In this document: positions 1 to 64,000 of the stretch, piece by piece
How positions within the stretch are numbered: position 1 is the first letter of the stretch
Layout of the letters: the number at the start of each line of letters is the position of its first letter
Origin: Granulicella sp.
GTDB taxonomy: Bacteria; Acidobacteriota; Terriglobia; Terriglobales; Acidobacteriaceae
Assembly: GCA_027365345.1 (NCBI GenBank)
Contig: DAHXNO010000202.1
Location: forward strand, 1 to 64,000
Reading direction: 5' to 3'
DNA length: 64,000 nucleotides
Made by a program: the position numbers and the translations under genes
The notes under the pieces: model-generated
Seen by the model: only the letters and a program-made list of their open reading frames with translations
What the model was told of the DNA's origin: nothing
Database searches by the model: none

Positions 1-440
1 TCGCCGGTATCGAGGCCGGCATCCAGGAGCATGGTGGTGATTCCGGTCTCCGACTCTCCGTTGGCCACGGCCCATTGAATCGGCGCAGCGCCGCGGTACT
101 TTGGAAGCAGCGATCCGTGGACGTTGATATTTCCGTAGCGAGGCAGATCGAGCATCCATTGGGGAATGATGCGTCCGTAGGCTACCACGGTGATGGCGTC
201 GGGAGCGATACTCTCCAGGGTCGATCTGAGTTCCTGGTTGTTCTTGATTCGTTCCGGTTGCAGGACGGGAATACCCAGCCGAGCGGCGAGTTGTTTGACG
301 GGAGGGCTCTGGAGTTCCTGCTTACGCCCCACAGGACGGTCGGGCTGCGTCAGCACCAGGTTAACCTGATGCCCTGCGTCCACAAGCGCTTGCAGACTGG
401 GCACGGCGAACTCCGGGGTTCCACAGAAGACGAGTTTCAT
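1..440 (-). CDS. fmt: Methionyl-tRNA formyltransferase, N-terminal part (cut by window start)
   Basis: Reverse-strand reading [41 protein letters not shown]...[40 protein letters not shown]; classic Fmt motifs; next to def. Confidence 0.95.
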
Positions 441-731
441 AACGCACCTTTGAGGTTTCTGGTGGATCTTGCAGATTCTGAGCGACGAGTTGTGGTTGGC
501 CGGCTCTGGAGAGATTCGTTTGAAGGCGAAGACTTCGCACGGTTCCGGCCGTAAAGAGAACTTGGCTCAAGAGATCTTCACAACGGACGGGGAGGAATGG
601 TTCCAGGGGATGGAAGCCAAGAGAGAGGCCAGCGGGTAGACAAAGAGTCCACGACCCAAAAAAGACATAAGATACTTTATTTTGAATGACTTAAGTGAAA
701 GACTCCAGCTTAGGAAGGATGCAGGCTTCGC

Positions 732-1349
732 CTACCATTCACCATTCTTTTGCAGCTTCCGAATGCGGCGGAGGACCAAGTCGCGCTTGAGGCGGCTGAG
801 GCGATCGATGAAGAGAATCCCATTGAGGTGGTCAATCTCATGCAGCATAGCTCGAGCCAGAAGCTCTTCACCTTCCACCTCAAAGAACTCTCCTTTCACA
901 TTCTGCGCACGTACCTTAACCCATGCATCACGTTGTATCTTCTCGCGAATTTCAGGTAGAGAGAGGCAGCCTTCCTCTTCGAGTTGCTTGCCGCGGCGGT
1001 CGATGACGACGGGGTTGATGAGGACCAGTTTATCCTCAGGCCGTTCGAGAAAGCTGATGTCGATGACGGTGATCTGTTGGGAGACATCGATCTGTGGTGC
1101 GGCAAGGCCGATGCCCTCTGCCGCGTACATGCTATCGAACATCTCCTCGACAAACTGAGCGAGTTCAGGCGTGAACTCCGTGACGAGCGCACTGGGCTTG
1201 AGCAACGTCGGGTGCGGATACTTGATCACCGTATGGAGTTTGGGAGCGGATCGAATGATGGCGTCCCGGGCGGCGATACGGGCGGCGCGCCGGGACTGCT
1301 GGGTTTCCGGCGGACTGTCGAATTTGGTCTCAGTGGGCATGCTACACAC
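732..1349 (-). CDS. def: Peptide deformylase
   Basis: Motifs GIGLAAPQ, EEGCLSLPEI, HEIDHLNGILFIDR. Confidence 0.96.
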   Translation of the reverse strand: MCSMPTETKFDSPPETQQSRRAARIAARDAIIRSAPKLHTVIKYPHPTLLKPSALVTEFTPELAQFVEEMFDSMYAAEGIGLAAPQIDVSQQITVIDISFLERPEDKLVLINPVVIDRRGKQLEEEGCLSLPEIREKIQRDAWVKVRAQNVKGEFFEVEGEELLARAMLHEIDHLNGILFIDRLSRLKRDLVLRRIRKLQKNGEW

Positions 1350-1378
1350 AATTCCAGCTTAACCGATGCGGATTCTGC

Positions 1379-2566
1379 TTAATAGGATCTTATCTGATCA
1401 CAATAACCAGCATAGTTTCGGTGAAGCTCCTTTAGGCTATCGCCGCCGAACTTTTCCATGACGCAGCGGGCAACGGTGAGGGCGACCATCGCCTCCGCAG
1501 CGACCCCGGCGGCGGGGACGACGCAGACGTCAGAGCGCTCATAGGCTGCCTTGGTGGGCTCCCGGGTTTCAAAGGAGACCGAGGCGAGGGGGCGGCGAAG
1601 GGTCGAGATCGGTTTGAGGTAGCCACGGATGACCAGATCCTGGCCGTTGGAGATGCCTCCCTCGAGGCCCCCGGCGTTGTTCTGTTCGCGGGTGAAGCGG
1701 GTGAAGGCGTTGGACGGGAGTTCACTCTCCGGGGCGTAGCCAATGGCATCGTGAACCAGCGATCCGGGTGATTGCGCCGCAGTGACGCCACGGCCTAGTT
1801 CCACGGCCTTGACGGCCTGGAGGCTCATAACCGCCTGGGCCAGCAATCCATCCAACCGCTCGTCCCAGTTGACGTGGGTGCCGACACCGGGGGGAAGGCC
1901 GTGGACCACCACCTCAAAGATGCCGCCGATGGTATCTCCGGAGCGGAGGGCAGCGTCCACCTGAGCCTTCATGCCGGCTTCAGAGTCCGGATCGACGCAG
2001 GCCAGAAGGACCTCTTCCCTCTCCGCCAGCGCGGCGATCTCAGCGAAGGTGGCGGAGCGGGAGAGTTCCGCCGAGCCTACCCGCGTGACATGGCTGGCCA
2101 CCTGGATGCCGAGGGCCCGAAGGAGCATCTTGGCCAGAGCTCCGCAGGCTACACGCGCGGCGGACTCCCGGGCGGAGGCGCGCTCCAGGATATAGCGGGC
2201 GTCAGCAAAGTTGTACTTGAGCGCTCCTGCCAGGTCGGCGTGCCCAGGGCGAGGGCTGGCGACGGCCTTGTGCCTGGACGGGTCACCTGGCTCCACGGGC
2301 AGAATCTGTTCCCAGTTCTTCCAGTCGCGGTTGACCAGGGTCATGGCGACCGGTGAACCGATGGTGTAACCGTGGCGCACGCCGGAGAGGATGTGAGCGG
2401 TATCGCGTTCGATACGCATCCGCCCACCGCGTCCGTAGCCTTGCTGGCGCCGCCAGAGTTCATGATCCAGAAAGGCCTGATCAACGGGGATACCCGCAGG
2501 AAGGCCGCTGAGCAGTGCGACAAGCGATTCACCGTGACTTTCGCCGGCTGTAGAGAAACGAAGCAT
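1379..2566 (-). CDS. aroC: Chorismate synthase
   Basis: MLRFSTAGESHGESLVALLSGLPAG, GRGGRMRIERD, GGLEGGISNGQD; internal ATG at 2566 preferred over ORF-track start. Confidence 0.96.
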   Translation of the reverse strand: MLRFSTAGESHGESLVALLSGLPAGIPVDQAFLDHELWRRQQGYGRGGRMRIERDTAHILSGVRHGYTIGSPVAMTLVNRDWKNWEQILPVEPGDPSRHKAVASPRPGHADLAGALKYNFADARYILERASARESAARVACGALAKMLLRALGIQVASHVTRVGSAELSRSATFAEIAALAEREEVLLACVDPDSEAGMKAQVDAALRSGDTIGGIFEVVVHGLPPGVGTHVNWDERLDGLLAQAVMSLQAVKAVELGRGVTAAQSPGSLVHDAIGYAPESELPSNAFTRFTREQNNAGGLEGGISNGQDLVIRGYLKPISTLRRPLASVSFETREPTKAAYERSDVCVVPAAGVAAEAMVALTVARCVMEKFGGDSLKELHRNYAGYCDQIRSY

Positions 2567-2647
2567 CGAAACTAGATTATAAAGGCCATCGGCTTGAGCC
2601 CATACCCTGCCGCGTCCGCCAGAGGATGCCAATCGTCTTTCTTCCCG

Positions 2648-3679
2648 TCATTTCTTGTCGTCCCTGGGCTCAGCCGACTGGAGCCAGGCTTGCGAGTTGA
2701 AGAGAGGACGGTCCATGCTGCGGACCCATTCGGTGAGTTCGCCGGGGCCGCGGCCGGCGGCCTGGGCGCCGGCAAACTCGTTGCGTAGAGCCTGGAACTT
2801 GGCCTCGAGATCATCCAGGGCGCTGAGCAGCATGGCCTCAGGAGTCATGGGGAGTTTGGGTGAGCCAAACTCCAGCTTGCCGTGATGGGAGAGGATCATG
2901 TGTTCGATTAACAGGCGGAGCTGCTGGGGAAACGGCTCCGCTTTGGGATCCTGGGCAGCTTGAGCGTCCAGCTCGGCAATCTTCAGGTGGAGCATGCCTT
3001 GGGCGATCGAGATATGGCCAATGAGCTGGCCTTCCAGCGTATAGTCAAACGTGCTCTGCCAGCTCAGCTCGCGCACCTTGCCGATGTCATGGAGGATGGC
3101 TCCGGTGACTAGAAGATCGGGATTGACCTCTGGATAAAAGGGCGCGGTAGCGCGGCAGAGGCGGACCAGGGCGAGAACATGTTCCAGGAGGCCGCCGATC
3201 CAGGCATGATGGAGGCGCTTGGCGGCCGGCGCCTGAAGAAAGGCTGGGCCAAGCTGCGGATCGTCCAGGAAGGCCAGGACCAGGCGGCGAAGGTGGGGAT
3301 TGGCGAAGGACCCCACATAGCCCCGTAGTTCGGACGCCATGGCGGGAATCTCATACTGGGTGGTAGGGACAAAGTCGGCAGTGTCAATCTCGGTTGCGGC
3401 GGCGAGGCGCAGTTTGGAGAGGGTGATCTGGTACTTGCCTTGATATTTGGAGATCTGCCCGTATGCTTTGACATAGCTGCCCACGGCGCAGCTCTGGAGG
3501 GCCTCGGCGAAGTCATCCCACATGCGGGCTTCAAACTGACCGCTCTTATCGGCAAGGGAGAGAGCGAGGTATTGGCCGCCGCCCTTGCGATCCCGGGCGC
3601 TGATGGCGGCCACTAAAAAGAAGCTGGTGATGGGCTGGTTTTCAAACCGTGCTGCGTCGGAGACAAAAAACTCTTTCAT
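2648..3679 (-). CDS. OB-fold/HD-domain 3'-5' exoribonuclease, YhaM-like
   Basis: N-terminal OB-like region followed by HD motif GAILHDIGKVREL and MILSHHGKLEFGSP. Confidence 0.85.
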   Translation of the reverse strand: MKEFFVSDAARFENQPITSFFLVAAISARDRKGGGQYLALSLADKSGQFEARMWDDFAEALQSCAVGSYVKAYGQISKYQGKYQITLSKLRLAAATEIDTADFVPTTQYEIPAMASELRGYVGSFANPHLRRLVLAFLDDPQLGPAFLQAPAAKRLHHAWIGGLLEHVLALVRLCRATAPFYPEVNPDLLVTGAILHDIGKVRELSWQSTFDYTLEGQLIGHISIAQGMLHLKIAELDAQAAQDPKAEPFPQQLRLLIEHMILSHHGKLEFGSPKLPMTPEAMLLSALDDLEAKFQALRNEFAGAQAAGRGPGELTEWVRSMDRPLFNSQAWLQSAEPRDDKK

Positions 3680-3807
3680 AGGTAGAGGTCAAGGATACGA
3701 CACCTGACGCAGCAGGGCACAACCGTTTGATAACCGACAGACGCAGCAACCAAGGGAATGAGCCTTGATTGCCGCGTCTGGTTGGCATGATGAAGCTGGT
3801 TGGAGGT

Positions 3808-5739
3808 CTATTGAGTCGCTGAAGAACTAGCGGTAGAGGATGGTGCGATGGGAGCAGCGAGTTCAGGATTCACCGTGGGGGCGACGGTGGCCGGCTGCGC
3901 TTGGGTCTTCGGTTGCGGTTTCTCCCTCATGCGCACCTTGGCCTCATTCTTCTTGCGCTTGTGGCGCGGGGCCTTCTTCTTCTTGACCGTATCTCCATCC
4001 AAACCGAGAGGGGCGGATTGAAGCTTTTCCGAGGTGCTTTGCTGGGTGGTAGCGATGATTGGCCGCATCTGGGCCTTGGCCTCAGCCTCGGCAACCTGTT
4101 TTTTGGCCTTCTTTTCCTCTGCCTGAGATTCAAGGTCTGTGTAACGGAACTTTTTGTGCGGGACAACCTTGGGCGCGAAGGGATCGACATAGCCCTGATC
4201 CTCCTCGCCACTGCCGGTGGTGATGGTGGTGTCGCCCACATCGGAGGCGAGGGTCTGCCCGGGCGCCTCTCCAAGGGCTCCGGCGCCGGCAGTACCGGTA
4301 GAGGCAGTCTGGGTTGGGGTGGTGGGAAGCGGGTTCTCCGGCGCCTGTCCGAAGCGGATCTTCTCGCGCTCCACCTTGTGGCGCTTGAAGTTTACGTCGA
4401 CCTTCTTCCCAGATTTCTCTTCAGCCTTGGCAGCCCGTTCCGCCTCCTTTTGGGCGAGGCGATCGCGAGCGGCTTTTAGCTCCTGCTGCGCGCGGTTGGC
4501 CTTCTCCTGCTCCAGCCGTTGCTTCTTGAGAACTTTCTTTTTGAGGGCTGGGGCGGTGTAGGAGGTGTAGGCAATCTCCATGGTGGGCTTCTCTGTGGGA
4601 GCGCCGGTATCTTCAAAGCCAGGGGCGATCTGGATATACGCCTGAGAGCGCAGCTTGGTTAGATACGCACGAAGAGCCGGCTGCAATTGCGAGAAGTAGA
4701 GCGCCTCCTGTACCTTCTCGTCCACCGCGGAGAGCGGAGGAACGCCGGCCTTCTGGTGGGAGTCAATGTGCAGGATGACGTATCCCTGCCGGGTCCGGAT
4801 GGGCGGAGTGTTGCCGCCAACCGGAAGCGGAAAGGTAGCGTTCTCGAGGACGTCACCCAGGGCGCCGCGCTTGAAGTCGCCCAGGTCGCCGCCAGCCGAG
4901 GCGGTAGGACCGCCAGAGTACTGGCGAGCCAAGGCGGCAAAGTTTCCGCCCGCCTTGAGCTTGGCCGCGATCTGGTCGGCACGGGCCTGCGCTGAGTCAA
5001 TCTGGGCCTGAGTGGGGTTATCCGGGGTAGGGATGAGAATCTCACTCAGATGCACCTCTTCGGGGACCATGAAGTCCTGTTTGTGGGCATCGTAGTAGGC
5101 GACTTCATCGGCATGGGTCATATCCAGATGGCTGCCGACCTGATCGCGAACCACCTGCTGGCGAATGAGCTGTTCGCGGATGTGCTGCTTGAAGTCTTCA
5201 AAGGAGACGCCCTGCTCGGTAGCTGCCTTCTGCAGGGCTTCCATGGAGGGCAGGTTGTTACGCTTGCGAATGTCGTCCAGCTCACGCATGGTTTCCGCGT
5301 CAGCGGTAATGCCGAGTTCCTTGCCCTTGGAGAGCAGAAGTTGCTCATCGATCATGTCCCGCAGAAGGTTGTCCACGCGGTCATCGAGTTCAGCTTGCGA
5401 GATGTTGTCCTGGCGAGCCTGCTGCAAAAGCTGATCTTCGGCAGCCTGGTACTCTGTGCGCGTGATCACCTGGTCATTGATGCGGGCGATGGCATCTTCC
5501 ACCACCGTGCCGCCCGGGGTGATGGGCGTAGGAGTGGGGAGCGGCAGAAGAGTGAGATTGGAGGCGGGCTCGAAGTTTGCTCCGGTGGCTGGATAGCCGC
5601 TCTGCTGCGGCTGCGTCTGGGTCTGCGCCGACGCCGCGGCGCCGGTTGTAGCCACAGCAGAGAGAGCCAAGGTGACAACGATACTGGCGGCGGCTGGCAA
5701 CCGGCCATGGAGTTTGGTGCGTGTTAGCTTCTGTGTCAT
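3808..5739 (-). CDS. SurA-like peptidylprolyl isomerase with long Lys/Ala-rich C-terminal tail
   Basis: Signal peptide, SurA_N-like region, parvulin region EVHLSEILIPTPDNPTQ...GGDLGDFKRGAL; ATG at 5739. Confidence 0.85.
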   Translation of the reverse strand: MTQKLTRTKLHGRLPAAASIVVTLALSAVATTGAAASAQTQTQPQQSGYPATGANFEPASNLTLLPLPTPTPITPGGTVVEDAIARINDQVITRTEYQAAEDQLLQQARQDNISQAELDDRVDNLLRDMIDEQLLLSKGKELGITADAETMRELDDIRKRNNLPSMEALQKAATEQGVSFEDFKQHIREQLIRQQVVRDQVGSHLDMTHADEVAYYDAHKQDFMVPEEVHLSEILIPTPDNPTQAQIDSAQARADQIAAKLKAGGNFAALARQYSGGPTASAGGDLGDFKRGALGDVLENATFPLPVGGNTPPIRTRQGYVILHIDSHQKAGVPPLSAVDEKVQEALYFSQLQPALRAYLTKLRSQAYIQIAPGFEDTGAPTEKPTMEIAYTSYTAPALKKKVLKKQRLEQEKANRAQQELKAARDRLAQKEAERAAKAEEKSGKKVDVNFKRHKVEREKIRFGQAPENPLPTTPTQTASTGTAGAGALGEAPGQTLASDVGDTTITTGSGEEDQGYVDPFAPKVVPHKKFRYTDLESQAEEKKAKKQVAEAEAKAQMRPIIATTQQSTSEKLQSAPLGLDGDTVKKKKAPRHKRKKNEAKVRMREKPQPKTQAQPATVAPTVNPELAAPIAPSSTASSSATQ

Positions 5740-6052
5740 CCGATCCTTATGCAGATACCCTTGCTCGCGGTCCGCGCCCAGCAGCCGCATGGTGATTTGA
5801 CTTTCCATCTGGGTAGAAGTTATCTGGCTGTTCTATTCTACCTGTGCGGAAGCTCCTTGGGGGATCTTCTGCAAGGGGTGCTCTTCTGGATTGCCCAGGC
5901 TGCGGCGAGGCAGGGGCGGGGCGCCTGCCGGAGCCGGCCTGTGGAACAGGCTCCGGTGCCGGCTACCGCGACGATGCTATACTCCGTCCAAATGGGGAGG
6001 CCTGCGTGTACCTGGGTCCCACCGCTGATTTGCCAGAGGTTCTTTTCCTTCC

Positions 6053-7666
6053 ATGATGTCTTCCCCAATGCGTCGCGCACTGTTATCGGCAACCATCTTT
6101 TTGACCGCCTGTGGGTTTGCAGGCTCGCTGGCTGGCGGGCGGGTGGCCGCGCAGTCGGCCACGGACGAGTCGCAGTTGCGCGACTCGATGAAGCAGTTTA
6201 CCGGCGTCTTCGCCCTGGTGGAGGCCAACTACGCGGATAAGTTCAACCAGGATGAGGTGGATAAGACCATCTACGACGGGGCGATCCCGGGCATGCTGCA
6301 CGTGTTGGACCCGCACTCCAACTTCTTTGATCCCAAGGCCTACGCGGAGATGCGCCAGGAGCAGAGCGGCAAGTACTACGGCGTTGGCATGCAGATTGTG
6401 GAACAGAACGGCAAAGTGGTGGTGGTAGCCCCGATTGAAGGGACGCCAGCCTTTCGCGCAGGAATCCGGCCGGGCGATGTGATCATGGCGGTGGATGGGA
6501 AGCCGATTGACCACGTTGACACCACAGCCGTTGCGAATCTCCTGAAGGGACCGCGGGGTACGCATGTCACAGTGACGATGTCTCGGGAAGGCTTCGCCAA
6601 GCCACTGGAGTTCCACCTGGTACGCGACGAGATTCCGGAAAAGTCCGTGCCGCTGGCCTTTATGATCCGGCCGGGAATTGGCTATATCCGCATCACCAGC
6701 GAGATGGAGACCACCTCGCAGGAGGTGCAGGACGCACTGAACAGCTTTGGCCCGAATCTGAAGGGACTGGTGATCGATCTGCGTGACAATCCGGGCGGAC
6801 TGTTGAACCAGGCAGTGGATGTCTGCGACAAGTTCCTGAGCAAAGGACAAGTGGTGGTTTCGCAGAGAGCACGCAAGGGCGTCTTCCCAGACCAGGTCTA
6901 CACGGTTCCAACCGGGTCGACGGCGAAGTACCCGATTGTGGTTCTGGTGAACCGCAACACGGCTTCGGCGGCAGAGATCATCTCTGGCGCGCTGCAGGAT
7001 CATGACCGGGCCTTGATTGTCGGTGAGACGACCTTTGGCAAGGGACTGGTGCAAACCGTCTTCCCGATTGCGGAAGACAGCGGACTGGCGTTAACTACCT
7101 ACCACTACTACACGCCCTCCGGGCGGCTGATTCAACGGAACTATAACGGGGTTTCGCTCTATGACTATTACTACGTGCGCAACGATGCCCTGCCCGCCAA
7201 CAACACCAACAAAGAGCTGGAACACACCGATGCGGGGCGCGTGGTCTATGGGGGCGGCGGCATCACGCCGGATGAGAAGATCCCGGAGTTGAAGAGCAAT
7301 CACTTTCAGGACGAGATGCTGCTTCACTACGCCTTCTTCGGCTTTAGCAACCACTACCTGGCCAGCCACACGGTGAGCCGGAATCTGGTGGTGGACGACG
7401 CCCTGTTGCAGCAGTTCAAGGATTATCTGAAGTCACAAAAGATTGCGTATACGGACAAGGAGTTTGCCGACAACCTGGATTGGGTCAAGGTTCGGATCAA
7501 GACCGAGCTGTTTACATCGCAGTTTGGGCAGGCGGCCGGGGATGAGGTGATCACCGAGTGGGATCCGCAGGTGAACCAGGCTCTCTCCTACATGCCCATG
7601 GCGTTGGCGCTGGAGAACCACCAGTTGCCGTCTGAGCAGAAGGTGCAGACGGCCAGCACCAAGTAG
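6053..7666 (+). CDS. S41 family C-terminal processing peptidase with PDZ domain
   Basis: PDZ GTPAFRAGIRPGDVIMAVDGKPI; S41 motifs DLRDNPGGLLNQAVDVCDKFL, NRNTASAAEIISGALQD, TFGKGLVQTVFPI. Confidence 0.93.
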   Translation: MMSSPMRRALLSATIFLTACGFAGSLAGGRVAAQSATDESQLRDSMKQFTGVFALVEANYADKFNQDEVDKTIYDGAIPGMLHVLDPHSNFFDPKAYAEMRQEQSGKYYGVGMQIVEQNGKVVVVAPIEGTPAFRAGIRPGDVIMAVDGKPIDHVDTTAVANLLKGPRGTHVTVTMSREGFAKPLEFHLVRDEIPEKSVPLAFMIRPGIGYIRITSEMETTSQEVQDALNSFGPNLKGLVIDLRDNPGGLLNQAVDVCDKFLSKGQVVVSQRARKGVFPDQVYTVPTGSTAKYPIVVLVNRNTASAAEIISGALQDHDRALIVGETTFGKGLVQTVFPIAEDSGLALTTYHYYTPSGRLIQRNYNGVSLYDYYYVRNDALPANNTNKELEHTDAGRVVYGGGGITPDEKIPELKSNHFQDEMLLHYAFFGFSNHYLASHTVSRNLVVDDALLQQFKDYLKSQKIAYTDKEFADNLDWVKVRIKTELFTSQFGQAAGDEVITEWDPQVNQALSYMPMALALENHQLPSEQKVQTASTK

Positions 7667-7918
7667 CCGGGGCGGTGACGGCAGAAGCTGGTGCGAATCC
7701 GATGGGTTAGCCGTGGGCGGCATGAGCCGAGCCTGGGTTGAGGACTGCCGCGGCTTGTGGGCTTGTGGGTCTTCCGGGCGGCATTCGGGCTGAAGAGGTT
7801 TCCCGCGCCAAACGCAGGTATCTCCTGTGATTCTCTGCCCGTGAGGATGAACGTAGCCGAACGAAGTGGAGACGCGCCCGGGATGCTGCTGGCCGATGCT
7901 ACCAGCCGAGAGATGAGT

Positions 7919-7993
7919 TGGAGCGGGAGACCGGGATCGAACCGGCGACATTCAGCTTGGGAAGCTGACGTTCTGCCACTGAACTACTCCCGC
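7919..7993 (-). tRNA. tRNA-Gly (anticodon CCC), CCA encoded
   Basis: RC: GCGGGAGTAGTTCAGTGGCAGAACGTCAGCTTCCCAAGCTGAATGTCGCCGGTTCGATCCCGGTCTCCCGCTCCA; 7-bp acceptor stem GCGGGAG/CTCCCGC, anticodon loop TTCCCAA, GGTTCGATCC T-arm. Confidence 0.95.
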
Positions 7994-8167
7994 CCGTGGG
8001 ATCCGCTGTGCAGCCGTGGATCGATGCCGGACGAAACGACTCACCAAGGAGAGTATCTCCCGGACAAAGGAAAATGGCAATTCTCCGTCTGCGGCTTCGG
8101 TGAGCCTTGCCAAGTTACTTTCCTTCGGCGTCGCTCGCCAGCGCCGCGCATCCGCCACGGCCGCGCA

Positions 8168-11074
8168 TCAGTTTCCGCCGTCATCGCCGTCATCGTCATC
8201 CTTGTTTGCGCTCCCGTCGCGCGGTGCGTAGGGATGCAGAAGCAGATACGGGACGGGTTTGTTGCCCATGGCCTCTTTCCAGAGGATGATGTTGAGTTCC
8301 CGGACCGGGGCATGATCTTCATGGTCAAAGTCCATGCTGGCTGACTGCTTCGCTCCGTAGGAGTGCTCCGTGTTGGCCTTGTAGATGAGACCGTTCTTCT
8401 GGTTGCGGTAATCGGCCTGATAGGGCGGCTGGTCGCCAGCGCCGCTGAACTCTGGCGACTCGAGCGGAGCGAGCGCGTCGTTGTTGTTCATGGGCGGCGC
8501 TCCCAGCAAGGTGAGGATGGTGTGGACGGTGCTGACGGTGGTGTAAAAACGGCTATCCACGAAGGGCTTGGCGCGATGCGGAGCGTACTTGCTGATGACC
8601 AGAGCGATGGAACGATGAGCATCCACATGGTCGGCTCCATCCTGAGCGTCGTCTTCCAGGATGAAGATTGCGGTGTTGTTCCAGTAGGGCGAGTGAGAGA
8701 CAGCATCGACCACTCGGCCAACGGCCAGATCGTTATCGGCTACGGAAGCCTCTGGCGTGGGCGATCCAGGGCGCGTTCCAGCGGTGTGGTCGTCAGGCAG
8801 ACGGAGCATGACGAACGATGGCATGGCATCGGCTCCGCGAGTGAAGCCGGAGACCCAACGGCGGAAGTAGTTGAGGAACTCATTGACCCGGAGTTGATCC
8901 GGGAACTGCAAACCGAAGTCCGGATAGATTGGGTCGAAGTGCCCCACCAGCGCAGCCTTGGTGGCCACGTTTTGATAGACCAACGGGATGGGCCACTGGT
9001 ACGGGTTATTCCCCCCTCCATAGCTGACCGGGATCCGTTGGCCGGGCTGGATGTAAGCGTTCTTGCAGTAGTGGGTTCCCTCGGGCGTACCTTCCTTCCC
9101 TGTCTGCCAGGCCGGAGGAGCTCCCGTGGCATTGCACCACTGGGTTGAGATGAACTCTGCGAAGTGGAAGTAGGAGATGTGGTTGCGCGCGAAGTCGCCC
9201 CACATGTAGCCGCTGTCTGGAGCATCGATGTCGGGAATGTGCTCGCGCAGCGGATAGCCCCCCTCGACCACGCCCTCAAAGTCGTAGACGCGCTCTCCGC
9301 CGCGGTAGCCGATCTGCCAGGTGCGCTCCAGGTAATCGCTATTGATGGCGGCGGTGGACCAGACGTGGCCGTCTCCGGAGACCTCGCCAGAGTCATCGAA
9401 GTTGTCCAGAACGCCGAACTGAAGAGCGAGCTTATGTTCGTTGGGGGTGATCTTCCAGCCGTACATGGTGAGGGCGGGGTCGCCGTTGCCCGCGCCGAGA
9501 TCTCCAAGAATCTGGTCGTAGGTCCGGTTTTCCTTGATGATGTAGATCACATGCCGGATGGGGTTCTTGCCGCCCTGAAAGTGGATCGTCTCCGGGGCAG
9601 CGTTCATCCGGTTGCTCTTCATCACCTGGCTGGTGAGCTCGGGTAACTCGGCGCGCGCCGTGGCGATATCGATGGAGGCCAGAGAGCCGTGAAGCAGGGT
9701 GGCGATGTAGGTGCTCTTACGCTGCGGGGTCTGCTTCAAGCCGGGTGTGGTCTGGGCGGGCTCCGGCTGCGGCATGTCATTCGGCCCCGTACCCTCACTT
9801 TTGCCCGTGGCCAGGTAGAGATGGGTTGCGTCCGCGGCGACCGCGGTGGGGTACCACTCTGTGGGGATAAAGCCGAGCGGCTTGCTGCGGAAATGGTGTC
9901 GCCACGGCTGGTCGATATCAAACAGGGCTACCGCATCAGAGCCGGAGTTGGCGACGTACAACGTTCGCCCGTCCGGCGAGACGGCCAGTCCATCGGGCAT
10001 GGCGCCGAAGTACTTCTGCCCAGGGAGGCGCGTATCGTAGAAGCCGACCAGGCGCATGCGCCTCGTGGAGACTCGGACGGCGGCAACAGCGTCGCGGTTG
10101 GCGAGAGCGACGAAGAGCGTCTTGCCGTTGGGGCTGAGGGTCATCGTCACCGGATGAGAGCTGGGGTCCGTATCGCGCGAGGGCGGCAGCAGAGGCAGAG
10201 TCTGGGCCACTTTGCCGGTTCGCAGATCCAGCTCCGCCACGGCAGAGCCGTTCCATAGCGATACCCACGCGCGCCGGCCTTCCCGATTGGCGACGACGGC
10301 CACGGGGTACGTGCTGGGAATTACGGGCCCGGAGGAGAGATCGAAACGAGTGAGAAGCTTGCCGGTAGCGGCATCGAGCAGAACGGCGTCATCCGAGTAC
10401 TCATCAGCAACCAGAATCCGTTCCTGGCTGGGCTCCGCGCCAGGGAGGATCGCGAGGCCGGCCGGCGCAGGGATGCCCTTGTCCCGCGGCAGCTTGAGTG
10501 GCCCATGATGCTGCATCTGGCTGCCGGTAAGGTCGCGCAGGGGCACATGGATCAACCGCTCCGGCTGCAGCGAGGGCGCTGAGCCGTCCTTCCCCGGTGA
10601 GAAGCGATAGACCGCAACCGCGTTGCCGGTCATGACTTGCGGATGGGCCGGCTGCCGTGCGGGATGACGGGTTGGGTTGATGGGAACGCCATCCGGTGCG
10701 GTAAGCGAATCGAAGCTGACGTAGAGATGGCGGCCGTCCTGGGAGAAGGCGATGCCGGAGTACATGGTCTGCGGCGCATGGATCGCGGTGCGGGGGTCAG
10801 GAAAGTCCATCAGTCTTCCGGTGCGCGTATCGAGAATGGCGACGGACTGATCATAGTTCGACTGCACGGTGCCGAAGCCTGCGTTGACCAGCGCCAAATA
10901 GCGGTGATCGGGCGACCACGCAATCGACATCGGCAGGCTATTGAGTTGCTGCGGCCGGCCTGGAACCGGAGACAGAATCTGCTTGCTGGACGGCAGAGAG
11001 ATGGTGGTCTGAGCGGCGCAGGCCGTGGAGAGCAGGAACAGCATGCAGGCGTGGCGCAACGGATGTTTGATCAC
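8168..11074 (-). CDS. YncE-like beta-propeller fused to phosphoesterase domain
   Basis: YVTN-type repeats (AVSPDGRTLYVANSGSDAVALFD) then VIYIIKENRTYDQILGDLGAGNGDP and ILEDDAQDGADHVDAHRS; GTG start at 11074 before signal peptide. Confidence 0.88.
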   Translation of the reverse strand: MIKHPLRHACMLFLLSTACAAQTTISLPSSKQILSPVPGRPQQLNSLPMSIAWSPDHRYLALVNAGFGTVQSNYDQSVAILDTRTGRLMDFPDPRTAIHAPQTMYSGIAFSQDGRHLYVSFDSLTAPDGVPINPTRHPARQPAHPQVMTGNAVAVYRFSPGKDGSAPSLQPERLIHVPLRDLTGSQMQHHGPLKLPRDKGIPAPAGLAILPGAEPSQERILVADEYSDDAVLLDAATGKLLTRFDLSSGPVIPSTYPVAVVANREGRRAWVSLWNGSAVAELDLRTGKVAQTLPLLPPSRDTDPSSHPVTMTLSPNGKTLFVALANRDAVAAVRVSTRRMRLVGFYDTRLPGQKYFGAMPDGLAVSPDGRTLYVANSGSDAVALFDIDQPWRHHFRSKPLGFIPTEWYPTAVAADATHLYLATGKSEGTGPNDMPQPEPAQTTPGLKQTPQRKSTYIATLLHGSLASIDIATARAELPELTSQVMKSNRMNAAPETIHFQGGKNPIRHVIYIIKENRTYDQILGDLGAGNGDPALTMYGWKITPNEHKLALQFGVLDNFDDSGEVSGDGHVWSTAAINSDYLERTWQIGYRGGERVYDFEGVVEGGYPLREHIPDIDAPDSGYMWGDFARNHISYFHFAEFISTQWCNATGAPPAWQTGKEGTPEGTHYCKNAYIQPGQRIPVSYGGGNNPYQWPIPLVYQNVATKAALVGHFDPIYPDFGLQFPDQLRVNEFLNYFRRWVSGFTRGADAMPSFVMLRLPDDHTAGTRPGSPTPEASVADNDLAVGRVVDAVSHSPYWNNTAIFILEDDAQDGADHVDAHRSIALVISKYAPHRAKPFVDSRFYTTVSTVHTILTLLGAPPMNNNDALAPLESPEFSGAGDQPPYQADYRNQKNGLIYKANTEHSYGAKQSASMDFDHEDHAPVRELNIILWKEAMGNKPVPYLLLHPYAPRDGSANKDDDDGDDGGN

Positions 11075-11420
11075 GGGTTGATTGTCTCCTTCCCCTATTT
11101 CAGGAGCGTGAAGATTCAGTTCGCCTCTAACTCTACCGCGAATGCTGGATTCCGTTCTAATGGCTAAGGCAACCAGGGGCGTGGCGAGTGCAAGTTGTTG
11201 CAGCCGAGAGCAGTCGGCAGAACTGCCTTGCTTTCTCCGGGCCGGCGCCAAGCGTGGCGTGAGACACGCATTTGCTGGGTAATGCTACACGGAAGATGCG
11301 CTGAGGAGCAAGACGGGACGACCAACCCGAAGCTGTGTAGACGGCATCCGTTAGCATGGCAGTAAGACCAACGAGAAGCGCAGCGCCCGCTCCGCGGAGC
11401 AGACGGCGAAGACTTTCCGG

Positions 11421-11933
11421 GTGATGCTTTCCACTGTGAGGCCGTGTCTGACGATGGCAGAGAAGGAACGATCCCGCCCCTACGACTTGCTTGGCCAGGT
11501 AGAGACGGCGATCTACATGGTACTGGGCATCCTGCTGGGCGTTACGGCGATTCTTGCGGTTGCTGGTTGCCTCTACCTGTTTGCAAGCAACCGTCACGAC
11601 CTGATGTCCTCCGCGACGATCTTTGTGCTGATCGACAGGTTGCTGTTGGTGCTGATGCTGGTGGAGCTGCTGCACACGGTGCGAATCTCTATTCGCTCGC
11701 ACAGCCTGTTTGTCGAGCCCTTCCTGGTGATCGGCCTGATTGCGATTATCCGGCGCACCCTGGTGCTGACGCTGCAGGCCGAGGATTTTACGCGCAATAC
11801 GCCGTGGGGGCCGGACACACAGTTGCACTTTCATGCGGCGATGGTGGAGGCGGTGATCCTGGCGCTGCTGATCGCGGTGCTGGTGGCGTCCATCTATGTG
11901 ATCCGCAAGACCAAGCCGGGAGAAGAACCTTAG
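11421..11933 (+). CDS. PsiE-like membrane protein
   Basis: Four hydrophobic segments; RLLLVLMLVELLHTVRISI...HSLFVEPFLVIGLIAIIRRTLVLT resembles the PsiE family. Confidence 0.75.
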   Translation: MMLSTVRPCLTMAEKERSRPYDLLGQVETAIYMVLGILLGVTAILAVAGCLYLFASNRHDLMSSATIFVLIDRLLLVLMLVELLHTVRISIRSHSLFVEPFLVIGLIAIIRRTLVLTLQAEDFTRNTPWGPDTQLHFHAAMVEAVILALLIAVLVASIYVIRKTKPGEEP

Positions 11934-12002
11934 CCCATGTCTGGCTGCGCAGAGATGCCGCACTCCTTCCCTTCCCCCAGCGCTCTTCCCCGGGGTGGTC
12001 TG

Positions 12003-12377
12003 CTAGCGCGGCCGGGAGAGAAACTGGTACAGACGCAAGGCGTAGATGAGAAGGTTCGCGACACAGAGGGCCACCCCAAGCGCGATCAGCAGCGATGCGG
12101 GAAGGTTGGGATAGACAATCGCATCCAAGTAGTGAAGGATGAAGCTACCTGCCCAGGGATGCATCCCGGCGCCAGTCTCCAGGGCCTGCTCGGCCAAGGT
12201 CAGCGGACAGTTCACGGGGCAGGTTTCAACGATGATGCCCCAGACGAGCGACGTCAGGTGAAAGGCGGTGAGCCAGGGATGGCCGCGCGTCCAGCGAGCG
12301 CCGACGATCACCCAGAGGATCCACGCGAGGTGGACGGCGACCACGATGGGAGAGAGAATCTGGAAGAAGAGGGTCAT
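12003..12377 (-). CDS. DUF2784 family membrane protein
   Basis: MTLFFQILSPIVVAVHLAWILWVIVGARWTRGHPWLTAFHLTSLVWGIIVETCPVNCPLTLAEQ; ORF extended upstream in the track. Confidence 0.85.
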   Translation of the reverse strand: MTLFFQILSPIVVAVHLAWILWVIVGARWTRGHPWLTAFHLTSLVWGIIVETCPVNCPLTLAEQALETGAGMHPWAGSFILHYLDAIVYPNLPASLLIALGVALCVANLLIYALRLYQFLSRPR

Positions 12378-12630
12378 GGAGGGTGGGCAGGGGCGGCACT
12401 GGCTCCGCGCCTTTGCTGCGGCGGAGAAGAGCGGCTGAAGCATCCGCTTCCGATGGCCGCCGCGATGTACGTTTCTGCAGTCCGGTTCCGGCTCCACGGC
12501 TCGCCTTTTGGAGACGCTTGATACGCGGGCCGTCGAGAGTCTTTATGATGGAAGCCGTCGTGCTTTTCAGGTTATACGCCACGCCTCTATGGGTAGGATA
12601 CGGCGCATTTGTTGCAAAGGAGATGACAAC

Positions 12631-15312
12631 TTGAATTCAAGAAACTTGCTTGCACTGACGCTGGGTCTCGCCGTTGTTGGAGCCTATGGAAGCTTCGCGC
12701 AGACGCCGGCGCCCTCTGGAGCCGAGGCCGGCGTGGTGCGAGCCACACTGACGAATGGCATGCGGGTGGTGATCCTGCGCAACTCCCTGGCTCCGGTGGT
12801 GACGGTGGAGAATAACTTCATGGTGGGTGGGGACGAGACGCCGCCGGGCTTTCCCGGCATGGCTCATGCGCAAGAGCACATGGCTTTTCGGGGATGCAGC
12901 GGAATGACCGCCGACCAGACGGCCGCCATCTTTGCGCAGATGGGTGGAGAGAACAACGCAGACACGCAGCAGAACATTACGCAGTACTTTGAAACGGTCC
13001 CCGCGGCCGATCTGGATGTGGCGCTGGAGGCCAGCGCGGCCTGCATGCGCGGCATAGACGACTCGCAGGCTGAATGGGCCAGGGAACGGGGCGCCATTGA
13101 GCAAGAGGTGGCTCGCGACCTCTCCAACCCGACCTACAAGTTCATCGACCGCATGAACGCCGACATGTTTGCGGGCACGCCGTATGCGCACGATCCGCTG
13201 GGAACCAAGAGTTCGTTTGACGCCACGACAGGGCCGATGCTGCGGGCGTTCGAGCAGAAGTGGTACACGCCGGGCAACGCAATCCTGGTGATTGTGGGCG
13301 ATGTGGACCCTACGGCAACGTTGGCCAAGATCAAGCAGCTCTTCGGAAGCATTCCCAGCCATCCACTGCCGCCACATCCGGCGATTCACCTGCTCCCGGT
13401 GAAGAATGAGAGCTTCAATCTGGACAGCAACCTTCCGTACACCCTGGGCTTTATCGCGTATCGGATGCCGGGAACGGACTCTCCCGACTATGCGGCCAGC
13501 CAGATTCTGGCCGACGTACTGAGCAGCCAGCGGGCCGATCTGTACGGGATGGTGCCGGCGGGTAAGGCGCTGGCCGCGGAGTTTGGCATGGCGGAAACCT
13601 ATCCCAAGGCGAGCGTAGGCTTCGGACTGGTGGCCGAGCCGGCGCAGGTGGACGTGGTGGCCGCGATCCAGCAGATGCGCCAGATCCTGGAGAACTATGC
13701 GACCCATGGCGTGCCTGCGGATCTGGTGGATGCCGCCAAACGCAGCGAGGTGGCAGGGGCGGAGTTTCAGCGCAACTCGATTCCGGGACTGGCCGATGTT
13801 TGGTCCAATGCCCTGGCGGCGGAGGGGCGCGCATCTCCTGAAGAGGATGTGGATGCGCTCAAGAGAGTGACCGTGGCCGATGTGAACCGGGTTGCCCGGG
13901 AGTTCCTTACCGGCCAGAACTCCATTACAGCTACGCTGAAGCCAGTGCCGACAGGGCAGCCGGTGGCCTCCAAGGGCTTTGGAGGCGCCGAGCAGGTGAC
14001 TGCGGCGCCCACCAAGCCTGTGGTGCTTCCGCCATGGGCCGCCAACGCGCTGGACAAGCTGAAGGTACCAACGGATTTTGTGCAGGTCTCCGACACTACC
14101 CTGCCCAACGGGATCCGTTTGATCGTGAAGACGGATCGGATTAGCCCTACGGTGACTGTGATGGGCAACGTGGATCATAACTCTGATCTGCAGACGTCAC
14201 CGGGCATGGATGGAGTGGCGGCGGTGCTGGACGGTCTGTACTCGTACGGAACCCAGACGATGGATCGTCTGGCGTTCCAGAAGGCGCTGGATGATATTGC
14301 GGCCAATGAGTCGGCGGGCTACAACTTCTCCGTGGAGGTGTTGAAGGATCACTTCTCGCGGGGCGTCGAACTGCTGGCGGCCAACGAGCTGCACCCTGCC
14401 CTTCCGCAGCATGCCTTCGATGTGGTGCGGCAGCAGACCGCGATGTTTGTGGCGGGAGATCTGAAGAGCCCGTCCTACAAGACATCTCGAGCTTTGGACC
14501 TGGCGTTGCTACCCGCGGGCGACCCGGCGCTGCGGCAGACCACGCCGGCCACCCTGGCCAAGGTGACCCTGGCCGACGTGAAGCAGTATCACGACAGCAC
14601 GTTGCGCCCAGACCTGACGACCATTGTGGTGATTGGAGATGTAACCCCGGAGGAGGCCAAGGCGGTGATTTTGAAGTGGTTTGGCGCGTGGAAGGCGGTT
14701 GGCCCCGCGCCCAACACGACCCTGCCCCCGGTTCCACCGAATAAGCCCTCTGCGACCAACGTGGCGGACCCGGAAGCAGTGCAGGATACGGTGGAACTCT
14801 CCGAGGAGCTTCCGCTGAACCGGCTCTCGCCAGAGTACTATCCTTTGCAGTTGGGCAATCATGTGCTGGGCGGCGGGTTCTATGCCACCCGGCTCTACCA
14901 TGATCTACGCCAGGAGGCGGGTTATGTCTATTACGTGGGGGTGAGTCTGGATGCCGACAAGACCAGAGCTACCTACACGGTGGAGTATGGCTGCAATCCG
15001 GAGAATGTATCCAAGGCGCGGGCACTGGTGGTGCGTGATTTGGAGCAGATGCGGACCCAGAATGTCTCCCCGGCAGAACTGCACCAGGCCAAGGCGATCC
15101 TGCTGCGCCAGATTCCTCTCAGCGAATCGAGCGAAGAGGCTGTGGCGAAAGGAATCCTGGGCCGGGCCGGACTCGGGCTCCCACTGAACGAGCCCATCGT
15201 GGCGGCGAAGAAGTACTATGCCCTGGATGCCGAACAGGTACGGGAGACGTTTTTCAAGCTGGTGCATCCGGAGGACCTGGTGCAAGTGGTTCGCGGCCCA
15301 GCGCCGAAGTAG
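12631..15312 (+). CDS. M16 family zinc metallopeptidase (two tandem M16 domains)
   Basis: HAQEHMAFRG (HxxEH) zinc motif in the N-terminal half; second M16-like half; TTG start with upstream AAGGAG and signal peptide. Confidence 0.92.
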   Translation: MNSRNLLALTLGLAVVGAYGSFAQTPAPSGAEAGVVRATLTNGMRVVILRNSLAPVVTVENNFMVGGDETPPGFPGMAHAQEHMAFRGCSGMTADQTAAIFAQMGGENNADTQQNITQYFETVPAADLDVALEASAACMRGIDDSQAEWARERGAIEQEVARDLSNPTYKFIDRMNADMFAGTPYAHDPLGTKSSFDATTGPMLRAFEQKWYTPGNAILVIVGDVDPTATLAKIKQLFGSIPSHPLPPHPAIHLLPVKNESFNLDSNLPYTLGFIAYRMPGTDSPDYAASQILADVLSSQRADLYGMVPAGKALAAEFGMAETYPKASVGFGLVAEPAQVDVVAAIQQMRQILENYATHGVPADLVDAAKRSEVAGAEFQRNSIPGLADVWSNALAAEGRASPEEDVDALKRVTVADVNRVAREFLTGQNSITATLKPVPTGQPVASKGFGGAEQVTAAPTKPVVLPPWAANALDKLKVPTDFVQVSDTTLPNGIRLIVKTDRISPTVTVMGNVDHNSDLQTSPGMDGVAAVLDGLYSYGTQTMDRLAFQKALDDIAANESAGYNFSVEVLKDHFSRGVELLAANELHPALPQHAFDVVRQQTAMFVAGDLKSPSYKTSRALDLALLPAGDPALRQTTPATLAKVTLADVKQYHDSTLRPDLTTIVVIGDVTPEEAKAVILKWFGAWKAVGPAPNTTLPPVPPNKPSATNVADPEAVQDTVELSEELPLNRLSPEYYPLQLGNHVLGGGFYATRLYHDLRQEAGYVYYVGVSLDADKTRATYTVEYGCNPENVSKARALVVRDLEQMRTQNVSPAELHQAKAILLRQIPLSESSEEAVAKGILGRAGLGLPLNEPIVAAKKYYALDAEQVRETFFKLVHPEDLVQVVRGPAPK

Positions 15313-15592
15313 CATGGGAGGAGACGGCAGGGCGCCGAGGCGCCAGCGGGCTGCGCGGGTGTTGCATCTTTGCCGGCCCCTTCCAAGGGACCGGATCTCG
15401 ATCCCGGTGGCCGTGGATGGGCAGCACCCATCCCGTGGTTTTCTGAAGGAGGGCGGCTGGTAAGCGAAGAACAGGGTATGCCAAGGGAGAGGTTGGGCTT
15501 GGCCGGGAGGCCGCCAGCCTTGCTTTTTGCTCCAGTTCTTCACTACACTCAAGCCTCTATGCTCTACACTCTGTTGTAAGGGATACGCAACC

Positions 15593-16063
15593 TTGACCGA
15601 TTCGGATACCAATTCGCGTACTTTTGAGGCTCAGAAGCCCTCTTCAGAAAGCCAAGCGAATCATCTGACGCTGGACTCCGAGTTGTCCAACGTAGATCCT
15701 GTAGAGGCCCGCGCTGAACAGTTGGCGCACAAGGCGGGGTTTGATGATGACACCTCCAGCCAGATTGCGATGGCGACGCGCGAAGCGGTGATTAACGCAA
15801 TTCTGCACGGCAATAAGCGCGATCCGAAGAAAAAGGTGCGAATTGGCTTTGCCTTGAGCAATGCAGCACTGAGCATTACGATTGCCGATGAAGGCCTGGG
15901 GCTGGATCCGGATTCTGTGCCTGACCCATGCGCTCCGGAGAACATTCTGCGCAGTTCGGGCCGGGGGATATTTTTGATGCGGGCCATTATGGATGAGGTA
16001 CACTTTCACCAGTTGAGACCCGGAACCGAAATCGAGTTGATCAAACATCGAACCAATAAATAA
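15593..16063 (+). CDS. RsbW/SpoIIAB-like anti-sigma factor (GHKL ATPase)
   Basis: ATREAVINAILHGNKRDPKKKVRIGF (N-box), ITIADEGLGLDPDSVPDP, SSGRGIFLMRAIMDEVHF. Confidence 0.9.
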   Translation: MTDSDTNSRTFEAQKPSSESQANHLTLDSELSNVDPVEARAEQLAHKAGFDDDTSSQIAMATREAVINAILHGNKRDPKKKVRIGFALSNAALSITIADEGLGLDPDSVPDPCAPENILRSSGRGIFLMRAIMDEVHFHQLRPGTEIELIKHRTNK

Positions 16064-16075
16064 GGAGTCACAGGT

Positions 16076-16420
16076 ATGAGCATGACATTGACCGCCCGGC
16101 AAGTGGGTGATGTAACAATTCTGGATTTGAGTGGAAAGATCACGCTCGGCGAAGGTGGGGTGACGCTGCGGGATGAGGTGCGGAAGCTTTTGGCTAAAGG
16201 GGCCAAAAAGATCGTACTGAATCTGGCCGGGGTGAACTACATTGACAGCTCGGGGCTGGGCGAGTTGGTCAGCTCCTACACAGCAGTCAAGAATGCGGGA
16301 GGGGAGCTGAAGCTGCTCAACCTGACCAGCAAGGTCCGCGACCTTCTGGTGATCACCAAACTGCTCACCGTCTTTGACGTCACTGACGATGAGGCTGCCG
16401 CAGTGGCATCCTTCGCGTAG
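16076..16420 (+). CDS. STAS-domain anti-sigma factor antagonist (SpoIIAA/RsbV-like)
   Basis: [39 protein letters not shown], conserved DSSGLG. Confidence 0.94.
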
Positions 16421-16448
16421 GCTCTTCCGCACTGGCCCTGGTTGGCAG

Positions 16449-16482
16449 GCTACGGCGCGTCCTGGATGCGCCGTAGCTTTTT
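16449..16482 (+). terminator. Intrinsic terminator after the STAS gene
   Basis: Perfect 10-bp stem GCTACGGCGC/GCGCCGTAGC, 9-nt loop, TTTTT run. Confidence 0.85.
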
Positions 16483-16595
16483 CGCGCTAAAAACGCTTGG
16501 CCGGGTGTGCTTTTCTTGTATCTTGCAACTCCTGATGCGTGAGCGCATCCGCTGTGGACGGACCCTGCTGAAGGACGTTTTCGTTCCTTTCGGGC

Positions 16596-16625
16596 GCTGG
16601 AAAGAAAGATGCTGGAAAGAAAGAC
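16596..16625 (+). repeat. 15-bp tandem duplication upstream of or within the 5' end of the SLBB gene
   Basis: GCTGGAAAGAAAGAT followed directly by GCTGGAAAGAAAGAC. Confidence 0.9.
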
Positions 16626-19509
16626 GTTGCAGCCGTACGGGAGCGCCGGGGCTGTTTCGACCGTGCAGAGTCTGTACTTTATCTCCTCTATCCCCATGGT
16701 AGACTCGGAGCAAATGGGTCAGTCAAAGGCTTACAAGGGCAGCAGTGTTTCCGGCCCAGAGTTCAAGAGTCACCACAAGGATTTGCTCCCACCGGCCGCC
16801 AAGCTGCTGGGATGGGCGCTTCTCTTCTCTTCGCTGGCGTTGACGGCGCCTGCGCAAGATCAATCCCAGTCGAACTATCCCGGAGCCGATCAGACGGTCA
16901 CCAACCCTGACTGCACCGACCCACTCCAGGCAGGCACGGCGGAGTGCTCTGGGCAGAGCCAAGGGCAAGGAACGACTAGTCCGCAGGGTACCCCGGGCTT
17001 TGGACCGATGGGCGCCACGGGAATGACAGGCCCCTACTCGCCTCAGAATCCTACTGGAAACTATACGGATCTTGGACGGTTGCGCCAGGGGATGCCGGGG
17101 CAAGGCATGATCCTGCTCCCGCCCCAGCCGCTTACGGAGTTCCAGAAGTTCATTGCCTCCACCTCTGGCCAGGTGCTGCCCATCTACGGCGCAGACCTCT
17201 TCCGCCAGGTGCCCTCCACGTTTGCCCCGCTGAACATGACGCCGGTACCCTCCGATTATGTGATTGGCCCAGGGGATGAGCTGCGCATCCGCATCTGGGG
17301 GCAGGTAAACTCGCAGGCCAACGTGCAGGTTGACCGCGCTGGAGAGATTTACCTTCCCCAAGTAGGCCCGGTACGAGTTGCGGGCCTGCCGTACTCTGGC
17401 CTGACCACGCATCTGCGCCAAGCCATCGGAAGGGTCTACAAGAACTTTGATCTAACGGCGAACGTCGGGCAGATCCGCTCCATTCAGGTGTACGTAACCG
17501 GCCAGGCACGGCGCCCCGGAGTGTATACGGTCAGTTCGCTGAGCACGCTGGTAGACGCGCTGTTCGCGAGCGGCGGCCCTTCTGTGGAAGGGTCCATGCG
17601 GCACATTGAACTGCGCCGCGGCAGCAGGCTGGTAACCGATTTTGACCTCTATGGGCTTTTGGTGCACGGGGATAAATCCAAGGACGTCCCGCTGTTAGCG
17701 GGAGACGTGATCTTTATCCCGCCGGTGGGCCCGGAAGTGGCCATCACGGGGAGTGTGCGGAACCCGGCGATCTATGAACTGCTGGGGAGCCCTGGTGCAG
17801 AGGCGCGGGAGGGCTCCAGCGGGGAGCCGAAGAAAGGTGCTGTTTCGGATGATTTGGGCGAGCTGATCGCAGACGCGGGCGGAGTCTCTACCGTGGCGGC
17901 AGAGGCTCGAATCTCCGTGGAACGGATTGCGGACCATCATGACCGATACGCGATGGAGGTGGCCTACGACGCCAGCGGACTGAAGACAGTGCTGGCTGAC
18001 GGTGACCTGGTGCGGGTCTTCTCCATCCTGCCGGCGTATCAAAAGACAGTGATGCTGCGCGGCAATGTCGCCAATCCCGGACGCTTTGCCTGGCACGCGG
18101 GGATGCGGCTGAGCGATCTGATTCCGGATCAGCAGTCACTGATCACAAGAGATTATTGGTGGAAGCGCGCCCAGCTAGGCCTGCCCGGCCCGGAGTTTGA
18201 ACCCGTTCCGTCCCTCGCGTACCTTCGCCAGCCGACGGGGAATAGCCCCACCGCGCTGCGGATCCCCCAGCCAGGCACAACTCTTGCGGAATCGCAGCAG
18301 ATCCAAAATGGAATCCAGCAGGGTGGGTATGGGGCGAACCCAAATGGGCAACAACAGGGTCCGTACGGGCAACAGGGGCAGATGCAAGGCGAGTATGGGC
18401 AACAGGGCCAAAATGGGCAGCAGGGCCAGTACGGGCCCCAACTTTCGGCGCAGCAACGAGGCAATAGTGGCTCTTCTTTGGCCGAGCAGGAGATGAATGC
18501 TTCCGGACCTATGGTGCCGCCCTCGCAGCGCACGCAGGTTCGTCAGATTGCTCCTCCGATCGACTGGAGCTACGCTGTGATCCAGCGGCAGAACCCGCAT
18601 ACGCTCAAGACAGAGTTGATTCCCTTCGACCTGGGCAAGCTGGTGCTGGATCACGATAGCTCCCAGGATCTGGAGTTGCAAGCGGGAGATGTGGTCACCA
18701 TCTTTTCTCAGGCGGACGTCCGAGTGCCCATCGCGCAGCAGACCATGCTGGTGACGCTGAGCGGAGAGTTTGCGCACTCTGGGGTCTACTCCGTGGAGCC
18801 GGGTGAGACGCTGCGTCAACTGGTGGAGCAGGCCGGCGGCCTGACGAGCAATGCCTATCTGTACGGATCGGAGTTCACCCGCGAGTCCACCCGGGCGATG
18901 CAGCAGGCCCGCATTGATGAGTACGTGCAGAGCCTTAGCATGCAGATTCAGCGCAGCGCCATGGCTGCCGCGGCCTCGCCGGCGGCGGCGCAGAACCTTG
19001 CCGGGGCCACCGCTGCGCAAAGCAATGAAGCTAGCCTGATCGCCAACCTCCGCCAGATGCGGGCCACAGGACGCATTGTTTTAGACTTCCGCCACGATAG
19101 CCACGGCGTCGCCAGTATTCCCAACGTGGTGCTGCGAGATGGCGACCACTTTACCGTTCCGTCCGTACCAGCCACGGTGAATGTGGTTGGCTCCGTCAAT
19201 GATCAGAACTCCTTCCTGTACATCCCTGGGCACAGAGTGGGCGACTATCTTCAGATGGCCGGCGGTCTGAATGTCAACGCTGATCGCAAGCAGCAGTTCC
19301 TTATCCGCGCCGATGGCGAGGTGGTAGCCTACCTGGGCACGAAGGGGCTCTGGAGCGATAAGTTTGATGACATCAAGGTATATCCAGGCGATACGATCAT
19401 GGCTCCGGAGAAGACCTTCAAGCCATCTGCGCTCTACGGCTGGCTTGGCTACTCGCAGCTCTTCTCGAATTTAGCCCTGGGAGCTGCTATGCTCACATTC
19501 TTCCCCTAG
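16609..19509 (+). CDS. SLBB-domain polysaccharide export protein (Wza-like) with Gln/Gly-rich internal linker
   Basis: DYVIGPGDELRIRIWGQV, AGEIYLPQVGPVRVAGLPYSGL, repeated SLBB-like units; linker GQQQGPYGQQGQMQGEYGQQGQNGQQGQYGPQ; true start may be downstream. Confidence 0.9.
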   Translation: MLERKTLQPYGSAGAVSTVQSLYFISSIPMVDSEQMGQSKAYKGSSVSGPEFKSHHKDLLPPAAKLLGWALLFSSLALTAPAQDQSQSNYPGADQTVTNPDCTDPLQAGTAECSGQSQGQGTTSPQGTPGFGPMGATGMTGPYSPQNPTGNYTDLGRLRQGMPGQGMILLPPQPLTEFQKFIASTSGQVLPIYGADLFRQVPSTFAPLNMTPVPSDYVIGPGDELRIRIWGQVNSQANVQVDRAGEIYLPQVGPVRVAGLPYSGLTTHLRQAIGRVYKNFDLTANVGQIRSIQVYVTGQARRPGVYTVSSLSTLVDALFASGGPSVEGSMRHIELRRGSRLVTDFDLYGLLVHGDKSKDVPLLAGDVIFIPPVGPEVAITGSVRNPAIYELLGSPGAEAREGSSGEPKKGAVSDDLGELIADAGGVSTVAAEARISVERIADHHDRYAMEVAYDASGLKTVLADGDLVRVFSILPAYQKTVMLRGNVANPGRFAWHAGMRLSDLIPDQQSLITRDYWWKRAQLGLPGPEFEPVPSLAYLRQPTGNSPTALRIPQPGTTLAESQQIQNGIQQGGYGANPNGQQQGPYGQQGQMQGEYGQQGQNGQQGQYGPQLSAQQRGNSGSSLAEQEMNASGPMVPPSQRTQVRQIAPPIDWSYAVIQRQNPHTLKTELIPFDLGKLVLDHDSSQDLELQAGDVVTIFSQADVRVPIAQQTMLVTLSGEFAHSGVYSVEPGETLRQLVEQAGGLTSNAYLYGSEFTRESTRAMQQARIDEYVQSLSMQIQRSAMAAAASPAAAQNLAGATAAQSNEASLIANLRQMRATGRIVLDFRHDSHGVASIPNVVLRDGDHFTVPSVPATVNVVGSVNDQNSFLYIPGHRVGDYLQMAGGLNVNADRKQQFLIRADGEVVAYLGTKGLWSDKFDDIKVYPGDTIMAPEKTFKPSALYGWLGYSQLFSNLALGAAMLTFFP

Positions 19510-19974
19510 TCTTGCAGGCTGGGGGACGGCAGCATCCTGATTCGTTTGCTGTGGACCTGGCCCGGTCCTGGCATGGAGCCAGCCTGGATGGTTTGGAGAG
19601 CCGTCTCCCGCTACCTTTGCGGCCACAGGAGGCGTAGAGAGATGCTTCCAGTCCACGCCAGCAGAGATGCCCTTGGTGGACGACGCGCATGAAGGGCCGG
19701 GCATCGCATTCCACATACGCCGCAGCGCCTTCGCTTAGCTATCCCGAACCCAATATGTTATTTCGTTGCAGTTCTTTACAATATGATCAGGATGGCGAAG
19801 AGAGTGAAGAACTCGCATTATCCCCAGACCGCAATCCTCTACTCTCCTTTGCCCGCGCCCCAACCAGCATCCCTGAACCAAGCTGAACCCAGAAGGGACT
19901 CTGGGAAAACGTTCCAGAGTCTCCTACACTAAGACTAGCTGCCACGGCGCCGAGGCGCAGGGCGCAGGAAACCG

Positions 19975-21276
19975 ATGACCTTGAAGTCCTCTCCTTCGAT
20001 AGAGAATACCCTGGACGAAGTTCCACCAGCGGCAACGAGCGCGGCAGCGGTCCCGGCAGCGGTCCCGGCAGCGGATGATGAGATCTCTCTGCTCGACCTG
20101 CTGATTGTGCTTGCCGAGCGCAAGCGCACCGTCCTGTGGACTACTGGGACGTTTGCCGTGCTTGCGATTGTGGTCTCTCTTCTATTGCCTGTAAAGTACA
20201 CCGCGACCACTACCCTGCTTCCGCCGGCGAGCAGCAATTCCGTGTCTTCCATGCTGGCCTCGCAGCTAGGCAATCTGGGCGGGATGGCGGCTATGGCGGG
20301 TGGAGGCCTGAGCCTGAAGAATCCCAATGACCGTTACGTATCCATGCTGCGAAGCCAAACGGTGGAAGACTTGATGGTGAAGCGGTACGGTCTGATGAAG
20401 GAGTACCACGCGCACTACCTTTCGAATGCCCGGAAGGACTTTGAAGCCCATGCCACTGTGGACGGCGACGGCAAGGATGGACTGATCCACATTTCGATAG
20501 AAGACCACGACCCTCGTAAGGCAGCCGAGATGGCGAACGGCTATGTGGATGCCTACCGCTATCTTTCTCAGCATCTGGCTATCTCCGAGGCATCGCAGCG
20601 CCGGCTTTTCTTCCAGCAGGAGCTCCAGGACGCCAAGAATAACCTGGCCGATGCGGAGGTGGCGCTGGAGCAGACCGAGCTGAAGACGGGAATCATCCAG
20701 CCGGACAGCGAAGAACGGGCTTTGATTCAGTCTGCGGCGACCCTGCGAGCGCAGATCACGGCGCTCGATGTGCAGATTCAGGGGATGCAAACCTATGCCA
20801 CCGGGGAGAACGCGCAGTTGATCCAGGCCCAGCAGGAGCTCGCTGGCCTGCAAGCCGAGCTAGCGAAATTGGGCGGCTCCAGCGAGGCGATGGGGGGCGG
20901 AGCTGAAGATGCATTTCTGCTGCCCAAGGGGGTGATCCCCAAGGACGAGATGGAGTACATCCGCAGGCTGCGGGACGTTAAGTACGATGAGACGATCTTC
21001 GACATTCTGGCCAAGCAGTTTGAGATGGCGAAACTGGATGAGGCAAAAGAGGGCGCTCTGATCCAGGTGATAGACCCAGCGGTGATCCCGGATCGGAGGT
21101 CGTTTCCAAAGCGAGGCCTCATCGTCATCGTGTCCACGGTACTCGGACTCTTCTTTGGGATCTTTCTGGCATTGTTCCAGGCTGCCATGCAGCGGCTTCG
21201 CGAGGATCCGGAGACTGGGGTCAAGCTGAGCTTACTTCGGCGGGCGCTGTCCGTGAGATCGGCGGCGGCTTCGTAA
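19975..21276 (+). CDS. Wzz/GNVR-type polysaccharide chain-length determinant
   Basis: N-terminal TM after DEISLLDLLIVLAERKRTVLW, coiled-coil core, C-terminal VIDPAVIPDRRSFPKRGLIVIVSTVLGLFFGIFLAL. Confidence 0.9.
   Translation: MTLKSSPSIENTLDEVPPAATSAAAVPAAVPAADDEISLLDLLIVLAERKRTVLWTTGTFAVLAIVVSLLLPVKYTATTTLLPPASSNSVSSMLASQLGNLGGMAAMAGGGLSLKNPNDRYVSMLRSQTVEDLMVKRYGLMKEYHAHYLSNARKDFEAHATVDGDGKDGLIHISIEDHDPRKAAEMANGYVDAYRYLSQHLAISEASQRRLFFQQELQDAKNNLADAEVALEQTELKTGIIQPDSEERALIQSAATLRAQITALDVQIQGMQTYATGENAQLIQAQQELAGLQAELAKLGGSSEAMGGGAEDAFLLPKGVIPKDEMEYIRRLRDVKYDETIFDILAKQFEMAKLDEAKEGALIQVIDPAVIPDRRSFPKRGLIVIVSTVLGLFFGIFLALFQAAMQRLREDPETGVKLSLLRRALSVRSAAAS
20043..20076 (+). repeat. Short tandem repeat inside the Wzz-like gene (AVPAAVPAA)
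   Basis: GCGGTCCCGGCA repeated in tandem. Confidence 0.8.
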
Positions 21277-21383
21277 TCCGTGGAAACTCGACCACCGCGC
21301 GAAAGAATAGCGCGCCAGCGAAGGAGTGATGCCGGCGCCGAAGCCGCCCGAGATCGTTAGCGGCGGCATCGCCTTCCCTGGCG

Positions 21384-21554
21384 GTCGGCAACGAGATCGT
21401 CTTCACAGCCGAAGGGGAGAACGGACAGGTGCGCGTTTACAGCATTTTCCCCGTTGATGGGCATCCAAAAGCGATTGTGCAGTGGCGTTTTCATTGGGGG
21501 AAAACGCCCATCAATCTCAATTTGCCGGACTACACCTACGGGGAAATGCTCTAG
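21384..21554 (+). pseudogene. Orphan C-terminal coding fragment
   Basis: Frame reads VGNEIVFTAEGENGQVRVYSIFPVDGHPKAIVQWRFHWGKTPINLNLPDYTYGEML*; protein-like composition, no adequate start. Confidence 0.45.
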
Positions 21555-22453
21555 GTCGCGGTCTGGATGCGCTTGGACACCTTTGGCAGGGATTCCGAGA
21601 CGACCGTCCCATTGCGCCGGGTGAGGATCATCATGGCCACGCCACAGAGCATGCTTCCGAAAGCGGCCACCTGAGCGTTACTGAGGGTGTGGTGAAGGTA
21701 GAGTTTGGGGTTGATGCGGACGAACTCTACCAGGAAGCGGCCGATGCCGCTCAGGAGAAGGTACTCGCCGGTGAGGAAACCAAGGGGGACGGACTTGCTT
21801 GCCGAGCCGCGTCTCCACAGCCACCAGGCCAGCGCCAGGGAGAAGAGCAGTTCGTAGATGGGAGTGGGCTGCACCGCAGCGGTGGGAGGGTTGGGGAGAA
21901 CCAGAGCCCGGGTGTACCGGGTGAGGCCGTTCGCCATATGGACGCCCCAGGGCAGCGTGGTGTTGATGCCGTAGTCTCCATCGCCGGAGAGCAGGCAGCC
22001 GAGACGGCCGACGCCGTAACCGATGGCCGCCGCGGGGGCGGCAAAGTCCATCATGCGGAGCGCGGCGCGGCCGCCGGTGAGGCCGTTGGGCTTGGAGAGT
22101 ACGCCCTGGTACATGAGCATAGCGACGGCTGCGAGCAGCCCGCCGTACCAGGCAAAGCCGGCTTGGAACCAGTGCAGAAAGTTGAACAGCACCTGAGTGG
22201 GATGATGCAGGCCGGGGGCAAGGATGTCGCGCCAGGCGCCGATGAGATCGGGAATGTTCTGCAACTCGTGCCAAAGCTTGGCGCCGATGATTCCGAACAG
22301 CACCACCATGGTGACGATGTTGATCGCGTCCGCGTCCGCTCCGTTGCGTTCGAAGTTCTTGTGGAGCACAAAGACGCCGGAAACTGCTGCTAGCCAAAGC
22401 ATCAGGCCAAAGGTTCCAATATGAGCAAAACCGAGGTTTATATAGGGATACAT
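21551..22453 (-). CDS. lgt: Prolipoprotein diacylglyceryl transferase
   Basis: MYPYINLGFAHIGTFGLMLWLA, YGVGRLGCLLSGDGDYG, PTPIYELLFSLAL, GRFLVEFVRINP; start at 22453. Confidence 0.93.
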   Translation of the reverse strand: MYPYINLGFAHIGTFGLMLWLAAVSGVFVLHKNFERNGADADAINIVTMVVLFGIIGAKLWHELQNIPDLIGAWRDILAPGLHHPTQVLFNFLHWFQAGFAWYGGLLAAVAMLMYQGVLSKPNGLTGGRAALRMMDFAAPAAAIGYGVGRLGCLLSGDGDYGINTTLPWGVHMANGLTRYTRALVLPNPPTAAVQPTPIYELLFSLALAWWLWRRGSASKSVPLGFLTGEYLLLSGIGRFLVEFVRINPKLYLHHTLSNAQVAAFGSMLCGVAMMILTRRNGTVVSESLPKVSKRIQTAT

Positions 22454-22660
22454 GCAGATTCCAGTATAGCGGCGGTCATGCGCTCTCGACGCAAAGTTTA
22501 CGGAAGCCGTCATGGCGCCGGCGTTTCCACCAGACGGTCCGTTCGCTGAGGACTTACACAGCACGCCGGCCGCAGCTACCAATCGCAAACCAACAGCAAG
22601 GCGGCAGGCTTCGCCTGGAGCGCGCTGCGCGGACGCGGGATGGTTCTTGCGGAGCGATCT

Positions 22661-23671
22661 CTATGGCGCGACTGGCTCCCATTGACCGGAATTCGCGGAG
22701 CGGAAGATAGCTTCAATGACGGCCATGTTGGCGATGGAGTCTTCGAGCGGGACCGGAACCTCAGTATTCTCCAAGACAGCGCGGGCAAAGGCGTCGCCTT
22801 GCAGCGTGTACTGGTCAGCGGTGGGAACGGTCTCCGTGGTGATGCCAGCGTAGTCGAGGCCGCCGGTGGCGTCAAGGAACAGGCGCGTGGGACGGTCGTT
22901 CGGCGCGTTGAAGGGGATCTCTATCTCGATGCGGCCGCGAGCGCCGAAGAAGTGCACGCGCTGGTAGGGAATCATCTGCGTGCCACAGGTGAAGATGGCC
23001 TGGCCGGAGGGAAACTCCAGGATGGCGGAGGCGAGCCGGTCGGTGTGCATCCGGGCGTCGCGTTCCAGCAGCGCCACCACGCGTTGCGGCTCCTGCTGAA
23101 AGGCAAAGCGCGCAGCCTGGATGCAGTAGCATCCGATGTCGTAGATGCCGCCGCCGCCCGTCTCCGTGCGGTTGCGGATGTTGGAGGGATCGGCATTGAA
23201 GTAGCTGAAGTGCGCATTGACGGCTTGCAACGGCCCGATACGGCCCTCGCGGACAAGTTCCCGCAGGCGCAGCCACTGGCGGGCGCTGCGGATCATGAAG
23301 GCCTCGCAGATCTTTACGCCGGTACGGACGCGAACTTCGAGCAGGGTTTTGGCCTCGGCCACGGTGAGGCTGATGGGCTTTTCGCATAGCACATGCTTGC
23401 CCGCTTCTGCGGCCATCACGGTTAGCGGAACGTGCAGTTGATTGGGCAGCGGGTTGTAGATGGCGTCGATGTTGGGGTCGGCCAGAAGCTCTTCATAAGA
23501 GCCGTATGCGGCGGGAATGCCTAAGTTGCCGGCTGCCTCCCGCGCCTTGGCGAGATCGCGGGAGGCGATGGCGGCGACGATGGTGAACTCGCCCTGCTGC
23601 ATGGCGGGGATGACCTTGGTTATGCCGATTTTGGCCGTGCTGAGAATGCCGAAGCGAAGCTTTCTTGACAT
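22661..23671 (-). CDS. Gfo/Idh/MocA family oxidoreductase
   Basis: MSRKLRFGILSTAKIGITKVIPAMQ, HVLCEKPISLTVAEAKTLLE, GGIYDIGCYCIQAARF. Confidence 0.93.
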   Translation of the reverse strand: MSRKLRFGILSTAKIGITKVIPAMQQGEFTIVAAIASRDLAKAREAAGNLGIPAAYGSYEELLADPNIDAIYNPLPNQLHVPLTVMAAEAGKHVLCEKPISLTVAEAKTLLEVRVRTGVKICEAFMIRSARQWLRLRELVREGRIGPLQAVNAHFSYFNADPSNIRNRTETGGGGIYDIGCYCIQAARFAFQQEPQRVVALLERDARMHTDRLASAILEFPSGQAIFTCGTQMIPYQRVHFFGARGRIEIEIPFNAPNDRPTRLFLDATGGLDYAGITTETVPTADQYTLQGDAFARAVLENTEVPVPLEDSIANMAVIEAIFRSANSGQWEPVAP

Positions 23672-24084
23672 AGGAGCATGATACCGCCGTGCTCGATGGC
23701 AAGGGGGGCGCAGGCTTGGCATGAGGGCAACATCGCGCCAGGCCGCAGCGGCAGATTGGTGGAGTGAGCTAGTTTTGGTGGAGCTAATTTTGTTTTGGGC
23801 GATTTCGCTCGCTCCGGTTGGCGCTTGATTCAGCACGCCAGGCAGTCACCGTGCGGGCTTGATGGAGGCTGAAGCCGTCCTGGAGCAGCGAAGAGAGGCA
23901 ACAACCGAATAGCGAACGGCTCTGGCATGCTGTGCCTCCTCGTCAGCGGGATAGGAGGCGCTGCGGAGCGAAGGCGCAGCAGCTTATTTTCTGGAGAATG
24001 CGGCCTGCCGATGTCTTTGCAAACTATGGCGGCAAAGGAAGATCGCTCTATCCAACCAACAGCAGGTTCAGTTATCCTGCTGGT

Positions 24085-25305
24085 ATGGCCAAGCTTTCGA
24101 TTCGCGACCTCGATCTTACCGGCAAACGTGTCCTGATTCGTGTTGACTTCAATGTGCCGCTTACCAAAGAAGGCTCGATTACGGATGACACACGCATCCG
24201 TGAGACGATCCCGACGATTGAGTACGCCTTGCGGCGCAAGGCCAAGGTGATTCTGGCGTCGCACCTGGGAAGGCCCAAAGGCAAGAAGGTGGATTCGATG
24301 AGTCTGCGCCCGGTGGTGGCGCGGCTGCGGACGTTGCTGGATGGAGTGCTGGATTCCGATGAGAATGTGGCGTTTGCTCCTGACTGCGCGGGGTCTGTGG
24401 CGGAGGAGATGGCCAATCACCTTGAGCCGGGACAGACGTTGTTGCTGGAGAATCTGCGTTTTCACCCTGAAGAAGAGGCCAACGATCCGAAGTTTGCCAA
24501 ACAGCTTGCCGCGTTGTGCGATGTGTATGTGAATGACGCCTTTGGATCCGCCCATCGGGCCCACGCTTCCACCGAGGGGATCACGCACTTTGTGGCGCAG
24601 TCCGCCGCCGGCCTGTTGATGGAGAAAGAGCTGACCTACCTGGGCAAGGCGATGAGCGAGCCGTTCCGTCCCTTTGTCGCGATCATCGGAGGCGCCAAGG
24701 TTTCCGACAAGATTGAAGTGATCAATGCCCTTCTGGATCGAGTGGATGCCCTGCTGATTGGGGGGGGAATGGCCTACACGTTCCTGAATGCAAAGGGACA
24801 GACGACGGGCAAATCGCTGGTGGAGTTGGACAAGGTGGGTGTGGCGAAGGCTGCCATGGAGAAGGCCGCGGCACGAGGCGTGAAGTTTCTGCTGCCCGTG
24901 GACCATGTGCTGGCCGACAAATTTGTCACCGACGCACGAACCATGGTGTTCTCCGGCGACGCGCCCTTCCCGCCGGATTGGATGGCGCTGGATATTGGAC
25001 CGGCAACGGTCAATCTCTTCTCCAAAGAGATTCGCGAGGCAGCCACGGTGGTGTGGAACGGACCGATGGGCGTAGCGGAGTTTCCCGCCTTCGCCAAGGG
25101 CACGCAGGCGATCGCCAAGGCATTGGCTCTCAACGAGGACGCGATTACGATTGTGGGCGGCGGAGACTCCGTGGCGGCGCTGCATCAGTCCGGGGTTGCG
25201 GGCAAGATTACACACATCTCCACGGGAGGGGGCGCAAGCCTGGAGTTTCTGGAGGGCAAGACCCTACCCGGAGTGGCCGCGCTGACGGAAAAGCAAGAGA
25301 ACTAA
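24085..25305 (+). CDS. pgk: Phosphoglycerate kinase
   Basis: [61 protein letters not shown]. Confidence 0.97.
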
Positions 25306-25532
25306 GACAAGCAAGCATAGCCAGGATGCGCCATCGGTTCGCATTGTCCGTCAACAGCCGTGATAGACGATCCGCGCTCTTCCCCACAGCCTTTACGACG
25401 GTTTCAAGGCGTGCCGCCGAAGCAGGATTCCAGCCACATCCGCAATTGAAAAACGCCTGAGCAAGATCAGGCAGGTTTGACGCCAGCTCCGGGAGATCCG
25501 GGCGAGCGTTACCAGAAAGAATGAGGAGAAAC

Positions 25533-26285
25533 ATGCGTAAGCCCGTCATTGCCGGTAATTGGAAGATGTATAAGACCCCCAAGGAGTCGCTTGCCTTTGT
25601 GGATGAATTTCTCCCGTTGGTGAAGGGGCATGACCGGGATGAGATCCTGCTGTTCCCTACCCTGACCTCTTTGGAGCGCGTGTTGGACGCCACGGCAGGG
25701 ACCAATGTACACGCTGGGGCGCAGACGATGCACTGGCTGAATGAGGGAGCCTATACCGGGCAGACATCGCCGACGATGCTGCTTTCAATTGGGTGTCGGC
25801 AGGTGCTCCTGGGACACTCCGAGCAGCGGTTGTACTTGAACGAGACCTTTGAGCGCGTGAACCTGAAGTTGAAGGCCGCTATCAGCCATGGGATTGCGCC
25901 GATGGTTTGTTTTGGCGAGTTGCTGACCGAGCGCGAACAGATGCAGACCGAAGAGGTGTTACGTACCCAGGTGCGAACGGCGCTGCATAATATCTCCGCG
26001 AGCGAGGCACAGAGGCTGGCGATCGCCTACGAGCCGATCTGGGCGATCGGAACCGGGATTACGGCCAGCCCGGAAATGGCGAACGAGGCGCATGAGATCA
26101 TTCGTCAGGAGCTGGCACACTGTTGCGGCGCGGAGACCGCGCAGAATACGCGCATCCTGTATGGCGGCTCGGTAAAGCCAGACAACATCAGCGAGTTGAT
26201 GGCCCAGGAACAGATTGATGGCGCTCTGGTGGGCGGCGCGAGCCTGGTTGCCGAGACGTTTGCCAAGATTGTGCAGTACAAGTAG
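25533..26285 (+). CDS. tpiA: Triosephosphate isomerase
   Basis: MRKPVIAGNWKMYKTPKES, GHSEQRLYLNE, AYEPIWAIGTG, ILYGGSVKPDNI. Confidence 0.97.
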   Translation: MRKPVIAGNWKMYKTPKESLAFVDEFLPLVKGHDRDEILLFPTLTSLERVLDATAGTNVHAGAQTMHWLNEGAYTGQTSPTMLLSIGCRQVLLGHSEQRLYLNETFERVNLKLKAAISHGIAPMVCFGELLTEREQMQTEEVLRTQVRTALHNISASEAQRLAIAYEPIWAIGTGITASPEMANEAHEIIRQELAHCCGAETAQNTRILYGGSVKPDNISELMAQEQIDGALVGGASLVAETFAKIVQYK

Positions 26286-26494
26286 AAGGAGAAGGAGAAG
26301 GCGCGGAAAAGCTGAGACGCTGAGCCCAGCGGCATGCGCTGTGAGTGATTTTTTCTCCGCAGAGATCCGCGTGGTGGAGGCGTTGCTTGCGCCGGATCTG
26401 CCCGGCATTCGCTCGAACGGCTTTCTGGATGTCCGCACACGTCGGCAAGAGTGATGCTCCAGAGCCTGTTTCCGGTCATTGCAGCCGCATGGGT

Positions 26495-26716
26495 TTAAGC
26501 GCCTTCGCTGCGACCTTCAATATCGAGCCAGCTTTGTTTCGCGATCGCACCGTTTGGGTGGCGCAGCAGACGCTGTAAAAGAAGCCGGTTTCTGCGATGA
26601 AGATGAAGCCGGTCCTGCGCAAAACGATTGCGAAGAGAATCGCCAAGCAGATCTGCATAAGAGGACGCATATTGGTCGAATTCACGAGATCTCTCAGCGC
26701 TTGACGGCACGATCAT
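26495..26716 (-). pseudogene. Remnant of a SAM-dependent methyltransferase (N-terminal fragment)
   Basis: MIVPSSAERSREFDQYASSYADLLGDSLRNRFAQ...LLLQRLLRHPNGAIAKQSWLDIEGRSEGA*; N-terminal EFDxYAxxYxxLL pattern and degenerate SWLDxG-like motif I, then stop. Confidence 0.45.
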
Positions 26717-28334
26717 CCTCTTTCCGTTCCATGATGCGCGTACCGTCTATATCCTGCACGACTCTATAGTGCGATTTAAGATAGGGTTCCATCATGAATC
26801 CGTCGGCAGGGTGGTACATCTCCGTGGAGAAGTAAGGCGCCGCTTCCCTATCGAAGTTTGTATCCCACAGAACGTACCGTACCTTATGCCGCTCAAGAAC
26901 TCGAATCGTGTCTTGAAACTGGGATGGAGTGTTGTAGTTATAGAGCAGAAGGCTGTAGCGCGTAGGATTCGTGGTAGCAGATAGAAAGTAGTATATGGGA
27001 GAGGTTGGATACACGAATATCTCTGTCCCGGGAGACGCATGGCTATCCAGGAAAGCGATCGCCGCATTCGGCTTGTACATCGCTACAGTGCCTGCCCTCG
27101 TAGGGATACTCTTTGCCGAGAGCACAACGAACATGTTCATAGCAGCCAATCCCACCGCACCAATCGCAAGAAGCTGTAGCGCTAATTCAACAATCGCACC
27201 CTGAAAGTCGGCGAGAAAGTACACGCATAGGACGATCAACAACGGGGAGCCGGCCGCAAGATGCCCGATGTCCCGCCTGTGAAATTCGGAGAGCCAAAAT
27301 GCCCAACCGCACAGCCAATACAGTAGAGTTACTGGCCTAAGGTTCTCTTTGCCGTGGGGAATGCCAAGCACGATTACCAACGCGGGAAGCGCTGCCAAAA
27401 AGAGGAACGGCAGAATCAAAACGACATCCAGCGGAAGTAGCCATCGGACGCCGTGGATTGGGAAAGCCCAATGATCCCAATAGAGAAAGATGCCTCGTGC
27501 ATACGGTATGGCATTCACGGCGCCATAGTGCTGAGACGGCCAGACGAAGTTCGCGTAGATCAGATCCCACAGAGCGCCGCGGCTCCAGAAGTAGAGCAAC
27601 GTAGACCCCACAACGCACAAGTAACCGCCGGCGACGAGGGATATCGAAGATGCTAACCCTGAGCGGCGACGTTGCTGGACCCAAAGCCATACCAGGAAAG
27701 CGAACAGCAGTAGCATGCCTTTCGGCTGCAAGATGCAGGTCGTCACTCCAGCCAGAGTACCGGCCGCAAACAATAGGACACTCTTACGCAGTTCCTGCCA
27801 CAAGACCATGCAGACCACGGACAGCAGCCCAAAGAAATTACTGTCCACATGGTGGTTAACCATCGGCCACATCATGCTGAAATACACGCTTATTAGCAGG
27901 ATGGGGGGGAGGATCTGGTATCTGGGGCACACCCTGCGTGACAGGAAATACATTGCCAGCAACGTCCCAAGGGACGTTATAAACAGCCAGGCACGGTCCG
28001 TCACCATGGTTGCGCCGAATAGCTTGAAGAGTCCCGCCAGCAAATAGAAGGGACCTGGCCCCATCACTTCAAAGAAGTCGCGGGCGAAGACTTGGCCGTG
28101 GAGAATTCTCACCGCGCCATCGACAAAGGATCCCTCATCACCGCCTATAAAAATCAATCGCATGAACGGCAGCAGATAGATGGCGGCGCAGAGAGCAAAG
28201 ACTGCGTAAGGGTAGCGCGTCAGGAGCGGTGGAGATGATGTGCGGACTTGCGTGCGTGCAGGTGGAGGAGGCGCAACGGTTGCGTCGCAGTCTCCGCAAG
28301 GTATCTCCGGTGGCGCTTCCGCTTGCAATTCCAC
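26694..28334 (-). CDS. Polytopic membrane glycosyltransferase-like protein (GT39/ArnT-like)
   Basis: Many TM segments; GGDEGSFVDGAVRILHGQVFARDFFEVMGPGPFYLLAGLFKLFG typical of the first periplasmic loop. Confidence 0.75.
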   Translation of the reverse strand: MELQAEAPPEIPCGDCDATVAPPPPARTQVRTSSPPLLTRYPYAVFALCAAIYLLPFMRLIFIGGDEGSFVDGAVRILHGQVFARDFFEVMGPGPFYLLAGLFKLFGATMVTDRAWLFITSLGTLLAMYFLSRRVCPRYQILPPILLISVYFSMMWPMVNHHVDSNFFGLLSVVCMVLWQELRKSVLLFAAGTLAGVTTCILQPKGMLLLFAFLVWLWVQQRRRSGLASSISLVAGGYLCVVGSTLLYFWSRGALWDLIYANFVWPSQHYGAVNAIPYARGIFLYWDHWAFPIHGVRWLLPLDVVLILPFLFLAALPALVIVLGIPHGKENLRPVTLLYWLCGWAFWLSEFHRRDIGHLAAGSPLLIVLCVYFLADFQGAIVELALQLLAIGAVGLAAMNMFVVLSAKSIPTRAGTVAMYKPNAAIAFLDSHASPGTEIFVYPTSPIYYFLSATTNPTRYSLLLYNYNTPSQFQDTIRVLERHKVRYVLWDTNFDREAAPYFSTEMYHPADGFMMEPYLKSHYRVVQDIDGTRIMERKEDDRAVKR

Positions 28335-28368
28335 GGTTGTCCCGTCCTGATGAGGTGCAGCGAGCCCG

Positions 28369-29433
28369 CTAGGCGCGCACGCCGGCGAGAGGTTGATACG
28401 CGGGTGACGTAATGGGTGCGGGAACGGCGCTCTCCGTTTCCTCCACCACGACCGGGTCTAATGGTACAGCCGCATCGGCCAGGACAAGGGCGCGCGGCAG
28501 TGATTTGCCTGCCAAAGACACGTTTCGTGCGTCTGTCACCACATACAGCGGGCGCTCTTTGGCTTCTTCATAGCTTCTGGCGACGTAGTCGCCAACAGCA
28601 CCGAGCGCCAGTAGGATCACCCCTGAGAAGATACATTGCAGGGCGACAACGGAGGCCCATCCTGGTATAAGCGTTGTGGTGTAGAGAGCCAGATAGGTGA
28701 CGCACAGGAGATAGAGGAACCCGGCGACACTGAGCAGGCAACCAGCCGCGATGCTGATGCGCAGCGGAAACGCCGAGAAGGATGTGACACCGGTCCAGGC
28801 AAATCGGAGCATCTTCAGGAGTGGGTAGTTTGTCTGGCCGGCGGCCCGGGCTTTTCGCTCAAAGGGAAGCATCACTTCTTTCAATCCGAGCCATGCAACC
28901 ATGCCGCGCATATAACGGTGTTGCTCTCGCAACGATCGGATGGCCAGAACAGCCCTGCGGCTATACAGGCGAAAATCCCCTACGTCGGGCGTCATGGGCT
29001 GTTCCGCCAGATGCGCCAGAACTCGATAGAAGATCTTCGCTGTCCAACGCTTGAATACCGTCTCCCCTTCGCGCGAGCGGCGCTGGGGAGACACGATATC
29101 GTAACCTCGTTCAAACAGATCGAGCATGCGCGGCAACAGCTCTGGAGGATCCTGAAGATCCGCGTCCATCACCACCACTGCGTCCCCGTTTGCAAAATCC
29201 AATCCGGCGGTGACTGCGGCCTGATGGCCGAAGTTCCGGCTGAACCGGATCACTTTGACCCGCTCTTCTTTCAGAGCCTCCAGCGCCAGCACACTCGGCG
29301 TTGCGTCCGTACTGCCATCGTCTACGAAGATCACTTCCCAGCTAACCTTGCGCAGAGCGTCACGGAGGCGCACCATCATCAGCGGTACAGTCTGTGCCTC
29401 GTTCAGAACTGGAATCACAATAGAAAGGAGCAT
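28369..29433 (-). CDS. Family 2 glycosyltransferase with two C-terminal TM helices (DPM1/GtrB-like)
   Basis: SIVIPVLNEAQTVPLMM, VIFVDDGSTDATPSVL, VVVMDADLQDPPELLP. Confidence 0.92.
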   Translation of the reverse strand: MLLSIVIPVLNEAQTVPLMMVRLRDALRKVSWEVIFVDDGSTDATPSVLALEALKEERVKVIRFSRNFGHQAAVTAGLDFANGDAVVVMDADLQDPPELLPRMLDLFERGYDIVSPQRRSREGETVFKRWTAKIFYRVLAHLAEQPMTPDVGDFRLYSRRAVLAIRSLREQHRYMRGMVAWLGLKEVMLPFERKARAAGQTNYPLLKMLRFAWTGVTSFSAFPLRISIAAGCLLSVAGFLYLLCVTYLALYTTTLIPGWASVVALQCIFSGVILLALGAVGDYVARSYEEAKERPLYVVTDARNVSLAGKSLPRALVLADAAVPLDPVVVEETESAVPAPITSPAYQPLAGVRA

Positions 29434-29563
29434 CGATGCATCACCAACCTTGATTCAATTGCGGGAGAGCGCATGCCGGGTTACCTGGATTCAATCCAGC
29501 ACCCCTCCTGGAGTCGCAGAGCCGACTGTAGTTGCCCTCACCTAGCCACAGAGCTATTTAGCC

Positions 29564-29730
29564 TTAGCCGACGGCACCGGTCAGATCTCCGCCGATGATC
29601 GTAAAGGCGGTGTCGGTAGCTGTGGCCAGAGCGGTCATCCCAGCGGTGGTAGCGAAGGCCATAAAAGGCAACCACCGACGCATACGCGATTAGATCCTAA
29701 CCCTGCTCGCCGCACAACGCCTCTGAACCC
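29564..29730 (-). pseudogene. Decayed second Flp-type pilin
   Basis: RC reads EQG*DLIAYASVVAF(+1)MAFATTAGMTALATATDTAFTIIGGDLTGAVG*, aligning to intact EQGQDLIEYALVVALIAFAATVGMRSLANDINSAFGTIGGDLQSAI*; one in-frame TAG and a one-base insertion. Confidence 0.85.
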
Positions 29731-29928
29731 CAAGGCACAGAACCGAACTGCGATGCGCCCTGAAATGCGATCGCGCGCGTCATAACCAAGCGCTAAAGAG
29801 TTTTACGCCGCGCGTGTCCGGGATCCACTGAAGAAAAGGATGAGAGAGCAGACCAGCTTCGCGCTCAAGCATCCTTTCCAACAGAGCGATAGAGTTCTTG
29901 TGGTGCGCTTACCTTGCCTCGCGCATAA

Positions 29929-30132
29929 TTAGATGGCACTCTGCAGATCTCCGCCAATAGTTCCAAAGGCGCTGTTGATGTCGTTGGCTAACGACCTCAT
30001 GCCCACGGTAGCCGCAAAGGCGATAAGCGCAACTACCAGCGCGTACTCGATCAGATCCTGGCCCTGCTCGCTCTGTAGCGCGTCCTTGAGCAGCTCCAGC
30101 TTATAAGACACCTTGTAAAATAGGTCCTTCAT
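29929..30132 (-). CDS. flp: Flp/Fap-type IVb pilin
   Basis: 67 aa; EQGQDLIEYALVVALIAFAATVGM is the characteristic Flp hydrophobic segment; RBS GGAGG upstream. Confidence 0.95.
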   Translation of the reverse strand: MKDLFYKVSYKLELLKDALQSEQGQDLIEYALVVALIAFAATVGMRSLANDINSAFGTIGGDLQSAI

Positions 30133-30193
30133 TTGATGTATTCCTCCATTTCTCTTGATTTATCCCAGCCGAAGCTGGCGTTGCCTTATCTAT

Positions 30194-30209
30194 TGCAAAT
30201 CAAGCGCCA
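30194..30209 (-). promoter_or_regulatory. Putative sigma-54 (-24/-12) promoter of flp
   Basis: RC TGGCGCTTGATTTGCA: GG-N10-GC spacing, close to TGGCAC-N5-TTGCA. Confidence 0.75.
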
Positions 30210-30273
30210 TTCTGGATCAATTCTTGTTTACTCTTATGATTCAATGAGTTACATGTCTTACGGCTCATCGAGA

Positions 30274-30290
30274 TGTGCACGGTTGTATAC
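30274..30290. promoter_or_regulatory. Putative activator-binding dyad (UAS) upstream of flp
   Basis: TGTGCACGGTTGTATAC; matches TGTGnACnnnTGTnTAC shared with two other sites in the locus. Confidence 0.65.
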
Positions 30291-30397
30291 TCGGCCGCGC
30301 GGAAAGATACTCCCGTATTCACGCCACGGGCAGAACATTTTCTCGCCACGCTGGAACATGAGATTCACTGGGAATTAGCGAGAGGTTTGCGAGAGGA

Positions 30398-30739
30398 TTA
30401 ATAGCTGAGCGGGGAGAATTCGAGCCTGTCCCCTGGTTTCGTCTGCGAGCTGAAAACTGCTCCGGCAGCCAGCTCGACGACAGAGTGCGCCGAGAGACAG
30501 GCGGAGATCCGCCACGGTGTGACGCGGCTACAGACTTTTTTGACTTGCTTCTTGCGGTCCACGTAGACAAGGTCAATGGAGAACCGCATGCCGAAGGTAT
30601 GCACGGCTTGACAGGGGATAATCCACAAACCTTCTCCGGGCTCCAGGCCGTTGCGTCCCAAGAGGCCTTTGTTGCGCGTGGCGGCTCGGTTTGCCAGTTC
30701 CACGCGATCAGCGAGGATCGTCTGCCGGGTGAGGTTCAC
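30398..30739 (-). CDS. DUF192 family protein (paralog 1)
   Basis: NKGLLGRNGLEPGEGLWIIPCQAVHTFGMRFSIDLVYVDRKKQV. Confidence 0.88.
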   Translation of the reverse strand: MNLTRQTILADRVELANRAATRNKGLLGRNGLEPGEGLWIIPCQAVHTFGMRFSIDLVYVDRKKQVKKVCSRVTPWRISACLSAHSVVELAAGAVFSSQTKPGDRLEFSPLSY

Positions 30740-30838
30740 AATCTTCCAGAGAGGCTCCGGCTCACGATGGGGCGACCCTGCGAGCTTGGCGACGATACGG
30801 CGCGCGAAGTTGATCGCCCTGGCTTCGATTGCTTCACC

Positions 30839-31885
30839 TCAGTTGAAGATGGCACCCACGGTGTCGTTGGTGGTCAAGGTGACGGTACAACTGTTTGGCC
30901 CTGTTGCGGTAAGGGGACCCGTGTTGGTGCAGTTGGAGGACCATCCGCCGAATGCGGCTCCAGTATCTGGCGCGGTGAGGGTTACGGTGGTGCCAACGGG
31001 GTAGGTAGCGCTGCAGACGGAACCGCCCGGCGCTGCCCCGGGGCCGCAATCGATCACATTGGGCGTGCCCGTGGCAGAAGGCGCCGTTACCAGCCAATTG
31101 GTAGTATTCAAGCCCTCGTTATAGACCGTAAGAGTGGCCAGAAGCGCGGCTGCCTGAGACCCTGGATAGCAGGAACCCGGAGTGGTTGGAGGGTTCGGTA
31201 AGACGAGGGGGCAGTTGAAGGTTGCCGTGGCAGTCTGTATCGACCCATCGCTGCCCGTTGCTTCCGCGGTGATCACAGCGCTTCCGCTCCCATAGGCCGT
31301 GACAATCCCGGCTGTAGCGCCCATATTCCCAGCTGTGCTGGTGTTGATGGGAAAGACGCTGGGTGAAGCGGAGATCCAGGTGAGCATTGGAGAGTTGGTG
31401 AGATCCCTGACGGTGGGCGCGGTGGAGAACGTTCCGATGGCCAGGAATTGACCGGTATCCTGCAAATTGCCAACGGTAATCGAGCTGGGAATAATGGTGA
31501 GCGAAACCAACTGCTCTCCCGATCCGCCCCCGCCTGAACCTGTAACAACCAGGGTTGCGCTTGAGCTGGCAGTACCGTTGTATGCCTTGGCGCTGGCTGT
31601 AATGGTTGTTGTACCGGCACTGAGACCGGTTGCGAGTCCGGAAGGACTGACGGTTGCGACGGCAGGAATGCTGGAGGTCCAGGCAGCCTCGGTCACGTTC
31701 TGCGTAAAGGGATTGGTCGCATTGCCAAATGTTCCGACGGCGGTGAATTGCGCAGTCTGACCCACGGTTACGGACTGAGTTGCCGGCGTAACCTGGATGG
31801 AATCCAATTCTCTGTTGGCGCATCCCGCGAGGAACAGAACAAGGCAGGCGAGCGAAAACGCCCTAAAATAATGACGATCTATCAT
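30839..31885 (-). CDS. Surface lipoprotein with bacterial Ig-like (BIG2) domains
   Basis: Lipobox LFLAGCANR; IQVTPATQSVTVGQTAQFTAVGTF...WTSSIPAVATVSPSGLATGLSAGTTTITASA. Confidence 0.85.
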   Translation of the reverse strand: MIDRHYFRAFSLACLVLFLAGCANRELDSIQVTPATQSVTVGQTAQFTAVGTFGNATNPFTQNVTEAAWTSSIPAVATVSPSGLATGLSAGTTTITASAKAYNGTASSSATLVVTGSGGGGSGEQLVSLTIIPSSITVGNLQDTGQFLAIGTFSTAPTVRDLTNSPMLTWISASPSVFPINTSTAGNMGATAGIVTAYGSGSAVITAEATGSDGSIQTATATFNCPLVLPNPPTTPGSCYPGSQAAALLATLTVYNEGLNTTNWLVTAPSATGTPNVIDCGPGAAPGGSVCSATYPVGTTVTLTAPDTGAAFGGWSSNCTNTGPLTATGPNSCTVTLTTNDTVGAIFN

Positions 31886-32012
31886 ACGTGTCTCCCGGGG
31901 CTTTCGAATCGCGATGGGATCGCATCGTCAGCCCCTTCGTAGAGAGTTTTCAGCAGTGTTCCAAGAGTCACACACAGGTTCCACATCGATCTCGCTCTCA
32001 TTGCTACGCTGC

Positions 32013-33548
32013 TCATTGGGGCATCGTGCCGCCGCCACCGCCTTGAGTCATTCCATCTCCAGACTGGATGACTAATGGGTGCTCGGGTTGCATGCTTTGC
32101 ATCAACTGCTCAAAGGGAATGTTGGTTGGAGAGGGCGGCAGAGGTTTTGCTCCGGTCACATTCGCCCCCGGAGTCGTCATGGGCATTCTTGAGTTCGACG
32201 GCAGGAACGGCTCAGGATAATTCAACTTTGGCAAAGGGACGCCGACGGGGACGGGAGCGACGATCTCCGGGGTCACAAAGACGATCAGCTCGGTGTTGGT
32301 GGTGGTCTTTGAGATCGATTGAAAGAACTTGCCGAGTATGGGTATGTCGCCGAGGAACGGAACCTTCTCTAAATTCTGGGTCTCGCGATTGTCGAGCAGA
32401 CCACCGAGCGCGAAACTCTGTCCTTGGGCCATTTCTACCTCGGTGTTCATCTTGCGGACGTCCAGGGCAGGGACGGTGAAGCCAGAGATTTGTATGCCAT
32501 CCAGAAAGTCCAGCGAGCTGACCTCCGGGGCGACCTGAAGACGAATTGTATTGCGAGCGGTAATGGTTGGGATAAAGTTGAGACGCACTCCGAATTCCTG
32601 AAACTGAATGGTGACCGCGCCTACGCCCCCTCCGGTGACTCCCTGAACCACGGGGTAAGGATATTCTCCACCGGCAAGAAAGCTGGCCTGCTTGCCATCC
32701 GCGGCCAGCAGGTTCGGTTCAGAGAGAACCTGAATCACGCCGTCATTCTCCAGGGCCTGGATGGTTGCTCCCAGGCCGATGTTCTGATTGAACAGGGAGA
32801 TGTTCAACGCATTGGAAATCGTGGCTACGCCGGCCCCAGCGGATGGAGTGGAGACGCCAGGCCCCTGATATTGGCCGGTGGAGATGGAGCCAATGGTATT
32901 GGCCGCTCCCACACTGAAGATGTTCACGCCAAGCTGCCTCACCTTGCTCAAGTCAACACTGGCAAAGACCACCTTCAAAAGGATCTGCGGTTTGGGAGGC
33001 GGAACATCAACATAGAGCAGATTGACGACTTTGCCCGCAGTGGAGGCGATTTGCAATGCGCGCTGGGAACTATTCAGATCCTTCACCCTGCCCCGCAGGA
33101 AGATGGTTCCACCCTCCACGCTGACTTTGAGGGGTTGTCCCGGAAGCTCCAGCCGGAGCTCCCGCCGAAGTCCCTCGATCTCATCGTCCTCTGCAAAGAT
33201 ATTGGGGCGCACCGTGATCCTGAAGAACTGACGGCCTCCATTCGCCTCCCAAATGATCAGACTGGTAATGCCGGCAGCCTTTCCGTTGACCATGACCTCG
33301 GTTGGACTTGTTGCAGTAGCCTCCGCGATTCCGTCGGTCCCAAGCGCGACGCGGACGATCGGCTCAGCGGTATCGACGAGGACGGACTGCCCTACAGTTA
33401 CGACCAGATCATTGGCCGAGTCCTGACTGGAGACCTGGGCGGGCGGCTGGGCGGGATCTGCCTTCTCCGCAAGAAGATCCATCCCGCCATGGAACACACA
33501 AGAGGCGGTAAAGCAACACAGAATGGCGACTCCGGTCCTGGCTTTCAC
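32013..33548 (-). CDS. cpaC: Tad secretin CpaC/RcpA
   Basis: BON/N-domain region GGTIFLRGRVKDLNSSQRAL; secretin region VLSEPNLLAADGKQASFLAGGEYPYPV, FGVRLNFIPTI, QSFALGGLL, ELIVFVTPEIV. Confidence 0.94.
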   Translation of the reverse strand: MKARTGVAILCCFTASCVFHGGMDLLAEKADPAQPPAQVSSQDSANDLVVTVGQSVLVDTAEPIVRVALGTDGIAEATATSPTEVMVNGKAAGITSLIIWEANGGRQFFRITVRPNIFAEDDEIEGLRRELRLELPGQPLKVSVEGGTIFLRGRVKDLNSSQRALQIASTAGKVVNLLYVDVPPPKPQILLKVVFASVDLSKVRQLGVNIFSVGAANTIGSISTGQYQGPGVSTPSAGAGVATISNALNISLFNQNIGLGATIQALENDGVIQVLSEPNLLAADGKQASFLAGGEYPYPVVQGVTGGGVGAVTIQFQEFGVRLNFIPTITARNTIRLQVAPEVSSLDFLDGIQISGFTVPALDVRKMNTEVEMAQGQSFALGGLLDNRETQNLEKVPFLGDIPILGKFFQSISKTTTNTELIVFVTPEIVAPVPVGVPLPKLNYPEPFLPSNSRMPMTTPGANVTGAKPLPPSPTNIPFEQLMQSMQPEHPLVIQSGDGMTQGGGGGTMPQ

Positions 33549-34393
33549 TGTTTATCCTCGCGGGATGCGAATTTTGCTTCGCTGCGCTTTGATCCATTGA
33601 AGACTTCGATGAGATACACATGAGGCGCAGGGCGTGGATCTTTGCGAACCCCATGTCCGGACCGCGGAGCTACCGTAGCACTGGGTTCTCCATAGAGCCG
33701 AGCCAAGCCCGTCCCTGGGGTCTCCGCAATCTTGGTGTCGAGTGGGTTCCGCAGGACGAGCTGAATCTTTGTTTGATTGCTGGCCAGGCTCAAGGCCTCT
33801 GCCTGCGGAGGCGTCACCAGCAGATTCACCACCTGGACCCGTTGCGGCTTCCCTTCCGCATCTCTCTGAATATCCGTGCCGGCAGAGAGAACCTGGATGT
33901 TCTGCAGCAAGGTACGCACTTGTGATCCTTGCGCTGTATTGGTGGTACCAGGCGGATTACCGGAGATGAGCACATCGACCCGCATACCGGGCGTAACGAA
34001 GCCGGCCACGCCGACCACGTCATCCACTTTGACAGCGCAGGCGCGCATTCCGTTGGGAATGGTTGCGGCGAGGCCGCCTCCGGCACCGGGTGCGGCTAAA
34101 CGGTTATTCAAAATGGGTTCACCTAAGAACAGGTCAGAGAGTACGCCTCTGCCGATCGCATCTGAGGCTTTGAGGATGGCGCCTTCCGGAACGGCGCCTG
34201 AGATATCAATGGTCGTGAGATCGGCGGCGGCCAGAACAGTGCCGAGCTTAATGTCCCTTGCCGCGGCCACGATGCGTGTCACTTGATGATTGGGTGCGCC
34301 CAGGCGGTCCCGAACAATCCGGAACACGAGATAGCTGCACGCCATCGCAACCATAAAAGCGGTCGATAGAATAGTCATCAATCTTCGGTTCAT
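33545..34393 (-). CDS. cpaB: Flp pilus assembly protein CpaB/RcpC
   Basis: SAF-type region VVAAARDIKLGTVLAAADLTTIDI, GMRACAVKVDDVVGVAGFVTPGMRVDVL; overlaps cpaC. Confidence 0.93.
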   Translation of the reverse strand: MNRRLMTILSTAFMVAMACSYLVFRIVRDRLGAPNHQVTRIVAAARDIKLGTVLAAADLTTIDISGAVPEGAILKASDAIGRGVLSDLFLGEPILNNRLAAPGAGGGLAATIPNGMRACAVKVDDVVGVAGFVTPGMRVDVLISGNPPGTTNTAQGSQVRTLLQNIQVLSAGTDIQRDAEGKPQRVQVVNLLVTPPQAEALSLASNQTKIQLVLRNPLDTKIAETPGTGLARLYGEPSATVAPRSGHGVRKDPRPAPHVYLIEVFNGSKRSEAKFASREDKQ

Positions 34394-34448
34394 TCGAGCA
34401 CCTGCTCTAACTAGCTGTGAAGAGAATCTGGATTTCTGTTCTCATGGT

Positions 34449-34464
34449 GGCAATTTTTGTGCCA
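34449..34464 (-). promoter_or_regulatory. Putative sigma-54 promoter of cpaB-cpaC
   Basis: RC TGGCACAAAAATTGCC: full TGGCAC-N5-TTGC consensus. Confidence 0.82.
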
Positions 34465-34515
34465 AAGGAAAGAAAGCGGCTGAATGGGGGGTTACGGGGC
34501 AAGCGACACGGCAAG

Positions 34516-34532
34516 TGTGAACGCGTGTATAC
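34516..34532. promoter_or_regulatory. Putative activator-binding dyad (UAS) between divergent cpaB and TonB-like genes
   Basis: TGTGAACGCGTGTATAC; matches shared TGTGnACnnnTGTnTAC. Confidence 0.65.
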
Positions 34533-34613
34533 CCCTTTGCCTGCCGGTGTAGCCGTGGAGACACTCCATGGCACGACATATCTCTTGTCTGCGAAGGTTA
34601 CGGGCGCACCAGT

Positions 34614-34629
34614 TGGCCTGAGAATTGCT
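34614..34629 (+). promoter_or_regulatory. Putative sigma-54 promoter of the TonB-like gene
   Basis: TGGCCTGAGAATTGCT: GG-N10-GC with TTGCT -12 box. Confidence 0.6.
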
Positions 34630-34718
34630 GCTGATCTGAGTGGGTCTTCAAGAAATCGACAGCGATGTTTAGCCACTGACGCTGGCGTGGCGGCTCGCGA
34701 GCAGGAGTCACCACCGCA

Positions 34719-36164
34719 TTGAGATCTGCGCCGATCAACACGATCTTCACGACTCCACCACCGCCGCACACGCGACCGGGCTTCTTCATGGTCTCCATGC
34801 TGATACACGGTCTGGCGGTCATCGGAGTCTTCACGCTTCTGAATACGCCGAGAGTGGAGCCGACGCCGCCCGCAAGACGTTACACAACGCTTAGCGTCGA
34901 TCTGCAACGAGATCATCCGGTCGTGCAATGGTCGCCCGAGAACGGGGCGGCAGCGCCCACCGCGCAGACGGATACGCACGCAGCCCGGGCATCGGAAAGG
35001 GTTGCGGCGGCGGCGGCTCCGGCAGTTCCACGATCGTCCGCGTACCGAACTCCAGCGCCGATCACACTGATACAGCCGGACGTACCTCCGGATATATTAC
35101 TTCCGGTGAAGACGCCCCTTCCGATGATCGTGATGTGGACTCCACAGAGCACGTCCGTGGTGAAGATTGTTCCGCCTCCGCCGCAGCCACAACCAGCGGC
35201 CAATGTGCGGCCATCGCTTGCGAAGCCGAACCACGAAGTACCGGTTGTTGACGTTGAGCTTGCCTCGACCCCGGCCGCCTCTGAGACGATTCCGCTTCTA
35301 GCGGGCACAACCACGCCGATCCCGCAGCCTGGACTGGATCCATCACGGGTTCCAGAATCCTCGTCCACTTCCTCAGCGCCGCCGACGCCTAAGGCTGTTC
35401 TTTCGGTCTCTGATGTGGTCCTGTCTCAAGGAATAGCTACGCTGCCGCCTGCCAATCAAGTGGCGGCAGCAACCCGCACGGATTTTTTGGCTCCGGGACA
35501 GCCAAAGAGCGCGTCGGCTGCGGGTGTTGGAAGCATTGCGGGCAAACAGGGAGCGAGTGATTCCCGCGTGGTACCTGGCGACCATGGCAGCCAGACGCAG
35601 GCTGCGACCGGCCCTGCGGCGGAGAGCGGAACAAAGGCCAACCTAAGTTCCGGATCGAGCGCCGACTCAATTCCTGGATCTTCGCCGGGAGATGGATTAT
35701 CGGTCGCTCGCATCACACGGCCAATGGACGGCCACTTCGGCGTGATCGTCGTGGGAGATTCCGTCGCCGACGAATATCCCGAAGCTGCTGATATTTGGGC
35801 TGACCGCCTTGCCTATACGGTGTATCTGCACGTGGGCGATGCCAAGAGTTGGATCCTGCAATATTGCCTGCCGCGCGCCGCTCAAGCATCAGGGAGCACT
35901 ACGCGGCCAGACGCACCCTGGCCTTACCTGATGGTGACGCCTCACCTGGCCCCTGGCGACGCCGACAGCGATGCCTTGCTGGTGCATGGGTTCATCAATG
36001 CCGCGGGGCATTTTGAACATCTTGCGGTGGTCTTCCCCGAGCAGTTTGCGGAGAGCAGGTTCGTTCTTGGCGCCCTTCAGCAGTGGCAGTTCCGTCCCGC
36101 CACCCAGAATGGGCAATCGACGGCTGTGGAAGTACTGCTGATTATTCCTGAGGAAGATGACTAA
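34719..36164 (+). CDS. TonB-like protein: N-terminal TM, Pro/Ser-rich linker, TonB-C-like C terminus
   Basis: FMVSMLIHGLAVIGVFTLLNTPRVEPTPP anchor; long PT/S-rich spacer; C-terminal LLVHGFINAAGHFEHLAVVFPEQFAESRFVLGALQQWQFRPATQNGQSTAVEVLLIIP. Confidence 0.7.
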   Translation: MRSAPINTIFTTPPPPHTRPGFFMVSMLIHGLAVIGVFTLLNTPRVEPTPPARRYTTLSVDLQRDHPVVQWSPENGAAAPTAQTDTHAARASERVAAAAAPAVPRSSAYRTPAPITLIQPDVPPDILLPVKTPLPMIVMWTPQSTSVVKIVPPPPQPQPAANVRPSLAKPNHEVPVVDVELASTPAASETIPLLAGTTTPIPQPGLDPSRVPESSSTSSAPPTPKAVLSVSDVVLSQGIATLPPANQVAAATRTDFLAPGQPKSASAAGVGSIAGKQGASDSRVVPGDHGSQTQAATGPAAESGTKANLSSGSSADSIPGSSPGDGLSVARITRPMDGHFGVIVVGDSVADEYPEAADIWADRLAYTVYLHVGDAKSWILQYCLPRAAQASGSTTRPDAPWPYLMVTPHLAPGDADSDALLVHGFINAAGHFEHLAVVFPEQFAESRFVLGALQQWQFRPATQNGQSTAVEVLLIIPEEDD

Positions 36165-36197
36165 AAGATTTGCAGGCTCCCGGCGGTGAAGCGAAGT

Positions 36198-36776
36198 TTA
36201 CTGCGAAATCACCATCGAAGAGGTGCTGGTCAGACTCAGCGCAGAACGATTGACGAACGGAATAGCCAGATTGAAGCTATACTGCGCTGACACTGTCACC
36301 AGGTCGCCGGGGCCGTTGCAGCCAACCGCTACGCAGCTTCCTCCCGCAGGGTACGCGGACCAGGTGGTTGTGACGACCATATTAGACGGGTTGATTCCCG
36401 GATAACCTAGATTCTGAACGTAGGTCTGGATTTGCGCTGCAGTAACCGTGCAGGAGATCCCTGAGACGGTACACGTCGATCCGTGAACAATGGCGTAGCG
36501 GCTACCCTCCCGTGCGGCCTCAGAGACGTAATGATAGGAATAGAGCGCCAGGCAGAGTTCAAAGACGCCGATCAGGACGCTCAACAGAATGAACATGGAA
36601 AGCGCCATCTCCACGGCCGCAGAGCCAGCTTCTCCGCGCCTGTGGTCCGGTTCCGAAACGGCATTGAGGGCTTTCCCTTGCTGTAGCGGACGGATACGGG
36701 TTCGATCGGTGACGCAACGGAGCGACGTGGCGAGTTCATAGGGGAATATGGCTCCGGGTTTTGATGGCCTCGGCAT
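36198..36776 (-). CDS. TadE-like pseudopilin
   Basis: GEAGSAAVEMALSMFILLSVLIGVFELCLALYSYHYVSEAAREGSRYAIVHG; ATG at 36776 overlaps upstream stop. Confidence 0.9.
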   Translation of the reverse strand: MPRPSKPGAIFPYELATSLRCVTDRTRIRPLQQGKALNAVSEPDHRRGEAGSAAVEMALSMFILLSVLIGVFELCLALYSYHYVSEAAREGSRYAIVHGSTCTVSGISCTVTAAQIQTYVQNLGYPGINPSNMVVTTTWSAYPAGGSCVAVGCNGPGDLVTVSAQYSFNLAIPFVNRSALSLTSTSSMVISQ

Positions 36777-37318
36777 CACTGTTCGACTCTCATGATGGTC
36801 TGCCCGCTCAAAGTGAAGGAATGGGGAAGACCTGGGTAGTTGAACAGAGGACCAACGTTCGCCGTGGTATTCACCGTGACGTATTCCAGGATGCGCGCCG
36901 GGCTGGCGCATGACGCAAGCGCGTTGGTGCAGACAAGAGCCCCGCCTGTGGAGCAAAAGCAGGAGGTGCTTGAAGTCGCACTGATTCCCGTAACATTTGG
37001 AGCGTCCTGGGTTGCGGCCAGCGCTATTCCCGCGGTGTCCGAGGCGGTAATGGCGGTCTGTGCGCCATAGGCTGCGCCGGCGCGCGCGGCATTGGCAACC
37101 TCAATGGCGAGATAGGCCAGGCGTCCGAACTCCGCCGCACCCACAAGCAGCAGAAAGCACAGTGGCAGCGTCAGGGCCAGCTCTACCAGCGCCTGTCCGC
37201 GATCGCCTCTGGTTGCGGCGCGAGAGGTTAACAGGAAATATCCTCGCGGTCCTCGCGGCATGCCATCCTTCTTCTGGTTCTCTATAGGGTTTCGCATAGG
37301 TTCATTCCGCCAGCGCAA
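36776..37318 (-). CDS. TadE-like pseudopilin
   Basis: DRGQALVELALTLPLCFLLLVGAAEFGRLAYLAIEVANAARAGAAYGAQ. Confidence 0.9.
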   Translation of the reverse strand: MRWRNEPMRNPIENQKKDGMPRGPRGYFLLTSRAATRGDRGQALVELALTLPLCFLLLVGAAEFGRLAYLAIEVANAARAGAAYGAQTAITASDTAGIALAATQDAPNVTGISATSSTSCFCSTGGALVCTNALASCASPARILEYVTVNTTANVGPLFNYPGLPHSFTLSGQTIMRVEQ

Positions 37319-38519
37319 CCCGTGTAAGCGGCGATCCGGGGGTTGTTTGCGAATAGCTGGTAATGTTCAAGGTCGCGGTTTGGTCGTACAGGGTATTCAC
37401 GATAAGGTCGGTGATAAGCTGCAGACCGCCACTCTTGTCGCCGCCACTGTCATGCAACTCCAGCTCAGCGTCTGGGGCATAAATAATGCCGTCGATCAGA
37501 CCGCTGGAGCTGCCAAAATCGAACAGCATCAGGTTTGCGTTGGGCGCAGGTTCCATGATTGCAATGCCGTTGTACGCACCTGAGGTGGGCGCAACAAGAT
37601 CCAGCACCGTGCCGGTCCCCTCCGTAAGCGCGCCATTGACGATATCCAGGGTTGTTCCCCCACTACCGGAGGTAACCGAACCAGTGAGACTGATGTTCCC
37701 CTCCAGAACGTAGGTTCCGGCTCCCAGCGTGGCATTGTTAATGGTCAACGTGCCTCCGGTGGGCGCCATATAACACCCAGCCGTGAGGGTGCCCGTCATG
37801 GTGCCGCCAGGGGGCGTGATACAGCCCGTTGGAGTTGGCGCGACAAGACTCCCAAGCGGGTCGCTCTGCTGCGCGATTCCCGTCACCGGCGCCGGTGTGC
37901 TGTCCCCGGTCTGGCCGCCGTCGCCTCCAACGACGCCGACGGATCCGGCAGTCAACGTCCCACCTCCTCCGGTGAATTGCAACGCTGTCGTACTGTTGGA
38001 GTTAACAATCACACCACACTTTGGCGCGGATACATCGAACGATCCCTGGAGATCCATCGCATCCGGGGCCGTGCCATTCAGTACGTAGACGCAGCCATTC
38101 GATGAACCTCCATTATAGGCAACTGCCCTGGCGGCAACCGTTTGCGAGGAGATACCGAATATCCTCATGAAGAACGTTGGTTCCTTCTGCGAAACGATGG
38201 CTTCCACGTAGGCAGGTAGACCCACGTATTCCCCTTCCGTCGGCGGGTTGTTGATGTACACCGCGCCTCCATTTGCGCCAATGACCACGCCATTCTGGGC
38301 TGCAGCCGCGTCGCCAGCCGTAGTCATATCGCCATAGTTCAGCTCAGCGGCTCCCGCAATCGCTGCCGCGTCGGCTGCTATCTGCAGATTTCGCTTAGCG
38401 TAGAAGAGAGTTCCTACATCGGCCGCGAAGCCTACAAAGCCAAGCAAAGCTGTCATAGAGAGCAGAATCATGATCGTGGCCTGACCACTCTCGTCTTTGA
38501 GTCTTCCAAGGAAGGACAT
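37302..38519 (-). CDS. TadG-like protein with large Gly/Thr-rich C-terminal region
   Basis: DESGQATIMILLSMTALLGFVGFAADVGTLFYAKRNLQIAADAAAIAGAAEL; remainder rich in GGT/GSG/NNA segments. Confidence 0.87.
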   Translation of the reverse strand: MSFLGRLKDESGQATIMILLSMTALLGFVGFAADVGTLFYAKRNLQIAADAAAIAGAAELNYGDMTTAGDAAAAQNGVVIGANGGAVYINNPPTEGEYVGLPAYVEAIVSQKEPTFFMRIFGISSQTVAARAVAYNGGSSNGCVYVLNGTAPDAMDLQGSFDVSAPKCGVIVNSNSTTALQFTGGGGTLTAGSVGVVGGDGGQTGDSTPAPVTGIAQQSDPLGSLVAPTPTGCITPPGGTMTGTLTAGCYMAPTGGTLTINNATLGAGTYVLEGNISLTGSVTSGSGGTTLDIVNGALTEGTGTVLDLVAPTSGAYNGIAIMEPAPNANLMLFDFGSSSGLIDGIIYAPDAELELHDSGGDKSGGLQLITDLIVNTLYDQTATLNITSYSQTTPGSPLTRVALAE

Positions 38520-38536
38520 GATTTCCTCCATAGCTA

Positions 38537-38896
38537 CTATGGCGCCCGCATTAACCTGTGAACCGTTCCGCCTGTTTTCCACGGCAGGATGGCGAGGCCA
38601 ACTCCGTCGGCGCCAACTCTTACAACCTTTGCCTGGACTGCAATCGATCGGTCAGAGTCGTCATCCGTCTTCCCTGTTTCCTGTATCCTCATTTGAATCA
38701 CAGTACCTGGATACCAACGATCTGTGGTCACGAGATACAGTCCCGACAAACTGATGTCCCGAACACGATGCGCAATCGGCGCCCCACCATTCCAATAGTG
38801 GGCGACCAGTCCGGGAAGAACGCGACGTTCGGCGTTCCGTTTTTCCCGGCCCAGTACTCTCCGCAAAAAGAACTTCAGTGGTCTTGGGTACTCCAC
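38537..38896 (-). CDS. PilZ-domain protein
   Basis: RRVLPGLVAHYWNGG...VRDISLSGLYLVTTDRWYPGTVIQMRI...VQAKVVRVGADGVGLAIL. Confidence 0.82.
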   Translation of the reverse strand: MEYPRPLKFFLRRVLGREKRNAERRVLPGLVAHYWNGGAPIAHRVRDISLSGLYLVTTDRWYPGTVIQMRIQETGKTDDDSDRSIAVQAKVVRVGADGVGLAILPWKTGGTVHRLMRAP

Positions 38897-39324
38897 ATTT
38901 CCTCATTTCCTTTCGTTGCCAGGACGGACGGGGCCGTCTGTGTCAAGCGTTCTTCGATCTCATCCGCGGCGCAGATCACGAGCTGATCGCCTACCTGGGT
39001 CTGCGAGGAATAGATCGTATGAGTCGGCAGCTCCAGCACGCTGGCGGCATGTAACTTGAGGGGTCCAATTTTAAATCGCGGAAAGTGCTCGGTGACGTAC
39101 ACCACACGATGATTCTCATCCAGATAGATCAGATCCAACGGAAACAAGACACCCCAGGTATGAACTCCGCTGGAAGGGACGACCCACAACCCTTCGTCAG
39201 AGTTCATACGCAGCTTTCCAATCAATCCTTTCAGGCGCATGAAGATGCTGTTCGCCGGGGTAACTCCCAGGCTAAGGAAGCACTCGCGCGTCTGATTGTA
39301 TACGCAGTAGGTTCGCCGTTCCAT
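38875..39324 (-). CDS. DUF192 family protein (paralog 2)
   Basis: LKGLIGKLRMNSDEGLWVVPSSGVHTWGVLFPLDLIYLDENHRV. Confidence 0.88.
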   Translation of the reverse strand: MERRTYCVYNQTRECFLSLGVTPANSIFMRLKGLIGKLRMNSDEGLWVVPSSGVHTWGVLFPLDLIYLDENHRVVYVTEHFPRFKIGPLKLHAASVLELPTHTIYSSQTQVGDQLVICAADEIEERLTQTAPSVLATKGNEEMWSTQDH

Positions 39325-39592
39325 GTGATCCCCAGAAGATTGGTATTGTCGAGCGGTTGTACGCTTTCTTAAGGCTTAAGGCGGGCTCCTCATGCGGCCC
39401 GAGTATCCCTGCAATTGTTCCATCGACATAACGCAAGCATCCATGCAAGGCGCTCGAATGCGAAGCAGTTGATTCGCTCCCTGCAACAGGAGGGAGATAG
39501 ACGCTCCGACTTCCCTGGAGCGTGGTCTGTCTAGCTGCGTGGGCCCGGCTCTAACAACATGCCGGACCCTCCCGCATCGTACTGCAAAGGTT

Positions 39593-39688
39593 CTAGCGGT
39601 CTTTCGTCCGACGGCGCTGAATCAAGACAGCCGCGATGATGACACAACAAATGCCGGCCACTACTCGAATGATGGTTACGTTATCCAT
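39593..39688 (-). CDS. 31-aa single-TM microprotein (not in ORF track)
   Basis: RC: GGAAGGGAGGATTGAAATG... gives MDNVTIIRVVAGICCVIIAAVLIQRRRTKDR*; strong SD, TM helix, positive-inside tail. Confidence 0.65.
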   Translation of the reverse strand: MDNVTIIRVVAGICCVIIAAVLIQRRRTKDR

Positions 39689-39705
39689 TTCAATCCTCCC
39701 TTCCT

Positions 39706-40617
39706 TCAATGGTTAAAAAACTGTTTAAACGACTCCGAAATAACGATGATGGCGGGACCAAGCGTCACCAGAAACAACGAGGGAAAGATAAAGAAGACCA
39801 GGGGGAAGACCAATTTGACGCTAGTCTTGGCCGCTTGCTCCTCAATCCTTTGGCGGCGTTGGGTCCTTAGCGTATCGGAATGGATACGCAATGTTTTGGC
39901 GGCGCTGGTCCCAAACTGTTCCGATTGGACGAGCACCGAGACGAGATTGCGGACAGCATCGACAGCAGTACGTTCCGCGAAGTGGCGCCACGCATCGGTT
40001 CGAGGGCGCCCTGCGCGTTGTTCCAAAACAACGACGTGCAATTCATCCGTGATCGCCGGATGGGCCAAACGAAGTTCCTGCGAGGTCCGGGCGGTTGCCT
40101 GGTCCAGGCTCTGGCCGGCCTCAATACAAATGACCAAAAGATCGAGCACATCGGGCAGGCTGCGGCGGATGGACGCCTGGCGAGCGGCAATTTTTCTGCT
40201 CAGCCAGAAATCCGGCGCGAGGAAGCCAGCCACCAGAGCTACGAAATATGCGACAAATGGGTTCCCGCGGGCAAAGCCAGTGACTGTGAGCAGGACACAC
40301 AGGAGCGCGGGAATCAGCACCTTGGCTCCATAGTACTTCTTTATCGCAGAGTCACTGCGAAATCCCGCGCGGATGAGACGCTGCTGGGTGATCGAGACTT
40401 CCGATTGGCTCTTGGGCAGAACGCGCTCAAAGCGTTCGACGACTTCGCCGAACGCGTGGCCGGTGTACTGCATCACGCCGGACAAGTTTTCCCGCTCCTC
40501 CTTTGGGCGGATGACGGCACGCATCCGCTGCAACATGGCCTGACGGTAAAACAAGAGAAGTCCGCCAGTGAGCAAGAGGAGAAAGACCGCGACAAATGTG
40601 ACAATTGCGAATGTCAT
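39706..40617 (-). CDS. tadC: Tad inner-membrane protein TadC
   Basis: T2SF-like; DFWLSRKIAARQASIRRSLPDVLDLLVICIEAGQSLDQAT, LVFPLVFFIFPSLFLVTLGPAII. Confidence 0.93.
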   Translation of the reverse strand: MTFAIVTFVAVFLLLLTGGLLLFYRQAMLQRMRAVIRPKEERENLSGVMQYTGHAFGEVVERFERVLPKSQSEVSITQQRLIRAGFRSDSAIKKYYGAKVLIPALLCVLLTVTGFARGNPFVAYFVALVAGFLAPDFWLSRKIAARQASIRRSLPDVLDLLVICIEAGQSLDQATARTSQELRLAHPAITDELHVVVLEQRAGRPRTDAWRHFAERTAVDAVRNLVSVLVQSEQFGTSAAKTLRIHSDTLRTQRRQRIEEQAAKTSVKLVFPLVFFIFPSLFLVTLGPAIIVISESFKQFFNH

Positions 40618-40626
40618 ACATCACCT

Positions 40627-41598
40627 TCAAACGTCCATGTTGACGATCTTGCGAATGATCAGAGCGCCGGTCACGGTGAGGCTGCCAGAGGCATAGAGAA
40701 GCTTGATGCCAATGGGACGCTTCCACAAAAGGCTCATGCCATCGGGATTGACAAGATATAGAGCAACTCCAAGCACGACGGGAAGAAAGGATAGAATCCA
40801 ACCGGTTAAGCGCCCCTGGGCCGTGTGGACTCTGACCTGACGTCTCAGGCGGTACCGTTCGCGGATCACATAGGCGGTCTTGTCCAGCACCTCGGCAAGG
40901 TTCCCTCCGCTCTCCTTCTGAATCAGAATTGCCGTCACGACGATCCTGAGATCTTGCAGCGGAACTCTGATGAGCAGGTTGTTCATGGCGGTTCTCAACT
41001 CCAGGCCATAGTTCTGCTCGTCAAAGCAGATACGGAACTCAGCTCCAATGGGGTCGGGAGACTCCTGTGCGACCAGGCTCAAGGATGCAACCAGGCTATT
41101 GCCGGCGCGCAAGGCGCTTACCATGAGATCCAGCGCCTCCGGCAGCTCTTGTTCAAATTTGTCGAACCGCTGCCTACGCTTATAAAGTACGTACAATAAG
41201 GGCGCGCATGCCAAAAGCAGGCCCATGAGGGTTGCGAAGATCAGAGTCCCTGTGCGCAGGTAAATAAGGTAGGTTGGGAGCAGGAAGCAGGCGGCAGACA
41301 TGAGGAGCAGACCACCCGCAGTCCATTTCACATTTGCCTGATACAAGAGAGTGCGCAGGCGGGGAGCAACTTCGACCGTCAGCAGCCACCGATGGAGCCA
41401 GGGGACAGAGCTCAATAGTTCGTTCTTGCGGATATCCACAATCGGATCACCCGTTCCCGACTGCTGACCAGCAAGGGCTGAGTGGATAAGAGCGAGAGTT
41501 TGTTTGGCCTGCTGCGAGGCTCCGACGGTGCTTGCCGCCAAAACCAGCGACAGCACAACGAAGACGCCAAGAAAGACCAGTATCAACAGCAATAACAT
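40627..41598 (-). CDS. tadB: Tad inner-membrane protein TadB
   Basis: FEQELPEALDLMVSALRAGNSLVASLSLVAQESPDPIGAEF, VTAILIQKESGGNLAEVLDKTAYVIRER. Confidence 0.94.
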   Translation of the reverse strand: MLLLLILVFLGVFVVLSLVLAASTVGASQQAKQTLALIHSALAGQQSGTGDPIVDIRKNELLSSVPWLHRWLLTVEVAPRLRTLLYQANVKWTAGGLLLMSAACFLLPTYLIYLRTGTLIFATLMGLLLACAPLLYVLYKRRQRFDKFEQELPEALDLMVSALRAGNSLVASLSLVAQESPDPIGAEFRICFDEQNYGLELRTAMNNLLIRVPLQDLRIVVTAILIQKESGGNLAEVLDKTAYVIRERYRLRRQVRVHTAQGRLTGWILSFLPVVLGVALYLVNPDGMSLLWKRPIGIKLLYASGSLTVTGALIIRKIVNMDV

Positions 41599-41624
41599 GG
41601 CTCTGCTCCCAACCGCCGCTTCGG

Positions 41625-42905
41625 TTAGTTGACTTCCTGTGTTTGCTCAAACAGGCCCGTCGGCAGGAAGATGCCCGAAATGCGGAGCTGTTCAAGGAAC
41701 TTGGGACGGATGCGGGTGGGCTGGAATGCGCCAATCACCCTGCCGTCCGGTCCAATGCCTTTCTTGTTGAAGCTGAAGATCTCATGCATACTGATGACGT
41801 TTTCCTCCATGCCCGTGATCTCAGAGATACTGGTTACCTTGCGGCTGCCGTCGCTGAGGCGGGCTACCTGGACCACGATGGCAATGGCGGAAGCTATCTG
41901 CTGCCGGACGGTTCGTTCCGGAATGTTCAAGTTACTCATTGCGACCATGGATTCAAGCCTGGACAGCGCATCGCGCGGCGTATTGGCGTGAATGGTGGCC
42001 ATTGAACCCTCGTGGCCGGTGTTCATAGCCTGCAGCATGTCAAATGCCTCCTCCCCGCGCACCTCGCCAATGATGATGCGATCGGGGCGCATGCGAAGGC
42101 TGTTGATGAGCAATTGACGCTGCCGAATCGCGCCGGCTCCTTCGATGTTGGGCGGCCGCGTTTCCAGGCGAACGATGTTTTGCTGGGCGAGTTGAAGTTC
42201 GGCCGCATCTTCGATGGTGACAATGCGTTCGGTCGGCGGAACAAAATGGGAGAGAATGTTGAGAAATGTGGTCTTACCAGCTCCGGTTCCTCCGGAGATG
42301 AGGATGCTGATGCGAGCGCGCACGGCGGCGGCGAGCATCTCCATCATTTCCGGAGAGAGTGTCTTTAGTTCGACGACCTTTTGGGCGGAGGTAGGACCTG
42401 TCCCAAATCGCCGGATCGACAGAGCGGGGCCATCGAGTGCGAGCGGCGGAATGATCGCATTGACGCGGGAGCCGTCGGCCAGCCGCGCATCGACCATGGG
42501 AGAAGATTCGTCTACTCTGCGGCCCACACGCGAGACGATTCGGTCGATGATCTGTAACAGGTGGCGATCGTCACGAAACCGCGCATCCACCCGCTGGAGG
42601 ACTCCGCCACGCTCAATGAACACATGGTCTTTGCCGTTGACCAGGATGTCAGAGATGCTGAGATCGCGGAGCAGCGGCTCCAGCGGGCCGAGTCCGAAGA
42701 CTTCATCCAGAAGGTCAGCCTGGATTCTATCCTGCTCGCCGTGGGTCAGCGGCACTCGTTGTTCGCCGATGATCTGGTTCACCATGCCGGCCACGACTTG
42801 ACGCGCCTGGGTGGTGTTGACGCGCGACAGCTTCTCAAGATCAAGCTTTGAGATCAGCACCCGGTGCGCTTCCGATTTGACCTTCTCGATATCCAGTGCT
42901 TCCAC
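41625..42905 (-). CDS. cpaF: Tad ATPase CpaF/TadA
   Basis: Walker [63 protein letters not shown]. Confidence 0.97.
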
Positions 42906-42948
42906 GATATGTCACCCGTCCATTGGTACAGCAGATTGGCGCAAGCTT

Positions 42949-44175
42949 TCATCCAAAGAGGCTGAAAGCGCTCTTCTTCTTTGGGTTCTTTGGCAAACCA
43001 CACGCGGTCCGCGCCATTTGCCGGATTACCCGCGAGACAGAAGAGTCTTCCGCCGTGAGCGCGCTGGCCGTGGCCTGCGCGCGCCTGACAGCCTGATAGT
43101 CACTGGGAACCTTCCATTGCGGCTCCTGGGTGAGCGCTTTCTCTATTTCCTTCTCATCGATCCCGAGGGATCGCTGCATAAACCGGTTCAACACAATCTC
43201 CGGCTTGAGCCGTGAACTTACAAAAAATTCATTAATCAGGCGATGGGTGTTCCGGAGCTCCGTGATACCCACCTGCGTAATCAGGTAGACCATGGATGCA
43301 TCTTTGAGGAGCGCCTTGCTGGCGGGGCCGAGATGCGAACCGGCATCTACGACCACATAATCAAAGGTCTGCCGCGCCACGGTGAGCAACCGCTCAACGG
43401 ATTCCGGCGTAGTTTCAATCGGAACATACTGGTCTGGCGCGGCGAGGATGGAGAGCCCCGAGCTGTGCTTGCTGAGTAACTTTGAGAAGAAGGTTGAATC
43501 GAGCCGGTTGAAGTTCTCCAGGGCATTGACCACCGAAAACTCGGCGCGTATGCCGAGGCCAAGCGCAGCATCGCCGATGGGCAGGCCAAGATCGATCAAC
43601 ACGGCGCTCTGTTGGGACTCCTCCGCCACGGCGACAGCGAAGTTGGCGGCCAGGGTGGTGACGCCGCAGCCGCCTTTCGCTCCGATAAACAAGATGAGCC
43701 TTCCCAATGCCTTCTTGGCGGGCTGGGCTGCGGGGCGGCGAACCATGGCCCGCACCATCGCCTCTTCCATTACGCCGGGGGAGACAGGAAGGGGAAGAAA
43801 TTCGCGGGCTCCTGCTCGCATGCATCGAACCAGCATGGCCGAATCCGCGAGCGCAGAGTAGACCATCACGGTGACGGAACTATCGGAACTGATCGCTTCT
43901 ACCAGGTCCAGAGCGTGTTCCGCATCACTATCCAGCTCAATGATGACCACATCGTAATCCAACTCCAGCAGCAGCGGCACTTCGTCGAGGCTGGGATAGG
44001 AGGTCAACTCCCTGGTGACGCGCGCCTGCGATCCGCGCAAGGCTCCCGCGACGGCATTGCGGCGCTGTTCCTCAGGACCAATCAAGGCCACCGTCAACGT
44101 ACGGACGCCGAGCGATTCGTGTTCCTCAGTTCTGGTCGCCATTAGCAATTCACTGTCCCCTTTCTCTTGCGGCAT
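42949..44175 (-). CDS. cpaE: CpaE/TadZ-like protein (receiver-like domain plus ParA-like ATPase)
   Basis: ARVTRELTSYPSLDEVPLLLELDYDVVIIELDSD; FIGAKGGCGVTTLAANFAVAVAEESQQSAVLIDLGLPIGDAALGLG. Confidence 0.93.
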   Translation of the reverse strand: MPQEKGDSELLMATRTEEHESLGVRTLTVALIGPEEQRRNAVAGALRGSQARVTRELTSYPSLDEVPLLLELDYDVVIIELDSDAEHALDLVEAISSDSSVTVMVYSALADSAMLVRCMRAGAREFLPLPVSPGVMEEAMVRAMVRRPAAQPAKKALGRLILFIGAKGGCGVTTLAANFAVAVAEESQQSAVLIDLGLPIGDAALGLGIRAEFSVVNALENFNRLDSTFFSKLLSKHSSGLSILAAPDQYVPIETTPESVERLLTVARQTFDYVVVDAGSHLGPASKALLKDASMVYLITQVGITELRNTHRLINEFFVSSRLKPEIVLNRFMQRSLGIDEKEIEKALTQEPQWKVPSDYQAVRRAQATASALTAEDSSVSRVIRQMARTACGLPKNPKKKSAFSLFG

Positions 44176-44235
44176 ATTGGTCCATTCGAACTGAAGTTGA
44201 GTTTCACATGATGGGCCATTTTGGTACGTCCTTCC

Positions 44236-44751
44236 TCAGTGAGAAAAGAAGGAGATGATAGCGCCAACTGCAATCGCTGGGGCGTAGGGCATCTTGCGAG
44301 TGATTGGATTGTTGAGCGTAAGTTCGGGATGAGGTTGAAGCCCGTGTTTGGTAACTCCCATGATCAGGCTCCCCGCCCCATCGAACAGCTCACCAACAAA
44401 TCCTCCGCCAATCGCCCAGCAAAGAGCCATGATCCCTCCCGCAATGCCCATCAGGACCAAGGCGACGGTCAACTGTGCGGGTCCGATCCACGCTCCGACA
44501 GCGGCGCACAGTTTCAGGTCTCCCATTCCCATACCGCCCATCCAGCAAAGCAACCCGAAAACCAAGGTTGCCAGGCCAATCCCCAGAAAGCTTTGCCCAA
44601 GTCCGTGCCAGCCATGCGTCCAGGCGGAGGTTACGATGCCGGCCGCCAGGAACGGCAGCACCAACCAGTTTGGAATGCGGCGGCTGTGCAGATCCGTCCC
44701 TGTTGCAATGGCTAAGACGATGAGGGTCGGCCACCAGGCGATCGAGTGCAT
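44236..44751 (-). CDS. Prepilin peptidase (TadV/CpaA-like, A24)
   Basis: ATGTDLHSRRIPNWLVLPFL and GGMGMGDLKLCAAVGAWIGP (GxGD-type); ATG at 44751 with SD GGAGAGGAGGAG. Confidence 0.93.
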   Translation of the reverse strand: MHSIAWWPTLIVLAIATGTDLHSRRIPNWLVLPFLAAGIVTSAWTHGWHGLGQSFLGIGLATLVFGLLCWMGGMGMGDLKLCAAVGAWIGPAQLTVALVLMGIAGGIMALCWAIGGGFVGELFDGAGSLIMGVTKHGLQPHPELTLNNPITRKMPYAPAIAVGAIISFFSH

Positions 44752-44792
44752 ATACCAACTCCTCCTCTCCTTCAATGGGTGCTGGTGAGGGT

Positions 44793-44808
44793 GCAATCTC
44801 TCGTCCAA
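44793..44808 (-). promoter_or_regulatory. Putative sigma-54 promoter of the prepilin peptidase/cpaE/cpaF/tadBC operon
   Basis: RC TGGACGAGAGATTGCA: GG-N10-GC, TTGCA -12 box, about 40 bp from start codon. Confidence 0.65.
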
Positions 44809-44870
44809 ATCCGCAAGAGCTTTTAAACGTCTGGATTCAATGGCTTATGACGATTGCTCTGTGATCCGGT

Positions 44871-44887
44871 GTGCACTGGTGTTTACA
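44871..44887. promoter_or_regulatory. Putative activator-binding dyad (UAS) upstream of the prepilin peptidase gene
   Basis: TGTGCACTGGTGTTTAC; matches TGTGnACnnnTGTnTAC. Confidence 0.65.
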
Positions 44888-45345
44888 GGGGGAGACGGTA
44901 AGTGAAGTGCTGGATACACCGTACGGGCCGTAGTTGGCGATCGGCGGAAGTATCGATCGTGGCAAATACCTAGCAGCGGATCGAACGGATAGACGGCATG
45001 GTCCGGCCTGTCCTTGCGCCGCAGGGAGATGAAGAGTTTGTCGTCAATCGATCATCAGCGAGCAATGCAAATCCGGCGCGTCGGCTCCCACCTCGCCTGA
45101 GCGCGAGACTCGAACGTGCGCAGGTTCGAGGACTGGAACTCCGCGAATGACGCTCCAATTTGCTCCCTACGAGGCAGCGTGGATTGAATGCACGGCGCGT
45201 TGATGTCATCTTGTGCAGTAACTCTATCGATATTGAAAGAGGTAGCTTTGGTCTCCATCGCCGGGTTGACGCCCAGGGCCTTTCGACGGTGAGCTTACAG
45301 CGTTCGCGCCAGGCTTGGCGGTAGGGAGCGGAGTGTCGCAAAAAG

Positions 45346-45555
45346 ATGCAGTCTACATGGGAAGTGAAGTTCCACGGGATCTGGGTGGCGAAGTACAGGC
45401 TCCAGGCGCTGCGCGAGCGTGGGCGCGGTGGACGAAGAGATCTTGCGGTGATCTGTCGAAGACCAGCAGTGGGAGGATTCGGGAGAGAACTTCAGGGTCG
45501 CCGCGTCGGCCGAGCCTTAAGCCGGCTCTCGGCCGGGCGCTTGCATGCGGCTTGA
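45346..45555 (+). pseudogene. Possible decayed IS200/IS605-type TnpA fragment
   Basis: WEVKFHGIWVAKYRLQALRE...RRDLAVIC resembles the N-terminal KYHxVWVxKYRxxxL block of Y1 transposases; downstream frame degenerate. Confidence 0.35.
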
Positions 45556-45810
45556 GCCGCAATCAGGCGGCTCTCAGTCGCAATACGACCTGCCGCCGGC
45601 AATTAGGAGTCGCTAAGTTTGTGTTACTAAAGATTTATAGACTTAATCCGCAGACCCTGCTAATTCTACTAACCACAATCACTCTATCCAGCAATCGGGC
45701 CGCGTCAGCTAGCGGTAGAGGAAAAACAGGCCCGCAAGATTCCTACAAACATTGCATTCGATTTGGGCTGTTTCGTTGATCATAGCAAAGTGAGCAAGGA
45801 GTTCGTCCTT

Positions 45811-47205
45811 ATGATCCGTATAGCCGTGTTTTCTGAGGACTCGATCCTTCAGCAATTATTATCTACGGCCCTGGGTAAAGAATATCAAGTTACCCTGGAA
45901 CAAAATGAAGAGGAGATCCATCGCTTGTTCTGCACACGAGCGTGCGATGTAGTGGTTCTTGATCTCGATAGCAATCAAAACTCGCTGCAGCAGCGAATTG
46001 CCTGCTGTGAGCGAATTGTCGCCGCGGACATCTCACCGGTGGTGCTGGTTGACGATGGACTTCGCTCGATCGCCCTGGACCTGGTACGCCGTGGAGCACA
46101 CAGCTACTGCCGCAAGCCGCCGTCGCTGGTCGAACTGAAATCGATCCTGCGCCGCGCGTATGAGAACCGCTTGCTCAAGCTGAAATTAGAAGCGATGCAA
46201 CAGCAGTTGGAAACGGTGAGCACCTGTGATCGGATGATTGGATCCAGCCCCCAGATCCGCCAAGTGTACGATCTGGTGCGCCGCGTCGCAAATCTCAACA
46301 CCACGGTACTTGTGACGGGGGAGAGCGGTACCGGCAAAGAGTTAACCGCACGGGCCATCCATAACCTTGGAGATCGCTCCGCGCAACCCTTTGTGGCTGT
46401 AAGCTGCGGCGCCATTCCGGAAACCTTGGTAGAAGCGGAGTTGTTTGGGCACGAGAAGGGCGCCTATACCGGCACCATCGGCTCGCGGCAGGGCTATCTG
46501 GAACAGGCCGGCACTGGAACCCTGTTTCTGGATGAGATTGGCGAGCTTAGCTTGAACACTCAGGTAAAGCTTCTGCGCGTCTTGCAGGAGCGGGAGTTCT
46601 GCCGCCTGGGCAGCAACCGGCTGATTCCGCTGCGGGCGCGCCTGGTTTTTGCAACGCATCAGGATCTATCCGAGATGGTGGCGCTAGGAAAATTCCGGCA
46701 AGACCTTTTCTACCGCATCAATGTAATGAAGATTGACATACCGCCTCTTCAGGAACATCCGGAAGATATTCCGCTGATTGCCCAGCATTTTCTGCGGCGC
46801 TACTCCGAGATGCACGGAAAGACCGTTGAGGGGATTGATCCTGCCGCAATGGCTTTGCTACAAACGCACTCCTGGCCCGGCAACGCGCGCGAATTGGAGA
46901 ATGTGATTCAGCACGCCATTATCATGGCTAGCGGCCATATCATCCGAGTGGAAGATTTACCCCACGAGATGCAGGACGAGAATGTCATCCCTATCGATCA
47001 TTACTCTCCCGGCGGTTCCTTCGAGCGGCAACTTCGGGATTACAAGATAAAGCTGGTTACGGCCGCGGTGCGAGAGAACAATGGAAACAAGACTCTGGCG
47101 GCGAGCAGCTTGCAGATTTCACGTGCCTATCTGCATCGTCTTCTGCGGCTCGCCGAGCATGGTTTTATCGCCGAGCAAGTGGGCCCAGAGACGGAGACCG
47201 CTTGA
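45811..47205 (+). CDS. Sigma-54-dependent activator (receiver-like, AAA+, Fis HTH; NtrC family)
   Basis: VTGESGTGKELTARAIHNLG, ELFGHEKGAYTGTIG (GAFTGA variant GAYTGT), GTLFLDEIGELSLNTQVKLLRVLQ; C-terminal HTH NNGNKTLAASSLQISRAYLHRLLR. Confidence 0.94.
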   Translation: MIRIAVFSEDSILQQLLSTALGKEYQVTLEQNEEEIHRLFCTRACDVVVLDLDSNQNSLQQRIACCERIVAADISPVVLVDDGLRSIALDLVRRGAHSYCRKPPSLVELKSILRRAYENRLLKLKLEAMQQQLETVSTCDRMIGSSPQIRQVYDLVRRVANLNTTVLVTGESGTGKELTARAIHNLGDRSAQPFVAVSCGAIPETLVEAELFGHEKGAYTGTIGSRQGYLEQAGTGTLFLDEIGELSLNTQVKLLRVLQEREFCRLGSNRLIPLRARLVFATHQDLSEMVALGKFRQDLFYRINVMKIDIPPLQEHPEDIPLIAQHFLRRYSEMHGKTVEGIDPAAMALLQTHSWPGNARELENVIQHAIIMASGHIIRVEDLPHEMQDENVIPIDHYSPGGSFERQLRDYKIKLVTAAVRENNGNKTLAASSLQISRAYLHRLLRLAEHGFIAEQVGPETETA

Positions 47206-48767
47206 CCGGATCGCCTGTGACGGCCACGCATGCCAGTAGGCATCCGCCGGCGGCGGTGTTGCAAAGGGTATTTTCATTTCCAGCGATGCTGCTGTGCCTT
47301 TTGTCAGCCTTGGGCGTGCTGACCGTGCGATCTCGTTTCAACGACCCTGACATGTGGTGGCATCTGAAGATGGGCCAGATTATCTGGACCACCCACAGGA
47401 TTCCGACAACGGATATCTTTTCCTTCACCACGAATCACCACGCTTCTATTCCCCAGGAATGGTTCAGTCAGGTACTGATCTACGGCTTCTATAGACTGGG
47501 TGGATACAGCGGTTTGATGCTGTGGCTGTGCCTTTTGACCACGGCCATCCTGATCGCCGGATACCTGTTGTGCTGGCTGTACTCCGGGAATGCGAAGGTG
47601 GCCTTCGTCGGGGCTATGGTGATTTGGTTCTTTGCGACAACCGGCCTTTCCATACGGCCCCAAATGATCGGCTATCTGCTACTGATCGGCGAGCTGCTGT
47701 TGATGCAGCTAGGCCGCACCCACAGTCCGCGCTGGTTTTTAGGGCTGCCCCTGCTGTTTGCCCTATGGATCAATTGTCATGGGTCTTTCTTCCTCGGAGT
47801 GGGTCTGGCAGCAACGTTTTATCTCTGCTCTTTCTTCGATTTCCGCGCCGGCTCGCTTGTGGCTCGGTCCTGGGTGCCGCATGGCCGCAATATGCTGGGA
47901 TTGGCTCTGCTTCTGTCGACGGCCGCATTGTTCCTGAATCCCATTGGCATCCGACAGATCCTCTACCCGATCAATACGCTTTTGCATCAGCCGATCGGAC
48001 TGAGCCAATCCGAAGAGTGGCTGCCACCGCAGATGAACGGAGGACGTGGGCTTGGTCTTCTGGTTCTCCTTGGAGGCATTCTTCTTCTGGTGATCGTGCA
48101 GCGATCCGAGCTGTTTTGGGATGAGTTGGTGGTGCTGGCGCTGGGCACCTGGCTTGGCGTCAGTCATCAGCGAATGCTCTTTGTCTTCGGCATCCTGGCG
48201 GCGCCTATTGTGTCAAGGCTTCTCGCGCACTCATGGGAGGGATACGACGCAGCACAGGACCACCCGATCCTCAACGCCGGCTTGATGGGAGCGTCTCTTC
48301 TGGTCATCCTGTGGGGATTCCCAAATCGTCAAAACCTGATCCGTCAGGTAGATCAGGGAAATCCAACCCAGGCGGTCACGTTCATTCAGACACATCATCT
48401 TGCAGGAAACATGCTGAACGATTACGTCTATGGGGGATATCTCATCTGGGCGGCGCCAGACCATCCCGTCTTCGTCGACGGCCGCTCCGACGTATTCGAA
48501 TGGACCGGTGTCCTGGCAGCCTATGGGAAATGGGCATTCCTTCAAAGCGACCCCAATATGCTTCTGGATCAGTACAACATCAGTTTCTGCCTTCTGGCCC
48601 GCAACTCTCCCATGGCGCATGTGCTGCCGTTCTTGCCGAACTGGAGACCCATCTATACGGACCATCTGGCAACGATCTTTCTCCGAAGTTCAAGCCCAAG
48701 CCTTTCCCCCAATGCTAGCCTGCACGCAATGGCTACCAGCCATTCGCCACGAGCGGCTATCCGCTAG
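47202..48767 (+). CDS. Polytopic membrane protein, glycosyltransferase-like
   Basis: TTG start overlapping the activator stop; FNDPDMWWHLKMGQIIWTTHRIPTTDIFSFT...EWFSQVLIYGFYRLGG; many TM segments. Confidence 0.75.
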   Translation: MTGSPVTATHASRHPPAAVLQRVFSFPAMLLCLLSALGVLTVRSRFNDPDMWWHLKMGQIIWTTHRIPTTDIFSFTTNHHASIPQEWFSQVLIYGFYRLGGYSGLMLWLCLLTTAILIAGYLLCWLYSGNAKVAFVGAMVIWFFATTGLSIRPQMIGYLLLIGELLLMQLGRTHSPRWFLGLPLLFALWINCHGSFFLGVGLAATFYLCSFFDFRAGSLVARSWVPHGRNMLGLALLLSTAALFLNPIGIRQILYPINTLLHQPIGLSQSEEWLPPQMNGGRGLGLLVLLGGILLLVIVQRSELFWDELVVLALGTWLGVSHQRMLFVFGILAAPIVSRLLAHSWEGYDAAQDHPILNAGLMGASLLVILWGFPNRQNLIRQVDQGNPTQAVTFIQTHHLAGNMLNDYVYGGYLIWAAPDHPVFVDGRSDVFEWTGVLAAYGKWAFLQSDPNMLLDQYNISFCLLARNSPMAHVLPFLPNWRPIYTDHLATIFLRSSSPSLSPNASLHAMATSHSPRAAIR

Positions 48768-48887
48768 CCAACACGAGACGCGCCACGGACAACTCAGACC
48801 GACTGCCGAAAGGATGCTTCTTCTATGGTTCGCAACGTCTCGCAAGTTGTAGAATGCCACCAAGATCCTAGTCCATGGTGAATTGCG

Positions 48888-49106
48888 GTGAAAACGGCAG
48901 CTCGGATTCTATGTCTCTCTCTGTTGTTTGCAGCTTCCACTCCGGCAGCCCCGGCTACTCGGACGCCTGTGCAACAGCCGGCGCATAGCTCCGCGAAGTC
49001 GAGGAAGAGTTATTTGAAGCACCAGAAAAAGCAGCAGAAAAAATGGAGGAAGGCGGTAAAGCACGGGCACAATCAATCAAGAAGGCTTCACCACTCGGCC
49101 AAGTGA
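48888..49106 (+). CDS. Small secreted Lys/His-rich basic protein
   Basis: GTG start; signal peptide MKTAARILCLSLLFAASTPAAPA then KSRKSYLKHQKKQQKKWRKAVKHGHNQSRRLHHSAK. Confidence 0.5.
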   Translation: MKTAARILCLSLLFAASTPAAPATRTPVQQPAHSSAKSRKSYLKHQKKQQKKWRKAVKHGHNQSRRLHHSAK

Positions 49107-49510
49107 GGTGCAGGGCTACGTGCTGCCGGTGATTTTCTGGTGGGCTGTTTCCTGCGAGTTTGGCCGCGCCGTTGCCGCCGGCCGAGAGGCAGGCGAGATC
49201 CGCGCTGATGAGGACGGCGTGTTTGGGCTGCCAATTCCAAAGGGTGGATGCTGCCGGCAGGACGTGGACGCCGCAGCCTTGCAGCCGGTCGGCGCCGCTG
49301 GTCCGTCGGCTGCGACGATTTTGAGACCATGGACCTTGATAGTTTCAGCCCGACCCTTGTCGCGCGTGGGGCGATCCTCGGTTGGCTGGAAAGGCTCCGC
49401 CGCCCAGGGAAATCGGTGAAGGCGAACTGAGAAGCAACCTTGCAGATGATCCAGTCGGCGTTTCCAAGGCTGCGGCAAAGGCTACGGCACCGAAGACAGG
49501 AAACAGGCTC

Positions 49511-50125
49511 TTAGCGAACCACGCCAGCCTGGCCGACCGGCCAGTAGACAAAGGCGGCCTTCCCGTAGATCAGCGAGATGGGAACAGGTCCAAAGTCGCG
49601 GCTGTCGCTGGAGATGTTGCGATGGTCGCCCATCACCCAGCACTCTCCCTTGGGGATGGTTATAGCCGCCACGGAGCGGCCGTCTCGGAAGCGAGCGGGC
49701 ACGTAGCCTTCCTTGAGCTTGCGGCCGTTCAGGTATACAGCGCCGCGGTCGATGCGGAGTTTGTCGCCGGGGAGTGCGATGACGCGCTTGATGTAGCTTT
49801 TGGTGTGGTCGGGAGGGTAGAGGAAAACCACGACATCGCCGCGCTGGATGGATTCAAAGTGATAGACGAACTTGTTGATGAAGAGGCGGTCCTGATCCTC
49901 GAGGTGGGGCAGCATGCTGGTGCCTTCCACGCGAACCGGCTGATAGAGGAAGAGGATGATGAAAAGAGAGATGGCCAGAGAGCCCAGAATATCGCGCGGC
50001 CAGGAACCGGAGCGCGAAAGTTTGCCAACCTGCGGGTTCTCCGTGTGGCTGGATCCGGCTGGGACCACGTTCGCCTGGTCAGCCGCGGGCTGCTGTGGCG
50101 TCGGCTTGGAGATCATTTCAGGCAC
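49511..50125 (-). CDS. lepB: Signal peptidase I
   Basis: RVEGTSMLPHLEDQDRLFINK, YIKRVIALPGDKLRI, GECWVMGDHRNISSDSRDFGPV. Confidence 0.95.
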   Translation of the reverse strand: MPEMISKPTPQQPAADQANVVPAGSSHTENPQVGKLSRSGSWPRDILGSLAISLFIILFLYQPVRVEGTSMLPHLEDQDRLFINKFVYHFESIQRGDVVVFLYPPDHTKSYIKRVIALPGDKLRIDRGAVYLNGRKLKEGYVPARFRDGRSVAAITIPKGECWVMGDHRNISSDSRDFGPVPISLIYGKAAFVYWPVGQAGVVR

Positions 50126-50254
50126 GTTGGAGGCTCTTGGGCGAAGTGCGGGCCATTGCCGACCGTCATCCTCTTACTCTTAGATTAGACGAAAATCAGC
50201 GATCCGGGATTTACTTCAGGAAACCGTTTCCGGGAGCCGGGTTGGGGAGCAGGT

Positions 50255-51352
50255 TCAGGGCGCGGGTGGGCAGGGCTCCGTGGAGGAGGGGGGCAGCCCC
50301 AGGCCAGGGATCAGGTACTTTCCGTCGAGGCCGGCGGGCGACCAGTCCTGGACGATCGTCCGGGCAAGTCTTGCGATGGTGAGTTCGCCTTCATTGTCCA
50401 CCGTCCAGCCATGGTCACGGTTGCCGTAGGTGAAGATGGAGAGGACCATGGGACCGGTTTTGCCCATGACGATGGCGACATCGTTGCGAACGGCGTCCAG
50501 CGAGCCGGTCTTGCTGGCGATTGCGGTTCCATTCTCGGTGGTGTCAACGGCCTCCAGATAGCGAGGAATGGTCTCACGGTAGAACTGGTTCTTGAGCATA
50601 TTCAGAGCGACGGAGCAGACGGCGCGATCCGCGCCGTCCACCGGGGCAAAGCGAGCGTCGCCGGGATGAGCGGCCGTACCGATCTGGTGAAGATGACAGA
50701 GGCCGATGGTCTCCATGAGATAGGCCATCTCTTGCGGGGTGGTCTTGCCGAGGCCGAATTTGGGTTGATCGGCCGGCATGGGAGCGCTGGAGGGAACCAT
50801 CACCTTTTTGTACAGATGCGTGTTGTCCAGACCCAGAGCCTGAAGACGCGCGTTGACAGGGTCGATGCCGAAGCGGTCGATGGCCAGGTTGGTGGCTGTG
50901 TTGTCACTGACGATGACCATCAGGGTGAGCACGTCTTTGAGGGTGAGGGTGACGGGGGTATCCAGAAACATGAGGATTCCAGAACCGTTGACGGCCTGGT
51001 GGGGGTGCAGGGTGATGGGCTCATCCCAGCGCGCTTTGCCCTGCCGGATCTGGACCATGGCGTGATACAGAATGCTGAGCTTGATGACCGAGGCGGTTGG
51101 GACGGGGAGGTTGGAGCCGATTCCTATCGTCTTGAGGGTGTTGAGCTGGATGGCGTAGAGAGCGACATGGCCGAGTCCAGCCTGGGCGCGCGTATCGGCC
51201 ATCTGCTGGATTCTTTGTTGCAGAGAGGCAGCCGGGCCAGACGATGAAGCGGCAGGGATTTGCGCAGACTGGGCAGCGGCGCTCGGAGCCGGCGGAGACA
51301 ACGCGGCGAAGAGGAGAGCAAGGCAGGCAGTGCAGCGGGAGACTGTTGTCAT
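50255..51352 (-). CDS. Class A beta-lactamase-fold serine hydrolase
   Basis: SVIK (SxxK), VSDNTATN (SDN), SKTGSLDAVRND (KTG); omega-loop Glu not evident. Confidence 0.85.
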   Translation of the reverse strand: MTTVSRCTACLALLFAALSPPAPSAAAQSAQIPAASSSGPAASLQQRIQQMADTRAQAGLGHVALYAIQLNTLKTIGIGSNLPVPTASVIKLSILYHAMVQIRQGKARWDEPITLHPHQAVNGSGILMFLDTPVTLTLKDVLTLMVIVSDNTATNLAIDRFGIDPVNARLQALGLDNTHLYKKVMVPSSAPMPADQPKFGLGKTTPQEMAYLMETIGLCHLHQIGTAAHPGDARFAPVDGADRAVCSVALNMLKNQFYRETIPRYLEAVDTTENGTAIASKTGSLDAVRNDVAIVMGKTGPMVLSIFTYGNRDHGWTVDNEGELTIARLARTIVQDWSPAGLDGKYLIPGLGLPPSSTEPCPPAP

Positions 51353-51756
51353 GTATGGTTCATCCCCTCACGAAGATCAGAAGACGTAAATCACTCTAGA
51401 TCAGAAGAGTATCAGCAAAGACCATCAACGCCGGACCCGAGGGGCCGCGCCAGGGATCTTTTGAACCGCAAGCAGAGGGTAAACATCGATGGAGGAGTTG
51501 CAACCAACATAGACGCGGCAGCGCGAGGCGGCAGGCTGATTCCAGGGAGAGAGTTGCAGGCGCGATGGGAGCTTACCGCCTGAAACGCGGCGGGATAGCG
51601 CGGTTGGAGGGCGCTACAGAACGCAAAGCAGAACACACAACAGAGCGCACCGCAGAACGCAGCAAAGACCGCGAGCGGGGTTGGTGATGGGATTCCGGGG
51701 GTGTGACCAAAACTGCATATCTGAAGATGATGCGCTACACTAAAGATGGAGATTCT

Positions 51757-52722
51757 ATGGCTACGATGACCATGCCTTCATCCCCGAACGGCCAGACAGT
51801 GGCCGAACCGGGGAGTGATCTCGATAACCTTTCCACAGAGCGGCAGAATGAGGCGTCGGAAGGGCTGGATACAAAATCCGCAATCGAAATTGCCAGAATT
51901 ATTAATCACGAAGACGGGAGAGTTGCGGCGGCGGTAAAGCGGGCGCTTCCTGAGATTGCCGCGGTGATCGATACAGTAGCGCGCTCCCTGCGAGATGGCG
52001 GACGCTTGATCTATGTGGGCGCAGGCTCCAGTGGAAGGATCTGCGCGCTGGATGCCTCTGAGTGCCCGCCGACCTTTTCCACGGCTCCACAGCAGGTGCA
52101 ATACCTGATGGCGGGGGGACCAAAGGCGCTGGCCAGCGCCTCTGATGTGAATGAAGACCAGCCGGAGCTGGGGCAGCGCGACATTGCACGCCGGCGGCCC
52201 ACACGCAAGGACGTTGTGATCGGGGTTTCGGCCTCCGGACGCACCCCTTACGTGGTAGGGGCAACAGAGTATGCCCGGACCTGCGGAGCCAAGACAGTCG
52301 CGGTGACCTGCAATCCCAACTCGAATCTCTCTAGAGTGGCCGATATCTCAATCTGCGCGGAGGTAGGGCCGGAGGTCCTCTCCGGCTCCACGCGCATGAA
52401 GGCTTCCACCGCGCAGAAGATGATTCTGAACATGATTACAACCGGCGCGATGACGCGGCTGGGGTATGTGTACGACAACCTGATGGTGAACGTCCACATG
52501 AAGAACGCCAAGCTGGTGGAGCGCGGCATCCGGGTGCTGATGAAGGTGTGTGGGATCGACCGCGAGACCGCGATTCGAACCATCAAGGCGGCGGGAAAGT
52601 CCATTCCGATCGCGGTGGTGATGTTGAAGGCCAACGTGGATAAGATGGATGCCGTGCGGCGTCTGCAGAAGTCGGATGGGAACGTCCGCCTGGCCATTGA
52701 GGATTCGCGGCTGGAACTGTGA
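51757..52722 (+). CDS. murQ: N-acetylmuramic acid 6-phosphate etherase
   Basis: LIYVGAGSSGRICALDASECPPTFS, VIGVSASGRTPYVVGATEYAR, STRMKASTAQKMILNMITTGAM. Confidence 0.95.
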   Translation: MATMTMPSSPNGQTVAEPGSDLDNLSTERQNEASEGLDTKSAIEIARIINHEDGRVAAAVKRALPEIAAVIDTVARSLRDGGRLIYVGAGSSGRICALDASECPPTFSTAPQQVQYLMAGGPKALASASDVNEDQPELGQRDIARRRPTRKDVVIGVSASGRTPYVVGATEYARTCGAKTVAVTCNPNSNLSRVADISICAEVGPEVLSGSTRMKASTAQKMILNMITTGAMTRLGYVYDNLMVNVHMKNAKLVERGIRVLMKVCGIDRETAIRTIKAAGKSIPIAVVMLKANVDKMDAVRRLQKSDGNVRLAIEDSRLEL

Positions 52723-53032
52723 TGAAGCGGTTGCGTTAGGCCCTGAAGACTGCCCTGGGTTGGGGATTTGCCTGCCTTGAGGGATTGAGATCGATGCGTC
52801 GATTCTCGCGATAACCAAGCTGGATTCCTCTTGCGTCCGGTGGATGACCTGGCTGTGAGATGCCGGGAGGGCCGTCCCCTGCGGATAAGGCCACACTGCG
52901 CCTGCGGGGAGACAGGCGGCAGGAGGGCTACTCCGCTGGGAGCGCCAAGGCGGGAGGCTGTGTGGCTCGCCGCGGGCAATTTCCTGATGCGCGGCGCGGC
53001 TTGGCGGGAAGCCCTGCATCTACACTGGAACG

Positions 53033-54313
53033 ATGGACAAGTTTGTGATTCGCGGGGGCAACCCGCTGCTAGGCGCGATCAAGATCTCCGGGGCAAAGAA
53101 CTCCGCGTTGCCCTGCATGGCGGCAGCGATTCTGACTGAAGATGAGGTGATTCTGGAGAACATCCCGCAGGTGCGGGACATTGAGACCGAACGTAAGCTG
53201 TTGGAATCCATGGGCGCGGAAGTCGAGTTGGGATACGGCCGGGCGCAGCATCGGACCTCGATCCGCTGCGCGGTGCTGAGCGATCCGGTAGCGAAGTATG
53301 AGATTGTGAAGACCATGCGCGCCAGTTCGCTGGTGCTGGGACCGCTGATTGCGCGCGCCGGGATGGCGCGGGTCGCGATGCCGGGAGGCTGCGCCATCGG
53401 CGGACGGCCGATCGATCTGCACATCAAGGGCCTGGAGGCGATGGGCGCCACCATTGTGCAGGAGCACGGGTATCTGGAGGCGCGGGCAAGCCGATTGAAG
53501 GGCGCCCACATCGTCTTTGACAAGATAACGGTGACGGGCACGGAAGACCTGGTGATGGCCGCGGCGCTGGCCGACGGGGAGTCGCTGTTTGAGAACTGCG
53601 CGCGCGAGCCGGAGGTGACAGACCTGGCCGCTCTGCTGAATGCCATGGGGGCCAAGATCGATGGCGCGGGGACAGCGACGATCCGAGTGAAAGGCGTAGC
53701 GCGATTGCACGGCGCACGCCACAGGATCAACCCAGACCGCATTGAGGCTGGAACCTATGTGATTGCCGGAGCCATTACCGGCGGAGATCTGAATGTGGAT
53801 GGCTGCAACCCCCAGCACCTGGGAGCGCTGCTTGGAAAGCTGCAGCAGTGCGGCGTGAAGCTGGAGATAGGCAAGGAGAATGTACGCGTCCACTCTGGCG
53901 GCGCCCTGCTGGCCAGCGACATCACGACCGAGGAGTATCCGGGGTTCCCGACCGACATGCAGGCACAGTTCATGGCCCTGATGACGCAGGCCAGTGGGAC
54001 CTCCGTGGTGACGGAGAACATCTTTGAGAACCGGTTTATGCATGTTGGCGAGTTGAACCGGATGGGCGCGAACATTACGGTGCAGGGCCGGACGGCGACG
54101 GTGCGCGGAGGTACAAAGCTACAGTCGGCCGCGGTGATGTGCTCAGACCTGCGCGCCTCCGCAGCTTTAGTGCTGGCTGCGCTGGTGGCCGATGGAGAGA
54201 GCATCCTGGACCGGGTGTACCACATCGATCGCGGATATGAGCGTCTGGAAGAGAAGCTGCGCGGAGCAGGAGCGCAGATTCGGCGCATGGGCGAGGTGTT
54301 TGCAAGACGATAA
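53033..54313 (+). CDS. murA: UDP-N-acetylglucosamine 1-carboxyvinyltransferase
   Basis: MDKFVIRGGNPLLGAIKISGAKNSALPCMAAAIL, MPGGCAIGGRPIDLHI, PTDMQAQFMAL. Confidence 0.97.
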   Translation: MDKFVIRGGNPLLGAIKISGAKNSALPCMAAAILTEDEVILENIPQVRDIETERKLLESMGAEVELGYGRAQHRTSIRCAVLSDPVAKYEIVKTMRASSLVLGPLIARAGMARVAMPGGCAIGGRPIDLHIKGLEAMGATIVQEHGYLEARASRLKGAHIVFDKITVTGTEDLVMAAALADGESLFENCAREPEVTDLAALLNAMGAKIDGAGTATIRVKGVARLHGARHRINPDRIEAGTYVIAGAITGGDLNVDGCNPQHLGALLGKLQQCGVKLEIGKENVRVHSGGALLASDITTEEYPGFPTDMQAQFMALMTQASGTSVVTENIFENRFMHVGELNRMGANITVQGRTATVRGGTKLQSAAVMCSDLRASAALVLAALVADGESILDRVYHIDRGYERLEEKLRGAGAQIRRMGEVFARR

Positions 54314-54426
54314 GGGCGCACGGACGAGATGCAAGAGGAGCGCTGCGCCGGGGCCGATCGATCTTGCCGGTCCGAGTGCGGCTGCCGGCTGTATCGGCCA
54401 GGATGCGACCGCCTATAATCGAAGGG

Positions 54427-56208
54427 ATGCGGTCTGTGCCGAAAGCCTTCGCCCTACTCCTCCCTGCTGTTTTGGCGATCGCCGTGTGCAGCCGCGCCGT
54501 TGTGGCGCAGACGACCGGCCAGCCCCTGGAGGCTCCCGGGGGACGGGTGGTGCTGGTGCTTCCCTTCGACAACCACTCTGGAGACGCCTCCGTGAACTGG
54601 ATTGGCGACTCTTTGCCGGATACGCTGAACAAACGGCTGAACTCGGCAGGGTTCCTGACGATCTCTCATGATGACCGCGTGTTTGCCTACGAGCATCTTG
54701 GACTGCCGGCGGATTTTCGGCCCACGCGCGCGACAACCATTCGCATTGCGCAGCAGTTGGATGCGAACTATGTGATTCTGGGCAGCTACGATGTGCAGCC
54801 AGACGCAGGAGGCACAGCCGTGGCAGGCGGTGAGAAGAACCCCGCCAACAGCCGCATCTCGATCGAAGCCAGGGTGCTGTCCATCGATCAATTGCGACTC
54901 TCGCAGCCCTTGGAGGCGTCCGCTGCGTTGATGAGCCTTTTTGTGGTGGAGAACGAGATTGCGTGGAAGGTTGCGAGGAGTCTGGATCCGCAGTTTTCGG
55001 TCTCCGAGCAGACCTTTTTGGCGGCTCCCGGCGCGGTGCCGCTGCCGGCGTTTGAAGACTACATCCGTGGGATCAACGCCTCAACGGACGGGGAGAAGCT
55101 GAAGCGCCTTGAGGATGCGGTTGCCCTCCAGCCCAACTACGCAGCAGCCCTGCTGGAGCTAGGCAAAGAGCAGTATGCGCAGCGCGATTTTGACGCCGCG
55201 GCGGCCACGCTGGCCAAAGTGCCGGAGAGCAAACGGATTGCGCTGGAGGCCAACTTCTATCTGGGATTGGCGGAGTTCAACTCTGCAAACTATGCCAAGG
55301 CACAGACCGCTTTTGGCTTTGTGGCTAGCCGGCTGCCCCTGCCGGAGGTGGTGAACAACGAGGCCGTGGCGATGAGCCGGCAGGGCAAAGACGGCGTGGC
55401 ACTGTTCCAGAAGGCTGCTGCCCTGAACCCCTCTGACGAGAACTACCACTACAACATGGCTATCGGCCTGTTCCGGCGCGGAGACACCGCAGACGCAGAG
55501 AGCCAGGTGCAGGACGCACTGCGGCTGAAGCCGGGCGACCAGGAGGCCCAGGAACTGGCAACGGAGTTGAAGACGGTGGCGCCAGGAACGCGGCTGACCG
55601 AGGATATGGGAGGCCCGGCAGCGAAGCCTGGCAAGGAAGCAGGAGAGCAGGCCGTGGCGAGTTCCGGTCAGGGGTCTGGCCAACAGTCCGATCAGGCGCC
55701 AGGGTGGATCGATAGCGGGTTCAGTCCGCTGGAGAGGATTGAGAGAGACTACTCCGAGACCAGCTTCCGGCAGGCGGAGTTCCAGTTGGACCAGATGCGC
55801 GCCATGCGAATGGCACTGCTGCCCGCCGATAAGCAGGCCGTGGAGTACACCCGGATCGGGCGCCAATATCTCTCCGAGGGGCTGCTGCCGGAGGCGGAGA
55901 AGCAGTTCCAGAGCGCACTGGCGGCCAACCCAAACTCCGCCGACGCCCATGCAGGGATGGCGCAGTTGCAGGAGGCCGCGGGGGATAAAGCCAAGGCCCG
56001 CGATGAGGCGCGGACCTCGCTGATTTTGAAGCCGAATTCGACAGCGCTTCTGGTGCTGGCGCGGCTGGATATGGCAGAGAAACAGTTCGCTGCCTGCGCC
56101 GCAGATATTGCCCAGGCGCTGCAATTGGATCCCAACGATTCCCAGGCGATCGCCCTGAGGATGGTACTGCAGCAACAAGGACAAACGGTTCCATCGGCGC
56201 AGCAGTAA
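54427..56208 (+). CDS. TPR-repeat periplasmic protein
   Basis: Signal peptide MRSVPKAFALLLPAVLAIAVCSRAVVAQ; TolB-N-like VLPFDNHSGDASVNWIGDSLPDTL; repeated TPR units. Confidence 0.85.
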   Translation: MRSVPKAFALLLPAVLAIAVCSRAVVAQTTGQPLEAPGGRVVLVLPFDNHSGDASVNWIGDSLPDTLNKRLNSAGFLTISHDDRVFAYEHLGLPADFRPTRATTIRIAQQLDANYVILGSYDVQPDAGGTAVAGGEKNPANSRISIEARVLSIDQLRLSQPLEASAALMSLFVVENEIAWKVARSLDPQFSVSEQTFLAAPGAVPLPAFEDYIRGINASTDGEKLKRLEDAVALQPNYAAALLELGKEQYAQRDFDAAAATLAKVPESKRIALEANFYLGLAEFNSANYAKAQTAFGFVASRLPLPEVVNNEAVAMSRQGKDGVALFQKAAALNPSDENYHYNMAIGLFRRGDTADAESQVQDALRLKPGDQEAQELATELKTVAPGTRLTEDMGGPAAKPGKEAGEQAVASSGQGSGQQSDQAPGWIDSGFSPLERIERDYSETSFRQAEFQLDQMRAMRMALLPADKQAVEYTRIGRQYLSEGLLPEAEKQFQSALAANPNSADAHAGMAQLQEAAGDKAKARDEARTSLILKPNSTALLVLARLDMAEKQFAACAADIAQALQLDPNDSQAIALRMVLQQQGQTVPSAQQ

Positions 56209-56227
56209 GCGTCCGCGGAGGCATACG

Positions 56228-56662
56228 ATGACCTATCTCTGGGTTGATGCGATGCAGCATGTGTCTGGCGACGCGGCTCTGGTGCTGGTGACCCTGGGAG
56301 TGGTGCTGATCTATGTGGAGTTGAACCGGCCGGGATGGATTGTGAGCGGCTCCGCAGGATTGCTGTGTGTTTTGCTGGGCGTGGCGGCTCTGGCCAGATG
56401 GGAGTTGAATCCTGCGGCGGTGGGTTTGGTGGCGATTGCGATCGCGTTGCTACTGCTGGACCTGGCGCGGCGGCTGCAGGTGACCGTATCGTTGGCTGCT
56501 ACGCTAGCCCTGGTGCTGGGTTTTGCCCACCTGGTGCTTGCTCCAGCCGCGGGCCGGATCCATACCGCAACCGCCGTGGGATGCGGCTTGACGCTGGGCG
56601 CTGGAACCTCGATTCTTACGCGAATCGCGCGCCGCGCCCGAACCAACAAGGGTTTAGACTAA
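56228..56662 (+). CDS. NfeD-like small membrane protein
   Basis: VTLGVVLIYVELNRPGWIVSGSAGLLCVLLGVAALA, like the membrane part of NfeD proteins. Confidence 0.7.
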   Translation: MTYLWVDAMQHVSGDAALVLVTLGVVLIYVELNRPGWIVSGSAGLLCVLLGVAALARWELNPAAVGLVAIAIALLLLDLARRLQVTVSLAATLALVLGFAHLVLAPAAGRIHTATAVGCGLTLGAGTSILTRIARRARTNKGLD

Positions 56663-56698
56663 AGCAGAGCGCCATCTGGCGCCCGGAGCCATCACGAC

Positions 56699-57397
56699 TT
56701 GATTCGTAAAGCGTTTCCACTTCTTGCTATTCTTCTGTTTGCCAGCGTCGCCAAGGGTGCATCCGCACAGACGACCCCTCCACCCACTCCATTGGAGCGA
56801 CAGCTCGACAAGCTGGACCTTTCGGTCCAGGGCGCGGGCATCTTCACCCACACCGTGAGTGGAACCATCATCTCAGGACTCTCCGCCCCGAACCAGGGTG
56901 AGAACATGACAGAGATTGCTTCCAGCACCCTAGGCGCTCTGGTGACCGTTCGCTTCCCTGCCAAGCCCTACTTTGGACTGGAGTTCAACTACAGTTACTC
57001 GCGATTCACCGAGAACTTCGAAGGGCCCGCGGTCACAAGCTTCCTGCCGGTTGGAACCACCGACTACCCAGTACAGGCCGATGTGAGCGAGTACACCCTT
57101 GGCTATCTGGTGGAGATTCCGTACACCATCGACGGATTGCAACCCATTTTTTCCGCGGGACTTGGAACAACAGCCTTTAAACCCACGCCGCTGGGTGGCG
57201 AGGAAGAGCAAGAGAAGGCGCGCATGACCTACTACTACTCGGCCGGGGTGCAGAAGAGCCTGAGTCCTCACTTCGGCCTGCGCTTGGGATTTCGGCAGTT
57301 GTTTTATCTGGCTCCGGATTTTGGCCAAAATTACCTGGTGATGCTCCAGCATACAACCACCTACGAGCCAACCGCCGGCTTCTATATTCGCTACTAG
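56699..57397 (+). CDS. Outer-membrane beta-barrel protein
   Basis: TTG start, signal peptide, alternating amphipathic strands, C-terminal YEPTAGFYIRY. Confidence 0.75.
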   Translation: MIRKAFPLLAILLFASVAKGASAQTTPPPTPLERQLDKLDLSVQGAGIFTHTVSGTIISGLSAPNQGENMTEIASSTLGALVTVRFPAKPYFGLEFNYSYSRFTENFEGPAVTSFLPVGTTDYPVQADVSEYTLGYLVEIPYTIDGLQPIFSAGLGTTAFKPTPLGGEEEQEKARMTYYYSAGVQKSLSPHFGLRLGFRQLFYLAPDFGQNYLVMLQHTTTYEPTAGFYIRY

Positions 57398-57555
57398 ATC
57401 TGAACTAGAAGAGATGCACCGGCGGCGAAACGCTCTGTGAGGCGGCCTTGCTGTGGAGCGCAGAGGACAAAACAGGCGCGCGATGGGGTGCAACGGTTCC
57501 GGTTCTGCTATAACGACCTCTGGAATGATTCCCAACGGGACGGGAGCCTGACGCA

Positions 57556-58212
57556 ATGACCCGAATGCACGATCAAGACGATGAGGACCTGCGGCGGACG
57601 GAGCGGGAACTGACGCTGAGTACCGGAACGCTGCTGGGAATCTTTCTGGCATTGGTGCTGCTGTGTGGAGCATTTTTCGGATTTGGCTACAGAATGGGTA
57701 GCCACGGCAGCAAGGCGGGGCTGGAGGCTAGCACCTCAAGCGATGAAGACGCACAGCCGGCGACGGATATGTTCAACAGCTTCAAGCCGGCGGCGGGTTC
57801 GCCGGCAGCGGCGAGCGATACGGGAACAACTGCGGGCCCTGGAGTGGGCGCAGCAGCCAGCGAGACGTCGGCGCCAACGCAGCCTAACCTGGGCGCCGAA
57901 GAGGCAGTTCCAGCCAAGAACAGCAATTCGACCCCGGCTCCGCCGGGAGGCGGAGGCCCTGCGGCCGCACCAGCTTCCGGAGCGTCCGCGGCCACGGGCC
58001 AATACGTGGTGCAGGTAGCCGCCGTCTCTCACCAGGAAGATGCTGAGCTGCTGGTGAGCGCTCTGCGCGCCAAGGGGTATCCGGTAAGCGCGCATACGGA
58101 GGCACAGGATAAGTTTTTCCATATCCAGGTGGGCCCCTTCAGCAGCCTCCAGGACGCGAATGCAGCCAAACAGAGGCTGCTGGCCGATGGGTACCAGCCG
58201 ATCATCAAGTAA
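57556..58212 (+). CDS. SPOR-domain protein
   Basis: Single TM, Ala/Pro linker, SPOR domain QYVVQVAAVSHQEDAELLVSALRAKGYPVSAHT...FHIQVGPFSSLQDANAAKQRLLADGYQPII. Confidence 0.93.
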   Translation: MTRMHDQDDEDLRRTERELTLSTGTLLGIFLALVLLCGAFFGFGYRMGSHGSKAGLEASTSSDEDAQPATDMFNSFKPAAGSPAAASDTGTTAGPGVGAAASETSAPTQPNLGAEEAVPAKNSNSTPAPPGGGGPAAAPASGASAATGQYVVQVAAVSHQEDAELLVSALRAKGYPVSAHTEAQDKFFHIQVGPFSSLQDANAAKQRLLADGYQPIIK

Positions 58213-58232
58213 ATGATCTCGGAACAGCTCGC

Positions 58233-58934
58233 TCACTCCTGGGTGAGCGCGGACTGCATCTCCAGTCTGACGGTCTCCATCATTTCTTCGCGAGAGCTGA
58301 AGTTCTGAGGACGGACTGGCGGCAGGAAGCGCACCGTGGCCACGCCAGGATGGACCTGCATGCTTCCTTTGCACATCATGGCAGCCGTGCCCTGGATGAT
58401 GGTGGGAACCACCGGAGCGTTGCTATCAGCGGCCAGAAAGAAGGCTCCTTTTTTGAAGGGGAGGAGATTGCCGTCCGGCGAACGGGTTCCCTCAGGAAAG
58501 ATGAAGATGTGATTGCCACTGCGCAGCGCTTCGCCGGCAAGAGCTACGCTCCGTTCCGCCTCCAGGCGCGAGTGGCCGCGCGACACCGGAATGTACTTGC
58601 CCAGGCGCATGGCCGTGCCGATGAGCGGGATCTTCATCAAAGACTTCTTGAGGAAGACGCTGCACATGCCGGGAATGGCGGGCAGAAGGATGGGCGGATC
58701 AAGGTTCGAGACGTGATTGCTGAGGAAGATGCAGGACTCCCCTGGCGGAATGTTTTCCACTCCCAGGATGCGAACCCGAATGCCAGCCGCACGGATGCCG
58801 ACGCGCATGGTGAACATGGCCCAGCGATACATGGTGCGGATGTTGCCGCGCAGAAGCGAGATGGGGATGCCAACGATAGCGGACGGCACACCGAAGAGGG
58901 CAAAGACGAAGGCCATGCGTAGCGCGGAGAACAT
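58233..58934 (-). CDS. plsC: 1-acyl-sn-glycerol-3-phosphate acyltransferase
   Basis: SNHVSNLDPPIL (NHxxxxD), FIFPEGTRSPDGNLLPFKKGAFFLA. Confidence 0.94.
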   Translation of the reverse strand: MFSALRMAFVFALFGVPSAIVGIPISLLRGNIRTMYRWAMFTMRVGIRAAGIRVRILGVENIPPGESCIFLSNHVSNLDPPILLPAIPGMCSVFLKKSLMKIPLIGTAMRLGKYIPVSRGHSRLEAERSVALAGEALRSGNHIFIFPEGTRSPDGNLLPFKKGAFFLAADSNAPVVPTIIQGTAAMMCKGSMQVHPGVATVRFLPPVRPQNFSSREEMMETVRLEMQSALTQE

Positions 58935-59040
58935 GTCGATGGAAGGTACCGAGTGTGCCGAAAGGGTTTAAGACAGCGACTGCCAGGAAGGTTGGAGGTT
59001 GCGGGGTTCTGCCGCAACCGCGGAACGGCTGAGCCCCAGG

Positions 59041-60078
59041 CTAGCCGAGCAGGCTGTTGGCGAGCTTGACGTAAAGGTCCACGCTGCCCAGCAGCTCCGA
59101 CTTCCGGATGTACTCGTCAGGAGTGTGGGCCACCAGGATGCTGCCCGGGCCGAGCAGGAAGGGCTCTCCCCAGGCGGTGAGCGAGGGAATGTCTGTGGTG
59201 AACTTAGCAACCATGGTTTCAAAGCCGGGGATGGCGCGCATCTGCAAGTAGGGTAGCTTGAGGGTGAAGCGTACCTGACAGCGGCCGGCGGCGGCGCGGA
59301 GTACTGCCTGCTCGATCTCTTCTGGAGGACCGACCAGGCGAATGAGGATCTGAGCTTCAGCGCTGTCTGGAATGACGTTGGGAGCGACCCCGCCGCGAAG
59401 GACGCCGATGTTGAGGGTGCAGTCTCCGATGCCTTCAACGACCGGCAGATGGAGGCTCTTGATATCGTGAAGCACGGCCAGCAGCTTGTCGATGGCCGAG
59501 TCGCCCAGTTCCGGATAGGCTGAGTGCGCCATTTTGCCGTGCGCCTGGAGTTCAACGCGCAGGCAGCCCTTGGAGGCCACGGCAAGACGGTTCTCGGTGG
59601 GCTCTCCGTTGATGAGGAAGCGAGAGCCCTTGGGCGTCTGATTGGCAACCAACGCACCGGCTGAGTCACGCTCCTCGCCGACGACGTAGAGCAGAGCGAT
59701 CCGCTTGCCGACAGCGATGAGCCTTTCCGCGGCGGCAATCTGCGCGGCGATGATGCCTTTGGCGTCGCAGGCGCCGCGGCCGTAGAGGCGCTCCGCGTCC
59801 TCCCGGCAGGGGCCAAGAAAGGGTGGGACGGTGTCCATGTGGGAAGAGAAGACCAGATCCGGCGTGACGCCCGGAGGTGAGGCGTAGACGTTGAAGCGCG
59901 GACCCGAGCCAGCCTGGGGATTCATTGCCGGGTCGGGCTGAGGAACGTCCTGGCGCTCCACCGCATAGCCCTGCCGCGCCAGGTAACTGGACAGAAACTC
60001 GCCAACGCCGGCCTCGTGATAGGTGGTGGAGTCAATATCGACCAGTTGCCTGGTGAGCTGTATGGGGTCCATGGGCAT
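59041..60078 (-). CDS. M20 family metallopeptidase (ArgE/DapE-like)
   Basis: MPMDPIQLTRQLVDIDSTTYHEAGVGEFL, VFSSHMDTVPPFLGP, GRGACDAKGIIAAQI; start at 60078. Confidence 0.9.
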   Translation of the reverse strand: MPMDPIQLTRQLVDIDSTTYHEAGVGEFLSSYLARQGYAVERQDVPQPDPAMNPQAGSGPRFNVYASPPGVTPDLVFSSHMDTVPPFLGPCREDAERLYGRGACDAKGIIAAQIAAAERLIAVGKRIALLYVVGEERDSAGALVANQTPKGSRFLINGEPTENRLAVASKGCLRVELQAHGKMAHSAYPELGDSAIDKLLAVLHDIKSLHLPVVEGIGDCTLNIGVLRGGVAPNVIPDSAEAQILIRLVGPPEEIEQAVLRAAAGRCQVRFTLKLPYLQMRAIPGFETMVAKFTTDIPSLTAWGEPFLLGPGSILVAHTPDEYIRKSELLGSVDLYVKLANSLLG

Positions 60079-60162
60079 GAGCCAAGGATAACCGAAGGGG
60101 ACGCGACCAGAGGGGACACAACCAGACCTTCCGCCGTGGAGAAGAAGACCTACACTGAATAG

Positions 60163-60984
60163 GTGAGCGATTCCAACCCGTTTCGATCCCACATCAAGAG
60201 TGTGGATTCCCTGTACGGACCAGCCGGACGGCTGGAAGCCATACTGAATACCGGCGGCGCGGACGCGCCGTTCACGGCGCTGGTGGCCCATCCTCACCCG
60301 CCGAGCGGAGGCACCATGCATCACAAGGTGGTGTATCACGTGGCGAAGGCGTTTTCCAGCTTTGGGCTGCCGGTGTTGCGCTTCAACTTTCGCGGTACAG
60401 GACTGAGCCAGGGGCGGCACGACAACGGGTTTGGCGAGGTGGATGACGTACGCTCCGCCGTGGACTGGTTGAGTGCGAGCTTTGAACGGCCGGTACTGTT
60501 TGCCGGCTTCTCTTTTGGCGCCAACGTTGGCCTGCGCGCCTGCTGCGGGGATAAGCGGGTGCATGGGCTGATTGCGCTGGGTCTACCGTTGGTACAGCCG
60601 CAGAGCGACGTTTCGCCAGCCATGCAGACACAGGATGGGGTTGCCCGCAAGGAGGCGCCGACGGATGGGCGCGCCAGAGGGCCTAGTAGTTTTGGAGTTG
60701 GGAGCAGGACGCCCAGAAGAGAGTACAGCTATCGATTTCTGCCTGCCTGCGGCACGGTTCCCAAGCTGTTTGTGAGCGGGGATCAGGATGCGTTCTGCCC
60801 ACAGGGAGTGCTTGAGTCCGCGCTGGTGCACGCTGCGGAGCCAAAAAAGATTGTGTGGGTTGCGGGCGCTGACCACTTCTTCGCCGACCTGCGCGCTGGA
60901 AGGCCGTCTCAATCGCCGGAGTCGAAGCTGGGCGTGATGGCGGAGGCTGTTCGAGCCTGGCTGGCTGAGACATTTTTGCTGTAG
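60163..60984 (+). CDS. Alpha/beta hydrolase
   Basis: ALVAHPHPPSGGTMHHKVV, LRFNFRGTGLSQG, FAGFSFGANVGLRA (GxSxG), late D and H motifs. Confidence 0.88.
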   Translation: MSDSNPFRSHIKSVDSLYGPAGRLEAILNTGGADAPFTALVAHPHPPSGGTMHHKVVYHVAKAFSSFGLPVLRFNFRGTGLSQGRHDNGFGEVDDVRSAVDWLSASFERPVLFAGFSFGANVGLRACCGDKRVHGLIALGLPLVQPQSDVSPAMQTQDGVARKEAPTDGRARGPSSFGVGSRTPRREYSYRFLPACGTVPKLFVSGDQDAFCPQGVLESALVHAAEPKKIVWVAGADHFFADLRAGRPSQSPESKLGVMAEAVRAWLAETFLL

Positions 60985-61838
60985 CGGACGGAGAGGCGAG
61001 CGTCTACCTTCTCCAGCCAGGAGTCGATGTACCCGGCCACCTGGCCGGGAACCTCTTCCGCGGGGCGATGGCCGACTCCGCGCAGCGCTACAAACTGCGC
61101 GTGTGCAAGGTGCGCGCAGAGCCTGGGCGCCGAATGGATCGGCACGGCCCGATCGCACTCACCCCATAGGATGAGGGCGGGGGTCTGCAGAGAACGGCGT
61201 AGCAGCCGGCGCAGGCCGGACATGTCCTTGTCCCAGGTGCGAAGCAGACGCAAGAGATGCAGGATGGTGCCGGGGGTTCGCAGGTTGTTGCGGTAGGGAC
61301 GAAGACGCTCCGGGGTATCCTCGCTGTGCGGGCCGGCCATGCGCCGCAAGCCGATCATTTGCAGCCACTCCGGAAGCCAGGGCATCAGGTAGGCGAAGAG
61401 TTCGCCCGGCTTGGAGAGATAGAAACGGATCACCGGATCGCTCTGACCGTAATAGGGGTGGGCAGGCGAGAGCAGCACCAGGGAGCTTAATGCATGGGGG
61501 CGACTGGCTGCCAGGGTAAGCGCAACCGCTCCGCCATGGGAGTGGCCCAGAACGATGGGCCGGTGAAGGTTGAGCCCGGAAAGCACACCTGCAACGCACT
61601 TTGCCGTTGCAGGCAAACGAGGGTCGATCCGCTGGCTACGCTCCGACTGGCCTGCGCCGGGAAGGTCAAGGGCCACGATGTGCAGATCGGGACGCAGATG
61701 CTCGACCAGAGGGACAAACGTCTCCGCACAGCCCATAAGGCCGTGGAGAAGGACGAGCGAGGGCTGATCCTTGGCTGCCCTACCCCGTTCGAGGTAGGAG
61801 AGGTGCAGGCCCTCCACGCGAATCTGGCGTCGTTCCAT
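60909..61838 (-). CDS. Alpha/beta hydrolase
   Basis: LVLLHGLMGCAETFVPLVEHL, VLGHSHGGAVALTLA (GHSHG), LILWGECDRAVPI, GVGHRPAEEVP. Confidence 0.9.
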   Translation of the reverse strand: MERRQIRVEGLHLSYLERGRAAKDQPSLVLLHGLMGCAETFVPLVEHLRPDLHIVALDLPGAGQSERSQRIDPRLPATAKCVAGVLSGLNLHRPIVLGHSHGGAVALTLAASRPHALSSLVLLSPAHPYYGQSDPVIRFYLSKPGELFAYLMPWLPEWLQMIGLRRMAGPHSEDTPERLRPYRNNLRTPGTILHLLRLLRTWDKDMSGLRRLLRRSLQTPALILWGECDRAVPIHSAPRLCAHLAHAQFVALRGVGHRPAEEVPGQVAGYIDSWLEKVDARLSVRYSKNVSASQARTASAITPSFDSGD

Positions 61839-62531
61839 CATCGTTTCCCATGCAAGCAGCAGATTGCGCCACAAAAGTTAGCGTAAGGCCATTTGAAATC
61901 AAACTATTACAATAAGGTCGCCAAGGCCGGACCGGCTGCAATTCGCATTGGGCCAAAGACATGGCCTGGCAAAACCAGAGGCGCTGCATCCTGTGCTTGC
62001 AGCACCAATTGTTAAGAATACGTGACCATGGACAGCGCGGGTGCGATCGAACGGTCGAATTAACATTCCGCAGGAGAGGACGAAGCGAGCCATTTCGGCG
62101 AGGATGCTGTTTGGAGGTCCAAGCCGAGTCCAATCAATTGATCCAAAAGCGTGTCAGTGGGCTGGGTGGTGTCTTGTGAGGAGGAACGCGGCTGGCAATG
62201 ACCCGTGAGGCCAGCTTGGATTGTCTGCGCCGGAGCATAGGTGGGTGCTCTGATCCGGGGCTGGTGGGAATCCTTGCGGGAGAGGCCGGTGAAGAAAGAA
62301 TCAGGGTGGAGGTTCCTGGCGATCCGGAAGTTCATCCGTCCAAATCTATAGTTGAGACGGAACACGGCTATTCTGAAATGCGTATATACCTATGATTAAG
62401 TGCATACAAACGCCTTGAAGTTGGCCGACTTCCTTGATTCTTTTCGGAAATGCGGGGTTTTACAAGACCGCTAGCTTTGGCTGATGGCTTGCATGAGTAC
62501 AAGTTAACTTTTGAAAGATGGTACCTTCCGC

Positions 62532-64000
62532 GTGAAAAGCGGCGCTCAAACCCGGCTCCTGGCGATTGTGCTGGCGATTTTTACTCTCGCGGCCCTGGGA
62601 TTGGCAATTGCGAACGTGGAGCAGGAGAGCAGCTATACTCCCGCGACCGACGGCGCGCACTGGATTGAGGCTGCGGGAGGACTGCGCGCGTATCTGGCGC
62701 CGCCGGATTCGGCGGCCTACAGGGCGGGGGTGCGGACGGGAGACATTCTCACCGCCGTAAACGATGTGCCCACGCCGACGCTTTCGATCTTGAGCCGCCA
62801 GATCTACGTCAACGGGGTCTGGTCGAAGGTAAAGTACACGTTGTTGCGCAGCGCCAGCGATCGCGCAAAGCCGGTTGAGCTACAGGTCTGGGTGTATCTG
62901 GAGCCGTTAGACAGGACCAACTTTCAGGTAGAACGGCTGCTGGCCCTGGTCTATCTGGCGATCGGGCTCTTTGTTCTCTTCCGGCGCTGGACCGCGCCCA
63001 AGTCAACCCATTTCTATGTCTTCTGCCTGGTCTCTTTCATTCTGTATGCCTTCCGATACACAGGCGTGCTGGACGGGTTGGACATCACGATTCTGACCGG
63101 AAGCATTATTGCGTCTGAGATGCAACCGGCGCTGTTTCTGCACTTCGCTGTCAGCTTTACGGAAGAGTCGTCGCGGCGCCGAAACAGGCTTTTGTATCCG
63201 TTGCTCTATGTACCGGGACTGGTTCTTGGGGTACTGCACTACCTGTCGTACACCTATTGGGAGTCAACCGGACAACTGCAGTTGCGGTTGAACAAATTCA
63301 ACTACATCTATCTGGCTGGGTTCTACCTTCTTGCCGGAGTGGTCTTCGGGGTGCGCTACCGGAAGGAAGAGCAACCGCTGCAGCGCCAGCAACTCAAGTG
63401 GCTATCGCGCGGAACGGCGCTGACCGTGGTGCCCTTTACGGCGCTGTACGTGATTCCCTACCTGTTCGACGATTATGTGCCGAGCGCTTTGACGCGAGTG
63501 GCGCTGCTCTCGCTGATTCTGCTGCCGCTGACCTTCAGTTGGGCGATTGTGCGCTACCGGCTGATGGATGTGGATCTGATCTTCAAGCGCGGCGCCTCCT
63601 ACACCCTGGCTACCGCGGCTCTGGTGGGCATTTATTTCGGCGTGATTGCGCTTAGCGCGGAGTTTGTGCATCAGCGCTTTGAGCATCTGGGCGAAGTGGG
63701 ACTGATCGCCGCGGTCATCGTGACCGGACTGGTATTCGATCCGCTGAAACGGGTGATCCAGGGGCAACTCGATCGAGTCTTCGACCAGAAGAGCATCGAC
63801 TATCGAGAGACGCTGGTGGAGTTTGGAACCGAACTGAATGCGCAGACGGACCTGAGCGCACTGATGAACTCGATAGTCCAGCGCCTGCCGGAGACTTTGC
63901 TGGTAACCCGCGTGGCGGTATTTCTGGCCAAGGAGGAGATGGATGGGAAAGGCCGTACGTTTAGCCTGGCGGCCTCCCATGGGCTCTCTGCGCAGGCGCT
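62532..64000 (+). CDS. Membrane signalling protein with N-terminal PDZ-like domain, 7TM-type region and start of a GAF-like region (3' truncated by window)
   Basis: Open frame from GTG 62532 to window end (absent from ORF track because no stop): PPDSAAYRAGVRTGDILTAVNDVPTPTLS; multiple TM; LMNSIVQRLPETLLVTRVAVFLAKEE. Confidence 0.85.
   Translation, partial: MKSGAQTRLLAIVLAIFTLAALGLAIANVEQESSYTPATDGAHWIEAAGGLRAYLAPPDSAAYRAGVRTGDILTAVNDVPTPTLSILSRQIYVNGVWSKVKYTLLRSASDRAKPVELQVWVYLEPLDRTNFQVERLLALVYLAIGLFVLFRRWTAPKSTHFYVFCLVSFILYAFRYTGVLDGLDITILTGSIIASEMQPALFLHFAVSFTEESSRRRNRLLYPLLYVPGLVLGVLHYLSYTYWESTGQLQLRLNKFNYIYLAGFYLLAGVVFGVRYRKEEQPLQRQQLKWLSRGTALTVVPFTALYVIPYLFDDYVPSALTRVALLSLILLPLTFSWAIVRYRLMDVDLIFKRGASYTLATAALVGIYFGVIALSAEFVHQRFEHLGEVGLIAAVIVTGLVFDPLKRVIQGQLDRVFDQKSIDYRETLVEFGTELNAQTDLSALMNSIVQRLPETLLVTRVAVFLAKEEMDGKGRTFSLAASHGLSAQA

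Follow-up and report, generated by a model that had tools for sequence, protein, structure and literature searches.

Divergent neighbours that share a short intergenic region may be switched on together or simply lie back to back, and the pair considered here, a pilus assembly gene and a gene for a TonB-like protein, raises the question of whether one sigma-54 control region serves both. The pair lies in the window, a 64,000-nucleotide stretch of a Granulicella sp. genome of 4.2 Mb in 208 contigs. Relatives named Edaphobacter, Terriglobus, Granulicella and Terracidiphilus agree with a position in or near the Acidobacteriaceae. The region between the genes (34394-34718) is flanked by cpaB/rcpC, encoding an Flp pilus assembly protein (33545-34393, minus strand; Pfam RcpC 2e-27, SAF 1.9e-7), and by the TonB-like gene (34719-36164, plus strand), which has a TTG start and diverges from cpaB. 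Both are situated in a Tad/Flp pilus locus encoding CpaB, a secretin, TadE, a TadG-like protein, a CpaE-like protein, the CpaF ATPase, two T2SSF proteins, a prepilin peptidase and an Flp pilin. A short plus-strand open reading frame (34417-34722) that overlaps the control elements was not adopted as a gene.

An earlier note on this DNA had placed one sigma-54 element towards each gene, and both are present. The left -24/-12 element TGGCACAAAAATTGCC (34449-34464, minus strand) faces cpaB and the right one TGGCCTGAGAATTGCT (34614-34629, plus strand) faces the TonB-like gene; in each, GG at -24 and GC at -12 are separated by 10 bases in the context TGGC-N7-TTGC. Elements were scored with a position weight matrix (PWM) that we built ourselves, an approximate one following the published consensus. 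The left element, called near-perfect in that note, has the highest score of the window (16.4), where 0.32 such matches are expected per 64 kb. The right element (13.5) ranks fourth and is unremarkable by itself, because about 2.1 equally good matches per 64 kb are expected by chance; likewise the pattern TGGC-N7-TTGCW has three matches in the window against 1.7 expected. Judging the right element on its score alone was dropped as uninformative, and its status was settled by comparison among orthologues.

The stretch between the two promoters contains two GTRT-N10-AYAC dyads, 32 bp apart from start to start. UAS-P, the 18-bp dyad GTGTGAACGCGTGTATAC (34515-34532; family consensus GTGTGAACNNNTGTATAC), adjoins the left promoter, and UAS-D, GTGTAGCCGTGGAGACAC (34547-34564; family consensus GTGTAGCCNNNNAGACAC), adjoins the right one, with gaps of 50 bp from the left promoter to UAS-P, 14 bp from UAS-P to UAS-D and 49 bp from UAS-D to the right promoter. 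Upstream activator sites (UAS) of a sigma-54 promoter are expected to be dyads conserved in place, some 80-150 bp before the start, and the two dyads agree with this. The dyad previously described at 34516-34532 is thus real, at 34515-34532, but it is not single, as a second of the same form stands at 34547-34564.

We searched 398 genomes of the window's family, which gave about 70 good orthologues of the TonB-like gene, and examined 70 upstream regions. In 69 of the 70 cpaB is the divergent neighbour, and in the 70th the contig ends too early. With the two genes paired divergently in 69/69 loci having enough sequence, the TonB-like gene belongs as a rule to the Tad locus of this family, and its earlier description as apparently unrelated does not hold. 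The complete array (promoter, UAS, UAS, promoter) was found in 28 of the 69 orthologous intergenic regions, spread over 11 genera, under thresholds chosen after the first alignments had been seen, and the left promoter occupies the same position in 31. The two promoters co-occur, in that 28 regions carry both, three the left only, none the right only and 38 neither; as the species are related, the Fisher value for this is no true probability. Among cultured strains, Edaphobacter aggregans DSM 19364 and Terriglobus albidus DSM 26559 carry the array. When 399 genomes were sampled across the class, the exact four-part pattern occurred in seven, all belonging to the window's family, and not at all in the control.

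The array stands out from poorly conserved surroundings. Mean between-genus identity over the 28 arrays is 79% for the left promoter, 82% for UAS-P, 73% for UAS-D and 75% for the right promoter, and outside the elements it falls to 40% in the spacer of 14 bp and to 26-34% in the flanks and gaps. The TGG and TGC of the right promoter are invariant, its distance from UAS-D is 47-51 bp in 22 of the 28 arrays, and a right-type score of at least 8, reached in 4.6% of shuffled regions, is found beside 28 of the 31 left promoters. Given the ordinary score of the right element in the window (a 64-kb stretch should hold about two as good) and the three orthologous regions with a left promoter alone, one could argue that the right element matches by chance, that the left promoter alone functions and that the TonB-like gene is read from another promoter. 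Yet in 28 regions the right element keeps an almost invariant core and a near-constant distance while its flanks are only 26-34% identical between genera, which makes this very improbable. These comparisons lend strong support to a bidirectional sigma-54 control region that would co-fire cpaB and its divergent neighbour.

The 38 regions with neither promoter belong mostly to genus g9, and most of these keep rpoN and the orthologue of the candidate activator discussed below, so that the arrangement is dispensable there. In g9 (L042 and others) the cpaB/TonB-like pair is mostly kept, and both promoters and the dyads were either lost or never acquired. Several g9 members still show the UAS pattern at flp or at other sites.

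The pairing of the dyads bears on how the two promoters would be activated. Of the 28 arrays, 24 have their dyads 32 bp apart, two 31 bp and two 33 bp, and this constancy implies that the dyads work together. The gap from UAS-P to the left promoter clusters at 58-63, 50-51 and 36-37 bp. Two separate adjacent enhancers, UAS-P acting only on cpaB and UAS-D only on the TonB-like gene, would equally leave a comparable gap (about 50-60 bp) between each dyad and the promoter on its side and would suit the slight difference between the two consensus sequences; indeed the sequence in itself fits two enhancers as well as two shared dyads. Against this stand the 31-33 bp spacing in 28/28 arrays and the fate of UAS-D where the right promoter is missing. 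In G241 and G173 the right promoter is gone and UAS-D is retained, and in G012 and G004, two genomes of the window's genus in which no TonB-like gene was detected, the left promoter and the dyads persist at the cpaB orthologues, with UAS-D still recognisable. As UAS-D is kept without a right promoter, both dyads seem to serve cpaB, and we regard separate enhancers as unlikely.

Our preferred reading, to which we give a probability of roughly 0.8, takes the region for a bidirectional sigma-54 enhancer, with an activator assembly on two dyads serving both promoters. The proposal of the earlier note, that one activator-bound site co-fires the two genes, is upheld by the comparative evidence as regards bidirectional control and has to be amended as regards the site, which comprises two symmetric UAS 32 bp apart.

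The second-best sigma-54 score of the window (15.7) belongs to TGGCGCTTGATTTGCA (30194-30209, minus strand), located 62 bases before the Flp pilin open reading frame and accompanied by a dyad of the same UAS form, GTATACAACCGTGCACAT (30273-30290, minus strand). Downstream of this intact pilin gene, an apparent remnant of a second copy, broken across frames, was noticed at 29500-29760 (minus strand). Genome-wide statements are based on pattern searches: over the whole 4.2-Mb genome, TGGC-N7-TTGC preceded at 40-70 bp by a UAS dyad is found at four sites. Three of them belong to flp, cpaB and the TonB-like gene, and the fourth is probably a chance match; the reversed control gave no site. Since the pattern was itself derived from the flp, cpaB and TonB-like sites together with the G012/G004 alignment, its rarity elsewhere is the informative part. 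Across the family it was found in 32 of 398 genomes, with no match in the reversed control of any. Outside the window's genome, all examined loci except two (L064 and L077) precede cpaB, flp, cpaA or a Tad-linked lipoprotein gene, and this occurrence mainly before Tad genes makes the pattern a marker of a Tad regulon. The lipoprotein homologue has its own sigma-54 and UAS promoter in seven relatives. Its counterpart in the window's Tad region is a lipoprotein-like gene (30839-31885, minus strand) with the secretin on one side and flp on the other; upstream of its start (31885) no such promoter was detected, the best score being 2.0.

The Tad locus also encodes a sigma-54 enhancer-binding protein (45763-47205, plus strand; Sigma54_activat 7e-67), which we propose as the activator. 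It has matches at E <= 1e-90 in 61 of 71 genomes, and its orthologues conserve the Fis-type helix-turn-helix and the GAFTGT loop, which reads GAYTGT in the window. No Pfam receiver match was obtained for the protein, and the receiver region looks degenerate. It is encoded inside the Tad locus in most array-bearing genomes; in three array-bearing genomes, all incomplete, no orthologue was detected. The sigma factor itself is available, as rpoN is present in one copy in the window's genome (E 7.5e-57) and in 70 of the 71 genomes tested. From its location and the distribution of the motif, this protein is the likely activator at the dyads. The presence of the protein does not clearly follow that of the array, and their co-occurrence was not convincing as proof, as g9 keeps the protein without the cpaB sites. 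The same behaviour of most of g9, together with the presence of about a dozen sigma-54 activator-type proteins in the window's genome, leaves some room for another regulator at the dyads, for instance a different enhancer-binding protein; the encoding of the 45763-47205 protein within the Tad locus in most array genomes and the restriction of the motif mainly to Tad genes render that the less probable choice.

The elements suggest the following mechanism for the bidirectional enhancer. The dyads, whose spacing of 32 bp corresponds to about three helical turns, would be occupied by two dimers of an enhancer-binding protein, most probably the product of 45763-47205, and these dimers would assemble into one AAA+ complex. 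This complex could then activate sigma-54 RNA polymerase on both sides, at promoters about 50-60 bp from the nearest dyad, so that a single activator probably switches on the two genes at the same time. CpaB would thus be produced jointly with the TonB-like protein, and also along with the Flp pilin, whose gene carries the same type of UAS and sigma-54 element.

On the left side, activation in most species is probably aided by a bend of the IHF/HU type. The IHF consensus WATCARNNNNTTR, as quoted in PMC3897727, has a match in the left gap of 22 of the 28 arrays when one mismatch is allowed, and 13 of these are exact; chance would give 2.7% and 0.1%, respectively. The window's own copy, AATGGGGGGTTAC (34483-34495, plus strand), is degenerate and among the poor ones, and the right gap has no convincing match to WATCARNNNNTTR. 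Three genes of the HU/IHF family are present in the window's genome.

What the TonB-like protein contributes can be approached from its layout. The AlphaFold model has an N-terminal helix, a long middle part of low complexity and low confidence and a C-terminal domain resembling TonB_C. In the window's protein TonB_C is matched at E 0.091 with 13.7 bits, below the Pfam cut-off of 24.6, and among 20 orthologues 15 match it at E up to 0.1, the best at 2e-4. The best fold matches of the C-terminus are TonB C-terminal domains, weak ones (E 0.0095) obtained with a low-confidence AlphaFold model. As the TonB_C match stays below the cut-off and the likeness in fold is merely suggestive, we call the protein TonB-like rather than TonB. 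We tentatively raise the possibility that it is a dedicated part of the acidobacterial Tad machine that has so far escaped notice, for example one anchored in the inner membrane, spanning the periplasm and coupled to the secretin, which the shared enhancer would keep in pace with CpaB.

Divergent sigma-54 promoters under a common activator are known from other bacteria. The closest parallel, the orp1 and orp2 operons of Desulfovibrio vulgaris, are divergent sigma-54 units with the activator DVU2106 and IHF, and are expressed simultaneously (PMC3897727). They share with the present region two divergent sigma-54 promoters, palindromic activator sites and IHF sites between activator site and promoter. 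However, they belong to another phylum and carry genes related to cell division, and the gene for their activator, which is part of the same cluster, has a sigma-70 promoter that overlaps an activator site (PMC3897727), whereas the array described here, with two symmetrically placed dyads at a spacing of 32 bp, serves a Tad pilus locus. The enterobacterial hycA-hypA and zraP-zraSR units (PMC8743547, PMC3844500) similarly have divergent sigma-54 promoters around one intergenic region and a common activator, FhlA or ZraR, but their genes and activators are unrelated to those considered here. For Tad pili, DVU2114 of Desulfovibrio is described as a sigma-54-dependent response regulator of Tad-type pilin genes that is conserved in only a few species (PMC3333781); it resembles the present case as a sigma-54 activator governing Flp/Tad-type pilin genes and differs in that the part of that report available to us describes no divergent cpaB/TonB-like region. 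In the literature searched, whose coverage was incomplete, no account of Acidobacteriota with Tad pili under sigma-54 control came to light. The principle is thus already known, and this Tad regulon with its symmetric array appears to be undescribed.

These findings offer a testable definition of a Tad pilus regulon in Acidobacteriaceae by activator and motif, and they link a TonB-like protein, so far uncharacterised, with the Tad machine. Besides, a naturally symmetric bidirectional sigma-54 enhancer could serve as a model for one activator assembly acting on two promoters, and cultured strains bearing the array exist. Apart from these, the Tad cluster includes a gene for a PilZ domain protein (38537-38896, minus strand), which suggests an input from c-di-GMP, and two DUF192 proteins are encoded in the Tad region (30398-30739 and 38875-39324, minus strand).
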